This document shows, one piece after another, positions 1 to 64,000 of a stretch of 64,000 nucleotides of DNA (positions are counted from its first letter, which is position 1; every line of letters begins with the position of its first letter). Origin of the DNA: Rhizobium acidisoli (GTDB lineage: Bacteria > Pseudomonadota > Alphaproteobacteria > Rhizobiales > Rhizobiaceae); assembly GCF_002531755.2 (NCBI RefSeq), contig NZ_CP034998.1:4505281-4569280 (forward strand), written 5' to 3'. The notes beneath the pieces were generated by a model that saw only the letters and a program-made list of their open reading frames with translations, was not told where the DNA came from and made no database searches. The translations under genes and the position numbers were made by a program.

Positions 1-651
1 GCGGATCTCGTCGACCGCCTTCTGGCGATAGGCCGACATCGACCAGTCGCCCTTGATGCCGGCAATGTTGTGAATGAAGTTGCCGATCAGCTTGGCGCCG
101 TCGGGCGTGTGCACGACCTCGGGGTGGAACTGCACGCCGTAATATTTGCGCTTCTCGTCGGCGATGAAGGCATAGGGCGCGTTGGAGGAGGTGGCGACCA
201 CCTCGAAACCGTCAGGCAGCGCGGTGACGCGGTCGCCATGGCTCATCCACACCTGATGACGCGAGCCGGAGGACCAGAGGCCCTCGAACAGCTGACAGTC
301 CTTGTCGACCTCCAGGAAGGCGCGGCCGAATTCGCGGTGATGGCCGCTTTCGACCTTGCCGCCGAGCTGCATGCACATCGTCTGCTGGCCATAGCAGATG
401 CCGAAGACCGGCAGGCCGCTGTCGAAGATGATCTGCGGCGCTCGCGGCGATCCCTCGTCGACCGTCGAGGCCGGGCTGCCGGAGAGGATCACGGCCTTCG
501 GCTGGAGGCGCCTGAAGCCCTCTTCGGCTGATTGGAAGGGGACGATTTCGCAATAGACGCCGGCCTCACGCACGCGTCGTGCGATGAGCTGGGTCACCTG
601 GCTGCCGAAATCGACGATGAGAACGGAGTCGGGATGTGCTGTCTGGGTCAT
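1..651 (-). CDS. guaA: GMP synthase (glutamine-hydrolysing), N-terminal part, cut by window edge
   Basis: Converts XMP to GMP in the cytoplasm using glutamine amide nitrogen and ATP. The 217 residues in the window are the class I glutamine amidotransferase domain. The nucleophile motif GICYGQQ puts the catalytic Cys at residue 86, as in E. coli GuaA, and the His/Glu pair lies in VQFHPEV (His176, Glu178). The ATG at 651 opens with [19 protein letters not shown], typical of the family. The ATP-pyrophosphatase and dimerisation domains lie before position 1. The reading frame is open to the edge. Identification is certain; nothing odd is seen. Confidence 0.97.
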
Positions 652-763
652 GGCGAGGCTTTAATGAAAAGCGCTTCGCCTTGCAATCCGGGAAATCGGC
701 GGCGTCGGGTTTTTATTGTTCCGATTGTCCCCCGCGCGTCTGACGCGCGGCGCTTTCGCGGGT

Positions 764-1402
764 TCAGAACCAGAAAACCCCGTCCTCCAGCGCCGTGAAC
801 AGGCTGTCGACGCCGTAGGAGAGCTTGCGGTCGACGATGTGCAGATATTCGGTCCAGCCGGAAATATGCTGCAGTTCGACGGCGCCGTCGGAAATGCCGC
901 GCAAGCCGATCAGCGGCAGCTTGTAGCCCTGGCAGGCGCGCAGCACCGCAAAGGTCTCCATGTCGACCATGTCTGCGTCGATGGCGCTATAGGCCGCACC
1001 CGAGATGACGTTGCCGCCGGTGGAAAGGCTTGCTTCCGGGATGCCCGGAATGCGCAGCGGCAGCTCGAGTACCGCCGGCAGGTCGAGAAAGGGCGTCCGG
1101 CCCTTCTCGAAACCGAGCGGCGAGGCGTCCATGTCGCGGTAGGAAACCGAGGTTACCTGATAGATTTCGGTCTGCTCGAGTTTCGCCGAGCCGGCCGAGC
1201 CGAGGGAAACCACGAGATCCGGCAGGTCGTCGGCGGCATCCAGCCGCGCCAGCGTCTTGGTCAGCGCCACCGCCGCCTCGACCGGGCCGACGCCGGTCAT
1301 CAAGGGTTCGATGCGCGACCGCAGGAAGGGGCCGTATTCGGCCTCCGCCGCCATGACGAACAGCATGGATTTGCCCGCGACCGACTTCAACTCGAACTTC
1401 AT
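764..1402 (-). CDS. mtnN: 5'-methylthioadenosine / S-adenosylhomocysteine nucleosidase
   Basis: Cytosolic nucleosidase that cleaves the adenine from methylthioadenosine and S-adenosylhomocysteine, used in methyl-cycle salvage. The 212-residue protein has the purine-phosphorylase fold signatures: AAEAEYGPF near the N-terminus (general-acid Glu), SLGSAGS in the middle, and DMETFAV, the purine/ribose-binding segment with its Met-Glu pair. Near the C-terminus LRGISDGA holds the catalytic Asp. Its ATG overlaps the stop of the upstream thioesterase gene (ATGA at 1402-1399), so the two are probably translationally coupled. A related phosphorylase is possible, but the motifs favour the nucleosidase. 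Confidence 0.9.
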   Translation of the reverse strand: MKFELKSVAGKSMLFVMAAEAEYGPFLRSRIEPLMTGVGPVEAAVALTKTLARLDAADDLPDLVVSLGSAGSAKLEQTEIYQVTSVSYRDMDASPLGFEKGRTPFLDLPAVLELPLRIPGIPEASLSTGGNVISGAAYSAIDADMVDMETFAVLRACQGYKLPLIGLRGISDGAVELQHISGWTEYLHIVDRKLSYGVDSLFTALEDGVFWF

Positions 1403-1848
1403 CCCGTAATTCCTTCTCTACCGCGGATCACCATCATCGTCCCGGTCATGGAGGCGATGAGTTTCGCCGGCCCGTCGCTGATCGCGTAGCCTCGTCCGTC
1501 GGCAACGATAATGGTGGAGCCGGGTTTGGTGATTTCCCCGCGAAACAGGAAACGATCGCCACGCCCCGGCGACATCAGATTGACCTTGAACTCGATCGTC
1601 AGGATCGAAGCTTCCGGGTCGATGACGCTGTAGGCGGCAAAGCCGCAGGCTGAATCGAGCGCTGCGGAAATGATGCCTGCATGCAGGATGCCGTGCTGCT
1701 GTGTCAGTTTAACGTCGAAGGGAAGCTCGATTTCGACGACGCCGTGCTCGACGCGCGTCAGCTCCGCGCCGATCGTCTCCATCGCCGCCTGGCGCGCAAA
1801 ATTGCGGCGGATTCGCGCGCGGAAATCGCCCCTGTCAGTCTCGCTCAT
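1399..1848 (-). CDS. PaaI-family hotdog-fold thioesterase
   Basis: A 149-residue acyl-CoA thioesterase-like protein of the PaaI/YbgC hotdog superfamily. The core shows the segment QHGILHAGIISAALDSACG, where the family has H-G-G/A-x6-D, followed by beta strands ending near GRGYAISDGPAKLIASMTGT. The open frame runs upstream to 2001, but that extension is arginine-rich and antisense to the neighbouring gene's start, so MSETDRGDF at 1848 is taken as the start. The stop overlaps the start of the nucleosidase gene by 4 bp. The physiological substrate cannot be read from the sequence. Confidence 0.85.
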   Translation of the reverse strand: MSETDRGDFRARIRRNFARQAAMETIGAELTRVEHGVVEIELPFDVKLTQQHGILHAGIISAALDSACGFAAYSVIDPEASILTIEFKVNLMSPGRGDRFLFRGEITKPGSTIIVADGRGYAISDGPAKLIASMTGTMMVIRGREGITG

Positions 1849-2079
1849 GTCTGCCCCTCTTGCAGCCGGGAAAGTGGCATGGCGGGCCGGATTCGACAAG
1901 CTGCACGTTGCTGAAATCGGTCTCAGCGCCGATGGAAAGCTGCGGCCGTGTCGCCGGGGCAACCTTTCGCCTTTCCGTCGCCCTCCAAGCCGGTGATGCA
2001 AGCCGGTGCGAACACGATTGCAGCTTCGCGCCCGGCGCGTATTCTCCGCGTCATGTCACGAAGGGTGGAGCGCCGACGC

Positions 2080-3156
2080 ATGACGACGATATCGCAATCG
2101 GTCCGCAATTTCGAGACCTGGCTGGCCGGCGAACTCGGAGCCGATCTTGTCACGGACGATCTGCGCGAGAAGCACGATAAGATGCGAAGCGGCGGCTTCG
2201 TCTTCCTGCGCGCCACCTATTGGCGCTGGTGCGAGACCATCCTCGATATCTGCCCGGAACTTGTCCGCGCGCCCGAGGTGCTGGCGATCGGCGATACGCA
2301 TCTGGAGAATTTCGGCACCTGGCGGGATCCCGAAGGCAGGCTCGTCTGGGGCGTCAATGATTTCGACGATGCGGCGGTGATGCCCTATGCGCTGGATCTC
2401 GTTCGCCTTGCGGCAAGCGCCATCCTGGCACGCGGCGAGGATGGTCCCTCGGTTCGGATGATCGGCGAGTTGATCCTCGCCGGCTATCGCAGAGGCCTTG
2501 AAAATCCACTGCCCGTCATTCTCGAGCGGGATCACAAATGGCTGCGCAAGGCGCTGATGCTGCCGAATTCCGAACGCCGGGAATTTTGGGAGAAATATGA
2601 GATGCTGCTTCCCGGAAGCGAGCCGCCGCCATCCGCTTATGTCAAGGTGCTCGCAGCGGCACTGCCGCCTGGCTCGGGACCCTTCGTGGCGAAGCCGCGC
2701 AGCGGCGGCACCGGCAGCCTCGGCCGCCCGCGTTTCGTCGCCTATGCGGAATGGCAGGGCGGGCCGGTGCTGCGTGAGGCCAAGGCGCTGCTGCCGTCCG
2801 CCTGGTCGCTTCGCCACAGACCACAGGACATGGCAATCCATGCGGAAGAGATCGCCAATGGGCGGGCGCGGTGTGTCGATCCGCACTACCAGGTTTCCGG
2901 CCGCATCCTCGTGCGCCGGCTCTCGCCGAACAGCTGCAAGATCGAAATCGACCGGCACCCCGAAGTCCTGCTTTCGCCGACAATGCTCGAATTGATGGGT
3001 TTCGAGATCGCCAATTGCCATTCCAACGATGCAGCTGCGACAGCAAGGATTCTCCAGGATATCAAGGCGCGGGGAAACGAATGGCTGCATGAGGCGGCCA
3101 GGGCCGCGGCCTCGAGCATCAGCGCCGAGCAGAAAGCCTATTCGCGCGCCGGCTAG
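2080..3156 (+). CDS. DUF2252 family protein
   Basis: A 358-residue protein of the DUF2252 family, which resembles aminoglycoside-phosphotransferase-like kinases. Family hallmarks are GDTHLENFGTW (kinase-like catalytic loop) and NDFDDAA (metal-binding Asp region), followed by YALDLVRLAAS. Biochemical function is unknown. The ATG at 2080 (MTTISQSV) is preferred, with GGTGGAG upstream; an in-frame ATG at 2053 is a possible alternative. It is transcribed alone and converges with the DUF1513 gene: the two stop codons overlap in the tetranucleotide CTAG at 3153-3156. Confidence 0.85.
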   Translation: MTTISQSVRNFETWLAGELGADLVTDDLREKHDKMRSGGFVFLRATYWRWCETILDICPELVRAPEVLAIGDTHLENFGTWRDPEGRLVWGVNDFDDAAVMPYALDLVRLAASAILARGEDGPSVRMIGELILAGYRRGLENPLPVILERDHKWLRKALMLPNSERREFWEKYEMLLPGSEPPPSAYVKVLAAALPPGSGPFVAKPRSGGTGSLGRPRFVAYAEWQGGPVLREAKALLPSAWSLRHRPQDMAIHAEEIANGRARCVDPHYQVSGRILVRRLSPNSCKIEIDRHPEVLLSPTMLELMGFEIANCHSNDAAATARILQDIKARGNEWLHEAARAAASSISAEQKAYSRAG

Positions 3157-4232
3157 ATCCGCACGATATGCTGGTCCCACGCGACGTCGCTGCGGGTCGA
3201 CAGGAAATCGCCGTCATAGGAGGAGACGGCAAAGCCGCTTTTTGCCGGCGCGATGCCGGCCGCGTCCGGAACGCTGGTCTCGGCCAGCACCTTGCCCGTC
3301 CTTGCGTCGAGGGTCACAGAGGCGCCGCCCTTCGGCGAGGTAATGCCGACGATGCCCTCGCTTCGATTGACGGCAATCGCGCCGACGTAATTGGCAAGCC
3401 TGCGCGTCGTTTGCTCCGGCAGGTCGATGAAGGAAAGATCCTCGCCCTTGGCGAAATGGCCGACGAGCGGCGGCAAATCCTTGCGGTGGCCTTCGTACTG
3501 GCAGGCAAACCAGATGCGGCCCTTGTCGTCGAGATCGACGTGGCGGGTGGAGAGTTCTGCCCATTCCGCCGACAGCACATGTTTTTCGACCAGAGCGCCG
3601 GTGGCGGCATCGATCAGCGCCAGCGACGGCTGCATCTCTCCGAGATTGAGCTTGGTGCGGCCGAAATCCGGATGTGTTTCGATGCCGCCATTGGCGACGA
3701 TCAGAAGACGTCCGTCGTCGGAGACCGTCATGTCGTGCGGGCCGATGCCGTAGGTCTCGAATTCGCCGATACGGGTGAAGCGGTCGGTGGCGTCGTAGAG
3801 GCCGATCATGCCGCGATTGCCGTCGAAATCGTTCTCGCTGGCGTAGAGCAAACGACCATCGGGAGAGAAGGCGCCGTGGCCGTAGAAATGCCGGTCTTCC
3901 CGCGAGCTGATGACGATCGGTTCGCCCTTATTGCGGGGATCGAAAATCATCGCATAGGTGCCCGGCCGGCGGGCGAAGGCGACGGTCCTGCCGGTGACGG
4001 CGCTGAAGGCCATGCCGTGGGCCCGGGCGGGAAGCGCCACCTGGTCGATGATCTCGCCGCGCTCGGTCACGGTCGCAACCGCAAAGGAACCGTTCGCGGC
4101 ACGAATGCCCGAGGCATAGACCGCATCGGCGCGTTCGAGCGCCATCAGCGACCGTGGCGTCAAGCCCGCAAGGAAGCCGATCCCTGCCGCCTTGACGAAG
4201 TTGCGTCGGTTGATCGCGGCGGTTCGCATCAT
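3153..4232 (-). CDS. DUF1513 Tat-exported beta-propeller-like protein, last gene of irpA operon
   Basis: A 359-residue DUF1513 protein. The N-terminus carries a twin-arginine export signal (NRRNFVKAAGIGFLAGL) ending near residue 30, so it should be folded before export to the periplasm. The rest looks like a WD/NHL-type propeller, with repeats such as FSPDGRLLYASEND and VSDDGRLLIVANGG. It follows the second imelysin gene with its ATG five bases past that gene's stop. In COG terms it is the fourth member of a conserved series (IrpA, di-heme oxidoreductase, imelysin, DUF1513) tied to iron. The role of the propeller is unknown. Adjacent ATGs at 4232 and 4229 are both possible starts. Confidence 0.85.
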   Translation of the reverse strand: MMRTAAINRRNFVKAAGIGFLAGLTPRSLMALERADAVYASGIRAANGSFAVATVTERGEIIDQVALPARAHGMAFSAVTGRTVAFARRPGTYAMIFDPRNKGEPIVISSREDRHFYGHGAFSPDGRLLYASENDFDGNRGMIGLYDATDRFTRIGEFETYGIGPHDMTVSDDGRLLIVANGGIETHPDFGRTKLNLGEMQPSLALIDAATGALVEKHVLSAEWAELSTRHVDLDDKGRIWFACQYEGHRKDLPPLVGHFAKGEDLSFIDLPEQTTRRLANYVGAIAVNRSEGIVGITSPKGGASVTLDARTGKVLAETSVPDAAGIAPAKSGFAVSSYDGDFLSTRSDVAWDQHIVRI

Positions 4233-4236
4233 CGCT

Positions 4237-5337
4237 TCAGTCCCCGTCAGAAAAGGAAAAGCCGGCCGAAAGGCCGATCGCGGCGCCATATTCGTCGCTG
4301 ATCCGGGTGATCAGGTCGCGGCTCTCGGCAAGCAGCGTATCGAGCTTGGCCTTCTCCGCATCGCTGACCGCGGCGTCGATGTCGGGATTGAGTTTCGGCA
4401 CGCTGTCGAGCAGCGACTTGAAGTCTTCGTCGATCGAGGCGGCGATCGCCTGTTTGTCCGGCGGCAGAAGCTCGGCCATGCCGGCCTTCTGCCAGAGCGT
4501 GCGCAGGCCGTCGATGTTGGCGGTCATCGATTTCCAGGTGTTCTTGGAACGCCAGTAGATTGCCATGCGCGGGCGCGGCGCGGTGTCCTTGCCCTTGTAG
4601 AATTGCTCCAGCCGCTGGTCGCGGACATTTTCGGCGCCGTGGACGAGAATGCCGAGCAGCGCGGTCACGGCTTCCTTATTGTCCATGAAATCGTTGCTCT
4701 GCGGACCCGGATGTTTCCAGCTCGCCTGCACGCCGTCCGGCTTTTCCCACGCGGCGACGACTTCGCCGGCCTCACGCTGGATATTGCCGGCGACGGCGGC
4801 GCCGTAAAGGCAGCGGAAGCCGCCCTTCTGCTTGATCAGATCGTCCGAGCCGTTGCCGTAAAGCACGTATTCCAGCGCCGTCAGGCCCTGCAGCGCCACA
4901 CTCTTGCCGGCGATCGCATCGACCGTCGCATCTTTCGGATCGGCCTTGGCGATCAGCGCCTGCACCTGCTTCAGGCCGACGCCCTTGCGGTCGGGGTAGA
5001 ACAGAATGTGCTCGAAGAGATTGTCCTGGATGACCGGCCCGGTCTGGACGATTTCGATGATCGACCAGTAGCGGATCGTATCGTCGAAGGCCGACTTCGC
5101 CTTGTCGAGCGTCTGCTGGGTGCCGCCGTCGCAAAGATCCTTCATCGCCGTCGTCAGCCGGGCCGCCGATTGCTGCATGTTGCGATAGCCGGGGCGGATC
5201 ACCTCGTCGACGGCGCGCTGCATGACGGCGGGAACGGCATCCTCGTTCATCCCTGCCGGAGGGGCTGCGGTCTGGGCGGCCGCCGACGTGGCGAGGCCGA
5301 TCAGAGTGAGGCAGAGCAGGGGGTGCCAAAGGCGCAT
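4237..5337 (-). CDS. Imelysin-family periplasmic protein (second imelysin of the operon)
   Basis: A 366-residue imelysin-fold (M75-like) protein with an N-terminal signal peptide cleaved near SAAAQ (about residue 21). Imelysins are helical periplasmic proteins linked to iron handling and are not proven peptidases. The usual GxHxxE motif appears here as GLTALE (residues 151-156), so the His is lost. Its ATG shares one base with the stop of the di-heme gene (TGATG at 5339-5335), which indicates tight coupling. A TTG one codon upstream is in frame but less likely to be used. Function is inferred from family and operon only. Confidence 0.85.
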   Translation of the reverse strand: MRLWHPLLCLTLIGLATSAAAQTAAPPAGMNEDAVPAVMQRAVDEVIRPGYRNMQQSAARLTTAMKDLCDGGTQQTLDKAKSAFDDTIRYWSIIEIVQTGPVIQDNLFEHILFYPDRKGVGLKQVQALIAKADPKDATVDAIAGKSVALQGLTALEYVLYGNGSDDLIKQKGGFRCLYGAAVAGNIQREAGEVVAAWEKPDGVQASWKHPGPQSNDFMDNKEAVTALLGILVHGAENVRDQRLEQFYKGKDTAPRPRMAIYWRSKNTWKSMTANIDGLRTLWQKAGMAELLPPDKQAIAASIDEDFKSLLDSVPKLNPDIDAAVSDAEKAKLDTLLAESRDLITRISDEYGAAIGLSAGFSFSDGD

Positions 5338-6875
5338 CAAAGTGACTCCAGGAATGTAATCAGGGCCTTCCTGTCGTCTTTCGACAGGGAGGAGAAAGCG
5401 TTGCGGGCCTTGTCTGCTTCGCCGCCGTGCCAGAGGATCGCCTCGGTGAGATCCCGCGCACGGCCGTCATGCAGGAAAAAGCTGTGTCCGCTGACAGTCC
5501 GGGTCAGTCCTATACCCCATAGCGGTGGCGTGCGCCATTCACGTCCGCTTGCAAGACCGACCTGCTGCCCGTCGGCAAGCCCGTCGCCCATATCGTGCAG
5601 AAGGAAGTCGGAATAGGGCCAGATCAGCTGGAAGGACTGCGCCTTGTCGGGTGAATCCCGGCGGGTGACGAATTTCGGCACATGGCAGGAAATGCAGCCG
5701 GTTTCGTAGAAAATCCGTTTGCCCTTCAGCGTCTCGGGGAAGCTCGCCTTGCGGCGCGCCGGAACGGCAAGATTTTCGGAATAGAAGGTCACGAGGTCGA
5801 GAATGGGGCCTGGCGCTTCTTCCGCGCCCAGCCGTTTCTGCACGCCGGTCGGCATATCGAGGCATTTCTCCTCCGCCTTGGTGCAGTCGCCATGCGCGTC
5901 CGGGTGGTCGGGTGTCGAGATACCGATATCGTTGGCGAAGGCGTCGGCATTCTGGTCGCGCACCGTGGCGTTCTGCGCCTTCCAGCCGAAGCGGCCGAGC
6001 GCGATCTCGCCGCTGCGGTGATCACGGACGATCGCCGCCTTGCCGGAGATGCCGTCGCCATCGGCATCCTCAGGGTCGGCATGGGCAAGGATATCGGCCG
6101 CGGGAATGGCCTCGATCAGCCCGAGCCCGATCATCGCGGGGGCGACACGCGCCGAGATCGTCGTTGCCGCATCGAGCGGTCCATAGGCCAGGTTGGTCGC
6201 CGCATAATGCGGGCGGCGTAGAGACACGGTTTCGCCGTCACCAAGCGTCACCGTCTCCTCGTCATAGCGGATCGTCATCCGGCCTTCGGCGGCAAGGCCG
6301 GGAACGGCAAGATCCTGCAGCTGATGGCCATAGACCGGATCGGGGAAATTGAGGATATCCGCGCCCGCGATCGCCTTTTCTTCCTCCGGGGTTGCGGCCG
6401 CGCGGGAAAGCCGCAGGAACATCGAGACGGCGCTTGGACCCCCTTCCGGCGGTTTGCCGCGGCCGTCATTGACGTGACAGCTCATGCAGGAGCGGGCGTT
6501 GAAGAGAGGGCCGAGCCCATCGGAGGCCTGCGTCGAGGAGGGCGAGGAAACCCAGAGCTTGCGGAAAAGCGCATTGCCGAGCTTGAAATTCTGCTCTTCC
6601 TCGAAGGGAATGTTGGCCGAAATATGCGAGAAACTGTCTTCGGTAACCGGATCGATCGAGGTCGCGCCGCCCGCCTGCATCGCCTCATATTGTTCGGCCT
6701 TGGAAAAATCCCTGGTCGGCCGGGTGACGTCGGCGACGCGTTTCAGATCGGCTTCGGAAAGGTCGGTGCGCTTCGCCGGCAGATCGAAGCCGGCGGCGAG
6801 AGCTGCGGGAAAACCGGCAAGCGTGGCGCAGAACATTGCGCGGGCGATCAGTCGGCGGGCCGGGGCATGCGACAT
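5337..6875 (-). CDS. Di-heme oxidoreductase family (DUF1111) c-type cytochrome
   Basis: A 512-residue periplasmic protein annotated in databases as a putative thiol or di-heme oxidoreductase. It has a signal peptide (cleavage near ALAAG, about residue 29) and two c-type heme motifs, CMSCH at 130-134 and CISCH at 394-398, spaced as in MauG/cytochrome c peroxidase-like proteins. The segment DPEDADGDGISG resembles a calcium-binding loop. It sits between the two imelysin genes and overlaps the downstream one, so it probably works with them in periplasmic iron redox chemistry; that role is inference. Confidence 0.88.
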   Translation of the reverse strand: MSHAPARRLIARAMFCATLAGFPAALAAGFDLPAKRTDLSEADLKRVADVTRPTRDFSKAEQYEAMQAGGATSIDPVTEDSFSHISANIPFEEEQNFKLGNALFRKLWVSSPSSTQASDGLGPLFNARSCMSCHVNDGRGKPPEGGPSAVSMFLRLSRAAATPEEEKAIAGADILNFPDPVYGHQLQDLAVPGLAAEGRMTIRYDEETVTLGDGETVSLRRPHYAATNLAYGPLDAATTISARVAPAMIGLGLIEAIPAADILAHADPEDADGDGISGKAAIVRDHRSGEIALGRFGWKAQNATVRDQNADAFANDIGISTPDHPDAHGDCTKAEEKCLDMPTGVQKRLGAEEAPGPILDLVTFYSENLAVPARRKASFPETLKGKRIFYETGCISCHVPKFVTRRDSPDKAQSFQLIWPYSDFLLHDMGDGLADGQQVGLASGREWRTPPLWGIGLTRTVSGHSFFLHDGRARDLTEAILWHGGEADKARNAFSSLSKDDRKALITFLESL

Positions 6876-6921
6876 TTCAGGGTCCGGGCCGCCTCGTCAT
6901 CGAAGCGGCCCGCCTTTTTGC

Positions 6922-8196
6922 TTATTTGAAGACGGCGTTAGGATTATCCAAGCTGTCGGAACCTTCAAGCTGAACCGTGCCGAGATCGAGTGCGGCAATA
7001 ACGCGCTGTACCGATTTCGTCTGGTCGATCAGTCCGTCGATGGCGGCCTGGACGACGGCATTGCCTTCCTTGTTGCCTTCACCGATCATCTGGTCGTACT
7101 TCTCGACCGTCTCGCCGCGCTTTGCCATGGCATTCATCGCGTCGAGCGTCTTGTTGAGCTTGCCTTCCATCTCGGCATCGAGCGCCTTGTCCTTGGCGGC
7201 CACCAGATCATGCAGCGACGGGCCGCTGAGCTTGGTGCCGTCGACGCGGGTATAGTTGCCGGTATAGGCGGCGGCGATGCCGATCGCGTCGTTCAGATGC
7301 GAATTGTAGGTATTGTCGGAGAAGCAATCATGCTCTTCCTCGGGATCGTGCAGCAGCAGGCCGAGCTTCATGCGCTCGCCGGCAAGCTCGCCGTAGGAAA
7401 GCGATCCCATGCCCGTCAGGATCGCGACGAGGCCGGCCTTCGGGTCAGCTTCGACATTCTTCGTCGCAGCGCCGTCCGCCTTCCAGTTGTCGGTCATTTC
7501 CTGCAGGTCGGACACCAGCAGGGTGGAGGCGGATTTCAGATATTCGGCGCGGCGGTCGCAATTGCCGTGCGTGCAATTCTTCAGGTCGTAATCGGTCGCC
7601 GGGCGGTTGCCGGCGCCGGGTCCCGTGCCGTTCAGATCCTGGCCCCAGAGCAGGAATTCGATGGCGTGGTAGCCGGTGGCGACATTGGCTTCGATGCCGC
7701 CGGCCTCGGCCAGCGTGCCGGAGAGGAATTCCGGCGTCAGCTTGGAGGCGTCGACATCCTTGCCGTCGATCTTGATCGTCTTGTTGGCGATGACATTGGC
7801 CACATACAGCGAATTTTCGTCATTCTCGGTGCCATAGGAAGGATCGACATAGTCAATCAGGCCTTCATCGAGCGGCCATGCATTGACCTTGCCTTCCCAG
7901 TCGTCGACGATCGGATTGCCGAAGCGATAGACTTCCGTCTGCTGGTAGGGAACGCGCGCCTTGATCCAAGCGTCCCGGGCGGACTTCAGCGTCGCGTCAT
8001 CAGGCGTCTTCAGGAAGGCGTCGATCGCGGCATCGAGCGCCTTAGCCGTCGTCAGCGAGTCTTCGTATTTGGCATGCGCCACGTCGGCATAATGTTTCAC
8101 TACGGCGGCGGCATCGGTTTCGGCATGCGCGGGAAGGGCGAGCAGGGCTGCGGGGGCGATCGCCAGCACGGCTGCGCGGAATTTATTGAGTTTCAT
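6922..8196 (-). CDS. irpA: IrpA-like imelysin, iron-regulated periplasmic protein
   Basis: First gene of the four-gene iron-associated operon; 424 residues. A classical signal peptide (MKLNKFRAAVLAIAPAALL) ends near ALPAHAE. The imelysin motif GxHxxE is intact as GYHAIE at residues 175-180, within the characteristic LLWGQD context, and a second half-domain follows. Family members are induced by iron limitation. The only long upstream gap of the operon is before this gene, and it contains an Irr-like box about 83 bases from the ATG. The exact function, whether iron binding or delivery, is not established. Confidence 0.88.
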   Translation of the reverse strand: MKLNKFRAAVLAIAPAALLALPAHAETDAAAVVKHYADVAHAKYEDSLTTAKALDAAIDAFLKTPDDATLKSARDAWIKARVPYQQTEVYRFGNPIVDDWEGKVNAWPLDEGLIDYVDPSYGTENDENSLYVANVIANKTIKIDGKDVDASKLTPEFLSGTLAEAGGIEANVATGYHAIEFLLWGQDLNGTGPGAGNRPATDYDLKNCTHGNCDRRAEYLKSASTLLVSDLQEMTDNWKADGAATKNVEADPKAGLVAILTGMGSLSYGELAGERMKLGLLLHDPEEEHDCFSDNTYNSHLNDAIGIAAAYTGNYTRVDGTKLSGPSLHDLVAAKDKALDAEMEGKLNKTLDAMNAMAKRGETVEKYDQMIGEGNKEGNAVVQAAIDGLIDQTKSVQRVIAALDLGTVQLEGSDSLDNPNAVFK

Positions 8197-8278
8197 GATC
8201 CTCTCCTGTGACGGGTTCTCCCGTCTAAATCGGGCCCCGTCTCTTCGCCCAAAAGCAAACTGGTGTCAAATGCTCTAG

Positions 8279-8295
8279 TTTGGAATGGTTTTAAG
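8279..8295 (-). promoter_or_regulatory. Candidate Irr box (ICE-like palindrome) upstream of irpA operon
   Basis: The sequence TTTGGAA-TGG-TTTTAAG is a near-palindrome close to the rhizobial iron-control element TTTAGAA-N3-TTCTAAA; 11 of the 14 arm positions agree. It lies about 83 bases before the irpA ATG. In rhizobia the IrpA operon is a predicted target of the heme-sensing regulator Irr. The match is by eye, so binding is an inference. Confidence 0.45.
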
Positions 8296-8377
8296 GATGG
8301 AGGAGGGCCACAAACGCGCTCGTTTTGCAGGGCATTCGTCCGGAAAATCGGCAGCTGCCGCGCCGTTTCGCCGCGGG

Positions 8378-9667
8378 TCAGCCCTTCCGCTGCATGCGAC
8401 AGAAGAAGAAGCCGTCCGTGTCGGTGGAAGCCGGCGTCAGCGTCACCGTCAGGCCATCGGAAGAGTGCGGCCGTGGGGCGTCTTTGCCGAAGAGGCCATC
8501 CCAGGCGGGTAGGGCGCTGACGATCTGGAAATCGGGATTGTCAGCCGTGAAGCGGCGCACCTGTTCCTCGTTCTCCTGCGGCAGCACCGAGCAGGTGACG
8601 TAGATCAACTCGCCGCCCGGCTTGACGAAGCCGCTTGCCTGCGCCAGTGCGTCCTGCTGCTGGGCGGTGCGTTCGTCGAGGTTCTTCGCCGTCAGCCGCC
8701 ATTTCGTATCGGGTCGGCGGCGCCACGTGCCGGTGCCGGTGCAGGGCGCGTCGACCAGCACCTTCTCGCAGCGGCCGGCAAGCCCGGAAAGGCCCCTGGC
8801 GTCGTCATGCACCTGGACATTGCGCGTGCCCGCCCGCTTCAGCCGTTCGATGATCGGCGCCAGCCGTTTGCGGTCGGCGTCGTAAGCGTGAACCTGTCCC
8901 TTATTCTGCATGGCGGCCGCCATGGCGAGCGTCTTGCCGCCGCCGCCGGCGCAATAGTCGAGAACCTGGTCGCCCTCATGGGCGAGCACCAGGTCGGCGA
9001 CGATCTGCGATCCTTCATCCTGAACTTCGAACCAGCCCTTTTGGAACGAAAGCTCGGCCGTCACGTTGGGTAGGCGCGAGGCGCCTTCGCCGGCGGCAAT
9101 CCGGATGCCGTAGCGGGCGACTTTCGCCGCTTGCGCGCCGGCTCTTTCGAGCGCCTTGACGGCCTTGTCGCGGGAGGACTTCAGGATGTTGGCGCGCAGA
9201 TCGAGTGTCGGCCGCGCCGCAAGTGCCTGTGCCTCGGTAAGCCAGCCGGCGCCGAAGGCCTGTTCGAAGGAGGATTGGACCCATTCGGGAATATCGCCGC
9301 GGATATGCGGCGGCGCATCGTCGAGCGAGCGGCTTTCGAAGGCCGCGAGGGCATCGGCCGAAAGCGGTGCCGGCGCGAACTTGTCGTCCGCCAGTTCGGC
9401 GGCGAGACTGTCCGGTGTGAAACCCCATTGGCGGAACATGACGGCATGGGCAATGGCCGCGGCACTGTCGTCATCCATCAGCCAGGCATGGGAAAGCCGC
9501 ATGCGCAGAGCGTCATAGACGATGTTGCCGATGGCGGCGCGGTCGCCGGAGCCGGCGAAGCGGTGCGCAAGGCCCCAGTCCTTCAGCGCGTCGGCGACGG
9601 GCCGCTTGCGGGCATCGATATCCGCGAGCACAGAAATCGCCCCTTCGAGGCGGCCGCCCAGACGCAT
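8378..9667 (-). CDS. rsmB: RsmB-type 16S rRNA (cytosine-C5) methyltransferase
   Basis: A 429-residue SAM-dependent RNA m5C methyltransferase of the RsmB/Sun family, which methylates 16S rRNA (C967 in E. coli). The SAM-binding motif is VLDYCAGGGGKTLAMA. The two family cysteines are seen in VDAPCTGTGTW and YVTCSVLPQENEEQV. The N-terminal 150 residues form the RNA-binding part and are less conserved. The ATG at 9667 is followed closely by coding sequence, and no competing start was needed. Other NSUN-type RNA methyltransferases are possible, but length and motifs fit RsmB. Confidence 0.88.
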   Translation of the reverse strand: MRLGGRLEGAISVLADIDARKRPVADALKDWGLAHRFAGSGDRAAIGNIVYDALRMRLSHAWLMDDDSAAAIAHAVMFRQWGFTPDSLAAELADDKFAPAPLSADALAAFESRSLDDAPPHIRGDIPEWVQSSFEQAFGAGWLTEAQALAARPTLDLRANILKSSRDKAVKALERAGAQAAKVARYGIRIAAGEGASRLPNVTAELSFQKGWFEVQDEGSQIVADLVLAHEGDQVLDYCAGGGGKTLAMAAAMQNKGQVHAYDADRKRLAPIIERLKRAGTRNVQVHDDARGLSGLAGRCEKVLVDAPCTGTGTWRRRPDTKWRLTAKNLDERTAQQQDALAQASGFVKPGGELIYVTCSVLPQENEEQVRRFTADNPDFQIVSALPAWDGLFGKDAPRPHSSDGLTVTLTPASTDTDGFFFCRMQRKG

Positions 9668-9826
9668 TCACAAATCTCCTAATTGCCATGACGTGCGATC
9701 GGTCCGCATGGTCACGACAGGCGTGGGCGGAGTGTTCACAAGTCTCAACCGCGTGGTAACCGCGATTGATGGCAAGAGCAAGCGCCGGTGACGGCGCAGC
9801 CAATTGCTGCGAGGCGGACCTGGCCT

Positions 9827-9893
9827 CAGCTGACCACCTCGGCTGTCAGCTTCAGCTGATCACCGCGGCTGTAAGCTTTAGCTGATCACCTGG
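9827..9893 (-). repeat. 26-bp tandem repeat, about 2.6 copies, across the rlpA stop
   Basis: Two 26-bp units at 9827-9852 and 9853-9878 differ at four positions, and a partial third unit runs from 9879 to about 9893. The third contains the last rlpA codons (Val-Ile-Ser) and most of the stop codon. Because 26 is not a multiple of three, extra units do not lengthen the protein. It is probably a local slippage duplication. Each unit has the short palindromes CAGCTG and TGATCA. Confidence 0.75.
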
Positions 9894-10240
9894 TAGCAGA
9901 CCTTCGCCGTGCCGGAGCTGACCATGCCGATGTTCTGTGCCGCTGCGCGCGACAGGTCGAGTACCCGGCCGCGGATGAACGGACCGCGATCGTTGATGCG
10001 AACGACGACGGTGCGGCCATTGTTGCGATTGGTAACCTTGACCTTGGTGCCGAAGGCAAGCGAACGATGAGCGGCAGTCAAAACGGCGGGATTCATACGT
10101 TCCCCGGAAGCAGTTTTGGAGTGGAGTGCGTACCATGAAGCACCGCCACAGCCATTTCCAGCAAAACTCTCCGCCGGAAGCAGGCAAGAGCAGGCTGCAA
10201 TAGTTGCGGCAGCGATAATAGAACGGCTTATTTTCTTCAA
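9878..10240 (-). CDS. rlpA: RlpA-like double-psi beta-barrel exported protein
   Basis: A 120-residue secreted protein with the RlpA/DPBB domain ([50 protein letters not shown]). Larger homologues are septal lytic transglycosylases; this one lacks a SPOR domain. The start is probably TTG at 10240: GAGGG at 10251-10255 is spaced ideally from it, and it gives a clean signal peptide ([17 protein letters not shown]...SFAG). An in-frame TTG at 10270 has no such site. There is no lipobox where expected, so it is likely soluble in the periplasm. Enzymatic activity is unproven for such short forms. Confidence 0.85.
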
Positions 10241-10648
10241 AACAGAGTATCCCTCAACTATTGAACTCAACGCCCTTGCAGGCGGCGGGGCTTAAATCCG
10301 TCGAAAAATGGCGAAAAAGTGCCGCGTTCGATCACGGAATATTACAGTCCGTAATATTTGTAAGGTCATTGATAAAATATGAGAATTTGCCGCATGCGGC
10401 AGAATGTGGAAAAAACGCAATGAAATCAGCTAAAATTCAAACGATTTTTCCGAAGAAGTTTTAAACTTCTCACGCTTCACAAAAATCACGAAATATTTTT
10501 TCGAGCTTCGCCATATTTGCTGCCACATTTGCGCAAATTCAAAGGCCGTTAACCATAATATGCGGCGAGAATTGTTCTGCTAAATGCAGAAAGTAGGAAT
10601 TTCCTACTCATTTCGGGTGATAGCCCGGTCGCCTCAGGCCGGCCTTGT
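10241..10648. other. AT-rich intergenic region of about 410 bp with an inverted repeat
   Basis: No convincing gene is seen. The stretch is clearly richer in A and T than its surroundings and carries runs of A and T around 10410-10510. The clearest structure is a perfect 8-bp inverted repeat AATATTAC-N5-GTAATATT at 10338-10358, about 100 bases before the rlpA start, which could be an operator. The rlpA promoter is expected here. The right part (10560-10648) lies beyond the 3' end of the epimerase gene. Confidence 0.5.
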
Positions 10649-11518
10649 CTAGCCGCGCCAGCGTCCGCCCTGCCACAATTGCGCAAGTGACATCGGGTAG
10701 TCGGGGAAGGAGAATTCGAAGCCGGCCGCCTTGAGTTTCGCATTCGAAACCCGTTTGTTCTCGCCGTAGAAGGAGCGCGCCATCGGCGTCAGCTCGGCGG
10801 TTTCGAAAGCCTGCTCCGGCGGGGGGGCGACGCCCATCAGCCGCGCCGCCTCGACGATCACATCCTGCGGCGGGCCGGGCCGGTCGTCGGTGATATTATA
10901 GATGCCGCCGAGGCCATGCTCCGACAGGAAGCGGGCCGCAGCACCGATATCCTCGACGCGGATACGGTTGAACACCTGGTCCTTCTTGATCAGCCGCCGC
11001 GCTGTGCCCTTGTCCAAATTGCAAAAGGCATTGCGCCCCGGCCCGTAAATGCCGGAAAGGCGCAGCACCGCCGCCGGCACGCCGCACGCCTCACCCATTG
11101 CCAGCCAGCCCGCTTCCGCTTCGAGCCGCTCCTTGGAGCGTCCGGATACGGGCACGCAGGGTGTTTCCTCATCGATCCAGGCGCCCTTGTGATCGCCATA
11201 GACGCCGACGGTGGAGAGATAACCAATCCATTCGAGGCTGGACGGCAGGCTTGCGCTGTCTTCGTCCAGCAGCCGCAGCAACGGGTCGCCCTTGCCAGGC
11301 GCGATCGACTGCACGAGATGCGTGACGCTTCTGAGAGCCCGGCGCAAGTCGTCGTCTACGGTCTCGCCGTCGAAAAGGAAGGCTTCGATGCCGTTTTGGC
11401 GGAGCGCCGCCATCTTGTCGGCCGACCGCGTGGTTCCGGAAATGCGCACGCCGTCGTTGGCGAAGGCCCTGGCGATCGCCGTGCCGGAAAAACCGCAGCC
11501 AAAAATCATCACATGCAT
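10649..11518 (-). CDS. NAD(P)-binding epimerase/SDR-like protein (YeeZ type)
   Basis: A 289-residue extended SDR/NAD-dependent epimerase homologue. The N-terminal nucleotide-binding glycine motif is MIFGCGFSGTAIA. The usual YxxxK catalytic region is degenerate: STVGVYGDHKGAW and SGRSKERLEAE are what remain. LRLSGIYGPGRNAF follows the family pattern. The ATG at 11518 (MHVMIFGCG) overlaps the queG stop as TGATG, so the two genes are likely coupled; the frame extends eight codons upstream but that part lies inside queG. The substrate is unknown. Confidence 0.8.
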   Translation of the reverse strand: MHVMIFGCGFSGTAIARAFANDGVRISGTTRSADKMAALRQNGIEAFLFDGETVDDDLRRALRSVTHLVQSIAPGKGDPLLRLLDEDSASLPSSLEWIGYLSTVGVYGDHKGAWIDEETPCVPVSGRSKERLEAEAGWLAMGEACGVPAAVLRLSGIYGPGRNAFCNLDKGTARRLIKKDQVFNRIRVEDIGAAARFLSEHGLGGIYNITDDRPGPPQDVIVEAARLMGVAPPPEQAFETAELTPMARSFYGENKRVSNAKLKAAGFEFSFPDYPMSLAQLWQGGRWRG

Positions 11519-12669
11519 CAGCCCACTCCCGCCAACCGCCATTCGTTCAATACGTCGTCGTCGCTCTCACCAGCCCTTTGTGCGGCAAAGGCGGAGAATT
11601 CGCCAGCCGCCATCAGCCGCGAAAGCGCCCACACCGCCATCCCCCGCACCACCGGCGAGGCATCGTCGGCGAGCATACGACATTGGCCGATGAGAGCCTT
11701 CTCGCCGGAATTGCCGGCAGCGATCAGCACATTGCGGATGAAGCGGTCGCGGCCGATCCGCTTCACCGGCGAGCCGCTGAAGAAGGCGCGGAAGGTGGGA
11801 TCGTCGAGCGTCAGCAGAAAGGTAATCGACGGCTCCTGCAGATCGTCCCTCGCCTTCAGCTTCATTTCGGAGGCAGCACTTGCGAACTTGTTCCAGGGAC
11901 AGGCGGCAAGACAGTCATCGCAGCCATAGATGCGATTGCCGATCAGCGGCCGTAGTTCCGGGTCGATTGGTCCCTTATGCTCGATGGTGAGATAGGAGAT
12001 GCAGCGCCGCGCGTCGATCTGGTAGGGCGCCGGGAAGGCGGCCGTCGGACAGATGTCGAGGCAGGCGCGGCAGGAGCCGCAATGATCGGCCTCTTCAGCG
12101 TCGACGGCAAGATCGGCGGTGGTGAACATGCTGCCGAGAAACAGCCAGGAGCCATGCGTGCGGCTGACGAGATTGGTGTGTTTGCCCTGCCAGCCGAGGC
12201 CGGCTGCCGCCGCCAGCGGCTTTTCCATGACAGGGGCGGTATCGACGAAGACTTTGACATCGGCGCCGGCCCGCGCCGCAAACCGCGTGGCGATTTCCTT
12301 CAGCCGGCCCTTGATGATGTCGTGGTAATCGCGGTTGCGGGCATAGACTGAAATCGCCGCCTTGTCCGGCTTGGCGAGAATGCCGCGGGGATCTTCTTCC
12401 GGCGCGTAATTGAGGCCGAAGACGACGACGGACCGCACCTCGCTCCAGAGGGTGCGGGGATCGCCGCGCCGCTCACGCGTCTCCGCCATCCACTCCATCG
12501 TCCCGTGGCGCCCAGCATCGATGAACTGGCCGAGGCGCTCCTTCGCTTCAGGGATCGCATCCGGACGCGTGATGCGGCAGAGATCGAAGCCCTTGGCGGC
12601 AGATTCCGCCCGTACGAAGTTGGTCAAATTGTCGCGGCGGCGGCGCTCTTTGTCATCAGCTTCGGGCAT
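11518..12669 (-). CDS. queG: Epoxyqueuosine reductase
   Basis: Catalyses the last step of queuosine synthesis, reducing epoxyqueuosine to queuosine in tRNA with cobalamin and two 4Fe-4S clusters. The 383-residue protein has the two ferredoxin-like cysteine sets [16 protein letters not shown] and [14 protein letters not shown], and the N-terminal DUF1730 region with GVKY-like [14 protein letters not shown]-like C-terminus ([15 protein letters not shown]) is present as in the family. The ATG at 12669 lies 12 bases past the GST gene. It forms a run with the downstream epimerase gene by one-base overlap. Confidence 0.95.
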
Positions 12670-12681
12670 GACGAGCCCTCG

Positions 12682-13374
12682 TCAGAAATCCAGATCGGCA
12701 TAATGGGAAACCGGCGTCAGGCCGCGCACCCGCTCGGTCAGCATCGGCCGGAAGGAGGGGCGCGATTTCAGCCGCTGGTACCAGTCCTTGACGACGGGCG
12801 CATCCGCCCAGTCGATCTCGCCGAGATAATCGAGGATCGAAATCGAGGCCGCGGCGGCAAGATCGGCATAGCTCATTCGCTCGCCGGCCAGCCATTGGCG
12901 CGAGCCGGCAAGCCAGGTGAGATAGCGCATATGCTGGCGGATATTCGCGCGGGCCGTGCGCAAAATCTTCGAATCCGGCGCTCCGCCGCCCTGATCTGAT
13001 GTCATCTGCAACTTGTAGACACGCTCGCGGGCGAGCGGCTTGGTCACGTCGTTTTCCATCTTCTGCATGAACCACTCGCTCAGCCGGCGGATTTCCGCCC
13101 GCTGGAAAGGGTCCTCGGCAAGCAGCCGCCGGTCGCGCTTCAACACGCCGTGCGTCTCATCAAGATATTCGGAAATGACGGTGGCGCCGCAGAGCGCCCG
13201 CATGCTGTCGTCGACATAAACAGGCAGCGTGCCCGCCGGGTTGAGCGCCAGGAAATCCCGGCGCTTCTCCCATGTTTGCTCCTCGATCAGATCCGCCTGA
13301 TAGCCATATTCGGCCAGGATCAGCCGGACGAAGCGAGATGCGGATGACATGGGATGATGATAAAGCGTGGGCAT
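12682..13374 (-). CDS. Glutathione S-transferase family protein
   Basis: A 230-residue cytosolic GST. The thioredoxin-like N-terminal domain starts MPTLYHHPMSSASRFVRLILAEYG, with a Ser cluster in the catalytic position, and contains the glutathione-binding cis-proline segment ALNPAGTLPVYVDD. The C-terminal all-helical domain includes GERMSYADLAAAASISILDYLGEIDW, the usual N-capping box region. It is the first gene of the run GST-queG-epimerase on this strand. Substrate specificity cannot be assigned. Confidence 0.88.
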   Translation of the reverse strand: MPTLYHHPMSSASRFVRLILAEYGYQADLIEEQTWEKRRDFLALNPAGTLPVYVDDSMRALCGATVISEYLDETHGVLKRDRRLLAEDPFQRAEIRRLSEWFMQKMENDVTKPLARERVYKLQMTSDQGGGAPDSKILRTARANIRQHMRYLTWLAGSRQWLAGERMSYADLAAAASISILDYLGEIDWADAPVVKDWYQRLKSRPSFRPMLTERVRGLTPVSHYADLDF

Positions 13375-13598
13375 CGATACTCGAGCTTTGTGATTGCTGT
13401 TACAGGACTGTGTGGCAGCTCAGTTATAGCGCCCTAGTCATGACTCATTGGTTGAAGCTATAGGAGCTTGGCCCCGCCAATACAAGCGAATCGGATTTCA
13501 CACCCTCTGACGAGGAACAAAACACGCTTCTTGCGTATGAGGACGCAGCCGCGGCTGATCGGCTCAAGCGCGGCCGACCTTTAAACCGGAGACAATTA

Positions 13599-14399
13599 AT
13601 GGACTATATCAATGCTGCACTTCTCGGTGTCATCGAGGGGATTACCGAGTTTCTGCCGATCTCGAGCACCGGCCACCTGATCATTGCAGAGCAATGGCTT
13701 GGCCACCGGTCGGACATGTTCAACATCGTCATCCAGGCCGGCGCCATCCTCGCCGTCACCATCATCTATTGGCGCCGCCTGCTGGATCTGGTGCTTGGCT
13801 GGCGAGAGCCTGCGAATCGCGATTATGCCGCCAAGCTGATCGTCGCCTTTCTCATCACCGCCGTCCTCGGACTTGTCGTCAAGAAGGTATTGCACTTTGA
13901 ACTTCCGGAGACGGCGACGCCGATCGCCTGGGCGCTGATCATCGGCGGTTTCTGGATGATCTTTGCCGAATGGGCCGCGGCGCGCAAAGCCCCCCATAAG
14001 GAGATCACCTGGCTCGTCGCCATTCTGGTCGGCATCGCCCAGATCGTTGCCGGCATCTTCCCGGGAACCTCGCGCTCCGGCGCCACGATCTTCGTCGCCA
14101 TGCTGGCCGGCACCGGCAACCGCGCCGCAGCGACCGAATTCGCCTTTCTCGTCGGCATCCCCACCATGTATGCGGCGAGCGGCTATGAATTGCTGAAGAC
14201 CTTCAAGGACGGCGGCGCGGCAAACGAAGACTGGACGGCACTCGGCATCGCCTTCGTCGTTTCCACGATCGTCGCTTTCATCGCCGTCAAATGGCTGCTG
14301 GCCTATATCAGAAGCAACCGCTTCACGCTGTTTGCCGTCTACCGCATCATTCTCGGCGTTCTGCTGCTCGGCATGGCCGCTACCGGCCTGATTGGCTGA
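13599..14399 (+). CDS. uppP: Undecaprenyl-diphosphate phosphatase
   Basis: A 266-residue polytopic inner-membrane protein (BacA family) that dephosphorylates undecaprenyl pyrophosphate to recycle the lipid carrier for peptidoglycan and polysaccharide synthesis. Both family motifs are intact: EGITEFLPISSTGHLI at about residues 13-28 and FPGTSRSGATIF near 160. About eight hydrophobic segments are visible. The ATG at 13599 is preceded by a purine-rich GGAGACAATTA. It is transcribed alone, divergent from the GST gene. Confidence 0.96.
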   Translation: MDYINAALLGVIEGITEFLPISSTGHLIIAEQWLGHRSDMFNIVIQAGAILAVTIIYWRRLLDLVLGWREPANRDYAAKLIVAFLITAVLGLVVKKVLHFELPETATPIAWALIIGGFWMIFAEWAAARKAPHKEITWLVAILVGIAQIVAGIFPGTSRSGATIFVAMLAGTGNRAAATEFAFLVGIPTMYAASGYELLKTFKDGGAANEDWTALGIAFVVSTIVAFIAVKWLLAYIRSNRFTLFAVYRIILGVLLLGMAATGLIG

Positions 14400-14410
14400 G
14401 AATTCCAACG

Positions 14411-14447
14411 GCATTGCATTCGCGTGCAACCCGCGTGGATGCAATGC
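14411..14447 (+). other. Stem-loop downstream of uppP
   Basis: GCATTGCATTCGCG at 14411 can pair with CGCGTGGATGCAATGC ending at 14447, apart from small mismatches. It lies 12 bases past the uppP stop. No T-run follows, so it may stabilise the 3' end or act as a weak terminator. The rest of 14400-14634 shows nothing else. Confidence 0.4.
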
Positions 14448-14634
14448 TCTGCCAGGCTTGGCGAACAAACGCCGATCCCCGGCAGCCGCCGATATTTCAG
14501 ATAGGCAATATTGAGAGATTAAGCGCCCGCTGCTTTTAAAGCCGGCAAGACCAAGCGTTCATTTGGGAACATCCTGCTTCAGACGTTCCGCCCGCTGCTT
14601 GTCTTCTATGGCCGGCACCGAAGCCGGCCTTTCG

Positions 14635-14787
14635 TCAATGGCTGATCGAAGCCGTCGAGCAAGGATCGACGCCGTAGGCCGGCGAGCAGCCGCCCTTCAC
14701 CGCTGCGACCGAGCCGGACGCAACGAAGGAGCCTGCAAGGATAACCAGCGCCGCACTCGCAAACAGAAGCGCGATTGACTTGCCCAT
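14635..14787 (-). CDS. Small exported hypothetical protein, 50 aa
   Basis: A 50-residue ORF starting MGKSIALLFASAALVILAGSF: a hydrophobic segment that looks like a signal peptide or membrane anchor, followed by a short tail with two cysteines (GGCSPAYGVDPCSTAS) that could form a disulfide in the periplasm. A purine-rich AAAGG lies about 11 bases upstream of the ATG. A longer frame exists upstream but lacks coding character. I do not recognise the family and propose no function. Confidence 0.5.
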   Translation of the reverse strand: MGKSIALLFASAALVILAGSFVASGSVAAVKGGCSPAYGVDPCSTASISH

Positions 14788-15017
14788 CGAGTAATGCCTT
14801 TCACAGTGATTGCCGCACGTGATCCCAAGCGTTGAGTCCGTTGGAAGACGCGCGGGTTTGGTAGTCAGTGGAATGGCAAATAGCAATAAACGTTCCTGCT
14901 AAATTTGGCGTTAATTCCACAAAATTTCCGATGCGTCTTTTATGCAACTGCGCCTGAGATGGGCGGCACAACAACATTTCAAACTTGCGCCGGCTTTGCT
15001 TAAGCCGGCAAAGCAAA
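14788..15017. other. Intergenic region without visible gene
   Basis: About 230 bases between the small exported ORF and the terminator of the NDUFA9-like gene. It is AT-richer than its surroundings, and the promoter of the small ORF should lie here. No convincing operator or RNA gene is seen. GCCGGC copies near 14990-15009 can pair locally. Confidence 0.4.
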
Positions 15018-15046
15018 ACGCCGTCCGCGGCGTGCGCGAACGGCGT
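15018..15046 (-). terminator. Probable rho-independent terminator of the NDUFA9-like gene
   Basis: Read on the minus strand, ACGCCGT at 15046-15040 pairs with ACGGCGT at 15024-15018, with extra CGCG pairing inside. Four T residues follow. It begins 24 bases past the stop at 15070, and its position and orientation fit the end of this transcript. Confidence 0.6.
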
Positions 15047-15069
15047 CCTCCAAGGTAGTTCGAAATTGT

Positions 15070-16050
15070 TCAGGCGGCCTTGCCGGTGCCCGTATACTGG
15101 CCGTGCGGACGATAATGCACGAGGTAGGAGCCGAGCACCGATGCGGCCATGGTGGGCGCAATGCCGAGGCCCTTCAGCGTGCGGCCTTCCGCTTCGGCTT
15201 CCCGGGAAACGACGTTGTCATGCTTGAGCATGCGCACCTGATCCGGCGTGATCGGCGGCGTTATGAAGGGGATGAGCGAGGCGATGCTGCCGATCATCGA
15301 CGCAATGCCCAAGGGCAGGGAGACCAGCGGGTTCTTGCGGCTCGTCACCTTCAGCATCATCTCGAGACATTCGCGGAAGCTCAGCACCTCGGGCCCGCCA
15401 AGCTCATAGACCTTGCCGCCGGCGACCTTGCCGTCGACGGCGCGGGCGACGGCCTCGGCGATATCCTCGACATAGACGGGCTGGAATTTCGTCTTGCCGC
15501 CGCCGATGAGCGGCAGAACCGGCGACATGCGGGCCATGTCGGCAAACTTGTTGAAGAAGCTGTCCTCCGGGCCGAAGACGATCGACGGGCGGAAGATCAC
15601 CGCATCGGGCTTGACCGAGAGGATGGCGGTTTCGGCACGGCCCTTGGTGCGGCCATATCCGGACTCGGAATTGGCATTGGCGCCGATCGCCGAAATATGG
15701 GCGAGCGTGGCGCCGGCGCCGCGCGCCGCTTCAGCGACCGCGCGCGCGCCGAATTCCTGCACCGCGTCGAAAGTGTTGCGGCCGGTCTCGTGCAGAATGC
15801 CGACGCAGTTGACGACATGGTCCGCGCCGTCGACCGCACGGTCGATCGAGCTGCGATAGCGCAGGTTTGCCTGGACGAAGGAGATCTGGCCGACATTGCC
15901 GAGCGGCTGCAGGAAGCCGGCGAGATCGGGACGGCGCACGGCGACGCGGATGCGATAGCCGCGCTTGGCGAGCGCCCGAACCACGTGCCTGCCCACGAAG
16001 CCGGATCCTCCGAATACGGTGACGAGCGGCGGCAGGTTGGCAAGGGTCAT
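15070..16050 (-). CDS. NDUFA9-like NAD(P)-binding protein (complex I-associated type)
   Basis: A 326-residue atypical SDR related to the 39-kDa NDUFA9 subunit of complex I. The N-terminal Rossmann motif is VTVFGGSGFVGRHVVRALAKRG, followed by NCVGIL, HISAIGAN and FRPSIVFGPEDSFFNKF, all typical of the family. In alphaproteobacteria such proteins are encoded singly and their link to respiration is uncertain; ubiquinone-related roles have been proposed. The ATG at 16050 has a purine-rich GGAGCCTGCC before it. It has its own terminator. Confidence 0.85.
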   Translation of the reverse strand: MTLANLPPLVTVFGGSGFVGRHVVRALAKRGYRIRVAVRRPDLAGFLQPLGNVGQISFVQANLRYRSSIDRAVDGADHVVNCVGILHETGRNTFDAVQEFGARAVAEAARGAGATLAHISAIGANANSESGYGRTKGRAETAILSVKPDAVIFRPSIVFGPEDSFFNKFADMARMSPVLPLIGGGKTKFQPVYVEDIAEAVARAVDGKVAGGKVYELGGPEVLSFRECLEMMLKVTSRKNPLVSLPLGIASMIGSIASLIPFITPPITPDQVRMLKHDNVVSREAEAEGRTLKGLGIAPTMAASVLGSYLVHYRPHGQYTGTGKAA

Positions 16051-16177
16051 GGCAGGCTCCTCGAAAGGCTTGGCGGGATGCTGTATCGGCTCCGTCTTAG
16101 CCGAATCCCGGCGCGACGGGAAGGCCTATCGCGCCGCGAGTTTTGCGGATGCGAACCGGCCTAAAGCACGATGCTTG

Positions 16178-16218
16178 AAGAGCGTCCTTTGTGCTTCCGA
16201 AAGGACGCACGGCGCTCT
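16178..16218. other. Intergenic stem-loop at the DUF1330 3' end
   Basis: GCGTCCTTT at 16182-16190 and AAAGGACGC at 16200-16208 form a perfect 9-bp stem with a 9-base loop. GAGC before and GCTC after can extend it. It lies just past the stop of the minus-strand DUF1330 gene and may terminate or protect that transcript. It might also be a copy of a dispersed repeat; I see no second copy here. Confidence 0.5.
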
Positions 16219-16504
16219 AGACGCCTTCGACGACGACCATTTCCGCATCCGCCACTTCCTGGCGGATTTTGGCGGCGATCTGGTATTCCGGCGAATTGTA
16301 GCAGTCGACGGCATGCTGCATCGAGGGGAATTCGATCACCACGTTGCGGGCGCGCGGCCTTCCCTCGAGTTCGGTGAAGGCGCCGCCGCGCGCGAGGAAA
16401 TTCGCGCCGTATTTTTCGAAGGCGGGCTTGGCCGCCGCCACATAATCCTTGTAGCGCTCGGCATCGCGAACGTCGACGCGGGCGATCCAGTATCCCTTGG
16501 CCAT
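16217..16504 (-). CDS. DUF1330 domain protein
   Basis: A 95-residue dimeric alpha/beta-barrel-like protein of the DUF1330 family (MAKGYWIARVDVRDAERYKDYV, then RARNVVIEFPSMQHAVDCYNSPEYQ). Such proteins resemble small ferredoxin-fold monooxygenases but have no assigned reaction. The ATG at 16504 is supported by GGGAGAAGACC just upstream; the longer frame to 16627 lies inside pyrF. It follows pyrF by 28 bases and is probably co-transcribed with it. Confidence 0.88.
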   Translation of the reverse strand: MAKGYWIARVDVRDAERYKDYVAAAKPAFEKYGANFLARGGAFTELEGRPRARNVVIEFPSMQHAVDCYNSPEYQIAAKIRQEVADAEMVVVEGV

Positions 16505-16532
16505 GGTCTTCTCCCTTTTGTCTTGGTTTCGG

Positions 16533-17240
16533 TCAGCGGTTTGCCGGCCAGAGGGCGCCGACCATTTCGTTGAGCACGGCGCGGGCGGCATCTCTCGGAT
16601 CGGGCGCCTTGACGATCGGCCGGGCAACGACGAGATGCGTCGCCCCCGCCTTCAGCGCGTCGAACGGCGTCATCACCCGCTTCTGGTCGCCATGGTCGCT
16701 GCCCGTCGGTCGAATGCCGGGGGTGACGATCGCCATGTCGGGTCCGACGATCTCGCGCACTTCGGCCGCCTCGGCTGCCGAGCAGACGATGCCGCCCATG
16801 CCGGCGGCGCGCGCCTGTCCGGCGCGGCGCAGCACCAGGCTGTGCGGATCCTGGCTGTAGCCGGCGTCCGCAAGGTCCTCGGCATCCATCGAGGTCAGCA
16901 CGGTGACGCCGAGCAGGCAGAGGCCAGAGCCGGCCGCCGCCTCGACAGCCGCCTTCATCGCCTTGGGATAGGCATGCAGCGTCAGCATCGACATGCCCAT
17001 CTTGGCGATGTTCTCGACGCCCGAGGCAACGGTGTTGTCGATGTCGAGCAGCTTCATGTCGAGAAAGATCTTCTTGCCGCTTGCGGCGAGATCGCGGGCG
17101 AATTCGAGGCCGCCGGCAAAGACCAGCTGATAGCCGATCTTATAGAAGAGAATGTCGTCGCCGAGCGTGGAAACCAGTTTTTCCGCCTCGCCGATCGTTG
17201 GAACATCCAGGCCGACGATCAGCCGCTCGCGTGCGTCCAT
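16533..17240 (-). CDS. pyrF: Orotidine 5'-phosphate decarboxylase
   Basis: Final step of UMP synthesis: decarboxylation of OMP in the cytoplasm. The 235-residue TIM barrel opens with [10 protein letters not shown], and the catalytic Asp-Lys-Asp cluster is visible in [13 protein letters not shown]. The C-terminal phosphate-binding part includes [18 protein letters not shown] and [12 protein letters not shown], a standard signature. It lies six bases downstream of the histidine phosphatase gene and before DUF1330, in the run pmtA-phosphatase-pyrF-DUF1330. Confidence 0.97.
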
Positions 17241-17246
17241 TTCAAG

Positions 17247-17828
17247 TCACCCCCGCCAGTCTTCGATGGGTGTCCAGTCGCATGTCAGGGCCTGATCCGC
17301 AAGGCCGAAAGCATAGAGATTGCCGCCGCCGGCCGGCTGGTCGCGGTCACGGGCGATCGGCCTGCCGGCGAGATGGCATTTGAGCAGCGTGCCGACGCCG
17401 CCATGGCCGACGAAGGCGATCGGGGCTGCCGCATCATGCGTGGCAAGAACGGTCTTCACCGCCTCGACGATACGGGCTTGCGCGTCGGCGGCGCGCTCCC
17501 AGCCTTTGAAGCTTTCTTCCGGATGGGCGAAGAACCAGTTGGCCGCTTCTTCGAATTGCGGCGGCGGCAGGAAGCCGGTGGCCGAACGGTCGTTCTCGTG
17601 CATGCCGTGGACGATCTCGATCTTCGTGCCGGAGGCTTCCGCCAGAATTTCGGCCGTTTCGATCGCCTTTGTCTCGTCGCTGGAGATGATGCGCCGCAAT
17701 TGCCGCGCCCAGCCACTCTCGGCCGCTTTTCGCGCACGCGCCGCGCCGACATCGGAAAGCCCCCATTTCGGCACCGGCACGTCGGCATCGATCTTGACTT
17801 GCGGATGGGTGATATAGAGTCCGAACAT
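17247..17828 (-). CDS. Histidine phosphatase superfamily protein with altered RHG motif
   Basis: A 193-residue member of the phosphoglycerate mutase / histidine phosphatase fold. The catalytic N-terminal motif normally reads RHG; here it is THP in LYITHPQVKI, which keeps the nucleophilic His but loses the phosphate-binding Arg. The second His is present in AFVGHGGVGTLL, and the acid Glu may be in HGMHENDRS. Its start overlaps the pmtA stop by one base (TGATG at 17830-17826). It may be a phosphatase with unusual specificity or a non-catalytic relative. Confidence 0.82.
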   Translation of the reverse strand: MFGLYITHPQVKIDADVPVPKWGLSDVGAARARKAAESGWARQLRRIISSDETKAIETAEILAEASGTKIEIVHGMHENDRSATGFLPPPQFEEAANWFFAHPEESFKGWERAADAQARIVEAVKTVLATHDAAAPIAFVGHGGVGTLLKCHLAGRPIARDRDQPAGGGNLYAFGLADQALTCDWTPIEDWRG

Positions 17829-18427
17829 CAGCCGCGCCTATAGATCCAGAGCTGCGCCGGCGGAATGTTGCGCATGACGAAGTCGAAATGCTGAATATGG
17901 TAGCGGTCGGGATTGGCGGCGATCGGCGAGATCGCGCCATAGGAGATCTGCACCACCGGCCGGCCGGCCGGCAGGCGGTCGAGCAGGCTTTCGAGCAGCG
18001 AGACGCGCATCGCCATCGGAAAATTCAGCAGCGGAATGCAGGAAATGACGCAATCGAACGTCTGGTCGCCGAAGGTGCCAAGCGTGGTCTTGAGATCGAA
18101 GGCATCGCCGTTGATGAAGTGCACGCCGGGATAGGCGCGCAGCAGATGCTGGTGGAAATCCGTCGAATATTCGATCGCGACCAGATTGTCCGGCTTCACG
18201 CCGCGGCCAAGAATGGCTTTAGTGATCGCGCCGGTGCCAGGCCCGAGCTCGAGCACCGGTAGCCCGGAATGCATGTCGATGACGCTTGCCATGCGTTTGG
18301 CGGTGATCGAGGAGGTCGGCACGATCGAGCCGACCGTCTTCGGCCCCTGCATCATGCCCCGGAAGAAACGGATTTCTTCATCGAATCTCTTCCCGAGCTG
18401 TTCCTTGACCTTGACCCTTAAGCGCAT
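17828..18427 (-). CDS. pmtA: Phosphatidylethanolamine N-methyltransferase, rhizobial type
   Basis: A 199-residue SAM-dependent methyltransferase that methylates phosphatidylethanolamine toward phosphatidylcholine at the inner membrane. It belongs to the small rhizobial (Sinorhizobium-type) family: FDEEIRFFRGMMQGPKTVGS, VPTSSITAKRMAS and the SAM motif LELGPGTGAITKAIL (about residues 58-72). Phosphatidylcholine matters for rhizobial symbiosis. A distinct phosphatidylcholine synthase route may exist elsewhere in the genome. It heads the run with the histidine phosphatase, pyrF and DUF1330. Confidence 0.93.
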   Translation of the reverse strand: MRLRVKVKEQLGKRFDEEIRFFRGMMQGPKTVGSIVPTSSITAKRMASVIDMHSGLPVLELGPGTGAITKAILGRGVKPDNLVAIEYSTDFHQHLLRAYPGVHFINGDAFDLKTTLGTFGDQTFDCVISCIPLLNFPMAMRVSLLESLLDRLPAGRPVVQISYGAISPIAANPDRYHIQHFDFVMRNIPPAQLWIYRRG

Positions 18428-18522
18428 TCTCCACCCATCCGCATGTTGATCGACTGTCTTAATATGCCGCTTGTCGCTGTCGGGACAAGGATTTTCGCAA
18501 CGAGGATACCGGCATCAACAGC

Positions 18523-19434
18523 TCATGCGGCTTCCGGCGCCGAACGCGGCATGAGATCAGCAAGCCTTTGGCAAAGATGATCGGCGTCGATAGGCGCGCG
18601 CAGCTTCTTGTCGGTATTGTCGAAATAGAGATAGACGTCGCGGCCCTTGTCGGACGCTGCGAGCGGCGCCAGCACCCGCGTCGCATTTTTCGGTTCAACG
18701 CCGGTTGCCCAGGCGCGGATGCGTTCGGCCCATAGATCGAGAGCCTCGTCCTCATAGCCGCTGACATAGAGTTGTTCGGAACCATGCAGGCGGCAATAGA
18801 TGAAATCGGCGGTGATATCCATCAGCAATGGCCATTCCACTGTGTCGGCTGAGACGAGAGCGACATTATGTCGCCGGAGCATTTCGATGAAGTCAGGCGA
18901 GCGGAAACTGTCGTGGCGGATTTCCAGTGCGTGGCGGATCGGCTGATCGCCGTCGCTTTGAAGCCAGGCCCGTCCCTTGACATGCCCGTCATGCCGCTTG
19001 GCGAGTGCTGTTGCCGCATCGCGGTCCTGCGGCAGCAGCGCCAGGAAATTCTCGAAAAGATCGGCATCGAAAGCCATGTTCGGCGGGAATTGCCAGAGGA
19101 TCGGCCCAAGCTTGGGCCCGAGCCGCAAGAGGCCGGAAGCGAAGAAATTGGCGAGGGCCGTCTCGATCTCGCGCAGCCGCAGCATATGGGTGATGAAGCG
19201 CGGTCCCTTGACCGCGAAGACGAAATCGTCGGGCGTTTCGTCGCGCCAGCGGCCGAAGCTTTCGGAACGCTGCAGGCTGTAGAAGGTGCCGTTGATCTCG
19301 ATCGACGGGAAATGCCGGGCGGCGTAGGAAAGCTCCTGCTTCTGCGGCAGGTCTTCGGGATAGAACTGCCCGCGCCAGGGCGCATAGGTCCAGCCGGATA
19401 CGCCGATGCGCACCGTTCCCGCCTTTTTCATCAT
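18523..19434 (-). CDS. DUF72 family protein
   Basis: A 303-residue TIM-barrel-like DUF72 (YecE-type) protein. Typical segments are IRIGVSGW-like VRIGVSGWTYAPWRG, EINGTFYSLQ, FVFAVKGPRFITH and a C-terminal YLYFDNTDK. The function of the family is unknown. GGAGG lies five bases before the ATG at 19434, and a second ATG follows at 19431; the GTG at 19452 has no ribosome site. The ribosome site lies in a long inverted repeat described separately. It is downstream of dnaN on the same strand. Confidence 0.87.
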   Translation of the reverse strand: MMKKAGTVRIGVSGWTYAPWRGQFYPEDLPQKQELSYAARHFPSIEINGTFYSLQRSESFGRWRDETPDDFVFAVKGPRFITHMLRLREIETALANFFASGLLRLGPKLGPILWQFPPNMAFDADLFENFLALLPQDRDAATALAKRHDGHVKGRAWLQSDGDQPIRHALEIRHDSFRSPDFIEMLRRHNVALVSADTVEWPLLMDITADFIYCRLHGSEQLYVSGYEDEALDLWAERIRAWATGVEPKNATRVLAPLAASDKGRDVYLYFDNTDKKLRAPIDADHLCQRLADLMPRSAPEAA

Positions 19435-19440
19435 CGGATC

Positions 19441-19492
19441 CTCCGTTTTCACAGGAGGAGCAACCCTCCACTTAACAGGAGGAAAAACGGAG
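19441..19492 (-). promoter_or_regulatory. Inverted repeat that can mask the DUF72 ribosome site
   Basis: CTCCGTTTT at 19441-19449 and AAAACGGAG at 19484-19492 are perfect 9-bp arms. An inner GGAGG/CCTCC pair (19454-19458, 19465-19469) makes a second hairpin. On the minus-strand transcript the arm nearest the gene includes the start of its GGAGG Shine-Dalgarno sequence. It could limit translation or serve as a dnaN 3' stem. Confidence 0.45.
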
Positions 19493-19512
19493 ACGGATGG
19501 CCTTCGTTCCCG

Positions 19513-20631
19513 TCAGACGCGCATCGGCATCAGCACGTAAAGCGCATCGTCGCCGGCCGTGTCGCGGATCAGCGTCGGCGAACCGGCATCGGCAAGCAGG
19601 AAGATCGCTTCCTCGCCGGAAAGCTGCGCGGTGATGTCGAGCAGGTATTTGGCATTGAAGCCGATTTCCATCGCATCCGTGTCGTAGCCGACGGCGACTT
19701 CTTCCGTGGCGCTGCCGGAATCCGGATTGTTGACGGTCAGCATCAGCTGTCCCTCGGACAGCGCCAACTTCACGGCACGGCCGCGTTCGGAGGAAATTGT
19801 GGAGACGCGGTCGACGGCCTGGGCGAAGGTCGTGCAATCGACGCGCATTTCCTTGTCGTTGCCGGTGGGGATGACCCGCTGGTAATCCGGGAAGGTGCCG
19901 TCGATCAGTTTCGAGGTCATGACGATCGAGCCGATCGTCAGCCGGATCTTGGCGTCGGAGACCTCGACGGTCACCGTCACCTCCGGATTGTCGACCAGCT
20001 TCTGCAACTCGCCGACCGTCTTGCGCGGAATGATGATGCCGGGCATGCCTTCGGAGCCGGAGGGTGCATCGACATCGGCGCGCGCCAGCCGATGGCCGTC
20101 GGTGGCGACTGCCCGGAGCTTCAGCTCGCCCTTGCTCTCGATCGTGTGGAAAAAGATGCCGTTGAGATAATAGCGCGTCTCCTCGGTCGAGATCGCAAAC
20201 TGCGTGCGGTCGATCAGCATCTTCAGATCGGTCGCCTTCAGCTTGAAGGAATGCGTGAAGGTGCCGGCAGTCAGATCCGGGAAATCGGATTCCGGCAGGC
20301 ACTGCAGCGAGAATTTCGAGCGGCCGGACTGCACGGTCATCGAGCCGCCATCGCTGCTGGTGGCGAGCAGCACTTCCGAGCCGTCGGGAAGCTTGCGCAC
20401 GATATCGTAGAGAAGGTGGGCCGGAACGGTGGTGGCGCCTGATTGTTCGACGCTTGCCGGCGTCGCCTCGGTGATTTCGAGGTCGAGGTCGGTCGCCTTC
20501 ATGTCGAGGTTCTGGCCGTCGGCCTTGAGCAATACGTTGGACAGGATCGGGATCGTGTTGCGACGTTCGACCACGCGGTGCACGTGGTTCAGCGATTTCA
20601 ACAGGTTTGACCGCTCAATAGTAATACGCAT
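19513..20631 (-). CDS. dnaN: DNA polymerase III beta subunit (sliding clamp)
   Basis: The 372-residue beta clamp forms a dimeric ring that tethers DNA polymerase III and many repair proteins to DNA. The three clamp subdomains are present. The N-terminus is MRITIERSNLLKSLNHVHRVVERRNTIPIL, and the C-terminus ends with LYVLMPMRV, the typical peptide-binding-pocket end. The middle holds YYLNGIFFHTIE and ATDGHRLA. Unlike in many bacteria it is not next to dnaA; the nearest gene on its strand is DUF72. An isolated dnaN is usual in rhizobia. Confidence 0.98.
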   Translation of the reverse strand: MRITIERSNLLKSLNHVHRVVERRNTIPILSNVLLKADGQNLDMKATDLDLEITEATPASVEQSGATTVPAHLLYDIVRKLPDGSEVLLATSSDGGSMTVQSGRSKFSLQCLPESDFPDLTAGTFTHSFKLKATDLKMLIDRTQFAISTEETRYYLNGIFFHTIESKGELKLRAVATDGHRLARADVDAPSGSEGMPGIIIPRKTVGELQKLVDNPEVTVTVEVSDAKIRLTIGSIVMTSKLIDGTFPDYQRVIPTGNDKEMRVDCTTFAQAVDRVSTISSERGRAVKLALSEGQLMLTVNNPDSGSATEEVAVGYDTDAMEIGFNAKYLLDITAQLSGEEAIFLLADAGSPTLIRDTAGDDALYVLMPMRV

Positions 20632-20879
20632 GGAATGCTACCGCTTTCGACCGTGACTGTCCGGGCGCATCGAGCACCCGAAGAATGCTTTCCCGGCCTG
20701 AGACCGGGGGAGTGGACGGGCAAAATGGCAGACTTCAGCATCGGATTGCAAGAGGCATGCAGGGCCGAACGCCTGCATTTGCGGTTTTCCAGAGCAATTC
20801 TCACAGAAATCCGAACCCTTGCCGAACCCTTGCCGCTCGCCCATAAAGGCGCGATGACGGCGGGACGAAAGCAAATGGC

Positions 20880-21797
20880 ATGAATGAGGAAACGACAGAG
20901 CAGGCCGCCACCCGGCGAAGCTTCCGCCTGCACAATATGGCGGTGCCGGCGCGGCCGCTGGAGCCGGCGCTTTATCTGGTCGCCACTCCGATCGGCAATC
21001 TCGGCGATATCACACTGCGGGCGCTGGAAACGCTCGCCGGCGCCGATGTGCTCGCCTGTGAGGATACGCGCGTCACCCGCGTGCTGCTCGACCGCTACGG
21101 CATCCAGAACCGCCCCTTCGCCTATCACGAATACAATGCCGACGAGGCCGGCCCGCGATTGTTGCAGGCGCTGGAGGCCGGCCGCTCGGTGGCGCTGGTC
21201 TCCGATGCCGGCACGCCGCTGGTCTCCGATCCCGGCTATCGGCTGGCGCAGCAGGCGATTGCGGCAGGTTACCGCGTCATCCCCATTCCCGGCGCCTCGG
21301 CGCCGCTCGCAGCCCTTGTCGGCTCCGGCCTGCCGAACGATGCCTTCCTCTTCGCCGGCTTCCTGCCGGTCAAGGACAAGGCCCGCCGCGATCGTCTGGG
21401 TGAACTCGCCGCAGCCCCGGCGACGCTGATCTTCTTTGAATCGCCGCATCGCATCGGCGCCACGCTGCTTGCCGCCGCCGATGTGCTGGGCACTGCGCGG
21501 CCCGCCTCCGTCTGCCGCGAGCTGACCAAGACCTATGAGGAGTTCCGCCGCGGCACGCTTGGCGAGCTTGCCGCACACTATCAGCAGGTGGAAAACGTCA
21601 AGGGCGAGATCGTCCTCGTCGTCGGCCCGCCGGAGCCTGTGGAAACGCCCGAGGCCGATGTCGAAGCGGTGCTGGCCGATCTCTCAAAGACCATGCCGAC
21701 GGCCAAGGCCGCGACCGAGGCGGCCCGCCTCACCGGCCTGCCGCGCAAGGTACTCTACCAGCGCCTGCTGGAGCTGAAGGGAGCCGATGGCCGATAA
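20880..21797 (+). CDS. rsmI: 16S rRNA (cytidine-1402-2'-O)-methyltransferase
   Basis: A 305-residue SAM-dependent methyltransferase of the tetrapyrrole-methylase fold that modifies C1402 of 16S rRNA in the decoding centre. Family signatures are LYLVATPIGNLGDITLRALE, CEDTRVTRVLLDRYGI, LVSDAGTPLVSDPGYRLA and FESPHRI. The ATG at 20880 gives a 30-residue N-terminal extension before the core, common in this group. The last 11 bases overlap yraN, which is normally its neighbour. Confidence 0.96.
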   Translation: MNEETTEQAATRRSFRLHNMAVPARPLEPALYLVATPIGNLGDITLRALETLAGADVLACEDTRVTRVLLDRYGIQNRPFAYHEYNADEAGPRLLQALEAGRSVALVSDAGTPLVSDPGYRLAQQAIAAGYRVIPIPGASAPLAALVGSGLPNDAFLFAGFLPVKDKARRDRLGELAAAPATLIFFESPHRIGATLLAAADVLGTARPASVCRELTKTYEEFRRGTLGELAAHYQQVENVKGEIVLVVGPPEPVETPEADVEAVLADLSKTMPTAKAATEAARLTGLPRKVLYQRLLELKGADGR

Positions 21798-22155
21798 CGA
21801 TCGCACCGCCCTGAAAAGGAAGGCGCTGCGCCGGGGCCTGATGTCGGAATATGTCGCCGCCGTCTTTCTGATGCTGAAGGGTTATCGCATCCTGGCGCTG
21901 CGCCACCGCACCCGGCTCGGCGAGATCGACATTATTGCCCGCAAAGGCGATCTCGCCGTCTTCGTCGAGGTCAAGGCCCGCCATGGTGAGGCCGCGGCCG
22001 TCGATGCCGTCTCCGTCATCGCGCAAAAGCGCATACGGGCGGCAAGCGATCTCTGGCTCGCCCGCCAGGCGGACCAGGCCCAGCTTTCCCAACGTTACGA
22101 TATTGTCGCGGTCATGCCGGGCCGGCTGCCGCGGCATTTTCCCGATGCCTTCTGA
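21787..22155 (+). CDS. YraN / UPF0102 family nuclease-like protein
   Basis: A 122-residue protein of the UPF0102 family, which has a restriction-endonuclease-like fold. The active-site-like motif is GEIDIIARKGDLAVFVEVKAR, here with Asp and ExK as in the family. It overlaps rsmI by 11 bases, so co-translation is likely. Its role is uncertain; a link to Holliday junctions or DNA repair is suggested for the fold but not shown. Confidence 0.9.
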   Translation: MADNDRTALKRKALRRGLMSEYVAAVFLMLKGYRILALRHRTRLGEIDIIARKGDLAVFVEVKARHGEAAAVDAVSVIAQKRIRAASDLWLARQADQAQLSQRYDIVAVMPGRLPRHFPDAF

Positions 22156-22273
22156 CCTCTCTTTCAACTGAACACTTTCCCAATCGTTAAACTTTTAGTC
22201 CCCGCGTGAACCAGGTCCTTACGACTGTCTGCTACCTCAAATCGCGGTAGGGATAGTAATTGGGGGTTGTTTC

Positions 22274-22777
22274 ATGGCCTGGAAGCTGATGCTTGCAAGT
22301 GCGGTCGCCATGGCTGCGCGCTCGGTGCCTTATGCCGTGGTGAAGCCGGCCGGGAAATCCTTCGTCGCGCATGCGAGCGATCTCTTGCCGCTGAAGTCGA
22401 CGCCGATCAATCCAGACTGGATCGTCAGCGGCAATCCGCAGGCCCGCACCGCAGAACATTCGCGCGGTCACGACGAGGCCTCGCTGACGGCGATCTGGGA
22501 TTGCACATCAGGTGAATTCCGCTGGTATTTCGGCTGGGACGAGACCGTGATGATCCTCGAAGGCGAGGTTCATATCACCGCCGAGGACGGCACCGAACGC
22601 ACGCTCTCAGCCGGCGATGTCGCCTTTTTCGCTGGCGGCACCTGGGCGAGCTGGCGGGTCGACAATTACGTCCGCAAGGTTGCCTTCCTGCGCAAGCCTT
22701 TCCCCAAGCCCTTGGCGATCGCCTATCGCCTCCGCAACATGCTGCGCAATGGCGGCAATCAGGGCATCGCCGCCTGA
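22274..22777 (+). CDS. Cupin-domain protein (DUF861 type)
   Basis: A 167-residue protein with a single cupin barrel: LTAIWDCTSGEFRWYFGWDETVMILEG, then LSAGDVAFFAGGTWASWRV. The related family includes EutQ/ureidoglycolate-type cupins, but some of the usual metal His positions are replaced. The first 20 residues (MAWKLMLASAVAMAARS) could be a weak membrane anchor. It stands alone, 118 bases after yraN, so it probably has its own promoter. The substrate is unknown. Confidence 0.75.
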   Translation: MAWKLMLASAVAMAARSVPYAVVKPAGKSFVAHASDLLPLKSTPINPDWIVSGNPQARTAEHSRGHDEASLTAIWDCTSGEFRWYFGWDETVMILEGEVHITAEDGTERTLSAGDVAFFAGGTWASWRVDNYVRKVAFLRKPFPKPLAIAYRLRNMLRNGGNQGIAA

Positions 22778-22791
22778 GAATTTCCGGCGAC

Positions 22792-22880
22792 TATGCTTTT
22801 TGTTTTTGCGCAATTCCCGGCAAGAGCGCTTCGCGCTTTGCCTGGGAAACCGCTTCACACTTTTCCTGGAATTGCTTTTA
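22792..22880 (-). repeat. Dispersed intergenic repeat, family A, copy 1 (RIME-like)
   Basis: Read on the minus strand it matches the copy at 42523-42615: AAAAGTGTG, then GCGGTTT, then CCCAGGCAAAGCGCGAAGCGC, and ends with AACAAA-AGC. The core GCGCGAAGCGC forms a hairpin. It resembles the rhizobial intergenic mosaic elements known from other genomes. It lies between the convergent cupin and LacI genes and could act as a transcript end. Confidence 0.7.
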
Positions 22881-23900
22881 ATCCGGCTGAGGCGGGGCGG
22901 TCGTTTCCCCCTCTAAAACCTCGCAGGCAAACAGGATCGGATCGTCGAGTTCGGGCGCGGTCTGCTTGTTCAGCAGAACGGCGACCGCGGCGGCGGCGAC
23001 GTCCTGGATCGGCTGCTTCACCGTCGTCAGGCGCGGCGTCGTCATGCTAGCAAGCGGGATACCGTCGAAGCCGACGATGGAAAGGGCTGCAGGAACCGGA
23101 ATTCCCAGATCATGCGCCGCCCGCATGCAGCCGATCGCCTGCTGGTCCGAACTGGCAAAGATCGCCGTCGGCCGCTCGTTGCGCGCCCGCGCCAGAAGAT
23201 AATTTCCCGCCGAACGGCCGCTCTCATAGTCGAAAGCCGCCTCGGCAATCAGCGGCGGTCCGGCCATTGTCGCGCCGCCGTCCGCCTGCTCCCCCGCCTG
23301 TTCGATTGCGTCGAGATAACCCCTGAGGCGGTCATTGGCGGGGACGGAGTGTCCGGGTCCTGAGATGAAGCCGATGCGGCGATGGCCGAGTTTCAGAAGG
23401 TGCTCGACACCCAAGCGAACGCCATTGCGGTGATCGGCGGCAATGCCGGAATATCCGGGCATCAGACGGTCGACGACGACGATCGGCAATCCTTTCGGCA
23501 GCTTGATCGTATGGAAATCATTGCTGGGAACGAGAATGATGCCGTCGACCTTCCGGCTCGTCAGCTGCTTGATCCGATCGGCCTCCTTGGCCGCATGATC
23601 GAGCGAGGTCATGACGATGATATTATAGCCGTGATTGGCCGCCGCCTGCTCCGCCGATTGCACGAGTTCGGAGAAGAACGGATTGGTCAGATCCGGGATG
23701 ACGATGCCGATCAGGCGGCTGACCTTGCTGCGCATGCTTCTTGCCGACGGGTCGGGCAGATAACCCAGGTCCTTGATGATCTCTCCGACCCGCGCCCGCA
23801 ATTCCTTGGTCACCGAGGGATGATCGTTCAAGACTCGGGAAACGGTGCCGGTGGAAACACCCGCGAGCCTGGCAACGTCCCTGATTCCGACCTTTGACAT
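22878..23900 (-). CDS. LacI-family transcriptional regulator
   Basis: A 340-residue LacI/GalR repressor. The N-terminal helix-turn-helix is IRDVARLAGVSTGTVSRVLND, followed by the hinge helix (SARSMRSKVSRLIGIVIPDLTNPFF) and a periplasmic-binding-protein-like sugar domain. It is transcribed away from the sugar ABC transporter, and the gap holds two perfect copies of a LacI-type operator, so it most likely represses that transporter and perhaps itself. The inducer is probably a sugar but cannot be named. The final residues reach into repeat A copy 1. Confidence 0.93.
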   Translation of the reverse strand: MSKVGIRDVARLAGVSTGTVSRVLNDHPSVTKELRARVGEIIKDLGYLPDPSARSMRSKVSRLIGIVIPDLTNPFFSELVQSAEQAAANHGYNIIVMTSLDHAAKEADRIKQLTSRKVDGIILVPSNDFHTIKLPKGLPIVVVDRLMPGYSGIAADHRNGVRLGVEHLLKLGHRRIGFISGPGHSVPANDRLRGYLDAIEQAGEQADGGATMAGPPLIAEAAFDYESGRSAGNYLLARARNERPTAIFASSDQQAIGCMRAAHDLGIPVPAALSIVGFDGIPLASMTTPRLTTVKQPIQDVAAAAVAVLLNKQTAPELDDPILFACEVLEGETTAPPQPD

Positions 23901-24050
23901 GATTGAAATAGATGCCCTTCATCTTCGCCTGCGCAACACGCCCGAGGGCGCCTGATCCTGGCTTCCAGCTAATGGTCTTCAGGCCCCTAGTCAAAGGGCC
24001 GTGTCTCGGTTCCGGCGGCGGAACATCAGAGCAGCGCCAGCCCGAACACA

Positions 24051-24064
24051 TGGAAACGGTTCAT
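24051..24064. promoter_or_regulatory. LacI-type operator 1
   Basis: TGGAAACGGTTCAT, a LacI/GalR-family half-symmetric operator centred on CG. It is identical to the second copy 115 bases downstream. It lies about 150 bases upstream of the LacI gene start and could serve autoregulation or DNA looping. Confidence 0.7.
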
Positions 24065-24129
24065 CGTGCGCATGTCAATATGCGTTAAGCGTTGCAATGC
24101 GGCTCGCTCTATGGCGCAGTTTTGGCTGC

Positions 24130-24158
24130 TTGACAATTTTCGGAGGCGTGTTACCCAT
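24130..24158 (+). promoter_or_regulatory. Candidate promoter of the sugar ABC transporter
   Basis: TTGACA at 24130-24135 is a consensus -35 hexamer. About 17 bases later TACCCAT is a poor but possible -10. The second LacI operator begins just downstream, where a repressor would block transcription. The -10 is the weak point of the call. Confidence 0.4.
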
Positions 24159-24165
24159 TTGGCGT

Positions 24166-24179
24166 TGGAAACGGTTCAT
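24166..24179. promoter_or_regulatory. LacI-type operator 2, next to the ABC transporter promoter
   Basis: Second perfect copy of TGGAAACGGTTCAT, 54 bases before the substrate-binding-protein gene. It sits just downstream of the TTGACA promoter candidate. Two identical 14-base sites in a divergent LacI/transporter gap are strong evidence for regulation by the adjacent LacI protein. Confidence 0.75.
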
Positions 24180-24232
24180 TTGCCGCGGGCAACTCAGATG
24201 GAGCTGAGCCCAGGGCCGTTCGGGAGGAAAAA

Positions 24233-25216
24233 ATGTCCAATTTTAAGCGTGAATCCGTCTTGATCAATGCACCGCGCCGTGCGGCCTTGAAGCTCGGCCT
24301 CGCCGGCACTCTGGTGCTGGCGCTGTCCTGCAGCGTATCGCCGGCCTTTGCGGCCGAGAAGCCGAAGGTCGGCCTGATCATGAAATCCTTGTCGAATGAG
24401 TTCTTCAAGCAGATGAAGGCCGGCGCCGATAAATATGCGGCCGAGAACAAGGACAAGTTCGATTTCAAAGCCGTCGGCATGAAAGACGAGCGTGACTTCG
24501 CCTCGCAGGTCGACGCCGTCGAGAACTTCGTCACCCAGAAATACGATATCATCGTCGTCGCACCGGCCGATTCAAAGGCAATGGCAACGCCGCTGGCAAA
24601 GGCGGTCAAGGCTGGCGTCAAGGTCATCAATATCGACGTGCCGCTCGATGCCGATGCCAAGAAGAAGGCCGGTATCGATCTGGCTTTCTTCGGTCCTGAC
24701 AACAAGGAAGGCGCAAAGCTTGCCGGCGATGCGCTTGCCAAGGATCTGGGTCCCGGCGCCAAGGTGGTCATCCTCGAGGGCAACCCCGAGGCCGACAATG
24801 CCAAGGAGCGCAAGGAAGGCTTCATGGACTCCGTCAAATCGGGCAAGCTCGAGCTTCTCGACAGCAAGACCGCCCATTGGGAGACCGAAGAAGCCAACAC
24901 CGTCATGACGAATTTCCTGACGAAGTATAAGGATATTCAAGGCGTGATGGCGGCCAACGACTCCATGGCGCTCGGCGTCGTCAAGGCCCTCGATGCGGCC
25001 GGCCAGGCCGGCAAGATCAAGGTCGTCGGCTTCGACAACATCCCGCCGGTTCAGCCGCTGATCAAGGATGGCAAGATGCTCGCCACCGTCGAGCAGTACG
25101 GCGCGCAGATGGCCGTCATGGGCATCGACTATGGCATGCGGGAACTTGCCGGCGAAAAATTCACCGGCTGGGTCAAGACCGACGTCAAGCTCGTCACCTC
25201 TGCCGATCTGAAATAA
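24233..25216 (+). CDS. Sugar ABC transporter substrate-binding protein (ribose/RbsB type)
   Basis: A 327-residue periplasmic sugar-binding protein. An unusually long N-terminal region (MSNFKRESVLINAPRRAALK) precedes the hydrophobic core LGLAGTLVLALSC, with cleavage near AFAAE. The mature protein follows the RbsB pattern: VGLIMKSLSNEFF, DIIVVAPADSKAM, VINIDVPLD, MAANDSMALGVVKALD and VVGFDNIPP. It is the first gene of a three-gene importer and follows the two LacI operators. The ligand is probably a pentose or related sugar; that is a guess from family. Confidence 0.92.
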   Translation: MSNFKRESVLINAPRRAALKLGLAGTLVLALSCSVSPAFAAEKPKVGLIMKSLSNEFFKQMKAGADKYAAENKDKFDFKAVGMKDERDFASQVDAVENFVTQKYDIIVVAPADSKAMATPLAKAVKAGVKVINIDVPLDADAKKKAGIDLAFFGPDNKEGAKLAGDALAKDLGPGAKVVILEGNPEADNAKERKEGFMDSVKSGKLELLDSKTAHWETEEANTVMTNFLTKYKDIQGVMAANDSMALGVVKALDAAGQAGKIKVVGFDNIPPVQPLIKDGKMLATVEQYGAQMAVMGIDYGMRELAGEKFTGWVKTDVKLVTSADLK

Positions 25217-25357
25217 TCGGGATTTCCGACGACAGGACAAAGAGGCGCCGGCTTGCTGCCGGCGCCAACGACTACCAACCGATCGACGCGTTGATTGCTC
25301 CGGAGGAGGCTTGTTTCGAGCCTCTCCGATGCGCCTTCCGTGGAGGATCGCCTAATC

Positions 25358-26893
25358 GTGCATGAGGTCGACGTGTCAGACGCAGCAGATGACGACATCC
25401 TGAGGCTGGAAGGAATCGGCAAGCGCTTCCCGGGCGTCGTGGCGCTCAAGGATGTCTCGATGCGGATCGGCCGCGGCAAAGGGCACGTTCTCCTCGGCGA
25501 AAACGGTGCCGGAAAGTCGACGCTGATCAATCTGCTCGGCGGTGTCTTCAGGCCGGATGATGGCCATATCCTGTTCGACGGCAAGCCTTACCATCCGGCC
25601 TCGCCGCTTGAGGCCTTCAAGGCCGGCATCCGTGTCATTCACCAGGAATTGCATCCCCTCTCCAACCTGACGGTTGCCGAAAACCTGCTCTTCGAACATC
25701 TGCCGCGCCGATACGGCCTAGTGAACTACAAGGCGATGAACGCCAGAGCGGCCGAACTCCTCGAAGAGGTCGGCCTCGATGTCGCCCCGACGACACTGGC
25801 GAGCCGCCTCAGTGTCGCGCAGCTGCAGCTGGTCGAGATCGCCAAGGCGCTGTGTTACGAAAGCAAGCTTCTCGTTCTCGACGAACCGACGGCGACCCTG
25901 ACCTCTAAGGAGGTCGATCGCCTCTTCGAAATTCTGAAGCGCTTGAAGCAGCGCGGCGTCACCACGCTCTATATCTCCCACCGTCTGGAGGAGATCTTCG
26001 ACGTCGGTGACGATGTGACGGTGCTGCGCGACGGCCAGCATGTGATCACCCGGCCGCTCTCCGGACTTGAGATCCCCGAGATCGTCGAGTTGATGGTCGG
26101 ACGCAAGCTTGCCGATCACGGCATTTTTAAAGGCGACAGCACGGTATCCGGCGAAGCGCTCGGTGTCTCCGGTCTGAAGGTGACGCGCAACAGCCCCGAA
26201 CTGTCCTTTTCCGTCGGCAAGGGCGAAATCGTCGGCATCGCCGGCCTTGTCGGCAGCGGCCGCACCGAGGCTGTGCGCGCCCTCTTCGGCGCCGACCTCA
26301 AAGCCGCAGGTGAAATTCGCCTGAACGGCGAGCCGGTCGAGATCAATTCGCCGAAGGATGCGGTGGCCGCCGGCCTGTGCCTGGCGACCGAAGACCGCAA
26401 GATGCAGGGCCTGATGCTCGATATGAGCTGCGCCCAGAATGCCACCATCACCGATCTCGGCAAGATCTCCCGCAACGGCTTGATCAACCGGAAAGCGGAG
26501 GACGATCATTCGCAGCGCCTCGTGCGCGAACTGCGGATCAAGACACCCTCGATTCACCAGGCCGTCAGGACCTTTTCCGGAGGCAACCAGCAAAAGGTCG
26601 TCATCGCCAAATGGCTGTTTCGCGGCCCAAAGGTGCTGATCTTCGATGAGCCGACCCGCGGCATCGACGTCGGCGCCAAGGCTGAAATCTATGAACTCCT
26701 GTGGAAGTTCGCAGCCGAAGGAAAAGGTGTCCTGGTCGTATCTTCGGACTTGCCGGAGCTGATGGGTATCTGCCATCGCATCATCGTCTTCTCCGACGGC
26801 AAGATCGCGGGCGAAATCGTTCGGGAACAATTTGACGAAAGCAGGATCCTTTCGCTCGCCTACAAGGAGTACAGCCGTGTCCGCCAGCATTGA
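25358..26893 (+). CDS. Sugar ABC transporter ATP-binding protein (RbsA type)
   Basis: A tandem-ATPase protein of about 511 residues for sugar import. The first domain has intact Walker A (GENGAGKST) and Walker B (LLVLDEPTATLT). The second has the typical degenerate Walker A (GLVGSGRTEAV) but a good signature FSGGNQQKV and LIFDEPTRGIDV. The start is uncertain: the frame opens at a TTG at 25295, but GTG at 25358 follows GGAGG by 11 bases and gives MHEVDVSDAADDD. The 3' end overlaps the permease gene by 17 bases. Confidence 0.88.
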   Translation: MHEVDVSDAADDDILRLEGIGKRFPGVVALKDVSMRIGRGKGHVLLGENGAGKSTLINLLGGVFRPDDGHILFDGKPYHPASPLEAFKAGIRVIHQELHPLSNLTVAENLLFEHLPRRYGLVNYKAMNARAAELLEEVGLDVAPTTLASRLSVAQLQLVEIAKALCYESKLLVLDEPTATLTSKEVDRLFEILKRLKQRGVTTLYISHRLEEIFDVGDDVTVLRDGQHVITRPLSGLEIPEIVELMVGRKLADHGIFKGDSTVSGEALGVSGLKVTRNSPELSFSVGKGEIVGIAGLVGSGRTEAVRALFGADLKAAGEIRLNGEPVEINSPKDAVAAGLCLATEDRKMQGLMLDMSCAQNATITDLGKISRNGLINRKAEDDHSQRLVRELRIKTPSIHQAVRTFSGGNQQKVVIAKWLFRGPKVLIFDEPTRGIDVGAKAEIYELLWKFAAEGKGVLVVSSDLPELMGICHRIIVFSDGKIAGEIVREQFDESRILSLAYKEYSRVRQH

Positions 26894-27899
26894 AAAACAG
26901 ACCGAGGCGAAAGAGGCGCGCTTCTGGGACAAGCTTATCCGGATCTCGATGAAGGAGGCGGGCGTCGCCATTGCCCTCATCCTGATCCTGGCGTTTTTCT
27001 CGGCGACGGCACCCTATTTCGCCACGCCTGAGAATTTCCTGAAGATCTTCGTGCAGATCGCCATCAACACCGTGCTTGCCGCGGGCATGACCTTCGTCAT
27101 CCTCGTCGGCGGCATCGATCTCTCGGTGGGATCGCTCCTTGCCCTTTGCACGGTGATCGGCGCCACGATCATGATCAATCCGGCGTTTTCGCCCTGGCAG
27201 GCGATTGTTCTCGCCTGTCTGGCCTCGATGGGCACCGGTGCTGCGCTTGGCGCCGTCAATGGTTGGATCTGCGAGAAGTGGAAGCTTCCCTCCTTCATCG
27301 TCACCCTCGGCATGCTGAACGTCGCAAGCGGCCTGGCCCGCGTCGTCAGCGACAATTCGACGATCACCGGTCTGCCGCAGCCTTTCGTCGATTTCGGCAA
27401 CCTGATCTTCTGGGGCATATTCCCGTCGATCTTCATGATTGCGATCGTCGTCGTCCTGATTGGCTGGTTCGTGCTGCGCTACACCGTCTTCGGCCGCTTC
27501 GTCTTCGCGATCGGCACCAATGAAGAGGCTGTCCGTCTCTCGGGGCATCAGCCGAAGCGATACAAGATCGCCGTCTTCACCATCTCAGGGCTGACCGCCG
27601 GTATCGCCGCCATGGTCTATCTGCTGCGTCTCAATGTCGGCAGCCCGGTCGCCGGCATCGGCTACGAGCTGAACGCCATTGCCGCCGTCATCATCGGCGG
27701 CACCAGCCTCTCGGGCGGCAAGGGCTCGATCATCGGCACGTTGGTCGGGGCCTGCATTCTGCAGGTGCTGTCGACCGGATTGCAGCTGCTCGGCGCTGAC
27801 GACAATATCAAGCCGATCGTCATCGGCGCCGTCATCGTGCTCGCCGTCATTCTCGACAGCTATCGCGGCCGGCTGATGCGGATCCTTGAAACACGGTAA
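26877..27899 (+). CDS. Sugar ABC transporter permease (RbsC type)
   Basis: A 340-residue inner-membrane permease with about 8-10 hydrophobic segments. Family signatures are TFVILVGGIDLSVGS and IGGTSLSGGKGSIIGTLVGA. The start is GTG at 26877, with AAGGAG seven bases before it; this places the start inside the 3' end of the ATPase gene and implies coupled translation. One permease gene serves the importer, presumably as a homodimer. Confidence 0.93.
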   Translation: MSASIEKQTEAKEARFWDKLIRISMKEAGVAIALILILAFFSATAPYFATPENFLKIFVQIAINTVLAAGMTFVILVGGIDLSVGSLLALCTVIGATIMINPAFSPWQAIVLACLASMGTGAALGAVNGWICEKWKLPSFIVTLGMLNVASGLARVVSDNSTITGLPQPFVDFGNLIFWGIFPSIFMIAIVVVLIGWFVLRYTVFGRFVFAIGTNEEAVRLSGHQPKRYKIAVFTISGLTAGIAAMVYLLRLNVGSPVAGIGYELNAIAAVIIGGTSLSGGKGSIIGTLVGACILQVLSTGLQLLGADDNIKPIVIGAVIVLAVILDSYRGRLMRILETR

Positions 27900-27985
27900 T
27901 TAGGTGGCGCCGGAAGCCTTTGATTGACCGTTGCGTTTGATACCGGGCCGACCTACATCTGTCCGGCATTCAGCGAGGGACGGAA

Positions 27986-28933
27986 ATGGCCAAGATCACC
28001 AATGTAGCGGTCCAGATGGATCATGTCGCCGGCATCAATATTGCGGGCGACTCCACCTTCGCCATGAGCCTGGAAGCCCAGGCACGCGGCTACCGGCTGT
28101 TCCATTACACGCCTGAGCGCCTGAGCTTCCGCGACGGCAAGCTCTATGCCAGCGTCGAGCCGATGCTGCTGCGCGACGTCAAGGGCGATCACTTCGAGCT
28201 TGGCGCGCCTGAGCGCGTCGATCTTTCCACAATGGATGTCGTGCTGCTGCGCCAGGACCCGCCCTTCGACATGGCCTATATCACCTCGACGCATCTGCTC
28301 GAGCGCATCCACCCGAAGACGCTTGTCGTCAATGATCCGGCCTGGGTGCGCAATTCGCCCGAAAAGATCTTCGTCACCGAATTCTCCGACCTGATGCCGA
28401 AGACGCTGATCACCAAGGATGCCGCCGAGATTCGCCGCTTCCGCGACGAGATGGGCGATATCATCCTGAAGCCGCTTTACGGCAATGGCGGCGCTGGCGT
28501 CTTCCATTCGACCCGCGACGACCGCAACCTCTCCTCGCTGCTCGAAATGTTCGGCCAGCTTTTCCGCGAGCCCTTCATCGCCCAGCAATATCTGCCTGAT
28601 GTGCGCAAGGGCGACAAACGCATCATCCTCGTCGACGGCGAATTCGCCGGCGCCATCAACCGCGTGCCGGCCGAACATGACAGCCGCTCCAACATGCATG
28701 TCGGCGGCCGCGCCGAGGCGACCGAGCTGACGCCGCGCGAGAAGGAAATCTGCGAACGGATCGGCCCGGCGCTGCGAGACCGCGGCTTCCTGCTCGTCGG
28801 CATCGATGTGATCGGCGATTACATGACTGAGATCAACGTGACGTCGCCGACAGGCATCCGCGAGGTCAAGAAGTTCGGCGGCGCCGATATCGCAAGCCTG
28901 CTCTGGGATGCGATCGAGCGCAAGCGCGGCTGA
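27986..28933 (+). CDS. gshB: Glutathione synthetase
   Basis: Joins gamma-glutamylcysteine and glycine with ATP to make glutathione; cytosolic ATP-grasp enzyme of 315 residues, the usual length. Motifs include [40 protein letters not shown] (ATP-grasp loop) and [14 protein letters not shown]. The ATG at 27986 has GAGGGACGGAA upstream. It is followed by a short gap with an inverted repeat, then comM. GST genes elsewhere in this window would use its product. Confidence 0.97.
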
Positions 28934-28961
28934 GCCTGCGGCGCTGCGACCCCACGCAGCC

Positions 28962-28991
28962 ACTGTGACCGGGTACAACCTTGGTCACAGT
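28962..28991. other. Perfect 9-bp inverted repeat between gshB and comM
   Basis: ACTGTGACC at 28962-28970 and GGTCACAGT at 28983-28991 are separated by 12 bases. No T-run follows, so it is a poor terminator. It could be an operator for comM or a protein-binding site. The following CTATAT at 28992-28997 could be a -10 element. Confidence 0.5.
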
Positions 28992-29111
28992 CTATATCTG
29001 ACTACGTTCCTTTCTTGTTCTTGTTTTATTCCCGCTTCCGTGCCAGATTGCAACCGCTGGCCCTGAAGGGTTGCGGGCGGTATAAGAGTTTGCGGGCAGG
29101 GGGATGGGTTT

Positions 29112-30644
29112 ATGGTCGCGCGTGTCAGTACGGTGGCATTTCAGGGCATCGAAGGGGTGCCGGTCGAGGTCCAGGTCATGATCGCGCCTGGCAAGATCGG
29201 CATGCAGATTGTCGGCCTGCCTGACAAGGCGGTGGCCGAAAGCCGCGAGCGTGTGCAGGCCGCCCTTCATGCCTCCGGCCTGGCGCTGCCGGGCAAGCGG
29301 GTAACCGTCAATCTGGCGCCGGCCGATCTGCCGAAAGAGGGTTCGCATTTCGATCTTCCCATCGCGCTTGCCCTGATGGCCGCACTCGGCGCCATTCCCG
29401 CCGATGCACTGTCGGAGTATGTCGTCGTCGGCGAGCTCAACCTCGATGGCACGATCGCCGCCATATCGGGCGCGCTGCCGGCAGCCATCGGCGCTAATGC
29501 GCTCGGCAAGGGGCTGATCTGCCCGGCCGAAAGCGGCGCCGAGGCCGCCTGGGCCGGCGCCGAGGTCAATATCCTCGCCCCGCGCAGCCTGATTGCCCTT
29601 GCCAATCATTTTCGCGGCACGCAGGTACTATCTAGGCCGGAAGCATCGATCCGCGCCAATGCCGCCAACCTGCCGGATCTTGCCGAGATCAAGGGCCAGG
29701 AAAGCGCCAAGCGTGCGCTCGAAGTGGCGGCCGCCGGCGGCCACAATCTGCTGATGGTCGGGCCTCCCGGTTCCGGCAAATCGATGCTGGCGGCAAGGCT
29801 GCCGTCGATCCTGCCGCCGCTCTCGGCCGCCGAGCTGCTTGAAGTCTCGATGGTCCATTCGATCGCCGGCCAGCTCACCGGCGGCAAGCTGTCCGACCGC
29901 CGGCCGTTCCGCACCCCACATCATTCCGCCACCATGGCGGCCCTCGTCGGTGGCGGCATCCGCGCCCGGCCCGGCGAAGCCTCGCTTGCCCATCACGGCG
30001 TGCTCTTCCTCGACGAGTTCCCCGAATTCACGCCGCAGGCTCTGGATGCGCTGCGCCAGCCGCTCGAAGGCGGCGAATGCGTCATCGCCCGCGCCAACCA
30101 CCGCGTTTCCTATCCGGCGAAATTCCAGCTGATCGCGGCGATGAACCCCTGCCGCTGCGGCATGGCCGGCGAGCCGGGCCACACCTGCGCCCGCGGCCCG
30201 CGCTGCATGAGCGATTACCAGGCCCGCATCTCCGGTCCGCTGATGGACCGCATCGATATCCGCATCGACGTGCCCGCGGTCTCCGCCGCCGATCTGATCC
30301 GGCCGATGGCGGCGGAAACCAGCGCCGACGTCGCCCGCCGCGTCGCCCGCGCCCGCGAGATCCAGCAGCAGCGTTTCGAGGCCGCCGGCGCCAAGGGCAT
30401 CGGCACCAACGCCCGCTGCTCCACATCCATGATCGAAAAACTCGCCGAACCCGACGCCGGCGGCCTGCAGCTCTTGCGCGATGCCGCCGAAAAAATGAAA
30501 TTCTCCGCCCGCGGCTACCACCGCGTCCTCAAGGTCGCCCGCACGCTGGCCGACCTCGACGGCAAACCGACGGTCGGCCGTATCCATCTGGCGGAGGCGA
30601 TCTCCTACAGGATCGCTGGCGAGAGGTTGACGGCGGCGGCCTGA
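29112..30644 (+). CDS. comM: YifB/ComM-family Mg-chelatase-like AAA+ ATPase
   Basis: A 510-residue protein of the ComM family, a hexameric helicase-like ATPase that promotes branch migration during natural transformation where studied. It has a LonC-like N-terminal domain (RVSTVAFQGIEGVPVEVQV), Walker A GPPGSGKSML near 218, Walker B LFLDEFPEF, and a central insertion with four cysteines (CRCGMAGEPGHTCARGPRC) that could bind zinc. It is intact and full length. A decayed copy of an internal segment follows it directly, suggesting a past partial tandem duplication. Confidence 0.95.
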   Translation: MVARVSTVAFQGIEGVPVEVQVMIAPGKIGMQIVGLPDKAVAESRERVQAALHASGLALPGKRVTVNLAPADLPKEGSHFDLPIALALMAALGAIPADALSEYVVVGELNLDGTIAAISGALPAAIGANALGKGLICPAESGAEAAWAGAEVNILAPRSLIALANHFRGTQVLSRPEASIRANAANLPDLAEIKGQESAKRALEVAAAGGHNLLMVGPPGSGKSMLAARLPSILPPLSAAELLEVSMVHSIAGQLTGGKLSDRRPFRTPHHSATMAALVGGGIRARPGEASLAHHGVLFLDEFPEFTPQALDALRQPLEGGECVIARANHRVSYPAKFQLIAAMNPCRCGMAGEPGHTCARGPRCMSDYQARISGPLMDRIDIRIDVPAVSAADLIRPMAAETSADVARRVARAREIQQQRFEAAGAKGIGTNARCSTSMIEKLAEPDAGGLQLLRDAAEKMKFSARGYHRVLKVARTLADLDGKPTVGRIHLAEAISYRIAGERLTAAA

Positions 30645-30856
30645 GAAGGGCGGATGCCGCAGATATCTTGGATCGCGCTTGCGCTGGTGGCTGCTACTCA
30701 GCGACATTCCCACTGAGCGCTGCCGGATTATGAAACTACGTCGCCGCCGGCGAACCCAAGCTTCGGGACGATTGATTGCTGCCATAGCGGGCGTGCTGCC
30801 GGCTGCGATCGCCGTTGGCACGGGGCTGATCTGCCGCAAGTGGTGCCGAAGCTGAC
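30645..30856 (+). pseudogene. Decayed partial duplicate of comM (internal segment)
   Basis: Immediately after the comM stop, about 200 bases align with an internal part of comM (about 29330-29535). Shared blocks include ATCGCGCTTGC, ACATTCCC/CCATTCCC, TACGTCG/TATGTCG, CTGCCGGC and GGGGCTGATCTGCC. Translated by eye, IAAIAGVLPAAI matches comM IAAISGALPAAI and GTGLIC matches GKGLIC. Small indels break the frame and there is no start. It is a relic, not a gene. Confidence 0.75.
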
Positions 30857-31007
30857 TAAGACGCCGATTTGAGCGTCCCTCTGTGTTGCTTATCCGTTAG
30901 GGGTAAGGGCCTCTCCTCACTTCGTCGCTCTTTACAAATATTAGCTTCGGCTGAAAAATTTCGAGAAGGATGGCGGTACGTTCGACATAGTCGATCGGAG
31001 GTAACGG
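30857..31007. other. Intergenic stretch between the comM relic and the HEPN-like gene
   Basis: About 150 bases without a gene, with lower GC than neighbouring core sequence. A promoter for the following ORF should lie here. GGAGGTAACG at its right end is a strong ribosome-binding site, but it serves the short overlapping frame starting at 31008. Confidence 0.4.
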
Positions 31008-31043
31008 ATGAGAAAGCCTGTTGCCGGGGATGCTTATGAGTAA
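31008..31043 (+). CDS. Possible 11-codon leader ORF overlapping the HEPN-like gene start
   Basis: ATG at 31008 is preceded by the best ribosome-binding site in the area (GGAGGTAACG). The frame reads MRKPVAGDAYE and stops with TAA at 31041-31043, a few bases beyond the start of the next ORF. It could couple translation into the larger gene, or be the remnant of a longer N-terminus lost by frameshift. Confidence 0.35.
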   Translation: MRKPVAGDAYE

Positions 31044-31500
31044 CGAATATCCGGGCTCGAATGCCAAGCCCTTGGAAGTTCTAGACTTGGCAAATGCCTA
31101 CTCTCGCGCTTCCAAACTCCTGTTTAGCAGTGGTCAGAAGCAAGTTGTGCTATCTATTGCGCCGGCTCGAATGTGCGCCATTCACGCTATTGAACTCTAT
31201 CTAAATGCCTTTCTCCGCCACGAGGGCGTTGCTCCAAAGGAAATACGAAAACGGATGCACAACCTCGCTGAGCCAACGTTTGTTGCTAAACTTCAACTGA
31301 GAAAAAAGACCGCCCGGCATCTGGAGGCAATGACAGCAAAGCGTGAGTACATCATATCGCGCTATGCTCCGGAGCGAACGAGAGAGCACACGGAGTTGAA
31401 TCGTTTGACCGCGACGCTGAAGGAGGTCATGGCGAAAGTCGGCAAACATTTGGATTCAACCAGCTCGGGTGGGACATCGACATTCGTTATTACGAACTAA
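31036..31500 (+). CDS. HEPN-like hypothetical protein
   Basis: A 154-residue mostly helical protein resembling small HEPN-domain proteins: NAYSRASKLLFSSGQKQ, then IAPARMCAIHAIELYLNAFLRHEG and a basic helical part (RKKTARHLEAMTAKREYII). The RNase motif RxxxxH of active HEPN toxins is not evident. Codon use is clearly more AT-rich than neighbours, and it sits between a comM relic and cysK, so it may be transferred DNA. The start could be 31036 or 31030; no antitoxin partner is seen. Family assignment is tentative. Confidence 0.6.
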   Translation: MSNEYPGSNAKPLEVLDLANAYSRASKLLFSSGQKQVVLSIAPARMCAIHAIELYLNAFLRHEGVAPKEIRKRMHNLAEPTFVAKLQLRKKTARHLEAMTAKREYIISRYAPERTREHTELNRLTATLKEVMAKVGKHLDSTSSGGTSTFVITN

Positions 31501-31551
31501 CGCAGAACTTCGTCCCACTTCGATTGGGATGCAGGTGACGGCACAAAAGAA

Positions 31552-31569
31552 GGGGCGCCGAAGCGCCCC
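31552..31569. terminator. Bidirectional rho-independent terminator between HEPN-like gene and cysK
   Basis: GGGGCGC-CGAA-GCGCCCC is a perfect 7-bp stem with a stable tetraloop. On the minus strand it is followed by TTCTTTTG, which fits the end of cysK. On the plus strand GATATTTT follows, which could also end the HEPN-like transcript. Confidence 0.75.
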
Positions 31570-31617
31570 GATATTTTGCAAGAAATTGCCGGAGGAAAGA
31601 GCGGGCCACAGCTAACT

Positions 31618-32580
31618 TTAGCTGCCCAGCCCTTCAAACAGCGCCGTCGAAAGATAACGCTCCGCAAAGGACGGAATGATCACGACGATGTTCTTGCCGG
31701 CATTCTCCGGACGGCTTCCGACCTTGATCGCCGCCGCCAGCGCCGCGCCCGAGGAGATGCCGACCGGCACGCCTTCGAGCCTTGCGACGAGGCGCGCCTG
31801 TTCGAAGGCCTCGTCGTTGGTGACGGTCACGACCTCGTCATAGATGCCGGTATCGAGGATTTTTGGGGCGAAGCCGGCGCCGATGCCCTGGATTTTGTGC
31901 GGGCCGGGATTGCCGCCGGAGAGGATCGGGGAATCGGCGGGCTCGACGGCGATGATCTGGATTTCGGGTTTGCGGCTCTTCAGCACCTGGCCGACGCCGG
32001 TGATCGTGCCGCCGGTGCCGATGCCTGATATGACGATGTCGACGGCGCCTTCGGTGTCGTTCCAGATTTCCTCGGCCGTCGTCTTGCGGTGGATCTCGGG
32101 ATTATCCGGATTTTCGAACTGCTGCGGAATGATGGCGTCGGGAAGCGACCCTGCCAGTTCCTCGGCCTTGGCAATGGCGCCCTTCATGCCCTTCGGGCCT
32201 TCGGTCAGCACCAGCTCGGCGCCGAGCAGCGCCAGCATCTTGCGGCGCTCGACCGACATGGTTTCCGGCATGGTCAGGATCAGCCGATAGCCCTTGGCGG
32301 CGGCGGCAAAGGCGAGCGCGATGCCGGTGTTGCCGGAGGTCGGCTCGATCAGCACCGTCTTCCCTGGCGTGATCTTGCCCTGTGCTTCCAGGCCTTCGAT
32401 CATCGCCACGCCGATGCGGTCCTTGACGGAGGCGATCGGGTTGAAGAATTCGAGTTTGCCGATCAGATTTGCTACCACGCCCTTTTCCCGCGCCAGCTTG
32501 TCGAAGCGCACGAGCGGCGTGTTGCCGATGGTCTCGGTGATCGAGGAATAGATGCGGCCGCGGCCGGGCTTGTGCGACAT
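31618..32580 (-). CDS. cysK: Cysteine synthase A (O-acetylserine sulfhydrylase)
   Basis: PLP enzyme that makes L-cysteine from O-acetylserine and sulfide. The 320-residue protein shows the PLP lysine in [13 protein letters not shown] (about residues 45-57), the substrate loop [11 protein letters not shown], the phosphate-binding [10 protein letters not shown] and a C-terminal [10 protein letters not shown]. It is monocistronic, with a strong terminator beyond its stop. Length and motifs fit CysK; CysM-like specificity cannot be fully excluded. Confidence 0.95.
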
Positions 32581-32723
32581 GAGTGCCTCCCTTTGAAATC
32601 CTGTTCCTGAAATCAGGAGGAGAATAGGGTCAAAGGGCTGAAGAGACCAGACCGCGTTCGTATAGGGAGAGCGGGACGCGGAGAAAAAAAGCTTTGAAAA
32701 CCGTTTCTTGCCGGATGTTTATT

Positions 32724-33341
32724 TCAGGCCGCCCGCGTGGCGATGAAGGCCGCCGTGCCGGCGAGGATGCCGGCCGCAACCCGGTTCAGCGCCTTCAAGG
32801 CATGCGGCTTTTTCAGCATCGTCCGGGCTCGCGAAGCCAGCAGCATATAGGGCACCAGCACCACGATCAGCACCACGAAGGTGACGGCGAGCAGCATCGC
32901 GTAGTCGCGGAGGCTGATATTGCCGATATCGATCAGCGTCGGCGCCAGCGCGACATAAAACAGCATGGTTTTCGGATTGCCGAGCGTCACCAGCAGGCCG
33001 GAGAGGAAGGACAGGCCGATATTGCTGGATTTCTTCGCCGCGATATCTTGCGGCAGCAGTCCCGCCGTCCAGAGTTTCCAGGCGATATAGCCGAGATAGA
33101 GGGCGCCGGCGATTTTGATCGCGATGAACACCTCGGTGAAGGTCTGCGCCACGAAGGCGAGGCCGAGAATGACCGCGGTGAGATAGGTCATGTCGCCGAG
33201 CACCAGTCCGAGACCCATGAAGAAGGTCTCGCGGAAATTCGAGCCGAGCGCGCGGGCGACGATCGCGGTAATCCCCGGTCCGGGAATGGCAGCGGCGATG
33301 AACAGCGCTCCGGCATAGGCGATCAGGGCGGTAAGGCTCAT
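32724..33341 (-). CDS. LysE/RhtB-family amino acid exporter
   Basis: A 205-residue inner-membrane exporter of the LysE superfamily with about six transmembrane segments. Signatures are IPGPGITAIVARALGS at the N-terminus and SGLLVTLGNPKTMLFYVAL in the middle. The exported compound, an amino acid or metabolite, is not predictable from sequence. It is likely monocistronic and lies between cysK and dps. Confidence 0.9.
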   Translation of the reverse strand: MSLTALIAYAGALFIAAAIPGPGITAIVARALGSNFRETFFMGLGLVLGDMTYLTAVILGLAFVAQTFTEVFIAIKIAGALYLGYIAWKLWTAGLLPQDIAAKKSSNIGLSFLSGLLVTLGNPKTMLFYVALAPTLIDIGNISLRDYAMLLAVTFVVLIVVLVPYMLLASRARTMLKKPHALKALNRVAAGILAGTAAFIATRAA

Positions 33342-33575
33342 CTTTGATATCCACGAGATTGGGCAGCCTCTCCATAGGCGCGCGTCGCGGCTTCATCAAT
33401 GCTTCGGCGCTGATCGGTCCATCATCATAAGGAATAGGTCTGCGGCACCATGATCCACTTGGAAAGCGATCCGGCCTTGCTAGTTCTCTTTCTGCACGCG
33501 CGCCGCGACCGTCCTTTGGGCCTCTCGAACAGGCGCGCGGCGCTCTCGAGATTTTGATCACCAAGGAGAGAATTG

Positions 33576-34094
33576 ATGTCCCCGACCTCAGCCGAAACCC
33601 GCAGGCTCTCGCCGCTCAAGACGCCTTCCACCCTGCCGACCAACGCCGTCACCGATATTTCGGCGGCGCTGACCGCGCTGCTTGCCGATGTCTTCGCGCT
33701 TTATATGAAAACCAAGAACTTCCATTGGCACATGTCCGGCCCGCATTTCCGCGATTATCATCTGCTGCTCGATGAACAGGCGGAGCAGATCTTCGCGATG
33801 ACCGACGACATTGCCGAGCGCGCCCGCAAGATCGGCGGCGTGACGCTGCGCTCCATTGGCCAGATCTCCCGCCAGCAGCGCATCGCCGACAATGACGCGG
33901 ATTTCGTCACGCCCGAGGACATGCTGTCGGAACTGCGCGAGGATAACGGTCAGCTCGTTTCGCTGCTGCGCGAGGTGCACGATCTCTGCGACGAGCACAA
34001 TGATGTCGCGACCGCCAGCCTGATCGAGAACTGGATCGACGAGTCCGAGCGCCGCACCTGGTTCCTGTTCGAAACGACCCGGCGGCAGAAATAA
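33576..34094 (+). CDS. dps: Dps-family ferritin-like DNA protection protein
   Basis: A 172-residue Dps protein: a dodecameric mini-ferritin that oxidises and stores iron and protects DNA in stress. The ferroxidase-centre residues are seen in NFHWHMSGPHFRDYHLLLDEQAEQ, and EHNDVATASLIENWIDE is the typical C-terminal helix. AAGGAGAG stands six bases before the ATG at 33576; a TTG one codon upstream is not needed. The N-terminal 25 residues are low in acidic residues and may bind DNA. Control by oxidative-stress or iron regulators is likely, but no box is seen. Confidence 0.95.
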   Translation: MSPTSAETRRLSPLKTPSTLPTNAVTDISAALTALLADVFALYMKTKNFHWHMSGPHFRDYHLLLDEQAEQIFAMTDDIAERARKIGGVTLRSIGQISRQQRIADNDADFVTPEDMLSELREDNGQLVSLLREVHDLCDEHNDVATASLIENWIDESERRTWFLFETTRRQK

Positions 34095-34140
34095 TATCAG
34101 CAGTCGGGGCGTGGTGTCATCTGTGCGGCACGCCCGGCTC

Positions 34141-35043
34141 TCAGCCTTGGAGTGCCCGCGGCCGCAGCCATCTTGGGCTCCAGCCGAGGTTCATGCCGGC
34201 CGCGGCAATGAGGATGATTGCGGCGCCGGCGATCTGCATCGGCTGCAGCGCGTGGCCGAAGGCCAGCCGGTCGACGAGGATTGCCGCGATCGGATAGAGA
34301 AAGGACAGGGCGCCTGTGAGATGCGTCGGCAGCCTCTGGATCGCGCCATAGAGCAGCACATACATCAGCCCGGTATGGACGACGCCGACGGTGATGAGGA
34401 TCGCCCATGTCCCGAGATCCGTGGGCGGATGGGAAAAGTCGGTCATCGGCGCCAGCATCAGCATGCCGGTCGCGACCTGGATCAGCGCGATCAGATGCGG
34501 CGGCGTGCCTTTCAGCCATTTCGCGGCAAGCGCTGCCAGCGCATAGAAGAAGGCCGCGCCCAGCGCCATCAGGATGCCGAGGCCGTAGCCGTCGACCGTA
34601 TTGCCGCTCCCACCCGGTTTTGCCTGAACGATCGCCACCATGCCGGCGAAGGCAAGCATCAGCCAGAACAGCTTGGTGGCGGTGATCTTTTCGCCGAGAA
34701 ACAGCGCGCCGAGCATCAGCAGCATGAAGGGCTGGGTATTGTAGACGGTCGTGGCGATCGAGATCGTCGCATGCGAGTAGGAGGCAAACAGCAGCAGCCA
34801 GTTCAAGACGATGGCGACGCCGCCGAAGACGGCAATGCCGAAGGTGCGCCACGTGAGGATGCCGGGCCGCAGCAACCCGAGTGCGCCGCAGATGACGAGC
34901 AGGGTGAGTGCGCCGAACAGGCAGCGCCAGAAAACCACGCCGCTGACCGGCTGGCCGGAGATGACGACGAACCAGCCGATCGTCCCCGAGATCAGCATCG
35001 CCGCCGTCATCTCCGCCGTGCCTCTTTTGATATCGCCACTCAT
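34141..35043 (-). CDS. EamA/DMT-family transporter
   Basis: A 300-residue protein with ten predicted membrane segments in two EamA repeats (drug/metabolite transporter superfamily), e.g. VVFWRCLFGALTLLVIC and PTHLTGALSFLYPIAAILVDRL. GGAGG lies five bases before the ATG at 35043. It is divergent from an Lrp-type regulator 112 bases away, a common pairing in which the regulator controls export of an amino acid. The substrate is unknown. Confidence 0.9.
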   Translation of the reverse strand: MSGDIKRGTAEMTAAMLISGTIGWFVVISGQPVSGVVFWRCLFGALTLLVICGALGLLRPGILTWRTFGIAVFGGVAIVLNWLLLFASYSHATISIATTVYNTQPFMLLMLGALFLGEKITATKLFWLMLAFAGMVAIVQAKPGGSGNTVDGYGLGILMALGAAFFYALAALAAKWLKGTPPHLIALIQVATGMLMLAPMTDFSHPPTDLGTWAILITVGVVHTGLMYVLLYGAIQRLPTHLTGALSFLYPIAAILVDRLAFGHALQPMQIAGAAIILIAAAGMNLGWSPRWLRPRALQG

Positions 35044-35155
35044 GATCACCTCCGTTTTCTATGACATCAGAATATTGCGGAGGTGCACGATTTTATATAG
35101 TTATAAAAAGGAGTATGATCTAAATCACCTAATCATATGAGGAAAGAAAGAGACT

Positions 35156-35620
35156 ATGCCTAATGATGCGCAATCGCTCGACGAAACCGATCAGGCCATT
35201 CTGGAGGCGCTGGCCGGCAACGCCCGCATCTCGCTGAAGGAGCTGGCGCAGCAGGTGGGGCTTTCCTCGCCAAGTGCGGCCGAGCGCCTGCGGCGGCTGG
35301 AGGAGCGCGGCGTCATCAAGGCCTTCACCATCGATCTCGATCCTGCCGCCGTCGGCTACCCCCTGCAGGCGATCGTCCGTGTGCGGCCGTTGCCGGGACA
35401 GCTGCACATCGTCGAGCGGCTTATCCAGGAGATTCCCGAAATCGTCGAATGCGACAAGGTCACCGGCGAGGATTGTTTCATCGCCCGCCTGGTCATCCGC
35501 TCGATGGCGGAGCTCGACGGTCTCCTCGACAGGGTCGCCGAGCGGGCGGAAACCAACACCGCGATGATCAAAGCCTCGCCCGTCAAACGCCGCCTGCCGC
35601 CGCTGTCACGGAAAAAGTAA
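35156..35620 (+). CDS. Lrp/AsnC-family transcriptional regulator
   Basis: A 154-residue Lrp-type regulator. The N-terminal winged helix reads LDETDQAILEALAGNARISLKELAQQVGLSSPSAAERLRRLEERGVI; the C-terminal RAM domain (VRVRPLPGQLHIVERLIQEIPEIVECDKVTGEDCFIAR) binds an amino acid effector. Divergent orientation suggests control of the adjacent EamA exporter. The intergenic region 35044-35155 is AT-rich and should contain its sites, which I cannot define. Confidence 0.93.
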   Translation: MPNDAQSLDETDQAILEALAGNARISLKELAQQVGLSSPSAAERLRRLEERGVIKAFTIDLDPAAVGYPLQAIVRVRPLPGQLHIVERLIQEIPEIVECDKVTGEDCFIARLVIRSMAELDGLLDRVAERAETNTAMIKASPVKRRLPPLSRKK

Positions 35621-35634
35621 GGCGGCGAACGAGT

Positions 35635-35695
35635 GCATGTCGCCCGGAAGTGTGCAGCGATTCCCAACGACATACATCAAAACAAAGAGCTTTAG
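35635..35695 (+). repeat. Dispersed intergenic repeat, family A, copy 2 (short form)
   Basis: GCATGTCGC, AAGTGTGCAGCG, CCCAACGACAT and AACAAAGAGCTTTAG match the ends of the copy at 42523-42615; the central hairpin part is missing. Its last bases contribute the stop codon of the GNAT gene on the minus strand. Confidence 0.75.
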
Positions 35696-36591
35696 AAATC
35701 CGCCATCGGCGACAGCATCGCCGGAAAGTGCGGGACCTCATCGCCGAGCCCGCGCAGCATCAATACCGTGCCGCTTTCCACCGGCCGCGGAGCGCCCGCC
35801 CAGTCGAGCTTATCGGGACGGAAAAACACCTCGATGGCGGCTGAGGCGATGTCGAGCCCGCCGAGGATGGCTGCAAGCGTCGGGATCTCGGCCGCCACGA
35901 CATCGAGAAGGCTGAAGCGGCCCGCATCATCCATCTTCCAGGCGATCACCGCTTGCAGGTCTTCGATGAAGCTGACGCGGACATCGGGATCGAGTTGCGT
36001 GTTGATGAGAAACATCGCTGCGTCCGCCGCGACCGAGAGCGACGTCGAAACAGGGCTTCGCGCGTTCAGCAGCGATTGCAGCAGGGCAAGATCATCCGCA
36101 TCGGTCGGCGCAAGCAGCCGGGCGGGTCCTGAAAAAATCGAGGGGTCAGGTGCCGCCCCCTGATATCGATGCTGCGGTATCGCGCGGAAACCATAGGGCT
36201 CATAGAGCGACGGCTTGTCGGTATAGAGGATGACGGCTTCAAAACCCTGCCGCTCGCACCAGTCGAGCGCCTTCACCGTCAGATCGCGATAGAGCCCGCG
36301 GCCGCGCCATGGCGGCCGCACCGCACCCGATTGCAGCCCGGCGGCATGGACGATCCGGCCGTTGAGGACGAAAGGCAGCGCAAAGGCCGAGATATTGGCC
36401 GCAAGTCCGCCTTCGGCATCGAACCAGCCGAACGGCATGCTTGTGGGGTCGGGGCCGCCAAGCTGCTGCAACGGGCCGATATCGATGCCGAAAATATCCT
36501 GGAGCAGGCGCACCAAGGCTGCCCAGCCTGCAGGGTCGCCGAAATAATCCTGCCGGAAGGTCAGGCCCGCGCTGTCGGGGCGCTTTGTCAT
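35692..36591 (-). CDS. GNAT-family N-acetyltransferase
   Basis: A 299-residue protein with an N-terminal GNAT domain: acetyl-CoA-binding segment VRPPWRGRGLYRDLTVKALDWCERQG near residues 90-115 and LYTDKPSLYEPYGFRAI. The C-terminal half is an additional domain resembling two-domain Eis-like acetyltransferases. The ATG at 36591 shares one base with the dut stop (TGATG); a GTG one codon upstream is also in frame. The stop lies inside a family A repeat. The substrate is unknown. Confidence 0.88.
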   Translation of the reverse strand: MTKRPDSAGLTFRQDYFGDPAGWAALVRLLQDIFGIDIGPLQQLGGPDPTSMPFGWFDAEGGLAANISAFALPFVLNGRIVHAAGLQSGAVRPPWRGRGLYRDLTVKALDWCERQGFEAVILYTDKPSLYEPYGFRAIPQHRYQGAAPDPSIFSGPARLLAPTDADDLALLQSLLNARSPVSTSLSVAADAAMFLINTQLDPDVRVSFIEDLQAVIAWKMDDAGRFSLLDVVAAEIPTLAAILGGLDIASAAIEVFFRPDKLDWAGAPRPVESGTVLMLRGLGDEVPHFPAMLSPMADF

Positions 36592-37061
36592 CACACGCCG
36601 GTGGAACCGAAGCCGCCGGCGCCGCGCGTCGTCTCGCTTGCGGCAGCACTTTCGGCCACCCGCATCTGGGTCACCGGCGCGATCACCATCTGGGCGATGC
36701 GCATACCGCGCTCGACGGTGAAGGCTTCGTCGCCGAGATTGGCGAGCAGCACCTTCACCTCGCCGCGATAATCGCTGTCGACGGTGCCAGGCGAATTCAG
36801 GCAGGTGATGCCGTGTTTGAAGGCAAGGCCGGAGCGCGGCCGCACCTGGCCCTCGAAACCTTCGGGGATCTCGAAGATGAAGCCGGTCGGCACCAGCGCC
36901 CGTTTGCCGGGCGGAAGCGTCAGCGGCGCTGCCGCGTCGACGGCGGCGCGCAGGTCCATGCCGGCCGCCCCCTTGCTTTCATAGGCGGGCAGGTCGAGGC
37001 CTTCGCCATTGGCCAGGCGGATGAGGTTCAGCGTCGGTCTCAGATCATGATGAATGGTCAT
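36591..37061 (-). CDS. dut: dUTP diphosphatase
   Basis: Hydrolyses dUTP to dUMP, keeping uracil out of DNA and feeding dTMP synthesis. The 156-residue trimeric enzyme shows all five motifs: [44 protein letters not shown] and the C-terminal [10 protein letters not shown] arm. It is coupled to the GNAT gene by a one-base overlap and is divergent from prfC. Confidence 0.97.
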
Positions 37062-37151
37062 AGCCCATTACTTTGCGCAGCGAACGCCGAGGTCAATTGC
37101 AATGCCGGGCTTTAATCGCTAGATACGCGGCAATTCCACAGGATTCACAGT

Positions 37152-38735
37152 ATGGCCGAAAGTCTCGCCGAGGCGGTCTCCCGCCGCCGCACATTCGCTA
37201 TTATCGCTCACCCGGACGCGGGCAAGACGACGCTCACCGAAAAGCTGCTGCTGTTCGGCGGCGCCATTCAGCTTGCCGGCGAAGTCAAGGCGAAGAAGGA
37301 TCGCATGCAGACGCGCTCCGACTGGATGAAGATCGAGCGCGAGCGCGGCATTTCCGTCGTCACCTCGGTGATGACCTTCGAATATAACGACAATGTCTTC
37401 AACATCCTCGACACGCCCGGCCACGAGGATTTCGCCGACGACACCTATCGCACGCTGACGGCCGTCGACGCCGCCGTCATGGTCATCGACGCCGCCAAAG
37501 GCATCGAGCCGCGCACGCTAAAACTTTTCGAAGTCTGCCGCATGCGCGATATCCCGATCATCACCTTCATCAACAAGATGGACCGCGAAAGCCGCGATCC
37601 CTTCGAGATCCTCGACGAGGTGGAGGAGAAGCTGGCACTGGATACGGCGCCGATCACCTGGCCGATCGGCCGCTCCAAAACCTTCTGCGGCTCCTACAAT
37701 ATTGCCGCAAACACGGTGCGCGGCTCGGATACCGAGATCGAGGGAACGCCGGTCAACGGCCCACAGAGCGTTGCCGACCGGCTGCCGGAAAACGAGCGCC
37801 GGGCTTTCGTCGAGGAGACGGAGCTGGCGATCGAGGCCTGCCGCCCCTTCGACCGCGAATCCTTCCTGGAAGGCCATATGACGCCGGTTTTCTTCGGCTC
37901 GGCGCTGCGCAATTTCGGCGTTCGCGACCTGATCAACGCGCTCGGGGAATTCGCGCCGCCGCCGCGCGACCAGGTCGCCGATACCAGGACGGTGCATGCG
38001 ACCGACGACAAGATGACCGCCTTCGTCTTCAAGATCCAGGCCAACATGGACCCCAACCATCGTGACCGCATCGCCTTTGCCCGCATCTGCTCCGGCAAGC
38101 TCGAGCGCGGCATGAAGGCGAGGCTTGCCCGCACCGGCAAGCAGCTCGGCCTGACGGCGCCGCAATTCTTCTTCGCCTCGCAGCGCCAGCTCGCCGACAC
38201 CGCCTATGCCGGCGATGTCGTCGGCATTCCCAACCACGGGACGCTCCGCATCGGCGATACGCTGACCGAAGGCGAAGCCTTGGTCTTCCAGGGTGTGCCG
38301 AACTTCTCGCCCGAGATCCTGCGCCGCGTGCGCCTGGAAGATGCGATGAAGGCGAAGAAGCTGAAGGAAGCGCTGCAGCAGATGGCCGAAGAAGGCGTCG
38401 TCCAGCTGTTTTCGCCGGAGGACGGCTCGCCGGCAATCGTCGGCGTCGTCGGCGCGCTGCAGCTCGACGTCCTGAAGGAGCGGCTGATGGCCGAATACGG
38501 CCTGCCGGTCTCCTTCGAAATGTCGCGTTTCTCCGTCTGCCGCTGGATCTCGGCCGATCAGCCGGCCGATCTGGAAAAATTCCTCACCGTCAAACGCGGC
38601 GATATCGCCCGCGATCTTGACGGCGATCCGGTCTTCCTCGCCCAGGATGGTTTCTCGCTGCGCTACGAGTCCGAACGCCATCCGGCGATCAAGATGGTTG
38701 CCATCAAGGAATATCACGCCGCCAAGGCGGCGTGA
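37152..38735 (+). CDS. prfC: Peptide chain release factor 3
   Basis: Ribosomal GTPase that recycles RF1/RF2 after termination. The 527-residue protein carries G1 AHPDAGKTT, the switch region around RGISVVTSVM, G3 DTPGHEDF and G4 NKMD, and the RF3-specific C-terminal domains with FSVCRWISAD. The ATG at 37152 is well placed. The last codons form a perfect 9-bp stem (38715-38723 with 38726-38734) that reaches into the stop codon and may act as a 3' stem. Confidence 0.97.
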   Translation: MAESLAEAVSRRRTFAIIAHPDAGKTTLTEKLLLFGGAIQLAGEVKAKKDRMQTRSDWMKIERERGISVVTSVMTFEYNDNVFNILDTPGHEDFADDTYRTLTAVDAAVMVIDAAKGIEPRTLKLFEVCRMRDIPIITFINKMDRESRDPFEILDEVEEKLALDTAPITWPIGRSKTFCGSYNIAANTVRGSDTEIEGTPVNGPQSVADRLPENERRAFVEETELAIEACRPFDRESFLEGHMTPVFFGSALRNFGVRDLINALGEFAPPPRDQVADTRTVHATDDKMTAFVFKIQANMDPNHRDRIAFARICSGKLERGMKARLARTGKQLGLTAPQFFFASQRQLADTAYAGDVVGIPNHGTLRIGDTLTEGEALVFQGVPNFSPEILRRVRLEDAMKAKKLKEALQQMAEEGVVQLFSPEDGSPAIVGVVGALQLDVLKERLMAEYGLPVSFEMSRFSVCRWISADQPADLEKFLTVKRGDIARDLDGDPVFLAQDGFSLRYESERHPAIKMVAIKEYHAAKAA

Positions 38736-38758
38736 TAGCCAAAAGCAATTCCGCGACT

Positions 38759-39658
38759 CTAGCCGCCAAGCCGTTCCGCCAGGAAATCGACGACGGCGCG
38801 CACCGCCGGCAGCTGGCCGCGCCGGTGCGGCATCAGGATGGTGGTTTCGATGCTGCCGGCGGTCCATTCCGGCAGCACTCGCACCAGCCGTCCTTCGGCC
38901 AACGCCTTCCGGCAGACCGAAGTCGGCAGGCAGGTAATGCCGAGCCCGGCCACCGCCGCTTCCATCAGTACATAGGGCTCATCCGCGGCCATCACGGACT
39001 GCAACGTGACGAGAGCCTCGTCGCCGCCATCGGAGGTGAGCCGCCACTGGTCTTCCGTCAGGATGGTCATGATCGTGGCATGCTCTGCCAGGTCTTCCGG
39101 CCGGCTTGGTTGCCCATGGGCACGGATGTATTCGGGCGACGCGAGAATGAGGAAGGGATGGCTGGCAAGTTTGCGCTGTACCAACGCAGAATCCGGCAGC
39201 GGCGCGCGGTGGCTGCGTAGCGCGATGTCGAAGCCTTCCTGGACGATGTCGACGAAACGGTCGGTCACATGCACGGACAGCCGAAGCTTCGGATAGCGCG
39301 CCGCCAATGCCGGCAGATGCTCGGTCAGGGTGAACTGCGCTGTCGGCACCGAAGCGGTCAGGCGAACGCTGCCGGCGGGGTCAGCCAGATGCCGCCGCAC
39401 GATGCCCTCCGCCATCTCCGCCTCGATGATCGAGGCCTGGGCGTGCTGAAAGAATTCCCGGCCGAGCTCGGTCAGCGCGAAGCTCCGTGAAGTGCGCTGG
39501 ATCAGCCGTACGCCAAGCCGGCCTTCCAGTTCCGCAACCCGCTTGCTGACCGTCGATTTGGGGATGCCGAGATGTCTTGCCGCCGCCGTGAAACCGCCGC
39601 TGTCGACCGCCTGCACAAAGAGATGCAGGTCGTTGAGGTTGAAAAGCGCCACGATCAT
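38759..39658 (-). CDS. LysR-family regulator, divergent from GST gene
   Basis: A 299-residue LysR-type regulator: N-terminal winged helix LNDLHLFVQAVDSGGFTAAARHLGIPKSTVSKRVAELEGRLGVRLIQRTSR, then a substrate-binding domain with FDIALRSHRAPLPDSALV. It is divergent from a GST gene 107 bases away, so it probably activates that gene. The inducer is unknown. Confidence 0.92.
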   Translation of the reverse strand: MIVALFNLNDLHLFVQAVDSGGFTAAARHLGIPKSTVSKRVAELEGRLGVRLIQRTSRSFALTELGREFFQHAQASIIEAEMAEGIVRRHLADPAGSVRLTASVPTAQFTLTEHLPALAARYPKLRLSVHVTDRFVDIVQEGFDIALRSHRAPLPDSALVQRKLASHPFLILASPEYIRAHGQPSRPEDLAEHATIMTILTEDQWRLTSDGGDEALVTLQSVMAADEPYVLMEAAVAGLGITCLPTSVCRKALAEGRLVRVLPEWTAGSIETTILMPHRRGQLPAVRAVVDFLAERLGG

Positions 39659-39765
39659 CTTCCATTAGCGTAGACATTGGGGTGCATTTATAACCTCTAC
39701 CGGAAGATCGTCCACATCTGCACATTGATCGCGTCCACACGGTTCAATTCTGAAAGGAAAGATTG

Positions 39766-40473
39766 ATGTCACCCATATTGTTTTACGGCGTACCGGAAGG
39801 CTGCTCCTTCGGCTCGATCGTCGCGTTGGAATGGTCCGGCCTGTCTTATCGGCTCTGCCGCGTCGAAATGCCGGAGATGGTTTCCAGCGACGACTACCTC
39901 AGGATCAACCCCGTCGGCGAAACGCCGTCGCTGTTGCTCGAGGATGGCAGGGTCATCAGCGAAAGCATGGCAATCCTCCAACATATCGGCGCCCGCGCGA
40001 TCAGCACCGCTCGCGGTTCTGCGCAGGGTTCGGAGGGTTTCGATCGTCTGAACCAGATGCTCGCCTTTCTCAACACCAGTTTCTTCAAGGCCTTCGGTCC
40101 GCTCTGGTATGCGTTCGAACACCAGCTGGAACCGCAACAGAAGCAGGCGCTGGCTGCCTATGGCATCGCGGCGGTTGAAAAGGCGCATCACACGCTGGAA
40201 CGGCTGCTCGATGGCCGCGAATGGCTTGTCGGCAACGGCCCAAGCCTGGCCGATGCCTATTTCGTCGGGATTGCCCGCTGGAACGATTTTCACAAAGTCG
40301 TCGACCGGCAGCAGTTTCCCAGCCTTCATCGCCTCTATGAGCGCATGCAGCAGCAGCCGGCCGTGCGTTTCGCCCATGCGATCGAGCACCGGCAGGAGGC
40401 CAACAGCAACGGCGGCTTCCTCGGCGAGATCGATCTTGCCGAAGCGCTCGGCCTGTTGAAGCAGGCTGCCTGA
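39766..40473 (+). CDS. Glutathione S-transferase family protein
   Basis: A 235-residue GST. The thioredoxin domain begins MSPILFYGVPEGCSFGSIVALEW with Ser/Cys near the active site, and the glutathione-binding segment reads NPVGETPSLLLEDGRVISESMAIL. The C-terminal helical domain contains GNGPSLADAYFVGIARW. AAAGGAAA lies just before the ATG at 39766; a TTG precedes it in frame. It is probably controlled by the divergent LysR protein. Confidence 0.88.
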   Translation: MSPILFYGVPEGCSFGSIVALEWSGLSYRLCRVEMPEMVSSDDYLRINPVGETPSLLLEDGRVISESMAILQHIGARAISTARGSAQGSEGFDRLNQMLAFLNTSFFKAFGPLWYAFEHQLEPQQKQALAAYGIAAVEKAHHTLERLLDGREWLVGNGPSLADAYFVGIARWNDFHKVVDRQQFPSLHRLYERMQQQPAVRFAHAIEHRQEANSNGGFLGEIDLAEALGLLKQAA

Positions 40474-40547
40474 ACCCAGTGGCCATCGCAGCTTCGGATG
40501 CGGTGGCCGCCACCCGAATAGTCCGCGGCCTAAACGTCCTTGCCGCG

Positions 40548-40949
40548 TCAATCCTCGCGCTGGAACCGTGGCAGCGGCCCGATATTCTCTATTCCCGGCA
40601 AGGCCGAGCGGCACCATATCTGCTTCCTCGGCGTAAGTTCCCGCCGCTGGTCGATGCCGCCAAGGCGGATGCCGATCGCGCCGCCGTCGCCATCGGTTCG
40701 GTAAAGCGGCGATCCGCAATTTGCACAGAAGAACTGCCGGCTGAGGCCGCCGCTGTCGCCATATTTCGTATAGCCGCGCGGCTCGCCTGATGTGAGCGTG
40801 AAGCTTCCCGGCCGCGCCGGTGCGGTGATGCGATAGGCAGAGCCGGTCAGCCGCTGGCAATCGGTGCAATGGCAGATCGAGACCCGCTCCGGCTCGATCT
40901 CCGCCTGATAGCGGATCGCGCCGCAATGGCATCCTCCGGTGATGTGCAT
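40548..40949 (-). CDS. GFA-family (glutathione-dependent formaldehyde-activating-like) zinc protein
   Basis: A 133-residue CENP-V/GFA domain protein. The zinc-binding cysteines are seen in GGCHCGAIRY, CHCTDCQRLTGSAY and FFCANCGSPLY. Most family members have no tested function, and formaldehyde activity was shown only for Gfa itself. The ATG at 40949 follows the stop of the S10 peptidase gene (40960) by 10 bases, so the two are probably co-transcribed. The upstream frame to 41009 lies in the peptidase gene and is not used. Confidence 0.88.
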   Translation of the reverse strand: MHITGGCHCGAIRYQAEIEPERVSICHCTDCQRLTGSAYRITAPARPGSFTLTSGEPRGYTKYGDSGGLSRQFFCANCGSPLYRTDGDGGAIGIRLGGIDQRRELTPRKQIWCRSALPGIENIGPLPRFQRED

Positions 40950-40959
40950 CAGAACGTCC

Positions 40960-42492
40960 TCAATCCGCCGGCGGCGCGGCCGGGTGCGTCGCGTATAAGG
41001 CCTTGGCATCTGCCGTGAAGGCGGCCCGCTGATCGGCCTTGGTATAGAACATATGGCCGCCGCGATAAAGTTTCAGCCCGACGCGGCCGCTGCTAAGCGA
41101 CGGCGGCAGGTGGTCGACCACGTAGCGGCTGACGCCGTAAGGCGTCACCAGATCGCTGTAGCCATGGGCGATCAGCAGATGGAAGGCCGTGTTCGAGGCA
41201 AGCAACTGCCTGATGTCGTCGGTGGCACTGGCCTGGAAACGCGACCCGCCGCCGCGTCCGCTGCCCCATTCCCAGCGCCGGCTGATATCGCTGTCGAGCA
41301 GCGAATAGGTCATCTCGGTTTTGAAGCCGAGTTGGTTGCGGGCATAGTCGGCAAAGGCGCCGCCATAGGCGCGGGTGAAGCCGTCGAGAATGGCGTCGTC
41401 GCCGCGGTCGTAATCCGATTCAGGATAGGCGTCGGGGGCCGCAAAAGAGGCGTCGTAAGGGCTCATCACTTCGCCGCTGCCCCCGTCGGAATGTTTGACG
41501 AAGGAGTTGCCGAGGAAGCCGCGGTTGCGCGTGACGATATCCTCAGGGATGCCTGTCAGCCCGGCGATCCTGCCATAGAAGGCGGCGGCATCGGCACCCG
41601 TCGGCGGCGGGCCGGCCAACGTCGTCAGATAATCGCCGAGCGCGAAGGTTTCCGCTTCGCGCAGCTTCTCTTCGTCGAAGGCGTTGTGCCGGTCGAGTTC
41701 GGCCGCCGCCAGCGACGGCAGCTCCAGTGCTGCGCCGAGCGGGAACTGATCGGCGTTGAACATCAGCTGGCCCTCGAGCAGGGGCGACAGCATCACCGCG
41801 CCGGCGACGATAATGCCCTGGCTTTCCTGCAGCGCCGAGGCGACCTTGGCGGCGCGGAAGCCGCCATAGCTCTCGCCAAGAAGATATTTCGGCGCGTTGG
41901 AGCGGTTGTTGTGCGCGACATAGAGCGCGATCGCTTTGGCGATGCTCTCAGCGTCCGAGTTGACGTTATAGTAGTTCGAGGCGTCGTCGGCCTTCACCGT
42001 CCGGCTCCAGCCGGTGCCGATCGGGTCGATCAGCACGAGATCGGTGAACTCAAGCCAGCTCTGGGGGTTGTCGACGAGCTGCGCATGCGCGCCGTCGCGC
42101 GCCTGAGGCCCGAAATCGAGCACCTTGGGCCCGACCAGCCCGAGATGCAGGAAGGCGGACGCCGCACCCGGGCCGCCGTTGAAGGCGAAGGTCAGGGGCC
42201 GGTCGGGGCTTGCGTCCTTCGCGACATAAGCGGTGTAGAAGATCGCGCCGGTCGGCGCGCCGTCCTGGCCGAAAAGATCGAGCGTGCCGGCGGTCGCGGT
42301 ATAGGCAAGCTTCCGGCCGCCGATCGTCAACTCGTGCTCGGTGACGGAATCGGCCGGCAGCAGCTTCAGCACGCCGTCGCGCGCGCTGCGCTCGACATTT
42401 GCCCCGGCTTGGGCGCTTTCCTCGGCCGGGGAAAGGGCGGGGGCGAGCGACACCGCCAGGGCGGCAAACAGAAACAGAGGTCGTAAACGCAA
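40960..42492 (-). CDS. Secreted serine carboxypeptidase-like peptidase (S10)
   Basis: A 510-residue S10-family alpha/beta hydrolase exported to the periplasm. The nucleophile motif is LLGESYGGFRAAK (GESYGG), the acid Asp is likely in AHGYSDLVTP, and the His is in LYRGGHMFY near the C-terminus. The oxyanion region FNGGPGAAS is intact. The start is probably TTG at 42492, with GGAGGAG just upstream and a clean signal peptide (RLRPLFLFAALAVSLAPALS); the frame extends upstream through repeat A, which is unlikely to be translated. The substrate is unknown. Confidence 0.88.
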   Translation of the reverse strand: MRLRPLFLFAALAVSLAPALSPAEESAQAGANVERSARDGVLKLLPADSVTEHELTIGGRKLAYTATAGTLDLFGQDGAPTGAIFYTAYVAKDASPDRPLTFAFNGGPGAASAFLHLGLVGPKVLDFGPQARDGAHAQLVDNPQSWLEFTDLVLIDPIGTGWSRTVKADDASNYYNVNSDAESIAKAIALYVAHNNRSNAPKYLLGESYGGFRAAKVASALQESQGIIVAGAVMLSPLLEGQLMFNADQFPLGAALELPSLAAAELDRHNAFDEEKLREAETFALGDYLTTLAGPPPTGADAAAFYGRIAGLTGIPEDIVTRNRGFLGNSFVKHSDGGSGEVMSPYDASFAAPDAYPESDYDRGDDAILDGFTRAYGGAFADYARNQLGFKTEMTYSLLDSDISRRWEWGSGRGGGSRFQASATDDIRQLLASNTAFHLLIAHGYSDLVTPYGVSRYVVDHLPPSLSSGRVGLKLYRGGHMFYTKADQRAAFTADAKALYATHPAAPPAD

Positions 42493-42522
42493 GATGTCTC
42501 CTCCGGCGGTGCGGACTGCAGC

Positions 42523-42615
42523 TAAAGCATGTCGCGCAAAAGTGTGCAGCGGTTTTCCCAGGCAAAGCGCGAAGCGCTTTTGCCCCAACGACATGCGTAA
42601 GAACAAAGAGCTTTA
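42523..42615 (+). repeat. Dispersed intergenic repeat, family A, copy 3 (long form)
   Basis: The longest copy, bounded by CTAAAGC at the left and GAGCTTTAG at the right as imperfect terminal inverted repeats. It contains AAAAGTGTGCAGCGG, TTTCCCAGGC, the hairpin AAAGCGCGAAGCGCTTT and AACGACATGCG. It resembles rhizobial intergenic mosaic elements and lies just upstream of the S10 peptidase ribosome site. Confidence 0.75.
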
Positions 42616-42678
42616 GAGATAGCGTAACATCCGCGGCCGGCGACCGGCATCAAGAGATGGTGATGGGCCGGTGAGCGC

Positions 42679-43971
42679 TCAGCTCACCTTCTCCACGGCA
42701 TGAACATTGATCTCAACCGACCGGCCGGCCTTCCAGCCGTTGATCGCGGCTCCGAGCCCAATCGAGATGAAGAGGGCAGCGCACCAGGAAAAACTGCCGG
42801 TCCAGCCGCGGATGAGGCCGACAATGAGCGGGCCGATAGCGGCAAGCAGGTAACCGACGCATTGCGCCATGCCGGAGAGATGGGCGGCGACATCGGGATC
42901 GCGCGAGCGCAGCACGATCGTCGTCATCGCCGCCGCGATCAGCCCGCCCTGGCCGATGCCCTGCAGCACCGCCCAGAGCCAGACGGTCGACAGCGGCGCG
43001 AAGAGCAGGCCGAGCAGGGCGGTGACGGCGACGCCGCAAAGGCTCGCATTGATCAGCCGCTGGTCTTTCCCCCGCACGGCGATATGCGGCACGATCAGGC
43101 AGGATGCGGCCTGCACCATCACCGACAGCGAAACGATCGCTCCGGCGGTGACGCCGTCGAGGCCGCGTTCGCGCAGGATCGGAACCAGCCAGCCGAAGAC
43201 GCAATAGGCAAGTGCGGATTGCAGCCCCATGAACAGTGTCACCTGCCAGGCCAACCGGTCGCGCCACAGGCCCTTGACATGAAATCCGTTTCGCCTTGCC
43301 TGGCCTCCGCTGCGCAGAACCTGCGGCAGCCAGATCAGCCCGACGACGAGCGCCGGCAGCGCCCAGATCGCGAGCGCGCCTTGGAGAGAGCCGCCGAGCG
43401 CGTGTTCGATCGGCAGCGTCAGCCCGGCCGCACTGGCCGCACCGGCGCAGAGCGCCATGGTGTAGAAGCCGGTCATCAGCGCGGCGCGCCCGGCAAAATC
43501 CCGCTTCACCAGCCCCGGCAGCAGCACGTTGCCGACGGCGATGCAGGCGCCGGCTAGCGCCGTGCCGATAAAAAGCAACGGTACGGAGGAGAGCCCGCGC
43601 AAAGCGGTGCCAAGGGCCAGGAGCAGGATGACGCCGAGCAGCGTTCGTTCGGAACCGAGGCGCTGGGCCAGACGCGGCGCCAGCGGCGAGAATGCGCCGA
43701 GGCAGACGACCGGCAGCGTCGTCAGCAGGCTGGCGCCAAGCGTGGTGAGACCAAATTCCGCACGGATCTCCGGCAGCAGCGCCGAGGCGCTTGAAAAGAC
43801 CGGGCGCAGGTTGAAGGCGATCAGCACCAGGCTTGCGCCAAGCAGAAAACGATCCGCAGCACCCCGCACCGGTGTTGCCTGCGGCGGCGGCAGGCTGCCG
43901 GCCTCGGCATCTACAAGCAGTTCGTCGGATGGGTCGAGCGTGGCGGCGAGGTCGTTGGAAGGCGTGTTCAT
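42679..43971 (-). CDS. MFS transporter, CynX/NimT-like
   Basis: A 430-residue major facilitator with 12 predicted membrane segments. NLRPVFSSASALLPEIRAEFGLT and the loop LAPRLAQRLGSERTLL match the cyanate/nitroimidazole (CynX/NimT) family. The first 40 residues are a hydrophilic tail. Its ATG overlaps the FadR-type regulator stop by 4 bases (ATGA), so regulator and transporter form one operon. The substrate is unknown. Confidence 0.9.
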   Translation of the reverse strand: MNTPSNDLAATLDPSDELLVDAEAGSLPPPQATPVRGAADRFLLGASLVLIAFNLRPVFSSASALLPEIRAEFGLTTLGASLLTTLPVVCLGAFSPLAPRLAQRLGSERTLLGVILLLALGTALRGLSSVPLLFIGTALAGACIAVGNVLLPGLVKRDFAGRAALMTGFYTMALCAGAASAAGLTLPIEHALGGSLQGALAIWALPALVVGLIWLPQVLRSGGQARRNGFHVKGLWRDRLAWQVTLFMGLQSALAYCVFGWLVPILRERGLDGVTAGAIVSLSVMVQAASCLIVPHIAVRGKDQRLINASLCGVAVTALLGLLFAPLSTVWLWAVLQGIGQGGLIAAAMTTIVLRSRDPDVAAHLSGMAQCVGYLLAAIGPLIVGLIRGWTGSFSWCAALFISIGLGAAINGWKAGRSVEINVHAVEKVS

Positions 43972-44657
43972 GACAGGATCATCCGGTCGAGGACGGCAAG
44001 AAGCGGCGCCATGAAGCGGCGCACCGCCGCATCCGCTTGGTCGGGATCGCCGGTTTCGATGGCGTCGACAATATCGGCATGCGCCTGCATATCCGGTTCG
44101 GGAATATCCTTGCCGAGCGTCGCCGCGATGGTGTCGGCGATCGAGGCCGAGAAGAAATCGTAGATCTCGATCATCGCCCGATTGCCGGAAGCGGCGATGA
44201 CGGCCTTGTGGAAGGCAAGGTCGCGTTCGATGAAGGCAGCCTGATCGCCGCCGTCGTAACTGCCGCGTTCGGCAAGCAGTCGGCGAAGCCCGGCCACCGT
44301 CTCCGGGCTCTTGCGGATCGCCGTCAGCCGGGCCGCCTCGACGTCGAGCGCCAGGCGCGCCTCGAACTGGTCGCGCAGGCTGGCGCGCCGGGCCATGGTC
44401 AGCGGCCGGCCGGCATCGCTGGTCGCGCGCACATAGGTTCCCGAACCCTGCCGGGTTTCGAGATAACCCTGGGAGACGAGAACCCGCACCGCCTCGCGCA
44501 CCGTGCCGCGGCTCACCGAGAGCATGGCCGACAGCGAGGCCTCGTTCGGCAATTTTTCCCCGACCGCCCAGCGTTTGCCGAGGATATCGCTGCGGATCGC
44601 CTCGATGGCCTCATCGGCGAGATTGGTCCTGCTGATTGCGCGCATCGCACTACTCAT
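43968..44657 (-). CDS. FadR-type (GntR/FCD) transcriptional regulator
   Basis: A 229-residue GntR-family regulator: N-terminal winged helix with LPNEASLSAMLSVSRGTVREAVRVLVSQGYLETRQGSGTYV and a C-terminal FCD ligand domain (ERDLAFHKAVIAASGNRAMIEIY; the His residues bind a metal in relatives). It is transcribed ahead of the MFS gene, which it probably controls. The ATG at 44657 lies inside a perfect 23-bp-arm palindrome; an ATG at 44645 also lies within it and has no better ribosome site. The effector is unknown. Confidence 0.92.
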   Translation of the reverse strand: MSSAMRAISRTNLADEAIEAIRSDILGKRWAVGEKLPNEASLSAMLSVSRGTVREAVRVLVSQGYLETRQGSGTYVRATSDAGRPLTMARRASLRDQFEARLALDVEAARLTAIRKSPETVAGLRRLLAERGSYDGGDQAAFIERDLAFHKAVIAASGNRAMIEIYDFFSASIADTIAATLGKDIPEPDMQAHADIVDAIETGDPDQADAAVRRFMAPLLAVLDRMILS

Positions 44658-44690
44658 AAAGTCATCAGATGACTTTATGAGTAGTGCGAT
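44644..44690. promoter_or_regulatory. Perfect 23-bp-arm palindrome over the fadR-type start codon
   Basis: Arms 44644-44666 and 44668-44690 are exact reverse complements with a single A between them. The centre GTCATCAGATGAC has the GT...AC symmetry of GntR-family operators. It covers the start codon and the first codons of the regulator, so binding by the regulator itself would block expression. At 47 bases it is far longer than a simple operator. Confidence 0.7.
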
Positions 44691-44724
44691 TTCGATGATC
44701 CGTCAACGGTCCTGAAATCAAGGC

Positions 44725-44754
44725 AATAAAAAAGGGCCGCCTCGGCGACCCTTT
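44725..44754 (-). terminator. Rho-independent terminator of the short minus-strand transcript
   Basis: On the minus strand AAAGGGTCGCC pairs with GGCGGCCCTTT with one mismatch, followed by a T-run (CCCTTTTTTATT). It lies about 60 bases beyond the stop of the 23-codon ORF and before the fadR-type gene, so it separates the two transcripts. Confidence 0.75.
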
Positions 44755-44812
44755 CCATGAGTTTGGCCTCAAACTGGCCTGGACTGTCTATGCAGCCCCA
44801 GGAAGGCGGGAA

Positions 44813-44884
44813 TTACAGCGAGGGCTGCCTCGCTTTCATTACCTCTCCCATGCCCGCTACGAGGTCCGAAATCTCATTAGACAT
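44813..44884 (-). CDS. Possible 23-residue small protein
   Basis: ATG at 44884 is preceded by AAGGAAGGTGATCC, close to an ideal ribosome site, and encodes MSNEISDLVAGMGEVMKARQPSL before TAA. The peptide is amphipathic and helical in look, with no signal peptide. With the terminator just downstream and a possible promoter upstream, it forms a compact unit of about 200 bases. It could instead be a small RNA with a fortuitous ORF. I do not recognise the family. Confidence 0.45.
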   Translation of the reverse strand: MSNEISDLVAGMGEVMKARQPSL

Positions 44885-45155
44885 TGGATCACCTTCCTTT
44901 CGTTCTGTTGCTGATAGATCGAAGGTAGGCCGATTCGTTTCAGATGCAAGAAAAAATCCGTGCAACGCGTTGCCGCAAGGCGGCCCGGCTGTTCACAAAA
45001 GGACACAGACTATCGCCGAATTTGAAGATGCCGGCGTCATGAATCCGTCATCTTGCGCTTGCAAATCGGCGGCGCGTTAAGCTGTTATTAGCCGCGACGA
45101 CAGACAATTTCAGCATGCCCGCCGGTGCGGCGGCGGGTTCCGGAGCAAGAAAGCC
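44885..45155. other. Intergenic region upstream of the amidotransferase gene and of the small minus-strand unit
   Basis: On the minus strand, CTTGCA near 44950 followed 16 bases later by CTACCT near 44927 resembles the rhizobial consensus CTTGAC-N17-CTATAT and could drive the 23-codon ORF. The right half should carry the promoter of the amidotransferase gene, which I cannot define. GCAACGCGTTGC at about 44962-44973 is a 12-base palindrome. Confidence 0.45.
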
Positions 45156-45968
45156 ATGTGTCGCTGGGCAGCCTATCGCGGAGACCCTCTTTATCTCGAG
45201 GAGCTGGTATCCTCGCCCGCCCATTCGCTGATCGAGCAGTCCCATTGCGCCACCCGCGCCAAGACGGCGACCAATGGCGATGGCTTCGGCATCGCCTGGT
45301 ATGGTGACCGGCCCGAGCCCGGCCGCTACCGCGATATCCTGCCGGCCTGGTCGGATTGCAATCTGAAGAGCCTGGCGCGGCAGATCCGCTCGCCGCTCTT
45401 CCTCGCCCATGTCCGCGCCGCCACCGGTGGCGGCACGCGCCGCGACAATTGCCACCCCTTCACGCATGACACCTGGTCCTTCATGCACAACGGCCAGATC
45501 TCGGGCTTCGAGCGCCTGCGCCGGCCGATGGAGGCGATGCTCGACGACGACTTGTTCAACGCCCGCGGCGGCACGACCGATTCCGAGCTGATGTTCCTGC
45601 TGGCGCTGCAATTCGGCCTGCGCGAGGCGCCGATTGCCGCGATGGCCCAGATGGTCGGTTTTGTCGAGGACTTGGCCGAAAGCGTCCTCGGCTCGATCCT
45701 GCTGCGCTTTACCGCTGCCTTCTCCGACGGCAAGACGCTTTATGCGATCCGCTATGCCACGGATCGCAAGGCGCCGACGCTCTACGCCTCACCTGCAAGC
45801 GCCGGTTATTGCCTGGTCTCCGAACCGTTGAACGACGATGTCGATGCCTGGGCTGAAATTCCCGATGGCAGCGCCGTCACCGTCGGCAAGGATGGCGTCG
45901 AGGTCGTCGATTTCCGGCCGGAAAAGCGGGGCGCCGCCAAGCCGCAGCGGGTGGCTATTCCTGCATAA
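45156..45968 (+). CDS. Class II glutamine amidotransferase (YafJ-like)
   Basis: A 270-residue single-domain Ntn-hydrolase amidotransferase. The catalytic Cys is residue 2 (MCRWAAYRGDP), exposed after Met removal, and glutamine-binding segments LAHVRAATGGG, CHPF and WSFMHNGQI are intact. There is no synthetase domain, so the acceptor is unknown; EgtC, the ergothioneine-pathway amidohydrolase, is a distant relative. Its 3' end overlaps the convergent coaBC gene by 14 bases. Confidence 0.88.
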   Translation: MCRWAAYRGDPLYLEELVSSPAHSLIEQSHCATRAKTATNGDGFGIAWYGDRPEPGRYRDILPAWSDCNLKSLARQIRSPLFLAHVRAATGGGTRRDNCHPFTHDTWSFMHNGQISGFERLRRPMEAMLDDDLFNARGGTTDSELMFLLALQFGLREAPIAAMAQMVGFVEDLAESVLGSILLRFTAAFSDGKTLYAIRYATDRKAPTLYASPASAGYCLVSEPLNDDVDAWAEIPDGSAVTVGKDGVEVVDFRPEKRGAAKPQRVAIPA

Positions 45969-47166
45969 AGCGCGCGGCGATCAGCGCCGCCAGCCTGTCG
46001 GCAACCTCTTCCTTGGCGAGATCCGGCCATTGCTCGACGCCGTCGCGGCGAATGAGTTTGACGCTGTTGCGGCCGCCGCCCATGATGCCGGTGGCGGGCG
46101 AGACGTCATTGGCGACGATCATGTCGGCGCCCTTCCGCTCGAGTTTCGCCTTCGCATTGCTTTCCACGTCCTGCGTCTCGGCGGCAAAGCCGATCACCAG
46201 CTTCGGCCGCATCGTATGATGTCCCAGAGTCTTGAGGATGTCGGGGTTCTCGGTCAGCGCCAGCGTCGGAATGGATTCGCCCGGATGTTTCTTCAGCTTC
46301 TGGTCGGCGGCCGAGGCCACCCGCCAGTCGGCCACCGCCGCGACCATGACGGCGATATCGGCCGGCAGTGCCGCCAGCACGGCGTCGCGCATTTCCTCCG
46401 CCCGTTCGACATGCACGGTGTTGACGCCGACAGGATCGGCGATGGTCACTGGCCCCGAGACCAGCGTCACCTCGGCTCCCAGTTTGGCAAGGGCAGCGGC
46501 GATCGCATGGCCCTGCCGGCCGGAAGAGCGGTTGGCGATATAGCGCACCGGGTCGATCGGCTCATGCGTCGGGCCTGAGGTGACGATCGCCTTGCGCCCT
46601 TTGAGCGGCTTCTCTCCCTCATCGAGCATGGTTTCGGCGGCCGCGACGATCTCCAGCGGCTCCGCCATCCGGCCGAGCCCGGCCTCGCGGCTCTCGGCCA
46701 TCTCGCCGGCCATCGGCCCGACGAAGCGGACGCCGTCTGCCCTCAGCAGCGCCGCATTGCGCCGCGTCGCCGGATGCGCCCACATGCTGGGGTTCATCGC
46801 CGGTGCGGCGAGCACCGGCCTCTCCGTCGCCAAAAGCACGGTCGAGGCGAGATCGTCGGCAAGCCCGTTCGCCATCTTCGCCATCAGGTCGGCGGTGGCA
46901 GGGGCAATCAGCACGAGGTCGCAGTCGCGCGCCAGCCTGATATGGCCGACATCCTGTTCATCTTCGCGCGAAAACAGATCGAGGAAAACATGGTCCGCCG
47001 CCAGCGCGCCGACGGCCAGCGGCGTGACGAATTCCTGGGCGCCTTTGGTCATCACCGGGCGCACGCTGGCGCCGCGCTCGCGCAGCCGGCGGATCAGATC
47101 CAGGCTCTTATAGGCGGCGATGCCGCCGGAGATGATGAGGAGGATGCGTTTGCCGCTGAGAGCCAT
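45955..47166 (-). CDS. coaBC: Bifunctional phosphopantothenoylcysteine decarboxylase / phosphopantothenate-cysteine ligase
   Basis: Two steps of coenzyme A synthesis in one 403-residue protein. The N-terminal flavoprotein CoaC domain has ISGGIAAYKSLDLIRRL and the catalytic-loop PAMNPSMW; the C-terminal CoaB domain has VTSGPTHEPIDPVRYIANRSSGRQG and the KKHPGE region. The ATG at 47166 is well supported. It is probably monocistronic and converges with the amidotransferase gene. Confidence 0.96.
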   Translation of the reverse strand: MALSGKRILLIISGGIAAYKSLDLIRRLRERGASVRPVMTKGAQEFVTPLAVGALAADHVFLDLFSREDEQDVGHIRLARDCDLVLIAPATADLMAKMANGLADDLASTVLLATERPVLAAPAMNPSMWAHPATRRNAALLRADGVRFVGPMAGEMAESREAGLGRMAEPLEIVAAAETMLDEGEKPLKGRKAIVTSGPTHEPIDPVRYIANRSSGRQGHAIAAALAKLGAEVTLVSGPVTIADPVGVNTVHVERAEEMRDAVLAALPADIAVMVAAVADWRVASAADQKLKKHPGESIPTLALTENPDILKTLGHHTMRPKLVIGFAAETQDVESNAKAKLERKGADMIVANDVSPATGIMGGGRNSVKLIRRDGVEQWPDLAKEEVADRLAALIAARFMQE

Positions 47167-47334
47167 GGCTTTCTTCCCGTCGCCTTATTGACCGGCCCCG
47201 ACCCTAAGCCTTTGGTGAAGAACATGCAATCGCGCCGGCGACATGCGCTCGCCCCGCCTGGTCTGGCCGGTTGCCGCGGCCGGCGGATTGGAGAGAGATC
47301 ACCAACCCGCCGGCTATAATCATGTCGCGTCGTC

Positions 47335-48099
47335 TCAGCTGCGGGTGATCGAAATGCCGCCGTCGACCAGCGAAGCCGTGCCGGTGACGAAGCTCGCATC
47401 GTCGGAGGCGAGGTAGAGAACCGAGCGGGCAATCTCGTCCGGCGTCGCGACACGCTTCAGCGCATGCATACTGCTGAGGGCAGCCTGCTTCTCCGCCGTA
47501 TCGTTCATGTCCCGATACATGTCGGTATCGACCGCGCCCGGCAGGACAGCGTTGATGCGCACACCCTGCGGCCCGAATTCGGCGGCCAGCGCCTGCGTCA
47601 GGCCGATCAGGCCGGATTTGCTGGCGGCATAGGCGGCGACGCCCGGAAAGGCGAAGCTGTAGCCGACGAAGGTCGAGGTGAAGATCACCGAGCCGCCGCC
47701 ATTACCGGCCATCGCGCCGATCTGATGTTTGGCCGCGAGGAAGGACGCCGTGAGATTGACATCAAGCGCCTCGCTGAAGCCTGCTTCCGAAACACCGGTG
47801 CTTGGGCCAGCCTCGCCGATGATGCCGGCATTGTTGAAGGCGATGTCGAGCTTGCCGTAATGGGTCACGGCCGCGGCGACCAGCGCCTTGTGGTAATCTT
47901 CGGAGCGGACATCGCCGGCAACAGCAATGGCGTCGCCGCCCTCTGCCTTGATTTCCGCGACGAGGCTGTCGAGTTCGCGCTCGCGGCGGGCGCCGACGAC
48001 GACCTTGGCGCCTTCGGCGGCAAAGAGTTTTGCTGTGACGCGGCCGATGCCGGAGCTTGCGCCGGTGACGATTGCGACCTTGTTGTTCAAGCGGTTCAT
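47335..48099 (-). CDS. SDR-family oxidoreductase
   Basis: A 254-residue classical short-chain dehydrogenase. The cofactor motif is VTGASSGIGRVTA, NNAG is present, and the catalytic Tyr-Lys pair is in YAASKSG (YxxxK). The C-terminus TGTASLVDGGISITRS is typical. AGGAGATGG stands before the ATG at 48099; the long upstream frame to 48579 is antisense to the LysR gene. It is divergent from a LysR regulator 126 bases away, which likely controls it. The substrate is unknown. Confidence 0.92.
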   Translation of the reverse strand: MNRLNNKVAIVTGASSGIGRVTAKLFAAEGAKVVVGARRERELDSLVAEIKAEGGDAIAVAGDVRSEDYHKALVAAAVTHYGKLDIAFNNAGIIGEAGPSTGVSEAGFSEALDVNLTASFLAAKHQIGAMAGNGGGSVIFTSTFVGYSFAFPGVAAYAASKSGLIGLTQALAAEFGPQGVRINAVLPGAVDTDMYRDMNDTAEKQAALSSMHALKRVATPDEIARSVLYLASDDASFVTGTASLVDGGISITRS

Positions 48100-48225
48100 G
48101 GTTCCATCTCCTGTGTTGGCAGCGAGGCGGCCCCTGCCGTCTCTTCCGTTGAATGGAAGATGGCATTTTCCTTTCGTTCGGATTAGTCTCCAGATTGGGG
48201 AATTTGAATTCGGAAAGACCGAACG

Positions 48226-49131
48226 ATGATCAGGATCGAAGGCATTGCGGCTTTCGTCGCGGTGGTGGAGGCCGGCTCGGTCAGTGAGGCGGCCCGGCGG
48301 CTGAGGCTCTCCAAATCCGTCGTCAGCGAAAGGCTGGCGGAATTGGAGAAATCGCTGGGCGGCGTCCTGCTGCACCGAACGACGCGCAAGCTGACTTTGA
48401 CGGAAGACGGTGCGGTCTTCCTGGAGCGGGCCGGGCGCATCGTGCGGGAGATCGACGAGGCCGCGACCGATATGGCCGAGCGGCGCGGCACCCTGTCCGG
48501 GCCAATCCGCATCGCCGCGCCGGTCACCTTCGGCCGCATGCATCTCGGCCCGGCGCTCTATCCGTTCCTTGCCGACCATCCCGACATCGAACTGACGCTC
48601 GATATCGACGACCGGCGCGTCGATGCCGCCTCGGACGGCTACGATGCCATTATCCGCAACGGCCCGATCGCCGACAGCCGGCTGGTCGCCTGGAAGCTTG
48701 CACTAAGTCGCCGCCTGCTCTGCGCGTCTCCGGATTATCTCGCCCGCCAGGGAATGCCGTCGTCGCTTGATGACCTCAACAGCCACCGTGGGATCTTCTA
48801 CACCAATCGCGGCGTCGCCGACTGGCGCTTCCAGACGCCGGAGGGTGCGGTCGTCGTCCGGGCGCAACTGGCGCTCGGCATCAACAATGGCGACATGCTG
48901 CGCGACGCCGCGATCGCCGGCCTCGGCATCGCGCTGTTGCCTTCCTTTATCGCCGGCCCGGCCATCCGCGAGGGCCGGCTTGCCGAAATCGATGTCGGCC
49001 ACAGGCCGGAGGCCGAATTCATCTATATGGCCCATCCCGGTGGCCGAAACCCCTCGGCCAAGCTGCGCGCCATCGCCGATCATCTGAAGAAGAGCTTCGG
49101 CGATCCGCCCTATTGGGATATTGCGGATTAA
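48226..49131 (+). CDS. LysR-family regulator, divergent from SDR gene
   Basis: A 301-residue LysR-type regulator of the CrgA-like group: IEGIAAFVAVVEAGSVSEAARRLRLSKSVVSERLAELEKSLGGVLLHRTTRKL at the N-terminus, then an effector domain with DGYDAIIRNGPIADSRLVAWKL. It probably regulates the SDR gene. Three bases separate its stop from the ATG of the frameshifted MFS gene, so that transporter could be part of the same regulon. Confidence 0.92.
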   Translation: MIRIEGIAAFVAVVEAGSVSEAARRLRLSKSVVSERLAELEKSLGGVLLHRTTRKLTLTEDGAVFLERAGRIVREIDEAATDMAERRGTLSGPIRIAAPVTFGRMHLGPALYPFLADHPDIELTLDIDDRRVDAASDGYDAIIRNGPIADSRLVAWKLALSRRLLCASPDYLARQGMPSSLDDLNSHRGIFYTNRGVADWRFQTPEGAVVVRAQLALGINNGDMLRDAAIAGLGIALLPSFIAGPAIREGRLAEIDVGHRPEAEFIYMAHPGGRNPSAKLRAIADHLKKSFGDPPYWDIAD

Positions 49132-49134
49132 CGC

Positions 49135-50785
<1,651 letters not shown>

Positions 50786-50815
50786 TCCTCGATTTGGCCA
50801 TACAGGCCGCCCGAC

Positions 50816-52477
50816 TCAATCCAGCCGGATATAGGGCACGTCCTTCTTCGCCACCTCGTCCAGCGCCTCCTCGTAGCCAGCATCGGCATACCGCATGACG
50901 CCGAGGGCGGTGTCGTTGGTCAGCGCGTGGTCGAGCCGCTCGTCGGCGGCATCGGTGCCGTCGGCGACGACGGTGACGCCGCAGCTCGTCATGTAGCCGG
51001 CATAGCCGCCGCCGCCGGAATGGACGACGACGAGATCGGCCATCGACGAGCAGAGCATCATCGCATCGATCAGCGGCCAGTCGGCGATCGCGTCGGAACC
51101 GTCCTTCATCCGCTCGGTCATGATATTCGGATGCGCCATGGCGCCGGCGTCGAGATGGTCGCGGGAGAAGGCGACCGGGCCCTTCAGTTCGCCGCTCGCA
51201 ACCAGCGCGTTGACGCGCCGCGCCAGCATCGTGCGCTCGCCGTGGCCGAGCCAGGCAATGCGGGCCGGCAGCCCCTCGAAGGGAACGTGCTCGCGCGCCA
51301 GCCGGATCCAGTTGGTGATGATTTTGTTGTCGGGAAACATCTCGAGCAGCAGGTCGTCGATGCGGGCGATATCGCTTTCCTCGCCTGACAGCGCCATCCA
51401 GCGGAACGGCCCGATCGCCCGGGCAAACAGCGGTCTCAGATAGGCTTCGGTGAAGATCGGGATGTCGAAAGCATTGGCGACGCCACCCTCTTTCGCCTGC
51501 GTGCGGATGAGATTGCCGTTGTCGAAAACCTCCGAGCCGCGCTTCTGGAACTCCAGCATCGCCGTCACATGCTCGACGATCGAGGCGCGGCTTGCCGCCA
51601 TCAATTGCCCTTGGCCGTCGTCGCGCAATCCCCTGACCTGATCGAGGTCCATGCCTTTCGGCACATAGCCGTAAACGAGGTCGTGGGCCGAAGTCTGGTC
51701 GGTGACGATATCGGGCACGATGCCGCGGCGGGCGATTTCGGGATAGACCTCGGCCGCATTGCCGACGAGCCCGACGGACAGCGCCCGCTTCTCTTTCACC
51801 GCCGCATCGATCATCTCAAGGGCGGTATCGAGATCGGGCGCGATCTCCTGGAGATAACCGATCTGCTGGCGCTTGCGGGCGCGTTCCGGATCGATGTCGA
51901 CGCAGAGGATGGCAGCACCCGCCATGCGGCCGGCGAGCGGCTGCGCCCCGCCCATGCCGCCGAGCCCGGCCGTCAGCACGAAGCGGCCGGCGAGATCGCC
52001 GCCGAAGCGCCGTTCGGCAATGCGCATGAAGATCTCGTAGGTCCCCTGGATGACGCCCTGGCTGCCGATATATTGCCAGGCGCCCGCCGTCAGTCCGCCC
52101 CAGCAGATCAGTCCCTTGCGCTGCAGCTCGTAGAACACTTCGGCTTTTGCCCATTGCCCGACGATATTGCAGTTGGCCATGATGACGAGCGGCGCTTTGG
52201 CATGGGTCCGCACCAGCCCGATCGGCTTGCCGGACTGGATGAGCAGCGTCTGGTCCTCCTCCATCTCGGTCAGCGCCTTGACGATGCCCTTGTGCGCTGC
52301 CCAGTTGCGGGCCGCCTTGCCGAGCGCGGCATAGACGATCAGGTTGTCGGGATCCTCGCCGACGGACAGCACGTTTTCGAGCAGGCGCAGCAGCGCCTCC
52401 TGCCGCCAGCCCTTGGCGCGCAACTCCGGCCCGCCGGGAATCGGAAATTTCGGATGGCGTGGATTGGCCTTCGGCAT
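50816..52477 (-). CDS. Urocanate hydratase homologue with altered active site, candidate thiourocanate hydratase
   Basis: A 553-residue HutU-family protein, the usual length. The NAD-binding GLGGMGGAQPLAGRMAGA, TAGAWQYIGSQGVIQGTYE, VTDQTSAHD and SRDHLDAGAMAHPN segments follow the family. The signature that normally reads HHGGGVGMGFSQHSG is here HSGGGGYAGYMTSCG (residues 486-500), a substantial change at the substrate end. With the MIO-less lyase and hydantoinase-type genes upstream, hydration of thiourocanate rather than urocanate is inferred. The ATG at 52477 (MPKANPRHP) is chosen; the frame above it runs into repeat B. It is the last gene of its operon. Confidence 0.85.
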   Translation of the reverse strand: MPKANPRHPKFPIPGGPELRAKGWRQEALLRLLENVLSVGEDPDNLIVYAALGKAARNWAAHKGIVKALTEMEEDQTLLIQSGKPIGLVRTHAKAPLVIMANCNIVGQWAKAEVFYELQRKGLICWGGLTAGAWQYIGSQGVIQGTYEIFMRIAERRFGGDLAGRFVLTAGLGGMGGAQPLAGRMAGAAILCVDIDPERARKRQQIGYLQEIAPDLDTALEMIDAAVKEKRALSVGLVGNAAEVYPEIARRGIVPDIVTDQTSAHDLVYGYVPKGMDLDQVRGLRDDGQGQLMAASRASIVEHVTAMLEFQKRGSEVFDNGNLIRTQAKEGGVANAFDIPIFTEAYLRPLFARAIGPFRWMALSGEESDIARIDDLLLEMFPDNKIITNWIRLAREHVPFEGLPARIAWLGHGERTMLARRVNALVASGELKGPVAFSRDHLDAGAMAHPNIMTERMKDGSDAIADWPLIDAMMLCSSMADLVVVHSGGGGYAGYMTSCGVTVVADGTDAADERLDHALTNDTALGVMRYADAGYEEALDEVAKKDVPYIRLD

Positions 52478-52502
52478 GGTGGTTTCCTTTTTGCGTCTCT
52501 GC

Positions 52503-52671
52503 TCTTTCTCTTCTCCCCAGCGGGGAGAAGGTGGCCCGAAGGGTCGGATGAGGGGGCCATACGGTACGCCTTTGCTTGCCTTCGCTTGCGCTCGGGCACT
52601 CGCGGCCTTGCCGCTCACCCCCTCATCTGTCCTTCGGACATCTTCTCCCCGCTGGGGAGAAGGGGAAAGCT
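52503..52671. repeat. Composite inverted repeat, family B, between TfoX-like and HutU-like genes
   Basis: Left arm 52503-52556 and right arm 52617-52670 are imperfect reverse complements. Each arm contains its own palindrome, CTTCTCCCCAGCGGGGAGAAG-like in sense. Short blocks are TTCTCCCC, GGGGAGAAG and ATGAGGGGG/CCCCCTCAT. This type of element is scattered in rhizobial genomes. The transcript would fold into a large nested stem-loop in front of the HutU-like gene. Confidence 0.75.
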
Positions 52672-52677
52672 CAGTCT

Positions 52678-53007
52678 TTACTTCTCCGGCAGCGATTCCA
52701 CATAGGCGAGCGCGCCATCGAGCAAACGCCGTCTCAGCCGATCGTCGCCATAAACCTCGGCCGTGGCCCGCACCCAGCCCTGCATTATCCGTTCGCCGGA
52801 CAGCATCTGGATCACGCCCGGCAGCGCCAACGCCCAGCCGTCATTGCCTTTGCCGAGACGGATCAGCATGCCGTCGCTGCGCGCGCCGCAGAGAAGATTG
52901 CCGTTCAGCAGGAAGGCCCGGCCGCCGAACATGGATTTTTCGGTCACCCCCGACCGATCGCCGAGTTCCTCGCGCAGCAGTTCTTCGAGGCCGGGATCGC
53001 GCGTCAT
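52678..53007 (-). CDS. TfoX/Sxy N-terminal domain protein
   Basis: A 109-residue protein with a single TfoX N-terminal-like domain (VTEKSMFGGRAFLLNGNLLCGARSDGMLIRLG). The competence regulator Sxy has an extra C-terminal domain that is absent here, so a competence role should not be assumed. It lies three bases after the DUF917 stop, inside the ergothioneine-like operon. Its job there is unknown, and it may be an unrelated passenger. No DNA-binding motif is obvious. Confidence 0.82.
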   Translation of the reverse strand: MTRDPGLEELLREELGDRSGVTEKSMFGGRAFLLNGNLLCGARSDGMLIRLGKGNDGWALALPGVIQMLSGERIMQGWVRATAEVYGDDRLRRRLLDGALAYVESLPEK

Positions 53008-53010
53008 GGC

Positions 53011-54108
53011 TCAGGCCTTCGTTTCCAAAGCGTATCGGGCGATCTCGATCCCCATCGCCTTTTCGACGACGGGATAAACTGTGGGATCAAGCACGCTTGC
53101 CGACAGCGGGATGATCTCCTTCGGCACATGCAGGATGAAGACGGGCATGCCTTCCCTGAGCTGGCCGACGCTGAGCGGCTCACCCTCCGGCGACAGCGTG
53201 GTGATCACCGCGGGGAAGGTTGCAAGCCGCTCGCCATCGGCATCGTCCACGGCCATATATTCGTTCATCACATGCAGCGTCACCGATGTTGCGCCCGAAC
53301 CGACGATGACCGTGCCGATGTCGAAGGCTTCCTTGGTGTAGACGACGTCTTTTCGGGAGATGACGCCGTCGGCGAGGATATGTCCGCCCGTCGTCTTGCA
53401 GATCGCATCGATGACAGCAGAGCCGCCGCGCTTTTCCGCCGCGATGATCGCCTCGCCGAGCGCCAGCGCCATCGAGATGCCGCCGAGTGCGGCATGGCTG
53501 CGGACATAGGAAGCGCGCAGCGGGTTGCGGCAGCTGGCGATGAAGCCGCCGGATTGATCGGCGGCGGCGCGCAGCACCGGCGAGATCTTCGCCGTCGCGC
53601 CCTTCACCACCAGTTCGATATACCGGTTCTCGGCCCTGTTGCCGCCGACCGCGGTCTGGATCATCTGCTCCGGCGAGCCGGCCATGCCGATCGAGCCCAT
53701 GTCGCCGGTGGGATGGGCGCGGATATCGCCGACCGCGTCGACCACCTTGGTGCCGAGGATCGCCGAGGGCAGCCAGCCGTTCAGCGTCGAGGATTTGCCG
53801 TTCTGGCCGATGATGAGGCCCGAGAGCTTTTCGCCGAGCGCCTCCTGTAGGAGTTGTACCGCTTTGACATAATCGATGCCCTGCATTTCCCAGGGCGTGG
53901 TGGAGGCCGGCGCGCCGATCGCCGCAGCCGTCGCGATCCAGTCGTCGTCCCGGAGCTCCTCGATCGAAACCAGCTCCGGCTTGCCGACATTGACCGCGGC
54001 AAGCCCAAGCATCCGTCCGTGATCGGCCCAGCCGCCGCCGCCGGCGGCATAGACGGAGCCGCCCTTGACCGCGGCTTCCACGTCCTTCTCAACCAGTATG
54101 CGTCCCAT
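53011..54108 (-). CDS. DUF917 family protein, candidate desulfurating enzyme of the cluster
   Basis: A 365-residue DUF917 protein, a family near hydantoinase/oxoprolinase-like proteins. The N-terminal glycine-rich stretch YAAGGGGWADHG (about residues 21-32) and DAVGDIRAHPTGDMGSIGMAG are conserved. No reaction can be read from motifs. In a five-enzyme route from ergothioneine to glutamate, it is the only unassigned enzyme-like gene and so the candidate for the thio-hydantoin propionate desulfurisation step. That assignment is inference. The 5' end overlaps the M20 gene by 20 bases. Confidence 0.78.
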   Translation of the reverse strand: MGRILVEKDVEAAVKGGSVYAAGGGGWADHGRMLGLAAVNVGKPELVSIEELRDDDWIATAAAIGAPASTTPWEMQGIDYVKAVQLLQEALGEKLSGLIIGQNGKSSTLNGWLPSAILGTKVVDAVGDIRAHPTGDMGSIGMAGSPEQMIQTAVGGNRAENRYIELVVKGATAKISPVLRAAADQSGGFIASCRNPLRASYVRSHAALGGISMALALGEAIIAAEKRGGSAVIDAICKTTGGHILADGVISRKDVVYTKEAFDIGTVIVGSGATSVTLHVMNEYMAVDDADGERLATFPAVITTLSPEGEPLSVGQLREGMPVFILHVPKEIIPLSASVLDPTVYPVVEKAMGIEIARYALETKA

Positions 54109-55369
54109 CGGCCTTCTCCCGCGTCAAATCCTTGTCCATCTCGCACACCGCCTCGAACAGGACGGCGGCGCCGAGCGCGATATCGTCATTCTCTGCCCAT
54201 TCGTCAGCGGAATGGCTGCGGCCTTCCCGGCAGGGCACGAAGATCATCGCCGCCGGCGCCACTTTGGCGATCCAGGCGGTATCGTGTCCCGCGCCGGAAG
54301 CCATGCGCCGATATTTGGCGCCGACGCGTTCGCAGGCAGCCTCCAAGGTCGATAGCAGGCCGGCATCGCCCGGTGTCGGCATATTGTCGGACACTCGGTT
54401 CGGCGTCTCGATCGTGACGCCATAGGCGGTGGCCAGCTTTTCGACATGACCGTCGAGCCAGCGGCAGAAAGCCTCCATGTCGGCACGAATCTCGGCGCGG
54501 CCATCGATCAGCAGCACCACTTTCGACGGCACGACATTGGCGGCATTCGGCTCGATCCTGAATTCACCCACCGTCGCCGCGAAGTGGCCCGGCGTTTTGG
54601 AGAGTTCAGCGGCGGCGTTGCGGATGTCGAGCACCAGCTGTGAGGCTGCCACCAGCGCATCCGCCCGCCGGTCCATCGGCGTCGTACCGGCATGATCAGC
54701 CCGCCCCTCGACGGTGATCTCGATGCGGGTGATGCCTGCAATCGCGGTGACGATGCCGATATCCTCCCTTTCGGCTTCGAGCACCGGTCCCTGCTCGATA
54801 TGAAGCTCGAGAAATCCGGCGAGATCCGGCCGCTTCTGCTGCGCCAGCACGCCGGGCTCGCCGCCCACCTCAGCGATGCCCGCGGCAAGGTCGAGACCGC
54901 CGCTGACCCGGGAAAGCCAGGCTTCCGGCAATTGCCCGGTCATCCCACGGCTGCCGATGCAGGAGACGCCGAAGATGCTGACCTCCTCGGCAAGGAAGTC
55001 GACGATTTCGAGATCGTGGTCGAGTTCGATCGCCTGGTCGCCGAGCGCACGCGCCACCTCCAGCGCCGAGATCACCCCGGCAATGCCGTCGAAACGGCCG
55101 CCGTCCGGCACCGTGTCGGAATGCGAACCGACCATGATGGTGCCGAGCCAGGGCTTGCGGCCCGTTCGCCGGCCGATCAGATTGCCGGCGGCATCGATGC
55201 GCGTCTCCAGTCCCGCCGCCTTCATCTGCGCTTCGATGAAGGCCCGGCCTTCGAGAAAGAGCGGCGAGAAGGCCCGTCGCGTCCAGGGGTGCCCCGGCTC
55301 GGTGATTGCGGCCAGCGCCTCGATATCCCCGGCGATCCGGCCGGCATTGACGGGCAGATTGCGGCTCAT
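54089..55369 (-). CDS. M20-family N-carbamoyl amino acid hydrolase (hydantoinase/carbamoylase type)
   Basis: A 426-residue zinc amidohydrolase of the allantoate amidohydrolase / N-carbamoylase group. Metal-site segments are GSHSDTVPDGGRFDG (His83, Asp94), the Glu pair in FLAEEVSIFG, ELHIEQGPVLE and the C-terminal REGRSHSADEW. GAGHDTAWIAKVAPAAMIFV is also conserved. In context it should hydrolyse N-carbamoyl-L-glutamate to glutamate, ammonia and carbon dioxide. Its ATG overlaps the stop of the hydantoinase gene (55366-55369), indicating coupling. Confidence 0.88.
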   Translation of the reverse strand: MSRNLPVNAGRIAGDIEALAAITEPGHPWTRRAFSPLFLEGRAFIEAQMKAAGLETRIDAAGNLIGRRTGRKPWLGTIMVGSHSDTVPDGGRFDGIAGVISALEVARALGDQAIELDHDLEIVDFLAEEVSIFGVSCIGSRGMTGQLPEAWLSRVSGGLDLAAGIAEVGGEPGVLAQQKRPDLAGFLELHIEQGPVLEAEREDIGIVTAIAGITRIEITVEGRADHAGTTPMDRRADALVAASQLVLDIRNAAAELSKTPGHFAATVGEFRIEPNAANVVPSKVVLLIDGRAEIRADMEAFCRWLDGHVEKLATAYGVTIETPNRVSDNMPTPGDAGLLSTLEAACERVGAKYRRMASGAGHDTAWIAKVAPAAMIFVPCREGRSHSADEWAENDDIALGAAVLFEAVCEMDKDLTREKADGTHTG

Positions 55370-56745
55370 GCAGGAGCTCCCGCAATGACCTGGCGCGGCA
55401 ACGGCCGCACGAACCGTCCGCTGCCGGGCTCGGCCAGCACCTTGCCGTCTTCGGCGATCTTCTCGCCCCTGAGATAGGTGGCGGAAACGGTCCAGGGCAG
55501 GCGAATGCCGTTATAGGGGCTCCAGCCGACGACATTATTGCCGCTGGCCGCAGCGTCATAGACGCTGTCCTTCGGTTCGAGCACGGTGATATCGGCATCT
55601 TTGCCCGGCGTCAGCGCGCCCTTGATATGGTCGAGCCGGAAATGCCTGGCCGGATTTTCCGCCATCAGCCTGGCTGCCCAGGTCAGCGGAATGCCGCGTT
55701 CGAGTGCCCCTTTGACGAAGAGCGGCACCATCACCTCGAGGCCGGGAACGCCGGAGGCGTTGGCGAGCATGTCGGGATTGGTCTTGCGGTTCTCCGACCA
55801 GCTGACGTGATCGGTCGAGACCAGCCAGACATCACCCGCCGCTACCTTCCGCCAGAGGGTCTCCACCTCGGCGCGCGGCCGCAGCGGCGGATTGATCTTC
55901 GCCTTGCCGCCGAGGCGCTTGACGTCGTTTTCCTCGTCGAGCGTCAGATAATGGATGCAGCATTCGACCGTTGCCGCAAAGCCGTCGCGGCGATAGGCGC
56001 GGGCGATGTCATAGCCGCGCCCGAGCGAGCAGTGCACCACATGCGAGGGGCAGTGGGTCGCGGCACCCGTTTCGAAGATCGTATGCATCGCCAGCAGTTC
56101 GGTAATCGGCGGCCGTGACAGGCCGTGCGCCCGCCAGTCGGTGATGCCGCTTGCCTTCACCTCAGCCATATAGCTGCGCACCGCCTCGTCATCCTCATTG
56201 TGCACGCCTGCGGTCAGCCCGGTCGGCGCGATCGCCGCAAAACAGGCGTCGAGCAGGGCCGGCGGAATGCGTGGAAAACGCTTGGGGTCGGTGCCGAAGG
56301 TCGAGAATTTGAACGCGGCAACCCCTGCCTCGACCATCTCGCCGATCCGCGCCGGGCCTTCTTCCGGGTCGACGGTGCCGTAAAGCGCGAAGTCGACGCG
56401 TGCCTGCTGGCCGGCATGCTCGATCTTGCGTTTGACCGCTGCGGCCGAGCAGACGAGATCACCCTCGTCATAGGGCATGTCGACGATCGTTGTTACGCCG
56501 CCGGCCGCTGCCGACCGCGTCGACCAGATGAAATCCTCCTGGTCCTTCTGCGAGAGCGAATGCACCTGCGCGTCGATCGCGCCGGGCAGGATGAGTGCTT
56601 TGCCGAGCAGGTGGCGTTCCCGCGCCGCAGGCGGCACGCCGAGGCCGACCTCGGCGATCCTGCCGTCGCGCACTGCGATATAACCCGCTTCGACAATGCG
56701 GTCCGGCAGCACCACCGTGCCCTGCAGAACGAGATCGAAGTCCAT
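55366..56745 (-). CDS. Hydantoinase-type amidohydrolase (allantoinase/dihydropyrimidinase-like)
   Basis: A 459-residue metal-dependent cyclic amidase. The metal Lys is likely in AAFKFSTFG (Lys146), with further ligands in AGVHNEDDE (His182), HVVHCSLGRG (His238) and STDHVSW (Asp312). The usual HxH after PGxID reads QVH here (IDAQVH, Gln60-Val-His62), so the first metal ligand is changed. WSPYNG resembles allantoinase. In context it should open hydantoin-5-propionate to N-carbamoyl-glutamate. GGAGG lies just before the ATG. Allantoin or pyrimidine substrates are alternatives. Confidence 0.85.
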   Translation of the reverse strand: MDFDLVLQGTVVLPDRIVEAGYIAVRDGRIAEVGLGVPPAARERHLLGKALILPGAIDAQVHSLSQKDQEDFIWSTRSAAAGGVTTIVDMPYDEGDLVCSAAAVKRKIEHAGQQARVDFALYGTVDPEEGPARIGEMVEAGVAAFKFSTFGTDPKRFPRIPPALLDACFAAIAPTGLTAGVHNEDDEAVRSYMAEVKASGITDWRAHGLSRPPITELLAMHTIFETGAATHCPSHVVHCSLGRGYDIARAYRRDGFAATVECCIHYLTLDEENDVKRLGGKAKINPPLRPRAEVETLWRKVAAGDVWLVSTDHVSWSENRKTNPDMLANASGVPGLEVMVPLFVKGALERGIPLTWAARLMAENPARHFRLDHIKGALTPGKDADITVLEPKDSVYDAAASGNNVVGWSPYNGIRLPWTVSATYLRGEKIAEDGKVLAEPGSGRFVRPLPRQVIAGAPA

Positions 56746-56768
56746 GTCGCCTCCTCCAAAAGCTGAGT

Positions 56769-58355
56769 TCAGATGGCCTGCGCCTCGTGGCGGGTCAGCC
56801 GCTCTTCGATATGCTCCAGTGATCCGAGCGCAAAGAAATCGTCGAAGGAGGCGATCGGAACCTGTGCGGTCAGTCTCGACAGGAAGTCGTCCGAGCCGAG
56901 CTCCTCCTCGATTGCCTCCACCTCAGCCGAAAGCGGCCTGTCCACGATATAGAAATCCGCATGTTTGCGCACGACCTCGTAGAGCATGGCGGCGACGCCC
57001 TTCGGTTCATCGCCGAGGATGTCGATCGCCTGGGCGGAGAGCAGCGCCTCCAGCGCTGCCAGGCGCTTCAACGCCTGCATCTGCCGCTCGAAGCGCTCGA
57101 TGACCAGCGGCAGGAAGGCCGCCTCGTCCTCCAGCCCCGCCGCCACCACCAGCGACTGCGCCGACACCGGATTGGACATCGACAGCACGCGCGAAAAAAT
57201 CTCGCCGGCAAGCTTGATGATCGGCCCGAATCCGGTGGCGATCCGCCCCGGCGGCACGAGATTGACCGGCAGGTCGCGCCGCTGGCCGTTGCCGAGAATG
57301 ACGCAGCGGTTGAAGGCATTGCGCGCCGCATGCGCCATGCAGAGGGCTGCTGATTCGAGCAGGATCGTCACGTCGAGCGGAAGCGAACCGCCGGAGGTCA
57401 TCACCCGGCCTTCGACCACGACCGGATTGTCGTCCGAACGCCCGGTGGCGGCAAGGATTTTATGGCCTGTTGACAGGAGGTTTTCGATGACCGCGCCGAA
57501 CACCTGGGCGATCATGCGCAGGCTGAGCGGATCCTGCACATGCGTTGCAACAGGCCAGTTCCAGTCGTCGGAGGCGTTGCAGAGCCAGGCGCCGATCAGC
57601 GCCTCACGCGCCGTGCCGACATGGCGCACCGCCTTCCAGGGATCACGCGATGCACCGAGCGCGCCGGCCGCCATCATCGCCGTCGCCAGCAGGATGCGGA
57701 TCGAGGCCGCCGCATTGCGCGTCGTTTCCGCGGCCGCGGCAAAACTCACCGCATTGATGCTGAGCGAGGCAAGGCTGTCGCGCGGCGCCATCCGCACCGG
57801 CTCCAGCCCGGCCGCCCGGAAAGCCTCAGCCGCCTGCATGCGGTTGCCGCGGTAGATCGCTTCGCCGACCCCGGTCAGCACCGCGCCGATCTGCCCCATC
57901 AGGCCGATATCGGCGCAGCCGATCGAGCCGGTGCGGCGCACGACCGGGATGAGATCGGCTTTCAGCATGGTGATATAGGCCTCGATCAGCTCCGGCGTGC
58001 AGCCGACCTGGCCGGTCAGGGCCGTATTGACGCGGATCGCCATGGCATTGCGCACGACATTGCAGGAAAACGGCGTGCCGGTGCCGAAATGATGGGCGCG
58101 CACCAGGCCGAGATTGAAGGTGTCGAGTTCGTCGGCCGACCATTCCACATCCTTCATGGCGCCGACGCCGGTTGTCGAGCCGTAGACGGGCATGCCGGAG
58201 GCGATCGCATCCTCGACGATCTCGCGGGCAATGGCGATGCGGGCCATGCCGGTGGCCGAAGCCGAAATCGTCGCCTTGCCCGCACCGATCGCCACCATCT
58301 CGGCAAAACCGAGCGGCCGTCCGGAAAGTTCGATGCCAGGGCGTTCGTGCTGCAT
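56769..58355 (-). CDS. HutH-like aromatic ammonia-lyase-fold protein lacking the MIO triad, candidate ergothionase
   Basis: A 528-residue member of the histidine/phenylalanine ammonia-lyase fold. VYGSTTGVG (Tyr58 in the catalytic position), HVQDPLSLRM and GRSDDNPVVVEG follow the family. Histidine lyases form their MIO group from Ala-Ser-Gly near residues 142-144. Here the matching segment GSIGCADIGLMG has Cys147-Ala148-Asp149, so MIO cannot form in the normal way. Known MIO-free relatives include ergothionase, which eliminates trimethylamine from ergothioneine. It is the first gene of its operon. The ATG at 58355 has AGGAGATATGGC before it. Confidence 0.85.
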   Translation of the reverse strand: MQHERPGIELSGRPLGFAEMVAIGAGKATISASATGMARIAIAREIVEDAIASGMPVYGSTTGVGAMKDVEWSADELDTFNLGLVRAHHFGTGTPFSCNVVRNAMAIRVNTALTGQVGCTPELIEAYITMLKADLIPVVRRTGSIGCADIGLMGQIGAVLTGVGEAIYRGNRMQAAEAFRAAGLEPVRMAPRDSLASLSINAVSFAAAAETTRNAAASIRILLATAMMAAGALGASRDPWKAVRHVGTAREALIGAWLCNASDDWNWPVATHVQDPLSLRMIAQVFGAVIENLLSTGHKILAATGRSDDNPVVVEGRVMTSGGSLPLDVTILLESAALCMAHAARNAFNRCVILGNGQRRDLPVNLVPPGRIATGFGPIIKLAGEIFSRVLSMSNPVSAQSLVVAAGLEDEAAFLPLVIERFERQMQALKRLAALEALLSAQAIDILGDEPKGVAAMLYEVVRKHADFYIVDRPLSAEVEAIEEELGSDDFLSRLTAQVPIASFDDFFALGSLEHIEERLTRHEAQAI

Positions 58356-58446
58356 GTGCCATATCTCCTAGATTACGAGATTAAGCGGCCCCTCCGTCAC
58401 ATGGGATATCCTAAATGCCGAACACAGCATGTTTTTGACAGGCGGA

Positions 58447-60021
58447 TCAGCTCAGCATCCAGGCAATATAGAGAAGCATCAATGCGATCACCCAGAGGGC
58501 GATCCTGGCGGAGCGGTTGTGCCGCGCCTCGGCCTTGCCGATCGCATCCGCCGTCTCAGCGTCGAAGCGTAAGCCGTGTTCGCTCATGTGCAGAAGCTGG
58601 TGGTGGAATTTTTCGGTCTTCGCCGCAATTTCCGGCACGGCTTCGGCAAGCTTCACTGCCGCCTTCAGCCCATCCTTCAGATCGGTGGCGATCCGCTTCG
58701 GGCCGAGATTGGTGCGGATCCAGTCGCCGACGACCGGCTCGGAGGCCTTCCACATGTTGAAGCGCGGATTGAGCATGCGCGACACGCCTTCGACGACGAC
58801 CATGGTCTTCTGCAGCATCACCAGCTCCGGCCGTGTCGCCATGTCGAAGAGTTCAGTCACTTCGAACAGCAGCGTCAACAGCTTGCCCATCGAGATCGTC
58901 TCCGCCGGCTGTCCATGGATCGGCTCGCCGATCGCCCGGATCGCCTGGGCGAAACTCTCGACATTGTGGTGGCCCGGCACATAGCCCGCCTCGAAATGCA
59001 CCTCGGCGACGCGGATATAGTCGCGGGTGATGAAGCCATAGAGAATTTCGGCGAGGAACCGCCGTTCCTTTTTGCCGAGCCGCCCGACAATGCCCATGTC
59101 GACCGCAACGATCATGCCGTCCGCATCGACGAAGAGATTGCCCGGATGCATGTCGGCATGGAAGAAGCCGTCGCGCAGCGTGTGGCGCAGGAAGGACTGG
59201 ATCAGCGTGTCGGCGAGCAGGTTGAGATCGTGGCCGGCCGCGCGCAGCCCCTCGACGTCGGACATGCGGGTGCCGTCGATCCATTCCATGGTGATGACGT
59301 CGCGCCCGGTGCGCTCCCAGTCGACCTTCGGCACGCGGAAACCGGGATCCCTTTCGGTATTCTCGGCGATTTCGGAGAGGGCGGCCGCCTCCAGGCGAAG
59401 ATCCATCTCCACCTTCGTCGTCTGCTCCAGCGTCTTCGTCACCTCGACCGGCCGCAGCCGCCGGCTGGAGGCCAGGAAACGCTCCTGCATACGGGAGACG
59501 AGATACATCGCCTCGATGTCGTGGGCAAAGCGCTGGCGCACGCCGGGCCGCACGATCTTGACGGCGACCTTCTTGCGGCCCTCCGATGTTTCGACTTCGG
59601 CAGGATGCACCTGGGCGATCGAGGCAGCGGCGATCGGCTCGCCGAAGCTCGCATAGAGCTCGTCGATCGGCCGCCCGAGCGAGCCTTCGATATTGGCCTT
59701 GGCCGCAGCCGAGGGGAAGAAGGCCATCCGATCCTGCAACTGCGACAGGTCGTTGGCGAATTCGACGCCGACGACATCCGGCCGCGTCGCCAGGAACTGC
59801 CCGATTTTTACATAGGAGGGGCCGAGCCGCTCGACGGCGTGCGCCAACCGGTCGCTGCGCTTTTGATGGCGCGCCTTGCTGCGTTCGAAAATCGTCACGA
59901 AGGATTTGGCGAGCGCCACCGGAGGCGGCAGGCCTTCGGAAGGCAGAGCTGAGACGACGCCCTCACGCACAAGCACCCAGCCGACGCGCCAAAGGCGGAA
60001 ATAGGCCCCGAACGTGCTCAT
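58447..60021 (-). CDS. ubiB: UbiB-family atypical kinase/ATPase for ubiquinone synthesis
   Basis: A 524-residue ABC1/ADCK-type protein needed for ubiquinone synthesis, anchored at the inner membrane. The family KxGQ motif is seen as YVKIGQFLATRPDVV (about residues 70-85), and the alanine-rich P-loop equivalent as ASIAQVHPA. The catalytic loop is FFHADMHPGNLFVD and the metal-binding segment is VDMGIVG. A C-terminal hydrophobic helix (IALWVIALMLLYIAWML) gives the membrane anchor. It lies 48 bases after ubiE and is probably co-transcribed. Confidence 0.95.
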   Translation of the reverse strand: MSTFGAYFRLWRVGWVLVREGVVSALPSEGLPPPVALAKSFVTIFERSKARHQKRSDRLAHAVERLGPSYVKIGQFLATRPDVVGVEFANDLSQLQDRMAFFPSAAAKANIEGSLGRPIDELYASFGEPIAAASIAQVHPAEVETSEGRKKVAVKIVRPGVRQRFAHDIEAMYLVSRMQERFLASSRRLRPVEVTKTLEQTTKVEMDLRLEAAALSEIAENTERDPGFRVPKVDWERTGRDVITMEWIDGTRMSDVEGLRAAGHDLNLLADTLIQSFLRHTLRDGFFHADMHPGNLFVDADGMIVAVDMGIVGRLGKKERRFLAEILYGFITRDYIRVAEVHFEAGYVPGHHNVESFAQAIRAIGEPIHGQPAETISMGKLLTLLFEVTELFDMATRPELVMLQKTMVVVEGVSRMLNPRFNMWKASEPVVGDWIRTNLGPKRIATDLKDGLKAAVKLAEAVPEIAAKTEKFHHQLLHMSEHGLRFDAETADAIGKAEARHNRSARIALWVIALMLLYIAWMLS

Positions 60022-60069
60022 GCTGCACTGCCCCGCCGGCCGAGGTTGGTGTTTTCTTCCCTCATGCCC

Positions 60070-60846
60070 TCAGAGCTTCCAGCCGGAATGCAGCGCGGCG
60101 ATGCCGCCGGTGTAATTGGTGTAGGTGACTCGCGAAAAGCCGGCCTGGCGGATCATCGCCGCGAAATTCTCCTGGTTCGGGAACTTGCGGATAGATTCCA
60201 CCAGATACTGGTAGGGTTCGGCATCGCCGGTGATCGCCTTGCCGAATTGCGGAATGGCATTGAACGACCAGGCGTCGTAGATCCTGTCGAGCAGCGGCAT
60301 GTCGACTTCGGAAAATTCCAAGACCAGCAGTCGTCCACCGCGCTTCAGCACGCGATAGGCCTCCGACAGTGCGGCATCGATCCGCGGTACGTTGCGGATG
60401 CCGAAGGCGATCGTATAGGCGTCGAAGCTCGCCGGCTCGAAAGGCAGTTCCTCGGCATTCGCCTCGACGAAGGTGAGATTGCCGGAAAGCTTCTTCTTTT
60501 CCGCCCGCTCGGCGCCGACGCCGAGCATCGAGCCGTTGATGTCGAGCACGGTCGCATGCGCCTGCCGGCCCGAGGCCTCGACGATGCGGAAGGCGATGTC
60601 GCCGGTGCCGCCGGCAACGTCGAGCACCCTGTAGCCCGGCTCCTTGCGCGGGTTCAGCGCCGAAATCATCGCGTCTTTCCAGGCGCGGTGCATGCCCATC
60701 GACATGACGTCGTTCATGATGTCGTAGCGCTTGGCGACTTTGTGGAACACCTGGTTGACCAGGTCCTGCTTCTCGCCGCCCGGCACCTCGCGGAAGCCGT
60801 AGGAGGTCTCCATGCCGCCATCGGCGGAAGTGCGGCTTTCAGGCAT
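60070..60846 (-). CDS. ubiE: Demethylmenaquinone/ubiquinone C-methyltransferase
   Basis: A 258-residue SAM-dependent methyltransferase acting on the ubiquinone ring. Signatures are [21 protein letters not shown], motif [18 protein letters not shown] and [43 protein letters not shown] at 60846 is taken as the start, with GGAGC a few bases upstream; the longer frame to 60954 overlaps the divergent mutM leader. It forms an operon with ubiB and is divergent from mutM. Confidence 0.95.
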
Positions 60847-60995
60847 CAGACTGCTCCGTTCCTCGATATTCAGCCGCGCAGGCCATAGCGAAAGACCGCG
60901 CGCGACGTTATCACTGGGCCGCGCTCTCCGCGGACCACTGGCGCTATAGCGCACATCGTCCTCGGTTGAAACACGTTAGATACAGATGGGTTAAG

Positions 60996-61901
60996 ATGCC
61001 GGAATTGCCAGAAGTCGAAACGGTAAAACGCGGCCTGGCGCCGGCGATGGAGGGTGCTCGTGTCGCCAAGCTTGAGCTGCGCCGCGGCGATCTGCGCTTT
61101 CCCTTTCCCGACGCTTTCGCCGACAGGGTTTCCGGTCGCACCATCGTCAGCCTTGGCCGTCGCGCCAAATATCTGCTGGTCGATCTCGACGACGGCAACA
61201 CGCTGATTTCCCATCTCGGCATGTCCGGCTCTTTTCGCATCGAGGAGGGTCGCATCGAGGAGGGCGCTGGAGCGGCCACGCCTGGCGAATTCCACCATGC
61301 CCGCTCGAAGGACGAGAAGCACGACCACGTCGTCTTTCATCTGGAAAGTCCAGCCGGTCCGCGCCGTGTCGTTTATAACGATCCGCGCCGTTTCGGCTTC
61401 ATGGATATGGTGGGGCGCGCCGACCTTGCCGCCCATCCCTTCTTCCGTGATCTCGGCCCGGAGCCGACGGGAAACGAGCTCGGCGCCGCCTATCTCGCCG
61501 AGCGCTTCCGCCACAAGGCGCAGCCGTTGAAGAGTGCGCTGCTCGACCAGAAGAACATTGCCGGTCTCGGCAATATATATGTCTGCGAGGCGCTGTGGCG
61601 CGCCCATCTTTCGCCGATCCGCGCCGCCGGCACGCTGGTGACCGCGGGCGGGCGGCCGAAAGAGCAGCTTAACCTGCTTGTCGCCTCGATCCGCGATGTC
61701 ATTGCCGATGCGATCGCCGCCGGCGGGTCGTCGCTGCGTGACCATATCCAGACCGACGGATCGCTCGGTTATTTCCAGCATTCCTTCTCCGTCTATGATC
61801 GCGAAGGTCAGGCTTGCCGCACGCCCGGCTGCGGCGGTACGGTCGCCCGCATCGTCCAGGCGGGCCGCTCCACCTTCTATTGCGCCACCTGCCAGAAGTA
61901 A
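60996..61901 (+). CDS. mutM: Formamidopyrimidine-DNA glycosylase (Fpg)
   Basis: Base-excision repair enzyme that removes 8-oxoguanine and formamidopyrimidines. The catalytic Pro after Met removal is in [10 protein letters not shown], and the C-terminal zinc finger shows CRTPGC...[28 protein letters not shown] is the helix-two-turn-helix. The 301-residue length is longer than the roughly 270 of E. coli because of an extra loop around [23 protein letters not shown] 15-base tandem duplication (RIEEG twice, 61236-61265) lies at its start. The ATG at 60996 is preferred to 60966. Confidence 0.96.
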
Positions 61902-61916
61902 GAACGGGAGAACAGC

Positions 61917-62690
61917 ATGGCCTATGAGACCCTGATCGTCGAAACCCGAGGCAATGTCGGCCTCGTCACGCTGAACCGACCGCAGGCGCTGAACGCGCTG
62001 AATTCCACCGTGCTGAAGGAATTGAAGGAGGCCTATGCCGCCTTCCACGCCGACGAGGCCGTCGGCGCGATCGTCATCACCGGTTCCGAGCGCGCCTTTG
62101 CCGCCGGCGCCGATATCAAGGAGATGCAGGCGCTTCAATTCGCCGATATCTATAAGAGCGATTTCATCAGCGGCTGGGACGAGGTCGCCAAGGCCCGCAA
62201 GCCGGTGATCGCCGCCGTCAGCGGCTTTGCGCTCGGCGGCGGCTGCGAGCTTGCGATGATGTGCGATTTCATCATCGCCTCGGAGACGGCGAAGTTCGGC
62301 CAGCCGGAAATCACCCTCGGCGTCATTCCCGGCATGGGCGGCTCGCAGCGGCTGACGCGCGCCGTCGGCAAGGCGAAGGCGATGGATCTCATCCTGACCG
62401 GCCGCATGATGGATGCGGCGGAAGCCGAACGCTCGGGACTTGTATCGCGTGTGGTGGCGCCCGAGCGTCTGCTCGAGGAGGCATTGGCGGCGGCGGAAAA
62501 GATCGCCTCGCTTTCTCAGCCTTCGGTGCTGATGGCCAAGGAGGCGGTCAACCGCGCCTTCGAGACGACGCTGGAGGAGGGGCTCCGCTTCGAACGCCGG
62601 CTGTTTCACAGTCTCTTTGCCACCGACGACCAGAAGGAAGGCATGGCGGCCTTCGTCGAGAAGCGCAAACCGGCTTTTAAGCACCGTTGA
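61917..62690 (+). CDS. Enoyl-CoA hydratase
   Basis: A 257-residue crotonase that hydrates trans-2-enoyl-CoA in fatty acid beta-oxidation or related pathways. The oxyanion-hole segments [10 protein letters not shown] and [13 protein letters not shown] and the catalytic Glu pair region ([17 protein letters not shown]) are intact. It lies 15 bases after mutM and is probably co-transcribed. Ordinary EchA/FadB-type activity is likely; the specific substrate chain length is unknown. Confidence 0.93.
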
Positions 62691-62732
62691 ACGCTTTTAG
62701 GCGGTTCCGGCCGCAAAGCTTGAAAATCCGCG

Positions 62733-62761
62733 TTGACGTGGGCCGGCTTTAGAGTTATATG
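62733..62761 (+). promoter_or_regulatory. rpsT promoter
   Basis: TTGACG at 62733-62738, a 17-base spacer, and TATATG at 62756-62761 match the sigma-70 consensus very well. This gives a leader of about 115 bases before rpsT, room for regulation by S20 or initiation signals. Confidence 0.7.
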
Positions 62762-62881
62762 CCCGCCCATGGTTCGGAAAGCCGGTTTGGTTTTCCGCGA
62801 TTGCTCCCGCATTGCTGGATTTTGTGGCCGCAGGGCCCGCGGTAATGGCGGAGTTTGTTCGAATTCTTGAGAGAGGCATCC

Positions 62882-63160
62882 ATGGCCAATACAACTTCGG
62901 CGAAAAAAGCGACCCGCAAGATCGCCCGCCGTACCGACGTCAATAAGGCTCGTCGCTCGCGCGTTCGTACTTTCGTTCGCCAGGTCGAAGAGGCCATCGC
63001 ATCCGGTGACGCCGCCAAGGCGAAGGAAGCTTTCCTGGCGGCTCAGCCCGAGCTTGCCCGCGCCGCCAGCAAGGGCGTGCTGCATGCCAACACGGCATCA
63101 CGCAAGGTCTCGCGCCTGGCCGCTCGTGTGAAGGCTCTTTCGGTCACCGCGACCGCGTAA
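62882..63160 (+). CDS. rpsT: 30S ribosomal protein S20
   Basis: A 92-residue basic helical protein that binds 16S rRNA early in 30S assembly. The sequence [39 protein letters not shown] and [23 protein letters not shown] are characteristic. The ATG at 62882 follows GAGAGGCATCC; the frame extends nine codons upstream but that is not needed. In rhizobia it normally lies immediately before dnaA, which places the window end at the dnaA leader. Confidence 0.97.
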
Positions 63161-63190
63161 TCTTCCGTTAAGGTCTTCCTCGTTATGATT

Positions 63191-63216
63191 AGCCCGGTAA
63201 TTTTACCGGGCTTTTT
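63191..63216 (+). terminator. rpsT rho-independent terminator
   Basis: AGCCCGGTAA pairs with TTACCGGGCT with a minimal loop (63191-63200 with 63203-63212), followed by a run of T to 63216. A textbook intrinsic terminator, 30 bases past the rpsT stop. Confidence 0.9.
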
Positions 63217-64000
63217 CGATTCCGCGGATCAGCCCCTCTATGGTTAATCCTGCGACTGTTTCGTGTCAGCGCCATGACAGGAAAAATTGTTTAAAAACAA
63301 AGACTTGCGCAAGGATGCTTTCACGCCACGCGACTCTGCCCCGACCTTCCGGGACCAGGGGGGAGTCAAGAAGATTTTTATTTTTTTTCTTTCCATGCGT
63401 GTCAAAATAGCCCGAACGGGGAATCTCCTTGATTCAAAAGCGATTCTTTTTTGACGGTGGTGTGACGCCCGAAAAGGGCAGGCGGAGTCAATGCCCGCTT
63501 CTTAATTTTGCGTAAAATTCATCGTTGATATTGCCTTTTGATCCTGCCTAAATGGCTTCCAACAGAGGGCGCGGACATCACCTGCAGAGGCTCGGTCTTA
63601 ACTGCCACGTCGGCAGGGCGATAAGTTTGTGCCATTTGTTACGGAGCCTTGCGCTTCCGTTTTTTCAAGCACTCGACGGATTTGGGCCGTAACGTGGCTG
63701 TTACGGGCAGGGATGTTTTGTGCCTTCAGTGGCCACACGTTTAAGGCGAGGTCGCCGGAGAAGGTTAAAGTGATATTGCGTACGGGCTGATCGGTTGAAA
63801 ACGAGGATCGACCGCCAGCCTGGCACGGAAGCCGGTGAAGGTTGCCGCATGAACGCGGTCCCTGCAACGGTGTTCTGCGCCATGTTTGAGTGAACCGGCA
63901 GGTAAGCGGCTTCATGAGGATGCCGTCAGCTCGCCAAAGCGGGGAATGATCGGGCGGCTATTTTAGCGGAAGCCGCCCGGTGGAATTGAAAGGCGGCATT
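63217..64000 (+). other. Long leader, presumably of dnaA, without a visible gene
   Basis: About 780 bases with no convincing ORF; the expected dnaA start would lie just past the window end. There are AT-rich tracts at 63270-63430. TTGTTT-AA-AAACAA occurs at 63287-63300. TTAA-N7-TAAA at 63502-63516 is a near CtrA-type site. GTTACGG is found at 63638 and 63700, and its complement CCGTAAC at 63687, the last two forming an inverted repeat. A 9-bp stem (63951-63959 with 63971-63979) lies close to the window end. No clear DnaA boxes are seen. Confidence 0.55.
63951..63979 (+). promoter_or_regulatory. Stem-loop in the presumed dnaA leader
   Basis: CGGGCGGCT at 63951-63959 and AGCCGCCCG at 63971-63979 form a perfect 9-bp stem with an 11-base loop. 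It ends 21 bases before the window edge, where GAAAGGCGG could be a ribosome site, so it could affect dnaA translation. Confidence 0.5.

Follow-up and report, generated by a model that had tools for sequence, protein, structure and literature searches.

Six adjacent genes within the window, i.e., the 64,000-nucleotide stretch of Rhizobium acidisoli DNA analyzed here, very probably constitute an ergothioneine-utilization (ert) operon encoding a five-step route to glutamate. In the proposed route, a lyase without the MIO triad would take trimethylamine off ergothioneine to give thiourocanate (step 1), which a HutU-like enzyme would hydrate to 2-thiohydantoin propionate (step 2). A DUF917 protein would then swap sulfur for oxygen, yielding hydantoin-5-propionate and sulfide (step 3), a hydantoinase-type enzyme would open the ring to form N-carbamyl-glutamate (step 4), and an M20 enzyme would hydrolyze this product to glutamate, CO2, and ammonia (step 5). 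The chemistry given here is that of the published route and of the reactions named by the NCBIfam models. The same sequence of ergothionase, thiourocanate hydratase, desulfuration, hydantoin opening, and decarbamoylation had been predicted in a preliminary description of the locus and is supported, since four of the five enzymes (hydratase, desulfurase, ErtD, and ErtE) exceed the cut-offs of NCBIfam equivalogs for ergothioneine catabolism. A bacterial five-step ergothioneine catabolic pathway was reportedly described by Beliaeva, Leisinger, and Seebeck in 2021. Judged by NCBIfam models, the window resembles it in the thiourocanate hydratase, desulfurase, ErtD, ErtE, and MIO-less lyase, but differs in its sister-clade lyase and an extra TfoX_N gene. 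The pathway is already known, both in print and in NCBIfam, and it is the lyase clade that may be new.

All six genes lie on the minus strand and run from the lyase to the hydratase, from position 58355 down to 50816; the ORF list bore out the head-to-tail arrangement described earlier in place and strand for each of them, and Pfam agreed with all of the earlier family calls. The lyase and ErtD genes are separated by 23 bp, the ErtD and ErtE genes overlap by 4 bp, and the ErtE and DUF917 genes by 20 bp, followed by gaps of 3 bp before the TfoX_N gene and 200 bp between the latter and the hydratase gene. On the other side of the lyase gene lies ubiB (58447–60021, same strand, ORF list), and a promoter scan showed no sigma-70-like site in the gap between them. 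Promoter and terminator scanning gave 1 and 2 sites, respectively, which is no excess over shuffles, and an Rfam search gave 0 matches. No importer or regulator linked to the operon was found within the window, and a search of the same genome for a moved regulator gave a best match of 35%, about equally distant from the LysR2 copies. The TfoX_N protein matched its Pfam model at 37.3 bits and had no NCBIfam match; its gene is present in 15 of 35 stretches (own stretch counted) and in 4 of 80 named loci. The intergenic palindromic repeat is presumably RIME-like.

Table 1. Predicted features of the ert locus (positions in the window).
Feature	Position	Strand	Basis
MIO-less aromatic-lyase-family protein, ergothionase-like, clade R, proposed step 1	56769..58355	-	Residues, fold, tree, genomic linkage
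ErtD-type hydantoin-5-propionate amidohydrolase, step 4	55366..56745	-	NF058538
ErtE-type N-carbamyl-L-glutamate amidohydrolase, M20 family, step 5	54089..55369	-	NF058540
DUF917 / S-Me-THD-like protein, thiohydantoin desulfurase, step 3	53011..54108	-	NF058529
TfoX_N-domain protein, 109 aa, accessory	52678..53007	-	PF04993
Palindromic intergenic repeat, between TfoX_N and hydratase genes	52500..52665	.	108 own-genome segments (count includes this locus and both strands of single sites)
Thiourocanate hydratase, step 2, urocanase family	50816..52477	-	NF058530, start corrected
91-bp gap, ubiB to lyase gene	58356..58446	-	ORF list

At the level of sequence, curated models assign steps 2 to 5 to their families. 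For the hydratase, the 600-residue ORF begins too early, its extra leader sitting over the repeated palindromic element, and the ATG at position 52477 (MPKANPR...) gives a protein of 553 residues. Its score against the NCBIfam thiourocanate hydratase equivalog NF058530 was 1063.5 bits (cut-off, 930), whereas the HutU of the same genome, used as a control, reached 686.2, and its best PDB match was 7ned (823 bits). The hydratase also exceeded the cut-off of the hutU model TIGR01228 (696.9 against 375). However, the thiourocanate hydratases of B. cepacia and Gluconobacter do so too (706.5 and 708.6), so this cut-off does not separate HutU from thiourocanate hydratase. The altered urocanase signature noted earlier is real: the window enzyme has FEGLPARIAW where the HutU of the same genome has FQGLPARICW. 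Thus, the Cys of the F-Q-G-L-P-A-R-I-C-W signature, which we take to be catalytic in urocanase, is replaced by Ala, and none of the 108 thiourocanate-hydratase-like rows, in which some genomes appear twice, contains it (Ala in 103, Gly in 4, and Ser in 1). The DUF917 protein scored 602.5 on the thiohydantoin desulfurase model (cut-off, 440), the hydantoinase-type amidohydrolase 781.2 on the ErtD model (cut-off, 600), and the M20 carbamoylase 628.6 on the ErtE model (cut-off, 520), although the last scored higher on the generic Zn-hydrolase model NF009531 (842.1; cut-off, 486).

We infer the function of the lyase at step 1 from its residues, fold, tree position, and genomic linkage. As described earlier, the MIO triad is missing: in an alignment with two true histidine lyases, from which the truncated L106 was dropped, the loop reads GSIGC-ADIG instead of GSVGASGDLA, one residue shorter and without the MIO-forming Ala-Ser-Gly, as in an ergothionase and not as in HutH. 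Against the HutH model TIGR01225, the lyase scored 207.2, below the cut-off of 539.15. Tyr58, Asn201, Lys381, and Glu409 (Y58, N201, K381, and E409), presumably the ergothionase catalytic residues, do not vary in any of the 33 aligned rows from clades R and C, and their aligned equivalents in 6s7j are identical. The Lys of this set is present too in the C5 lyase, which lies outside both clades, so the Lys alone is not specific for ergothionase; this C5 protein is a further MIO-less lyase of the same genome. By sequence and by predicted fold, the closest solved structure is the Treponema denticola ergothionase (6s7j), reportedly described by Maurer in 2019, although in structure it leads aminomutase and HAL by only a small margin, and class C rows were part of the folding alignment. 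The two proteins share the fold, the absence of the MIO triad, and the Tyr, Lys-Asp, Asp, Asn, Lys, and Glu positions, but they are only about 26% identical, belong to different clades, and differ in the loop, where T. denticola ergothionase has Glu-Gly and the window lyase Cys-Ala.

The preliminary description had proposed a phylogenetic comparison of the lyase. In a tree of 33 hand-picked rows out of 67 earlier rows and 25 new comparison lyases, it joined the ergothionase lineage, apart from the MIO lyases, and no grouping with MIO histidine lyases was seen. Within this lineage, it belongs to a separate deep clade of Rhizobiales and acetic-acid bacteria (clade R), sister to class C, which contains the lyases of T. 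denticola and of the Burkholderia type (98/93 for R and C jointly, 100/100 for clade R, and 100/97 for class C). The comparison behind the class C assignment of G096 left out 17 near-duplicate loci, 7 rows by thinning, and hits below 300 bits (L123, in two pieces). Of the 29 rows that fell with the MIO lyases in the tree, 2 (L203 and the C4 paralogue from the R. acidisoli genome) are without the ASG triad, and the named ert locus L166 carries a MIO-type lyase. The Burkholderia-type class C lyases resemble the window lyase in their genomic partners and key residues, but form the sister clade; that of the Burkholderia cepacia locus L144 is about 30% identical to the window lyase. At that locus, the ErtD and ErtE genes are opposite in strand to the hydratase and desulfurase genes, whereas the window genes share one strand. 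Because the lyase is in the sister clade of characterized ergothionases, we infer its exact substrate. No ergothionase model was found in NCBIfam, hence step 1 has no curated check. The missing name was at one point taken as a warning sign, which was dropped, as ert-locus lyases of Burkholderia, Serratia, and Gluconobacter likewise match only HAL-, PAL-, TAL-, and aminomutase-type models, below cut-off.

The MIO-less lyase gene is adjacent to the ert genes, and clade R lyases, matched at a threshold of E 1e-100, occurred in 31 of 297 genomes of the family, with all 31 among the 40 genomes that have an over-cut-off thiourocanate hydratase. One in-frame stop was present in 4 of the 31 lyase matches. 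Of the nine hydratase genomes without a clade R match at this threshold, four were examined: G096 has a class C lyase, and the fetched stretches of G049, G068, and G156 showed no lyase. In another genome, G237, lyase and hydratase are about 180 kb apart. In the family of G631, one genome of 198 (G838) had an over-cut-off hydratase. Clade R lyases are labeled histidine or aromatic amino acid lyases in databases, and none of the papers listed by searches of one open-licence library dealt with this clade. Tentatively, at slightly less than an even chance, clade R may represent a second MIO-less ergothionase subfamily that supplies the first step in ert operons whose other genes are conserved, perhaps with another substrate preference, e.g., oxidized ergothioneine; together with the C5 lyase, it would make the MIO-independent lyase branch broader than the known ergothionases.

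Of the other readings, the one that fares best, although unlikely, is that the true substrate is ergothioneine sulfonate, or both forms, with the operon mainly clearing oxidized ergothioneine and releasing sulfite. The T. denticola ergothionase is reported to accept the sulfonate too. Trimethylamine release from a related betaine is common to the window route and a sulfonate pathway, and such a pathway was reportedly obtained in vitro by Yan in 2022. The available part of PMC13405746 cites the latter work in connection with ergothionase of Agrobacterium radiobacter, probably of the same bacterial family; the strain once called 'Agrobacterium radiobacter K84' now goes by Rhizobium rhizogenes K84, and P0046, which carries a Rhizobium rhizogenes name, shares 83% identity with the window lyase. 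Yet, the named substrate there is the sulfonate, whereas the window desulfurase and hydratase exceed the cut-offs of models for the thione form. The same part of that source bears on the earlier statement that the route is known in one Burkholderia isolate and not in Rhizobium: an ergothionase of Burkholderia sp. HME13 is in print, but the distribution is wider, as Agrobacterium radiobacter, a Rhizobiaceae name, is listed as an ergothionase holder (PMC13405746).

It is considerably less probable that the clade R lyase acts on some other 2-thioimidazole, or on a related betaine, and feeds the same later enzymes. Where a clade R lyase is present, it is far more variable, with about 54% identity between subclasses, than the hydratase (82–98%, uncut stretches), and a class C lyase fills the lyase slot of G096/Pseudochrobactrum, but the residues invariant across classes R and C argue for the same reaction in both. 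An operon for S-methyl-ergothioneine or another S-modified thiohistidine betaine is highly improbable: the parallel S-methyl models are matched in part, by the hydratase at 741.2 (NF058531; cut-off, 880) and the desulfurase at 282.3 (NF058532; cut-off, 450), but both scores fall short while those on the thiono models are well above, and the S-methyl route was rejected on this basis. Least credible are the alternative raised in the preliminary description, in which histidine or another imidazole is degraded via hydantoin propionate, and the further possibility that a hut operon has decayed: the lyase and hydratase share superfamilies with HutH and HutU and the latter exceeds the hutU cut-off, but the MIO triad, the urocanase Cys, and a passing HutH score are lacking, clade R lyases accompany thiourocanate hydratase exclusively in the sample of 297, and the cluster is, as stated then, without HutI, HutG, and HutF, whose genes lie in a hutF, I, H, G, U set on contig C4, away from the ert cluster, so that the cluster is not the histidine route and decay was rejected.

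The cell probably takes up ergothioneine of other makers, because the EgtB model had no match in its own genome. Contig C4 also carries a glutamine synthetase III match above cut-off, with its front part in another frame, which touches on trimethylamine use. The ergothionase survey in the available part of PMC13405746 began from the Burkholderia enzyme, and with clade R filed under histidine- and aromatic-lyase labels, surveys based on that enzyme could under-count ergothionase.

Animals and plants obtain ergothioneine, a thiol antioxidant of fungi and bacteria, from outside. Arbuscular fungi increased the uptake of soil ergothioneine by bean, according to the available part of PMC10840373. 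Bacteria of the Rhizobium group inhabit soil and legume roots, and the presence of the ert operon in all five genomes listed as own or of the same genus points to a possible use of ergothioneine from soil as a source of nitrogen and carbon.

The six head-to-tail minus-strand genes of the preliminary description match the ORF list in position, and each family is confirmed by Pfam. At four of the five junctions, neighboring genes overlap or lie no more than 23 bp apart. The fifth, ahead of the hydratase gene, spans 200 bp, mostly occupied by a palindromic repeat that matches 108 segments in an own-genome search (the query copy is included, and single places may be counted on both strands); in the relative L004, the gap at this position is far shorter. 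The hydratase start should be placed at 52477 rather than at the upstream GTG. The TfoX_N gene seems dispensable for the pathway as such, being present in 15 of 35 stretches and in 4 of 80 named loci.

Features of the probable ergothioneine catabolism (ert) locus and related genes (plain positions, window; C4 and C5, other contigs of the same genome, G000; L numbers, sequence stretches)
Feature	Position	Strand	Remarks
ert operon, six genes	58355 down to 50816	-	lyase, hydantoinase-type amidohydrolase, M20 carbamoylase, DUF917, TfoX_N, urocanase-family
Palindromic repeat	52500-52665		between TfoX_N and hydratase genes
MFS transporter gene	49135-50402		two reading frames
MIO-less lyase	L100:4385-5860		contig C5; loop GSIGAGD
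HAL-like paralogue	L099:3124-4617		loop GSAGYLTH in place of ASG; close to hut genes
LysR-family regulator	L038:14874-16106		divergent from ert operon in many relatives; no copy at window locus
Glutamine synthetase III (GmaS-like) match	L224 (G000:C4:2185-3470)		over cut-off; front part in another frame, with stop

The proposed route from the hydratase to glutamate is supported by NCBIfam equivalog models, which name all four enzymes above curated cut-offs: thiourocanate hydratase (1063.5 vs 930), thiohydantoin desulfurase (602.5 vs 440), ErtD (781.2 vs 600), and ErtE (628.6 vs 520). ErtE is the weakest assignment, because a generic Zn-hydrolase model scores higher (842.1). As a control, the Burkholderia cepacia ert genes (locus L144) exceeded all four cut-offs. 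Models of an S-methyl route scored the window enzymes under their own cut-offs. On the hutU model, the window hydratase reached 696.9, above the loose cut-off of 375 but far under its thiourocanate score; as a second control, the HutU of the same genome gave 972.3 on the hutU model and 686.2 on the thiourocanate model. The urocanase-signature Cys is replaced in all 108 thiourocanate-hydratase-like rows and kept in this HutU. HutF, HutI, HutH, HutG, and HutU are all found over cut-off on contig C4.

The lyase was placed by phylogeny, as the preliminary description had proposed. In a first tree (67 rows), the window lyase fell with acetic-acid bacteria in clade R, and class C and the HALs were separate. 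In a second tree, 25 further lyases from other genomes were added (ASG triad visible in 24), and the comparison lyases formed one group of 29 rows. Clade R (100/100) and class C (100/97) group together with branch supports of 98/93, each as its own clade. This places the window lyase within the ergothionase lineage, apart from the comparison lyases; the Treponema denticola ergothionase and the Burkholderia lyases share this lineage but lie in a different clade. The best PDB match of the MIO-less lyase on C5 is also an ergothionase (258.6 bits), and it branches just outside clades R and C; no hydratase match was present within its 9-kb stretch. A paralogue resembling the HAL-like protein occurs in L203.

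Among 297 genomes drawn from the family, 40 encode a thiourocanate hydratase over cut-off and 31 a clade R lyase (E 1e-100 or better), all 31 falling among the 40. Own and same-genus genomes carry both in five of five cases, and the genes are clustered in all five stretches. Four of the nine remaining hydratase genomes were inspected: class C fills the lyase slot in one (G096), and the fetched stretch held no lyase in three. When the desulfurase alignment was used as query, 458 stretches encoding a relative were recovered; the 80 best, which were retained as named loci, include Burkholderia and Achromobacter as well as Serratia, Gluconobacter, and Rhizobium.

The LysR-type regulator, which from its sequence seems to carry two helix-turn-helix parts, has matches in 26 stretches, including two pairs from the same genome; full-length copies beside a clade R lyase lie on the opposite strand in the stretches compared. 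In the window's genus, ubiB occupies its place, and the nearest own-genome paralogue is only about one-third identical. Downstream of the operon, some relatives have an SDR-like gene and ABC-transporter-like genes (named by sequence reading); the latter may encode an importer, absent from the window. In several relatives (stretches L038, L035, L036, L032, and L112), the operon adjoins GlxA-like regulator and BKACE-like genes, similarly named, a neighborhood that perhaps reflects carnitine use. The MFS transporter gene is a single ORF (419–430 aa) in four same-genus stretches; the split copy in the window may be a pseudogene or reflect a sequencing error.

The EgtB model has no match in the window's own genome; judged by this model, ergothioneine is probably supplied from outside the cell. 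The pathway is already published, not solely for the Burkholderia isolate of the preliminary description, and has curated models; the remark there that no description in Rhizobium was known holds less well. One paper (PMC13405746) names Agrobacterium radiobacter as an ergothionase holder, citing an ergothioneine sulfonate pathway. Strain K84 of this species is currently named Rhizobium rhizogenes, and the window lyase shares 83% identity with a protein named from R. rhizogenes. An assay of a clade R enzyme may therefore already exist. The operon is accordingly counted as a further example of a known route, and novelty, where any, may lie in the lyase clade.
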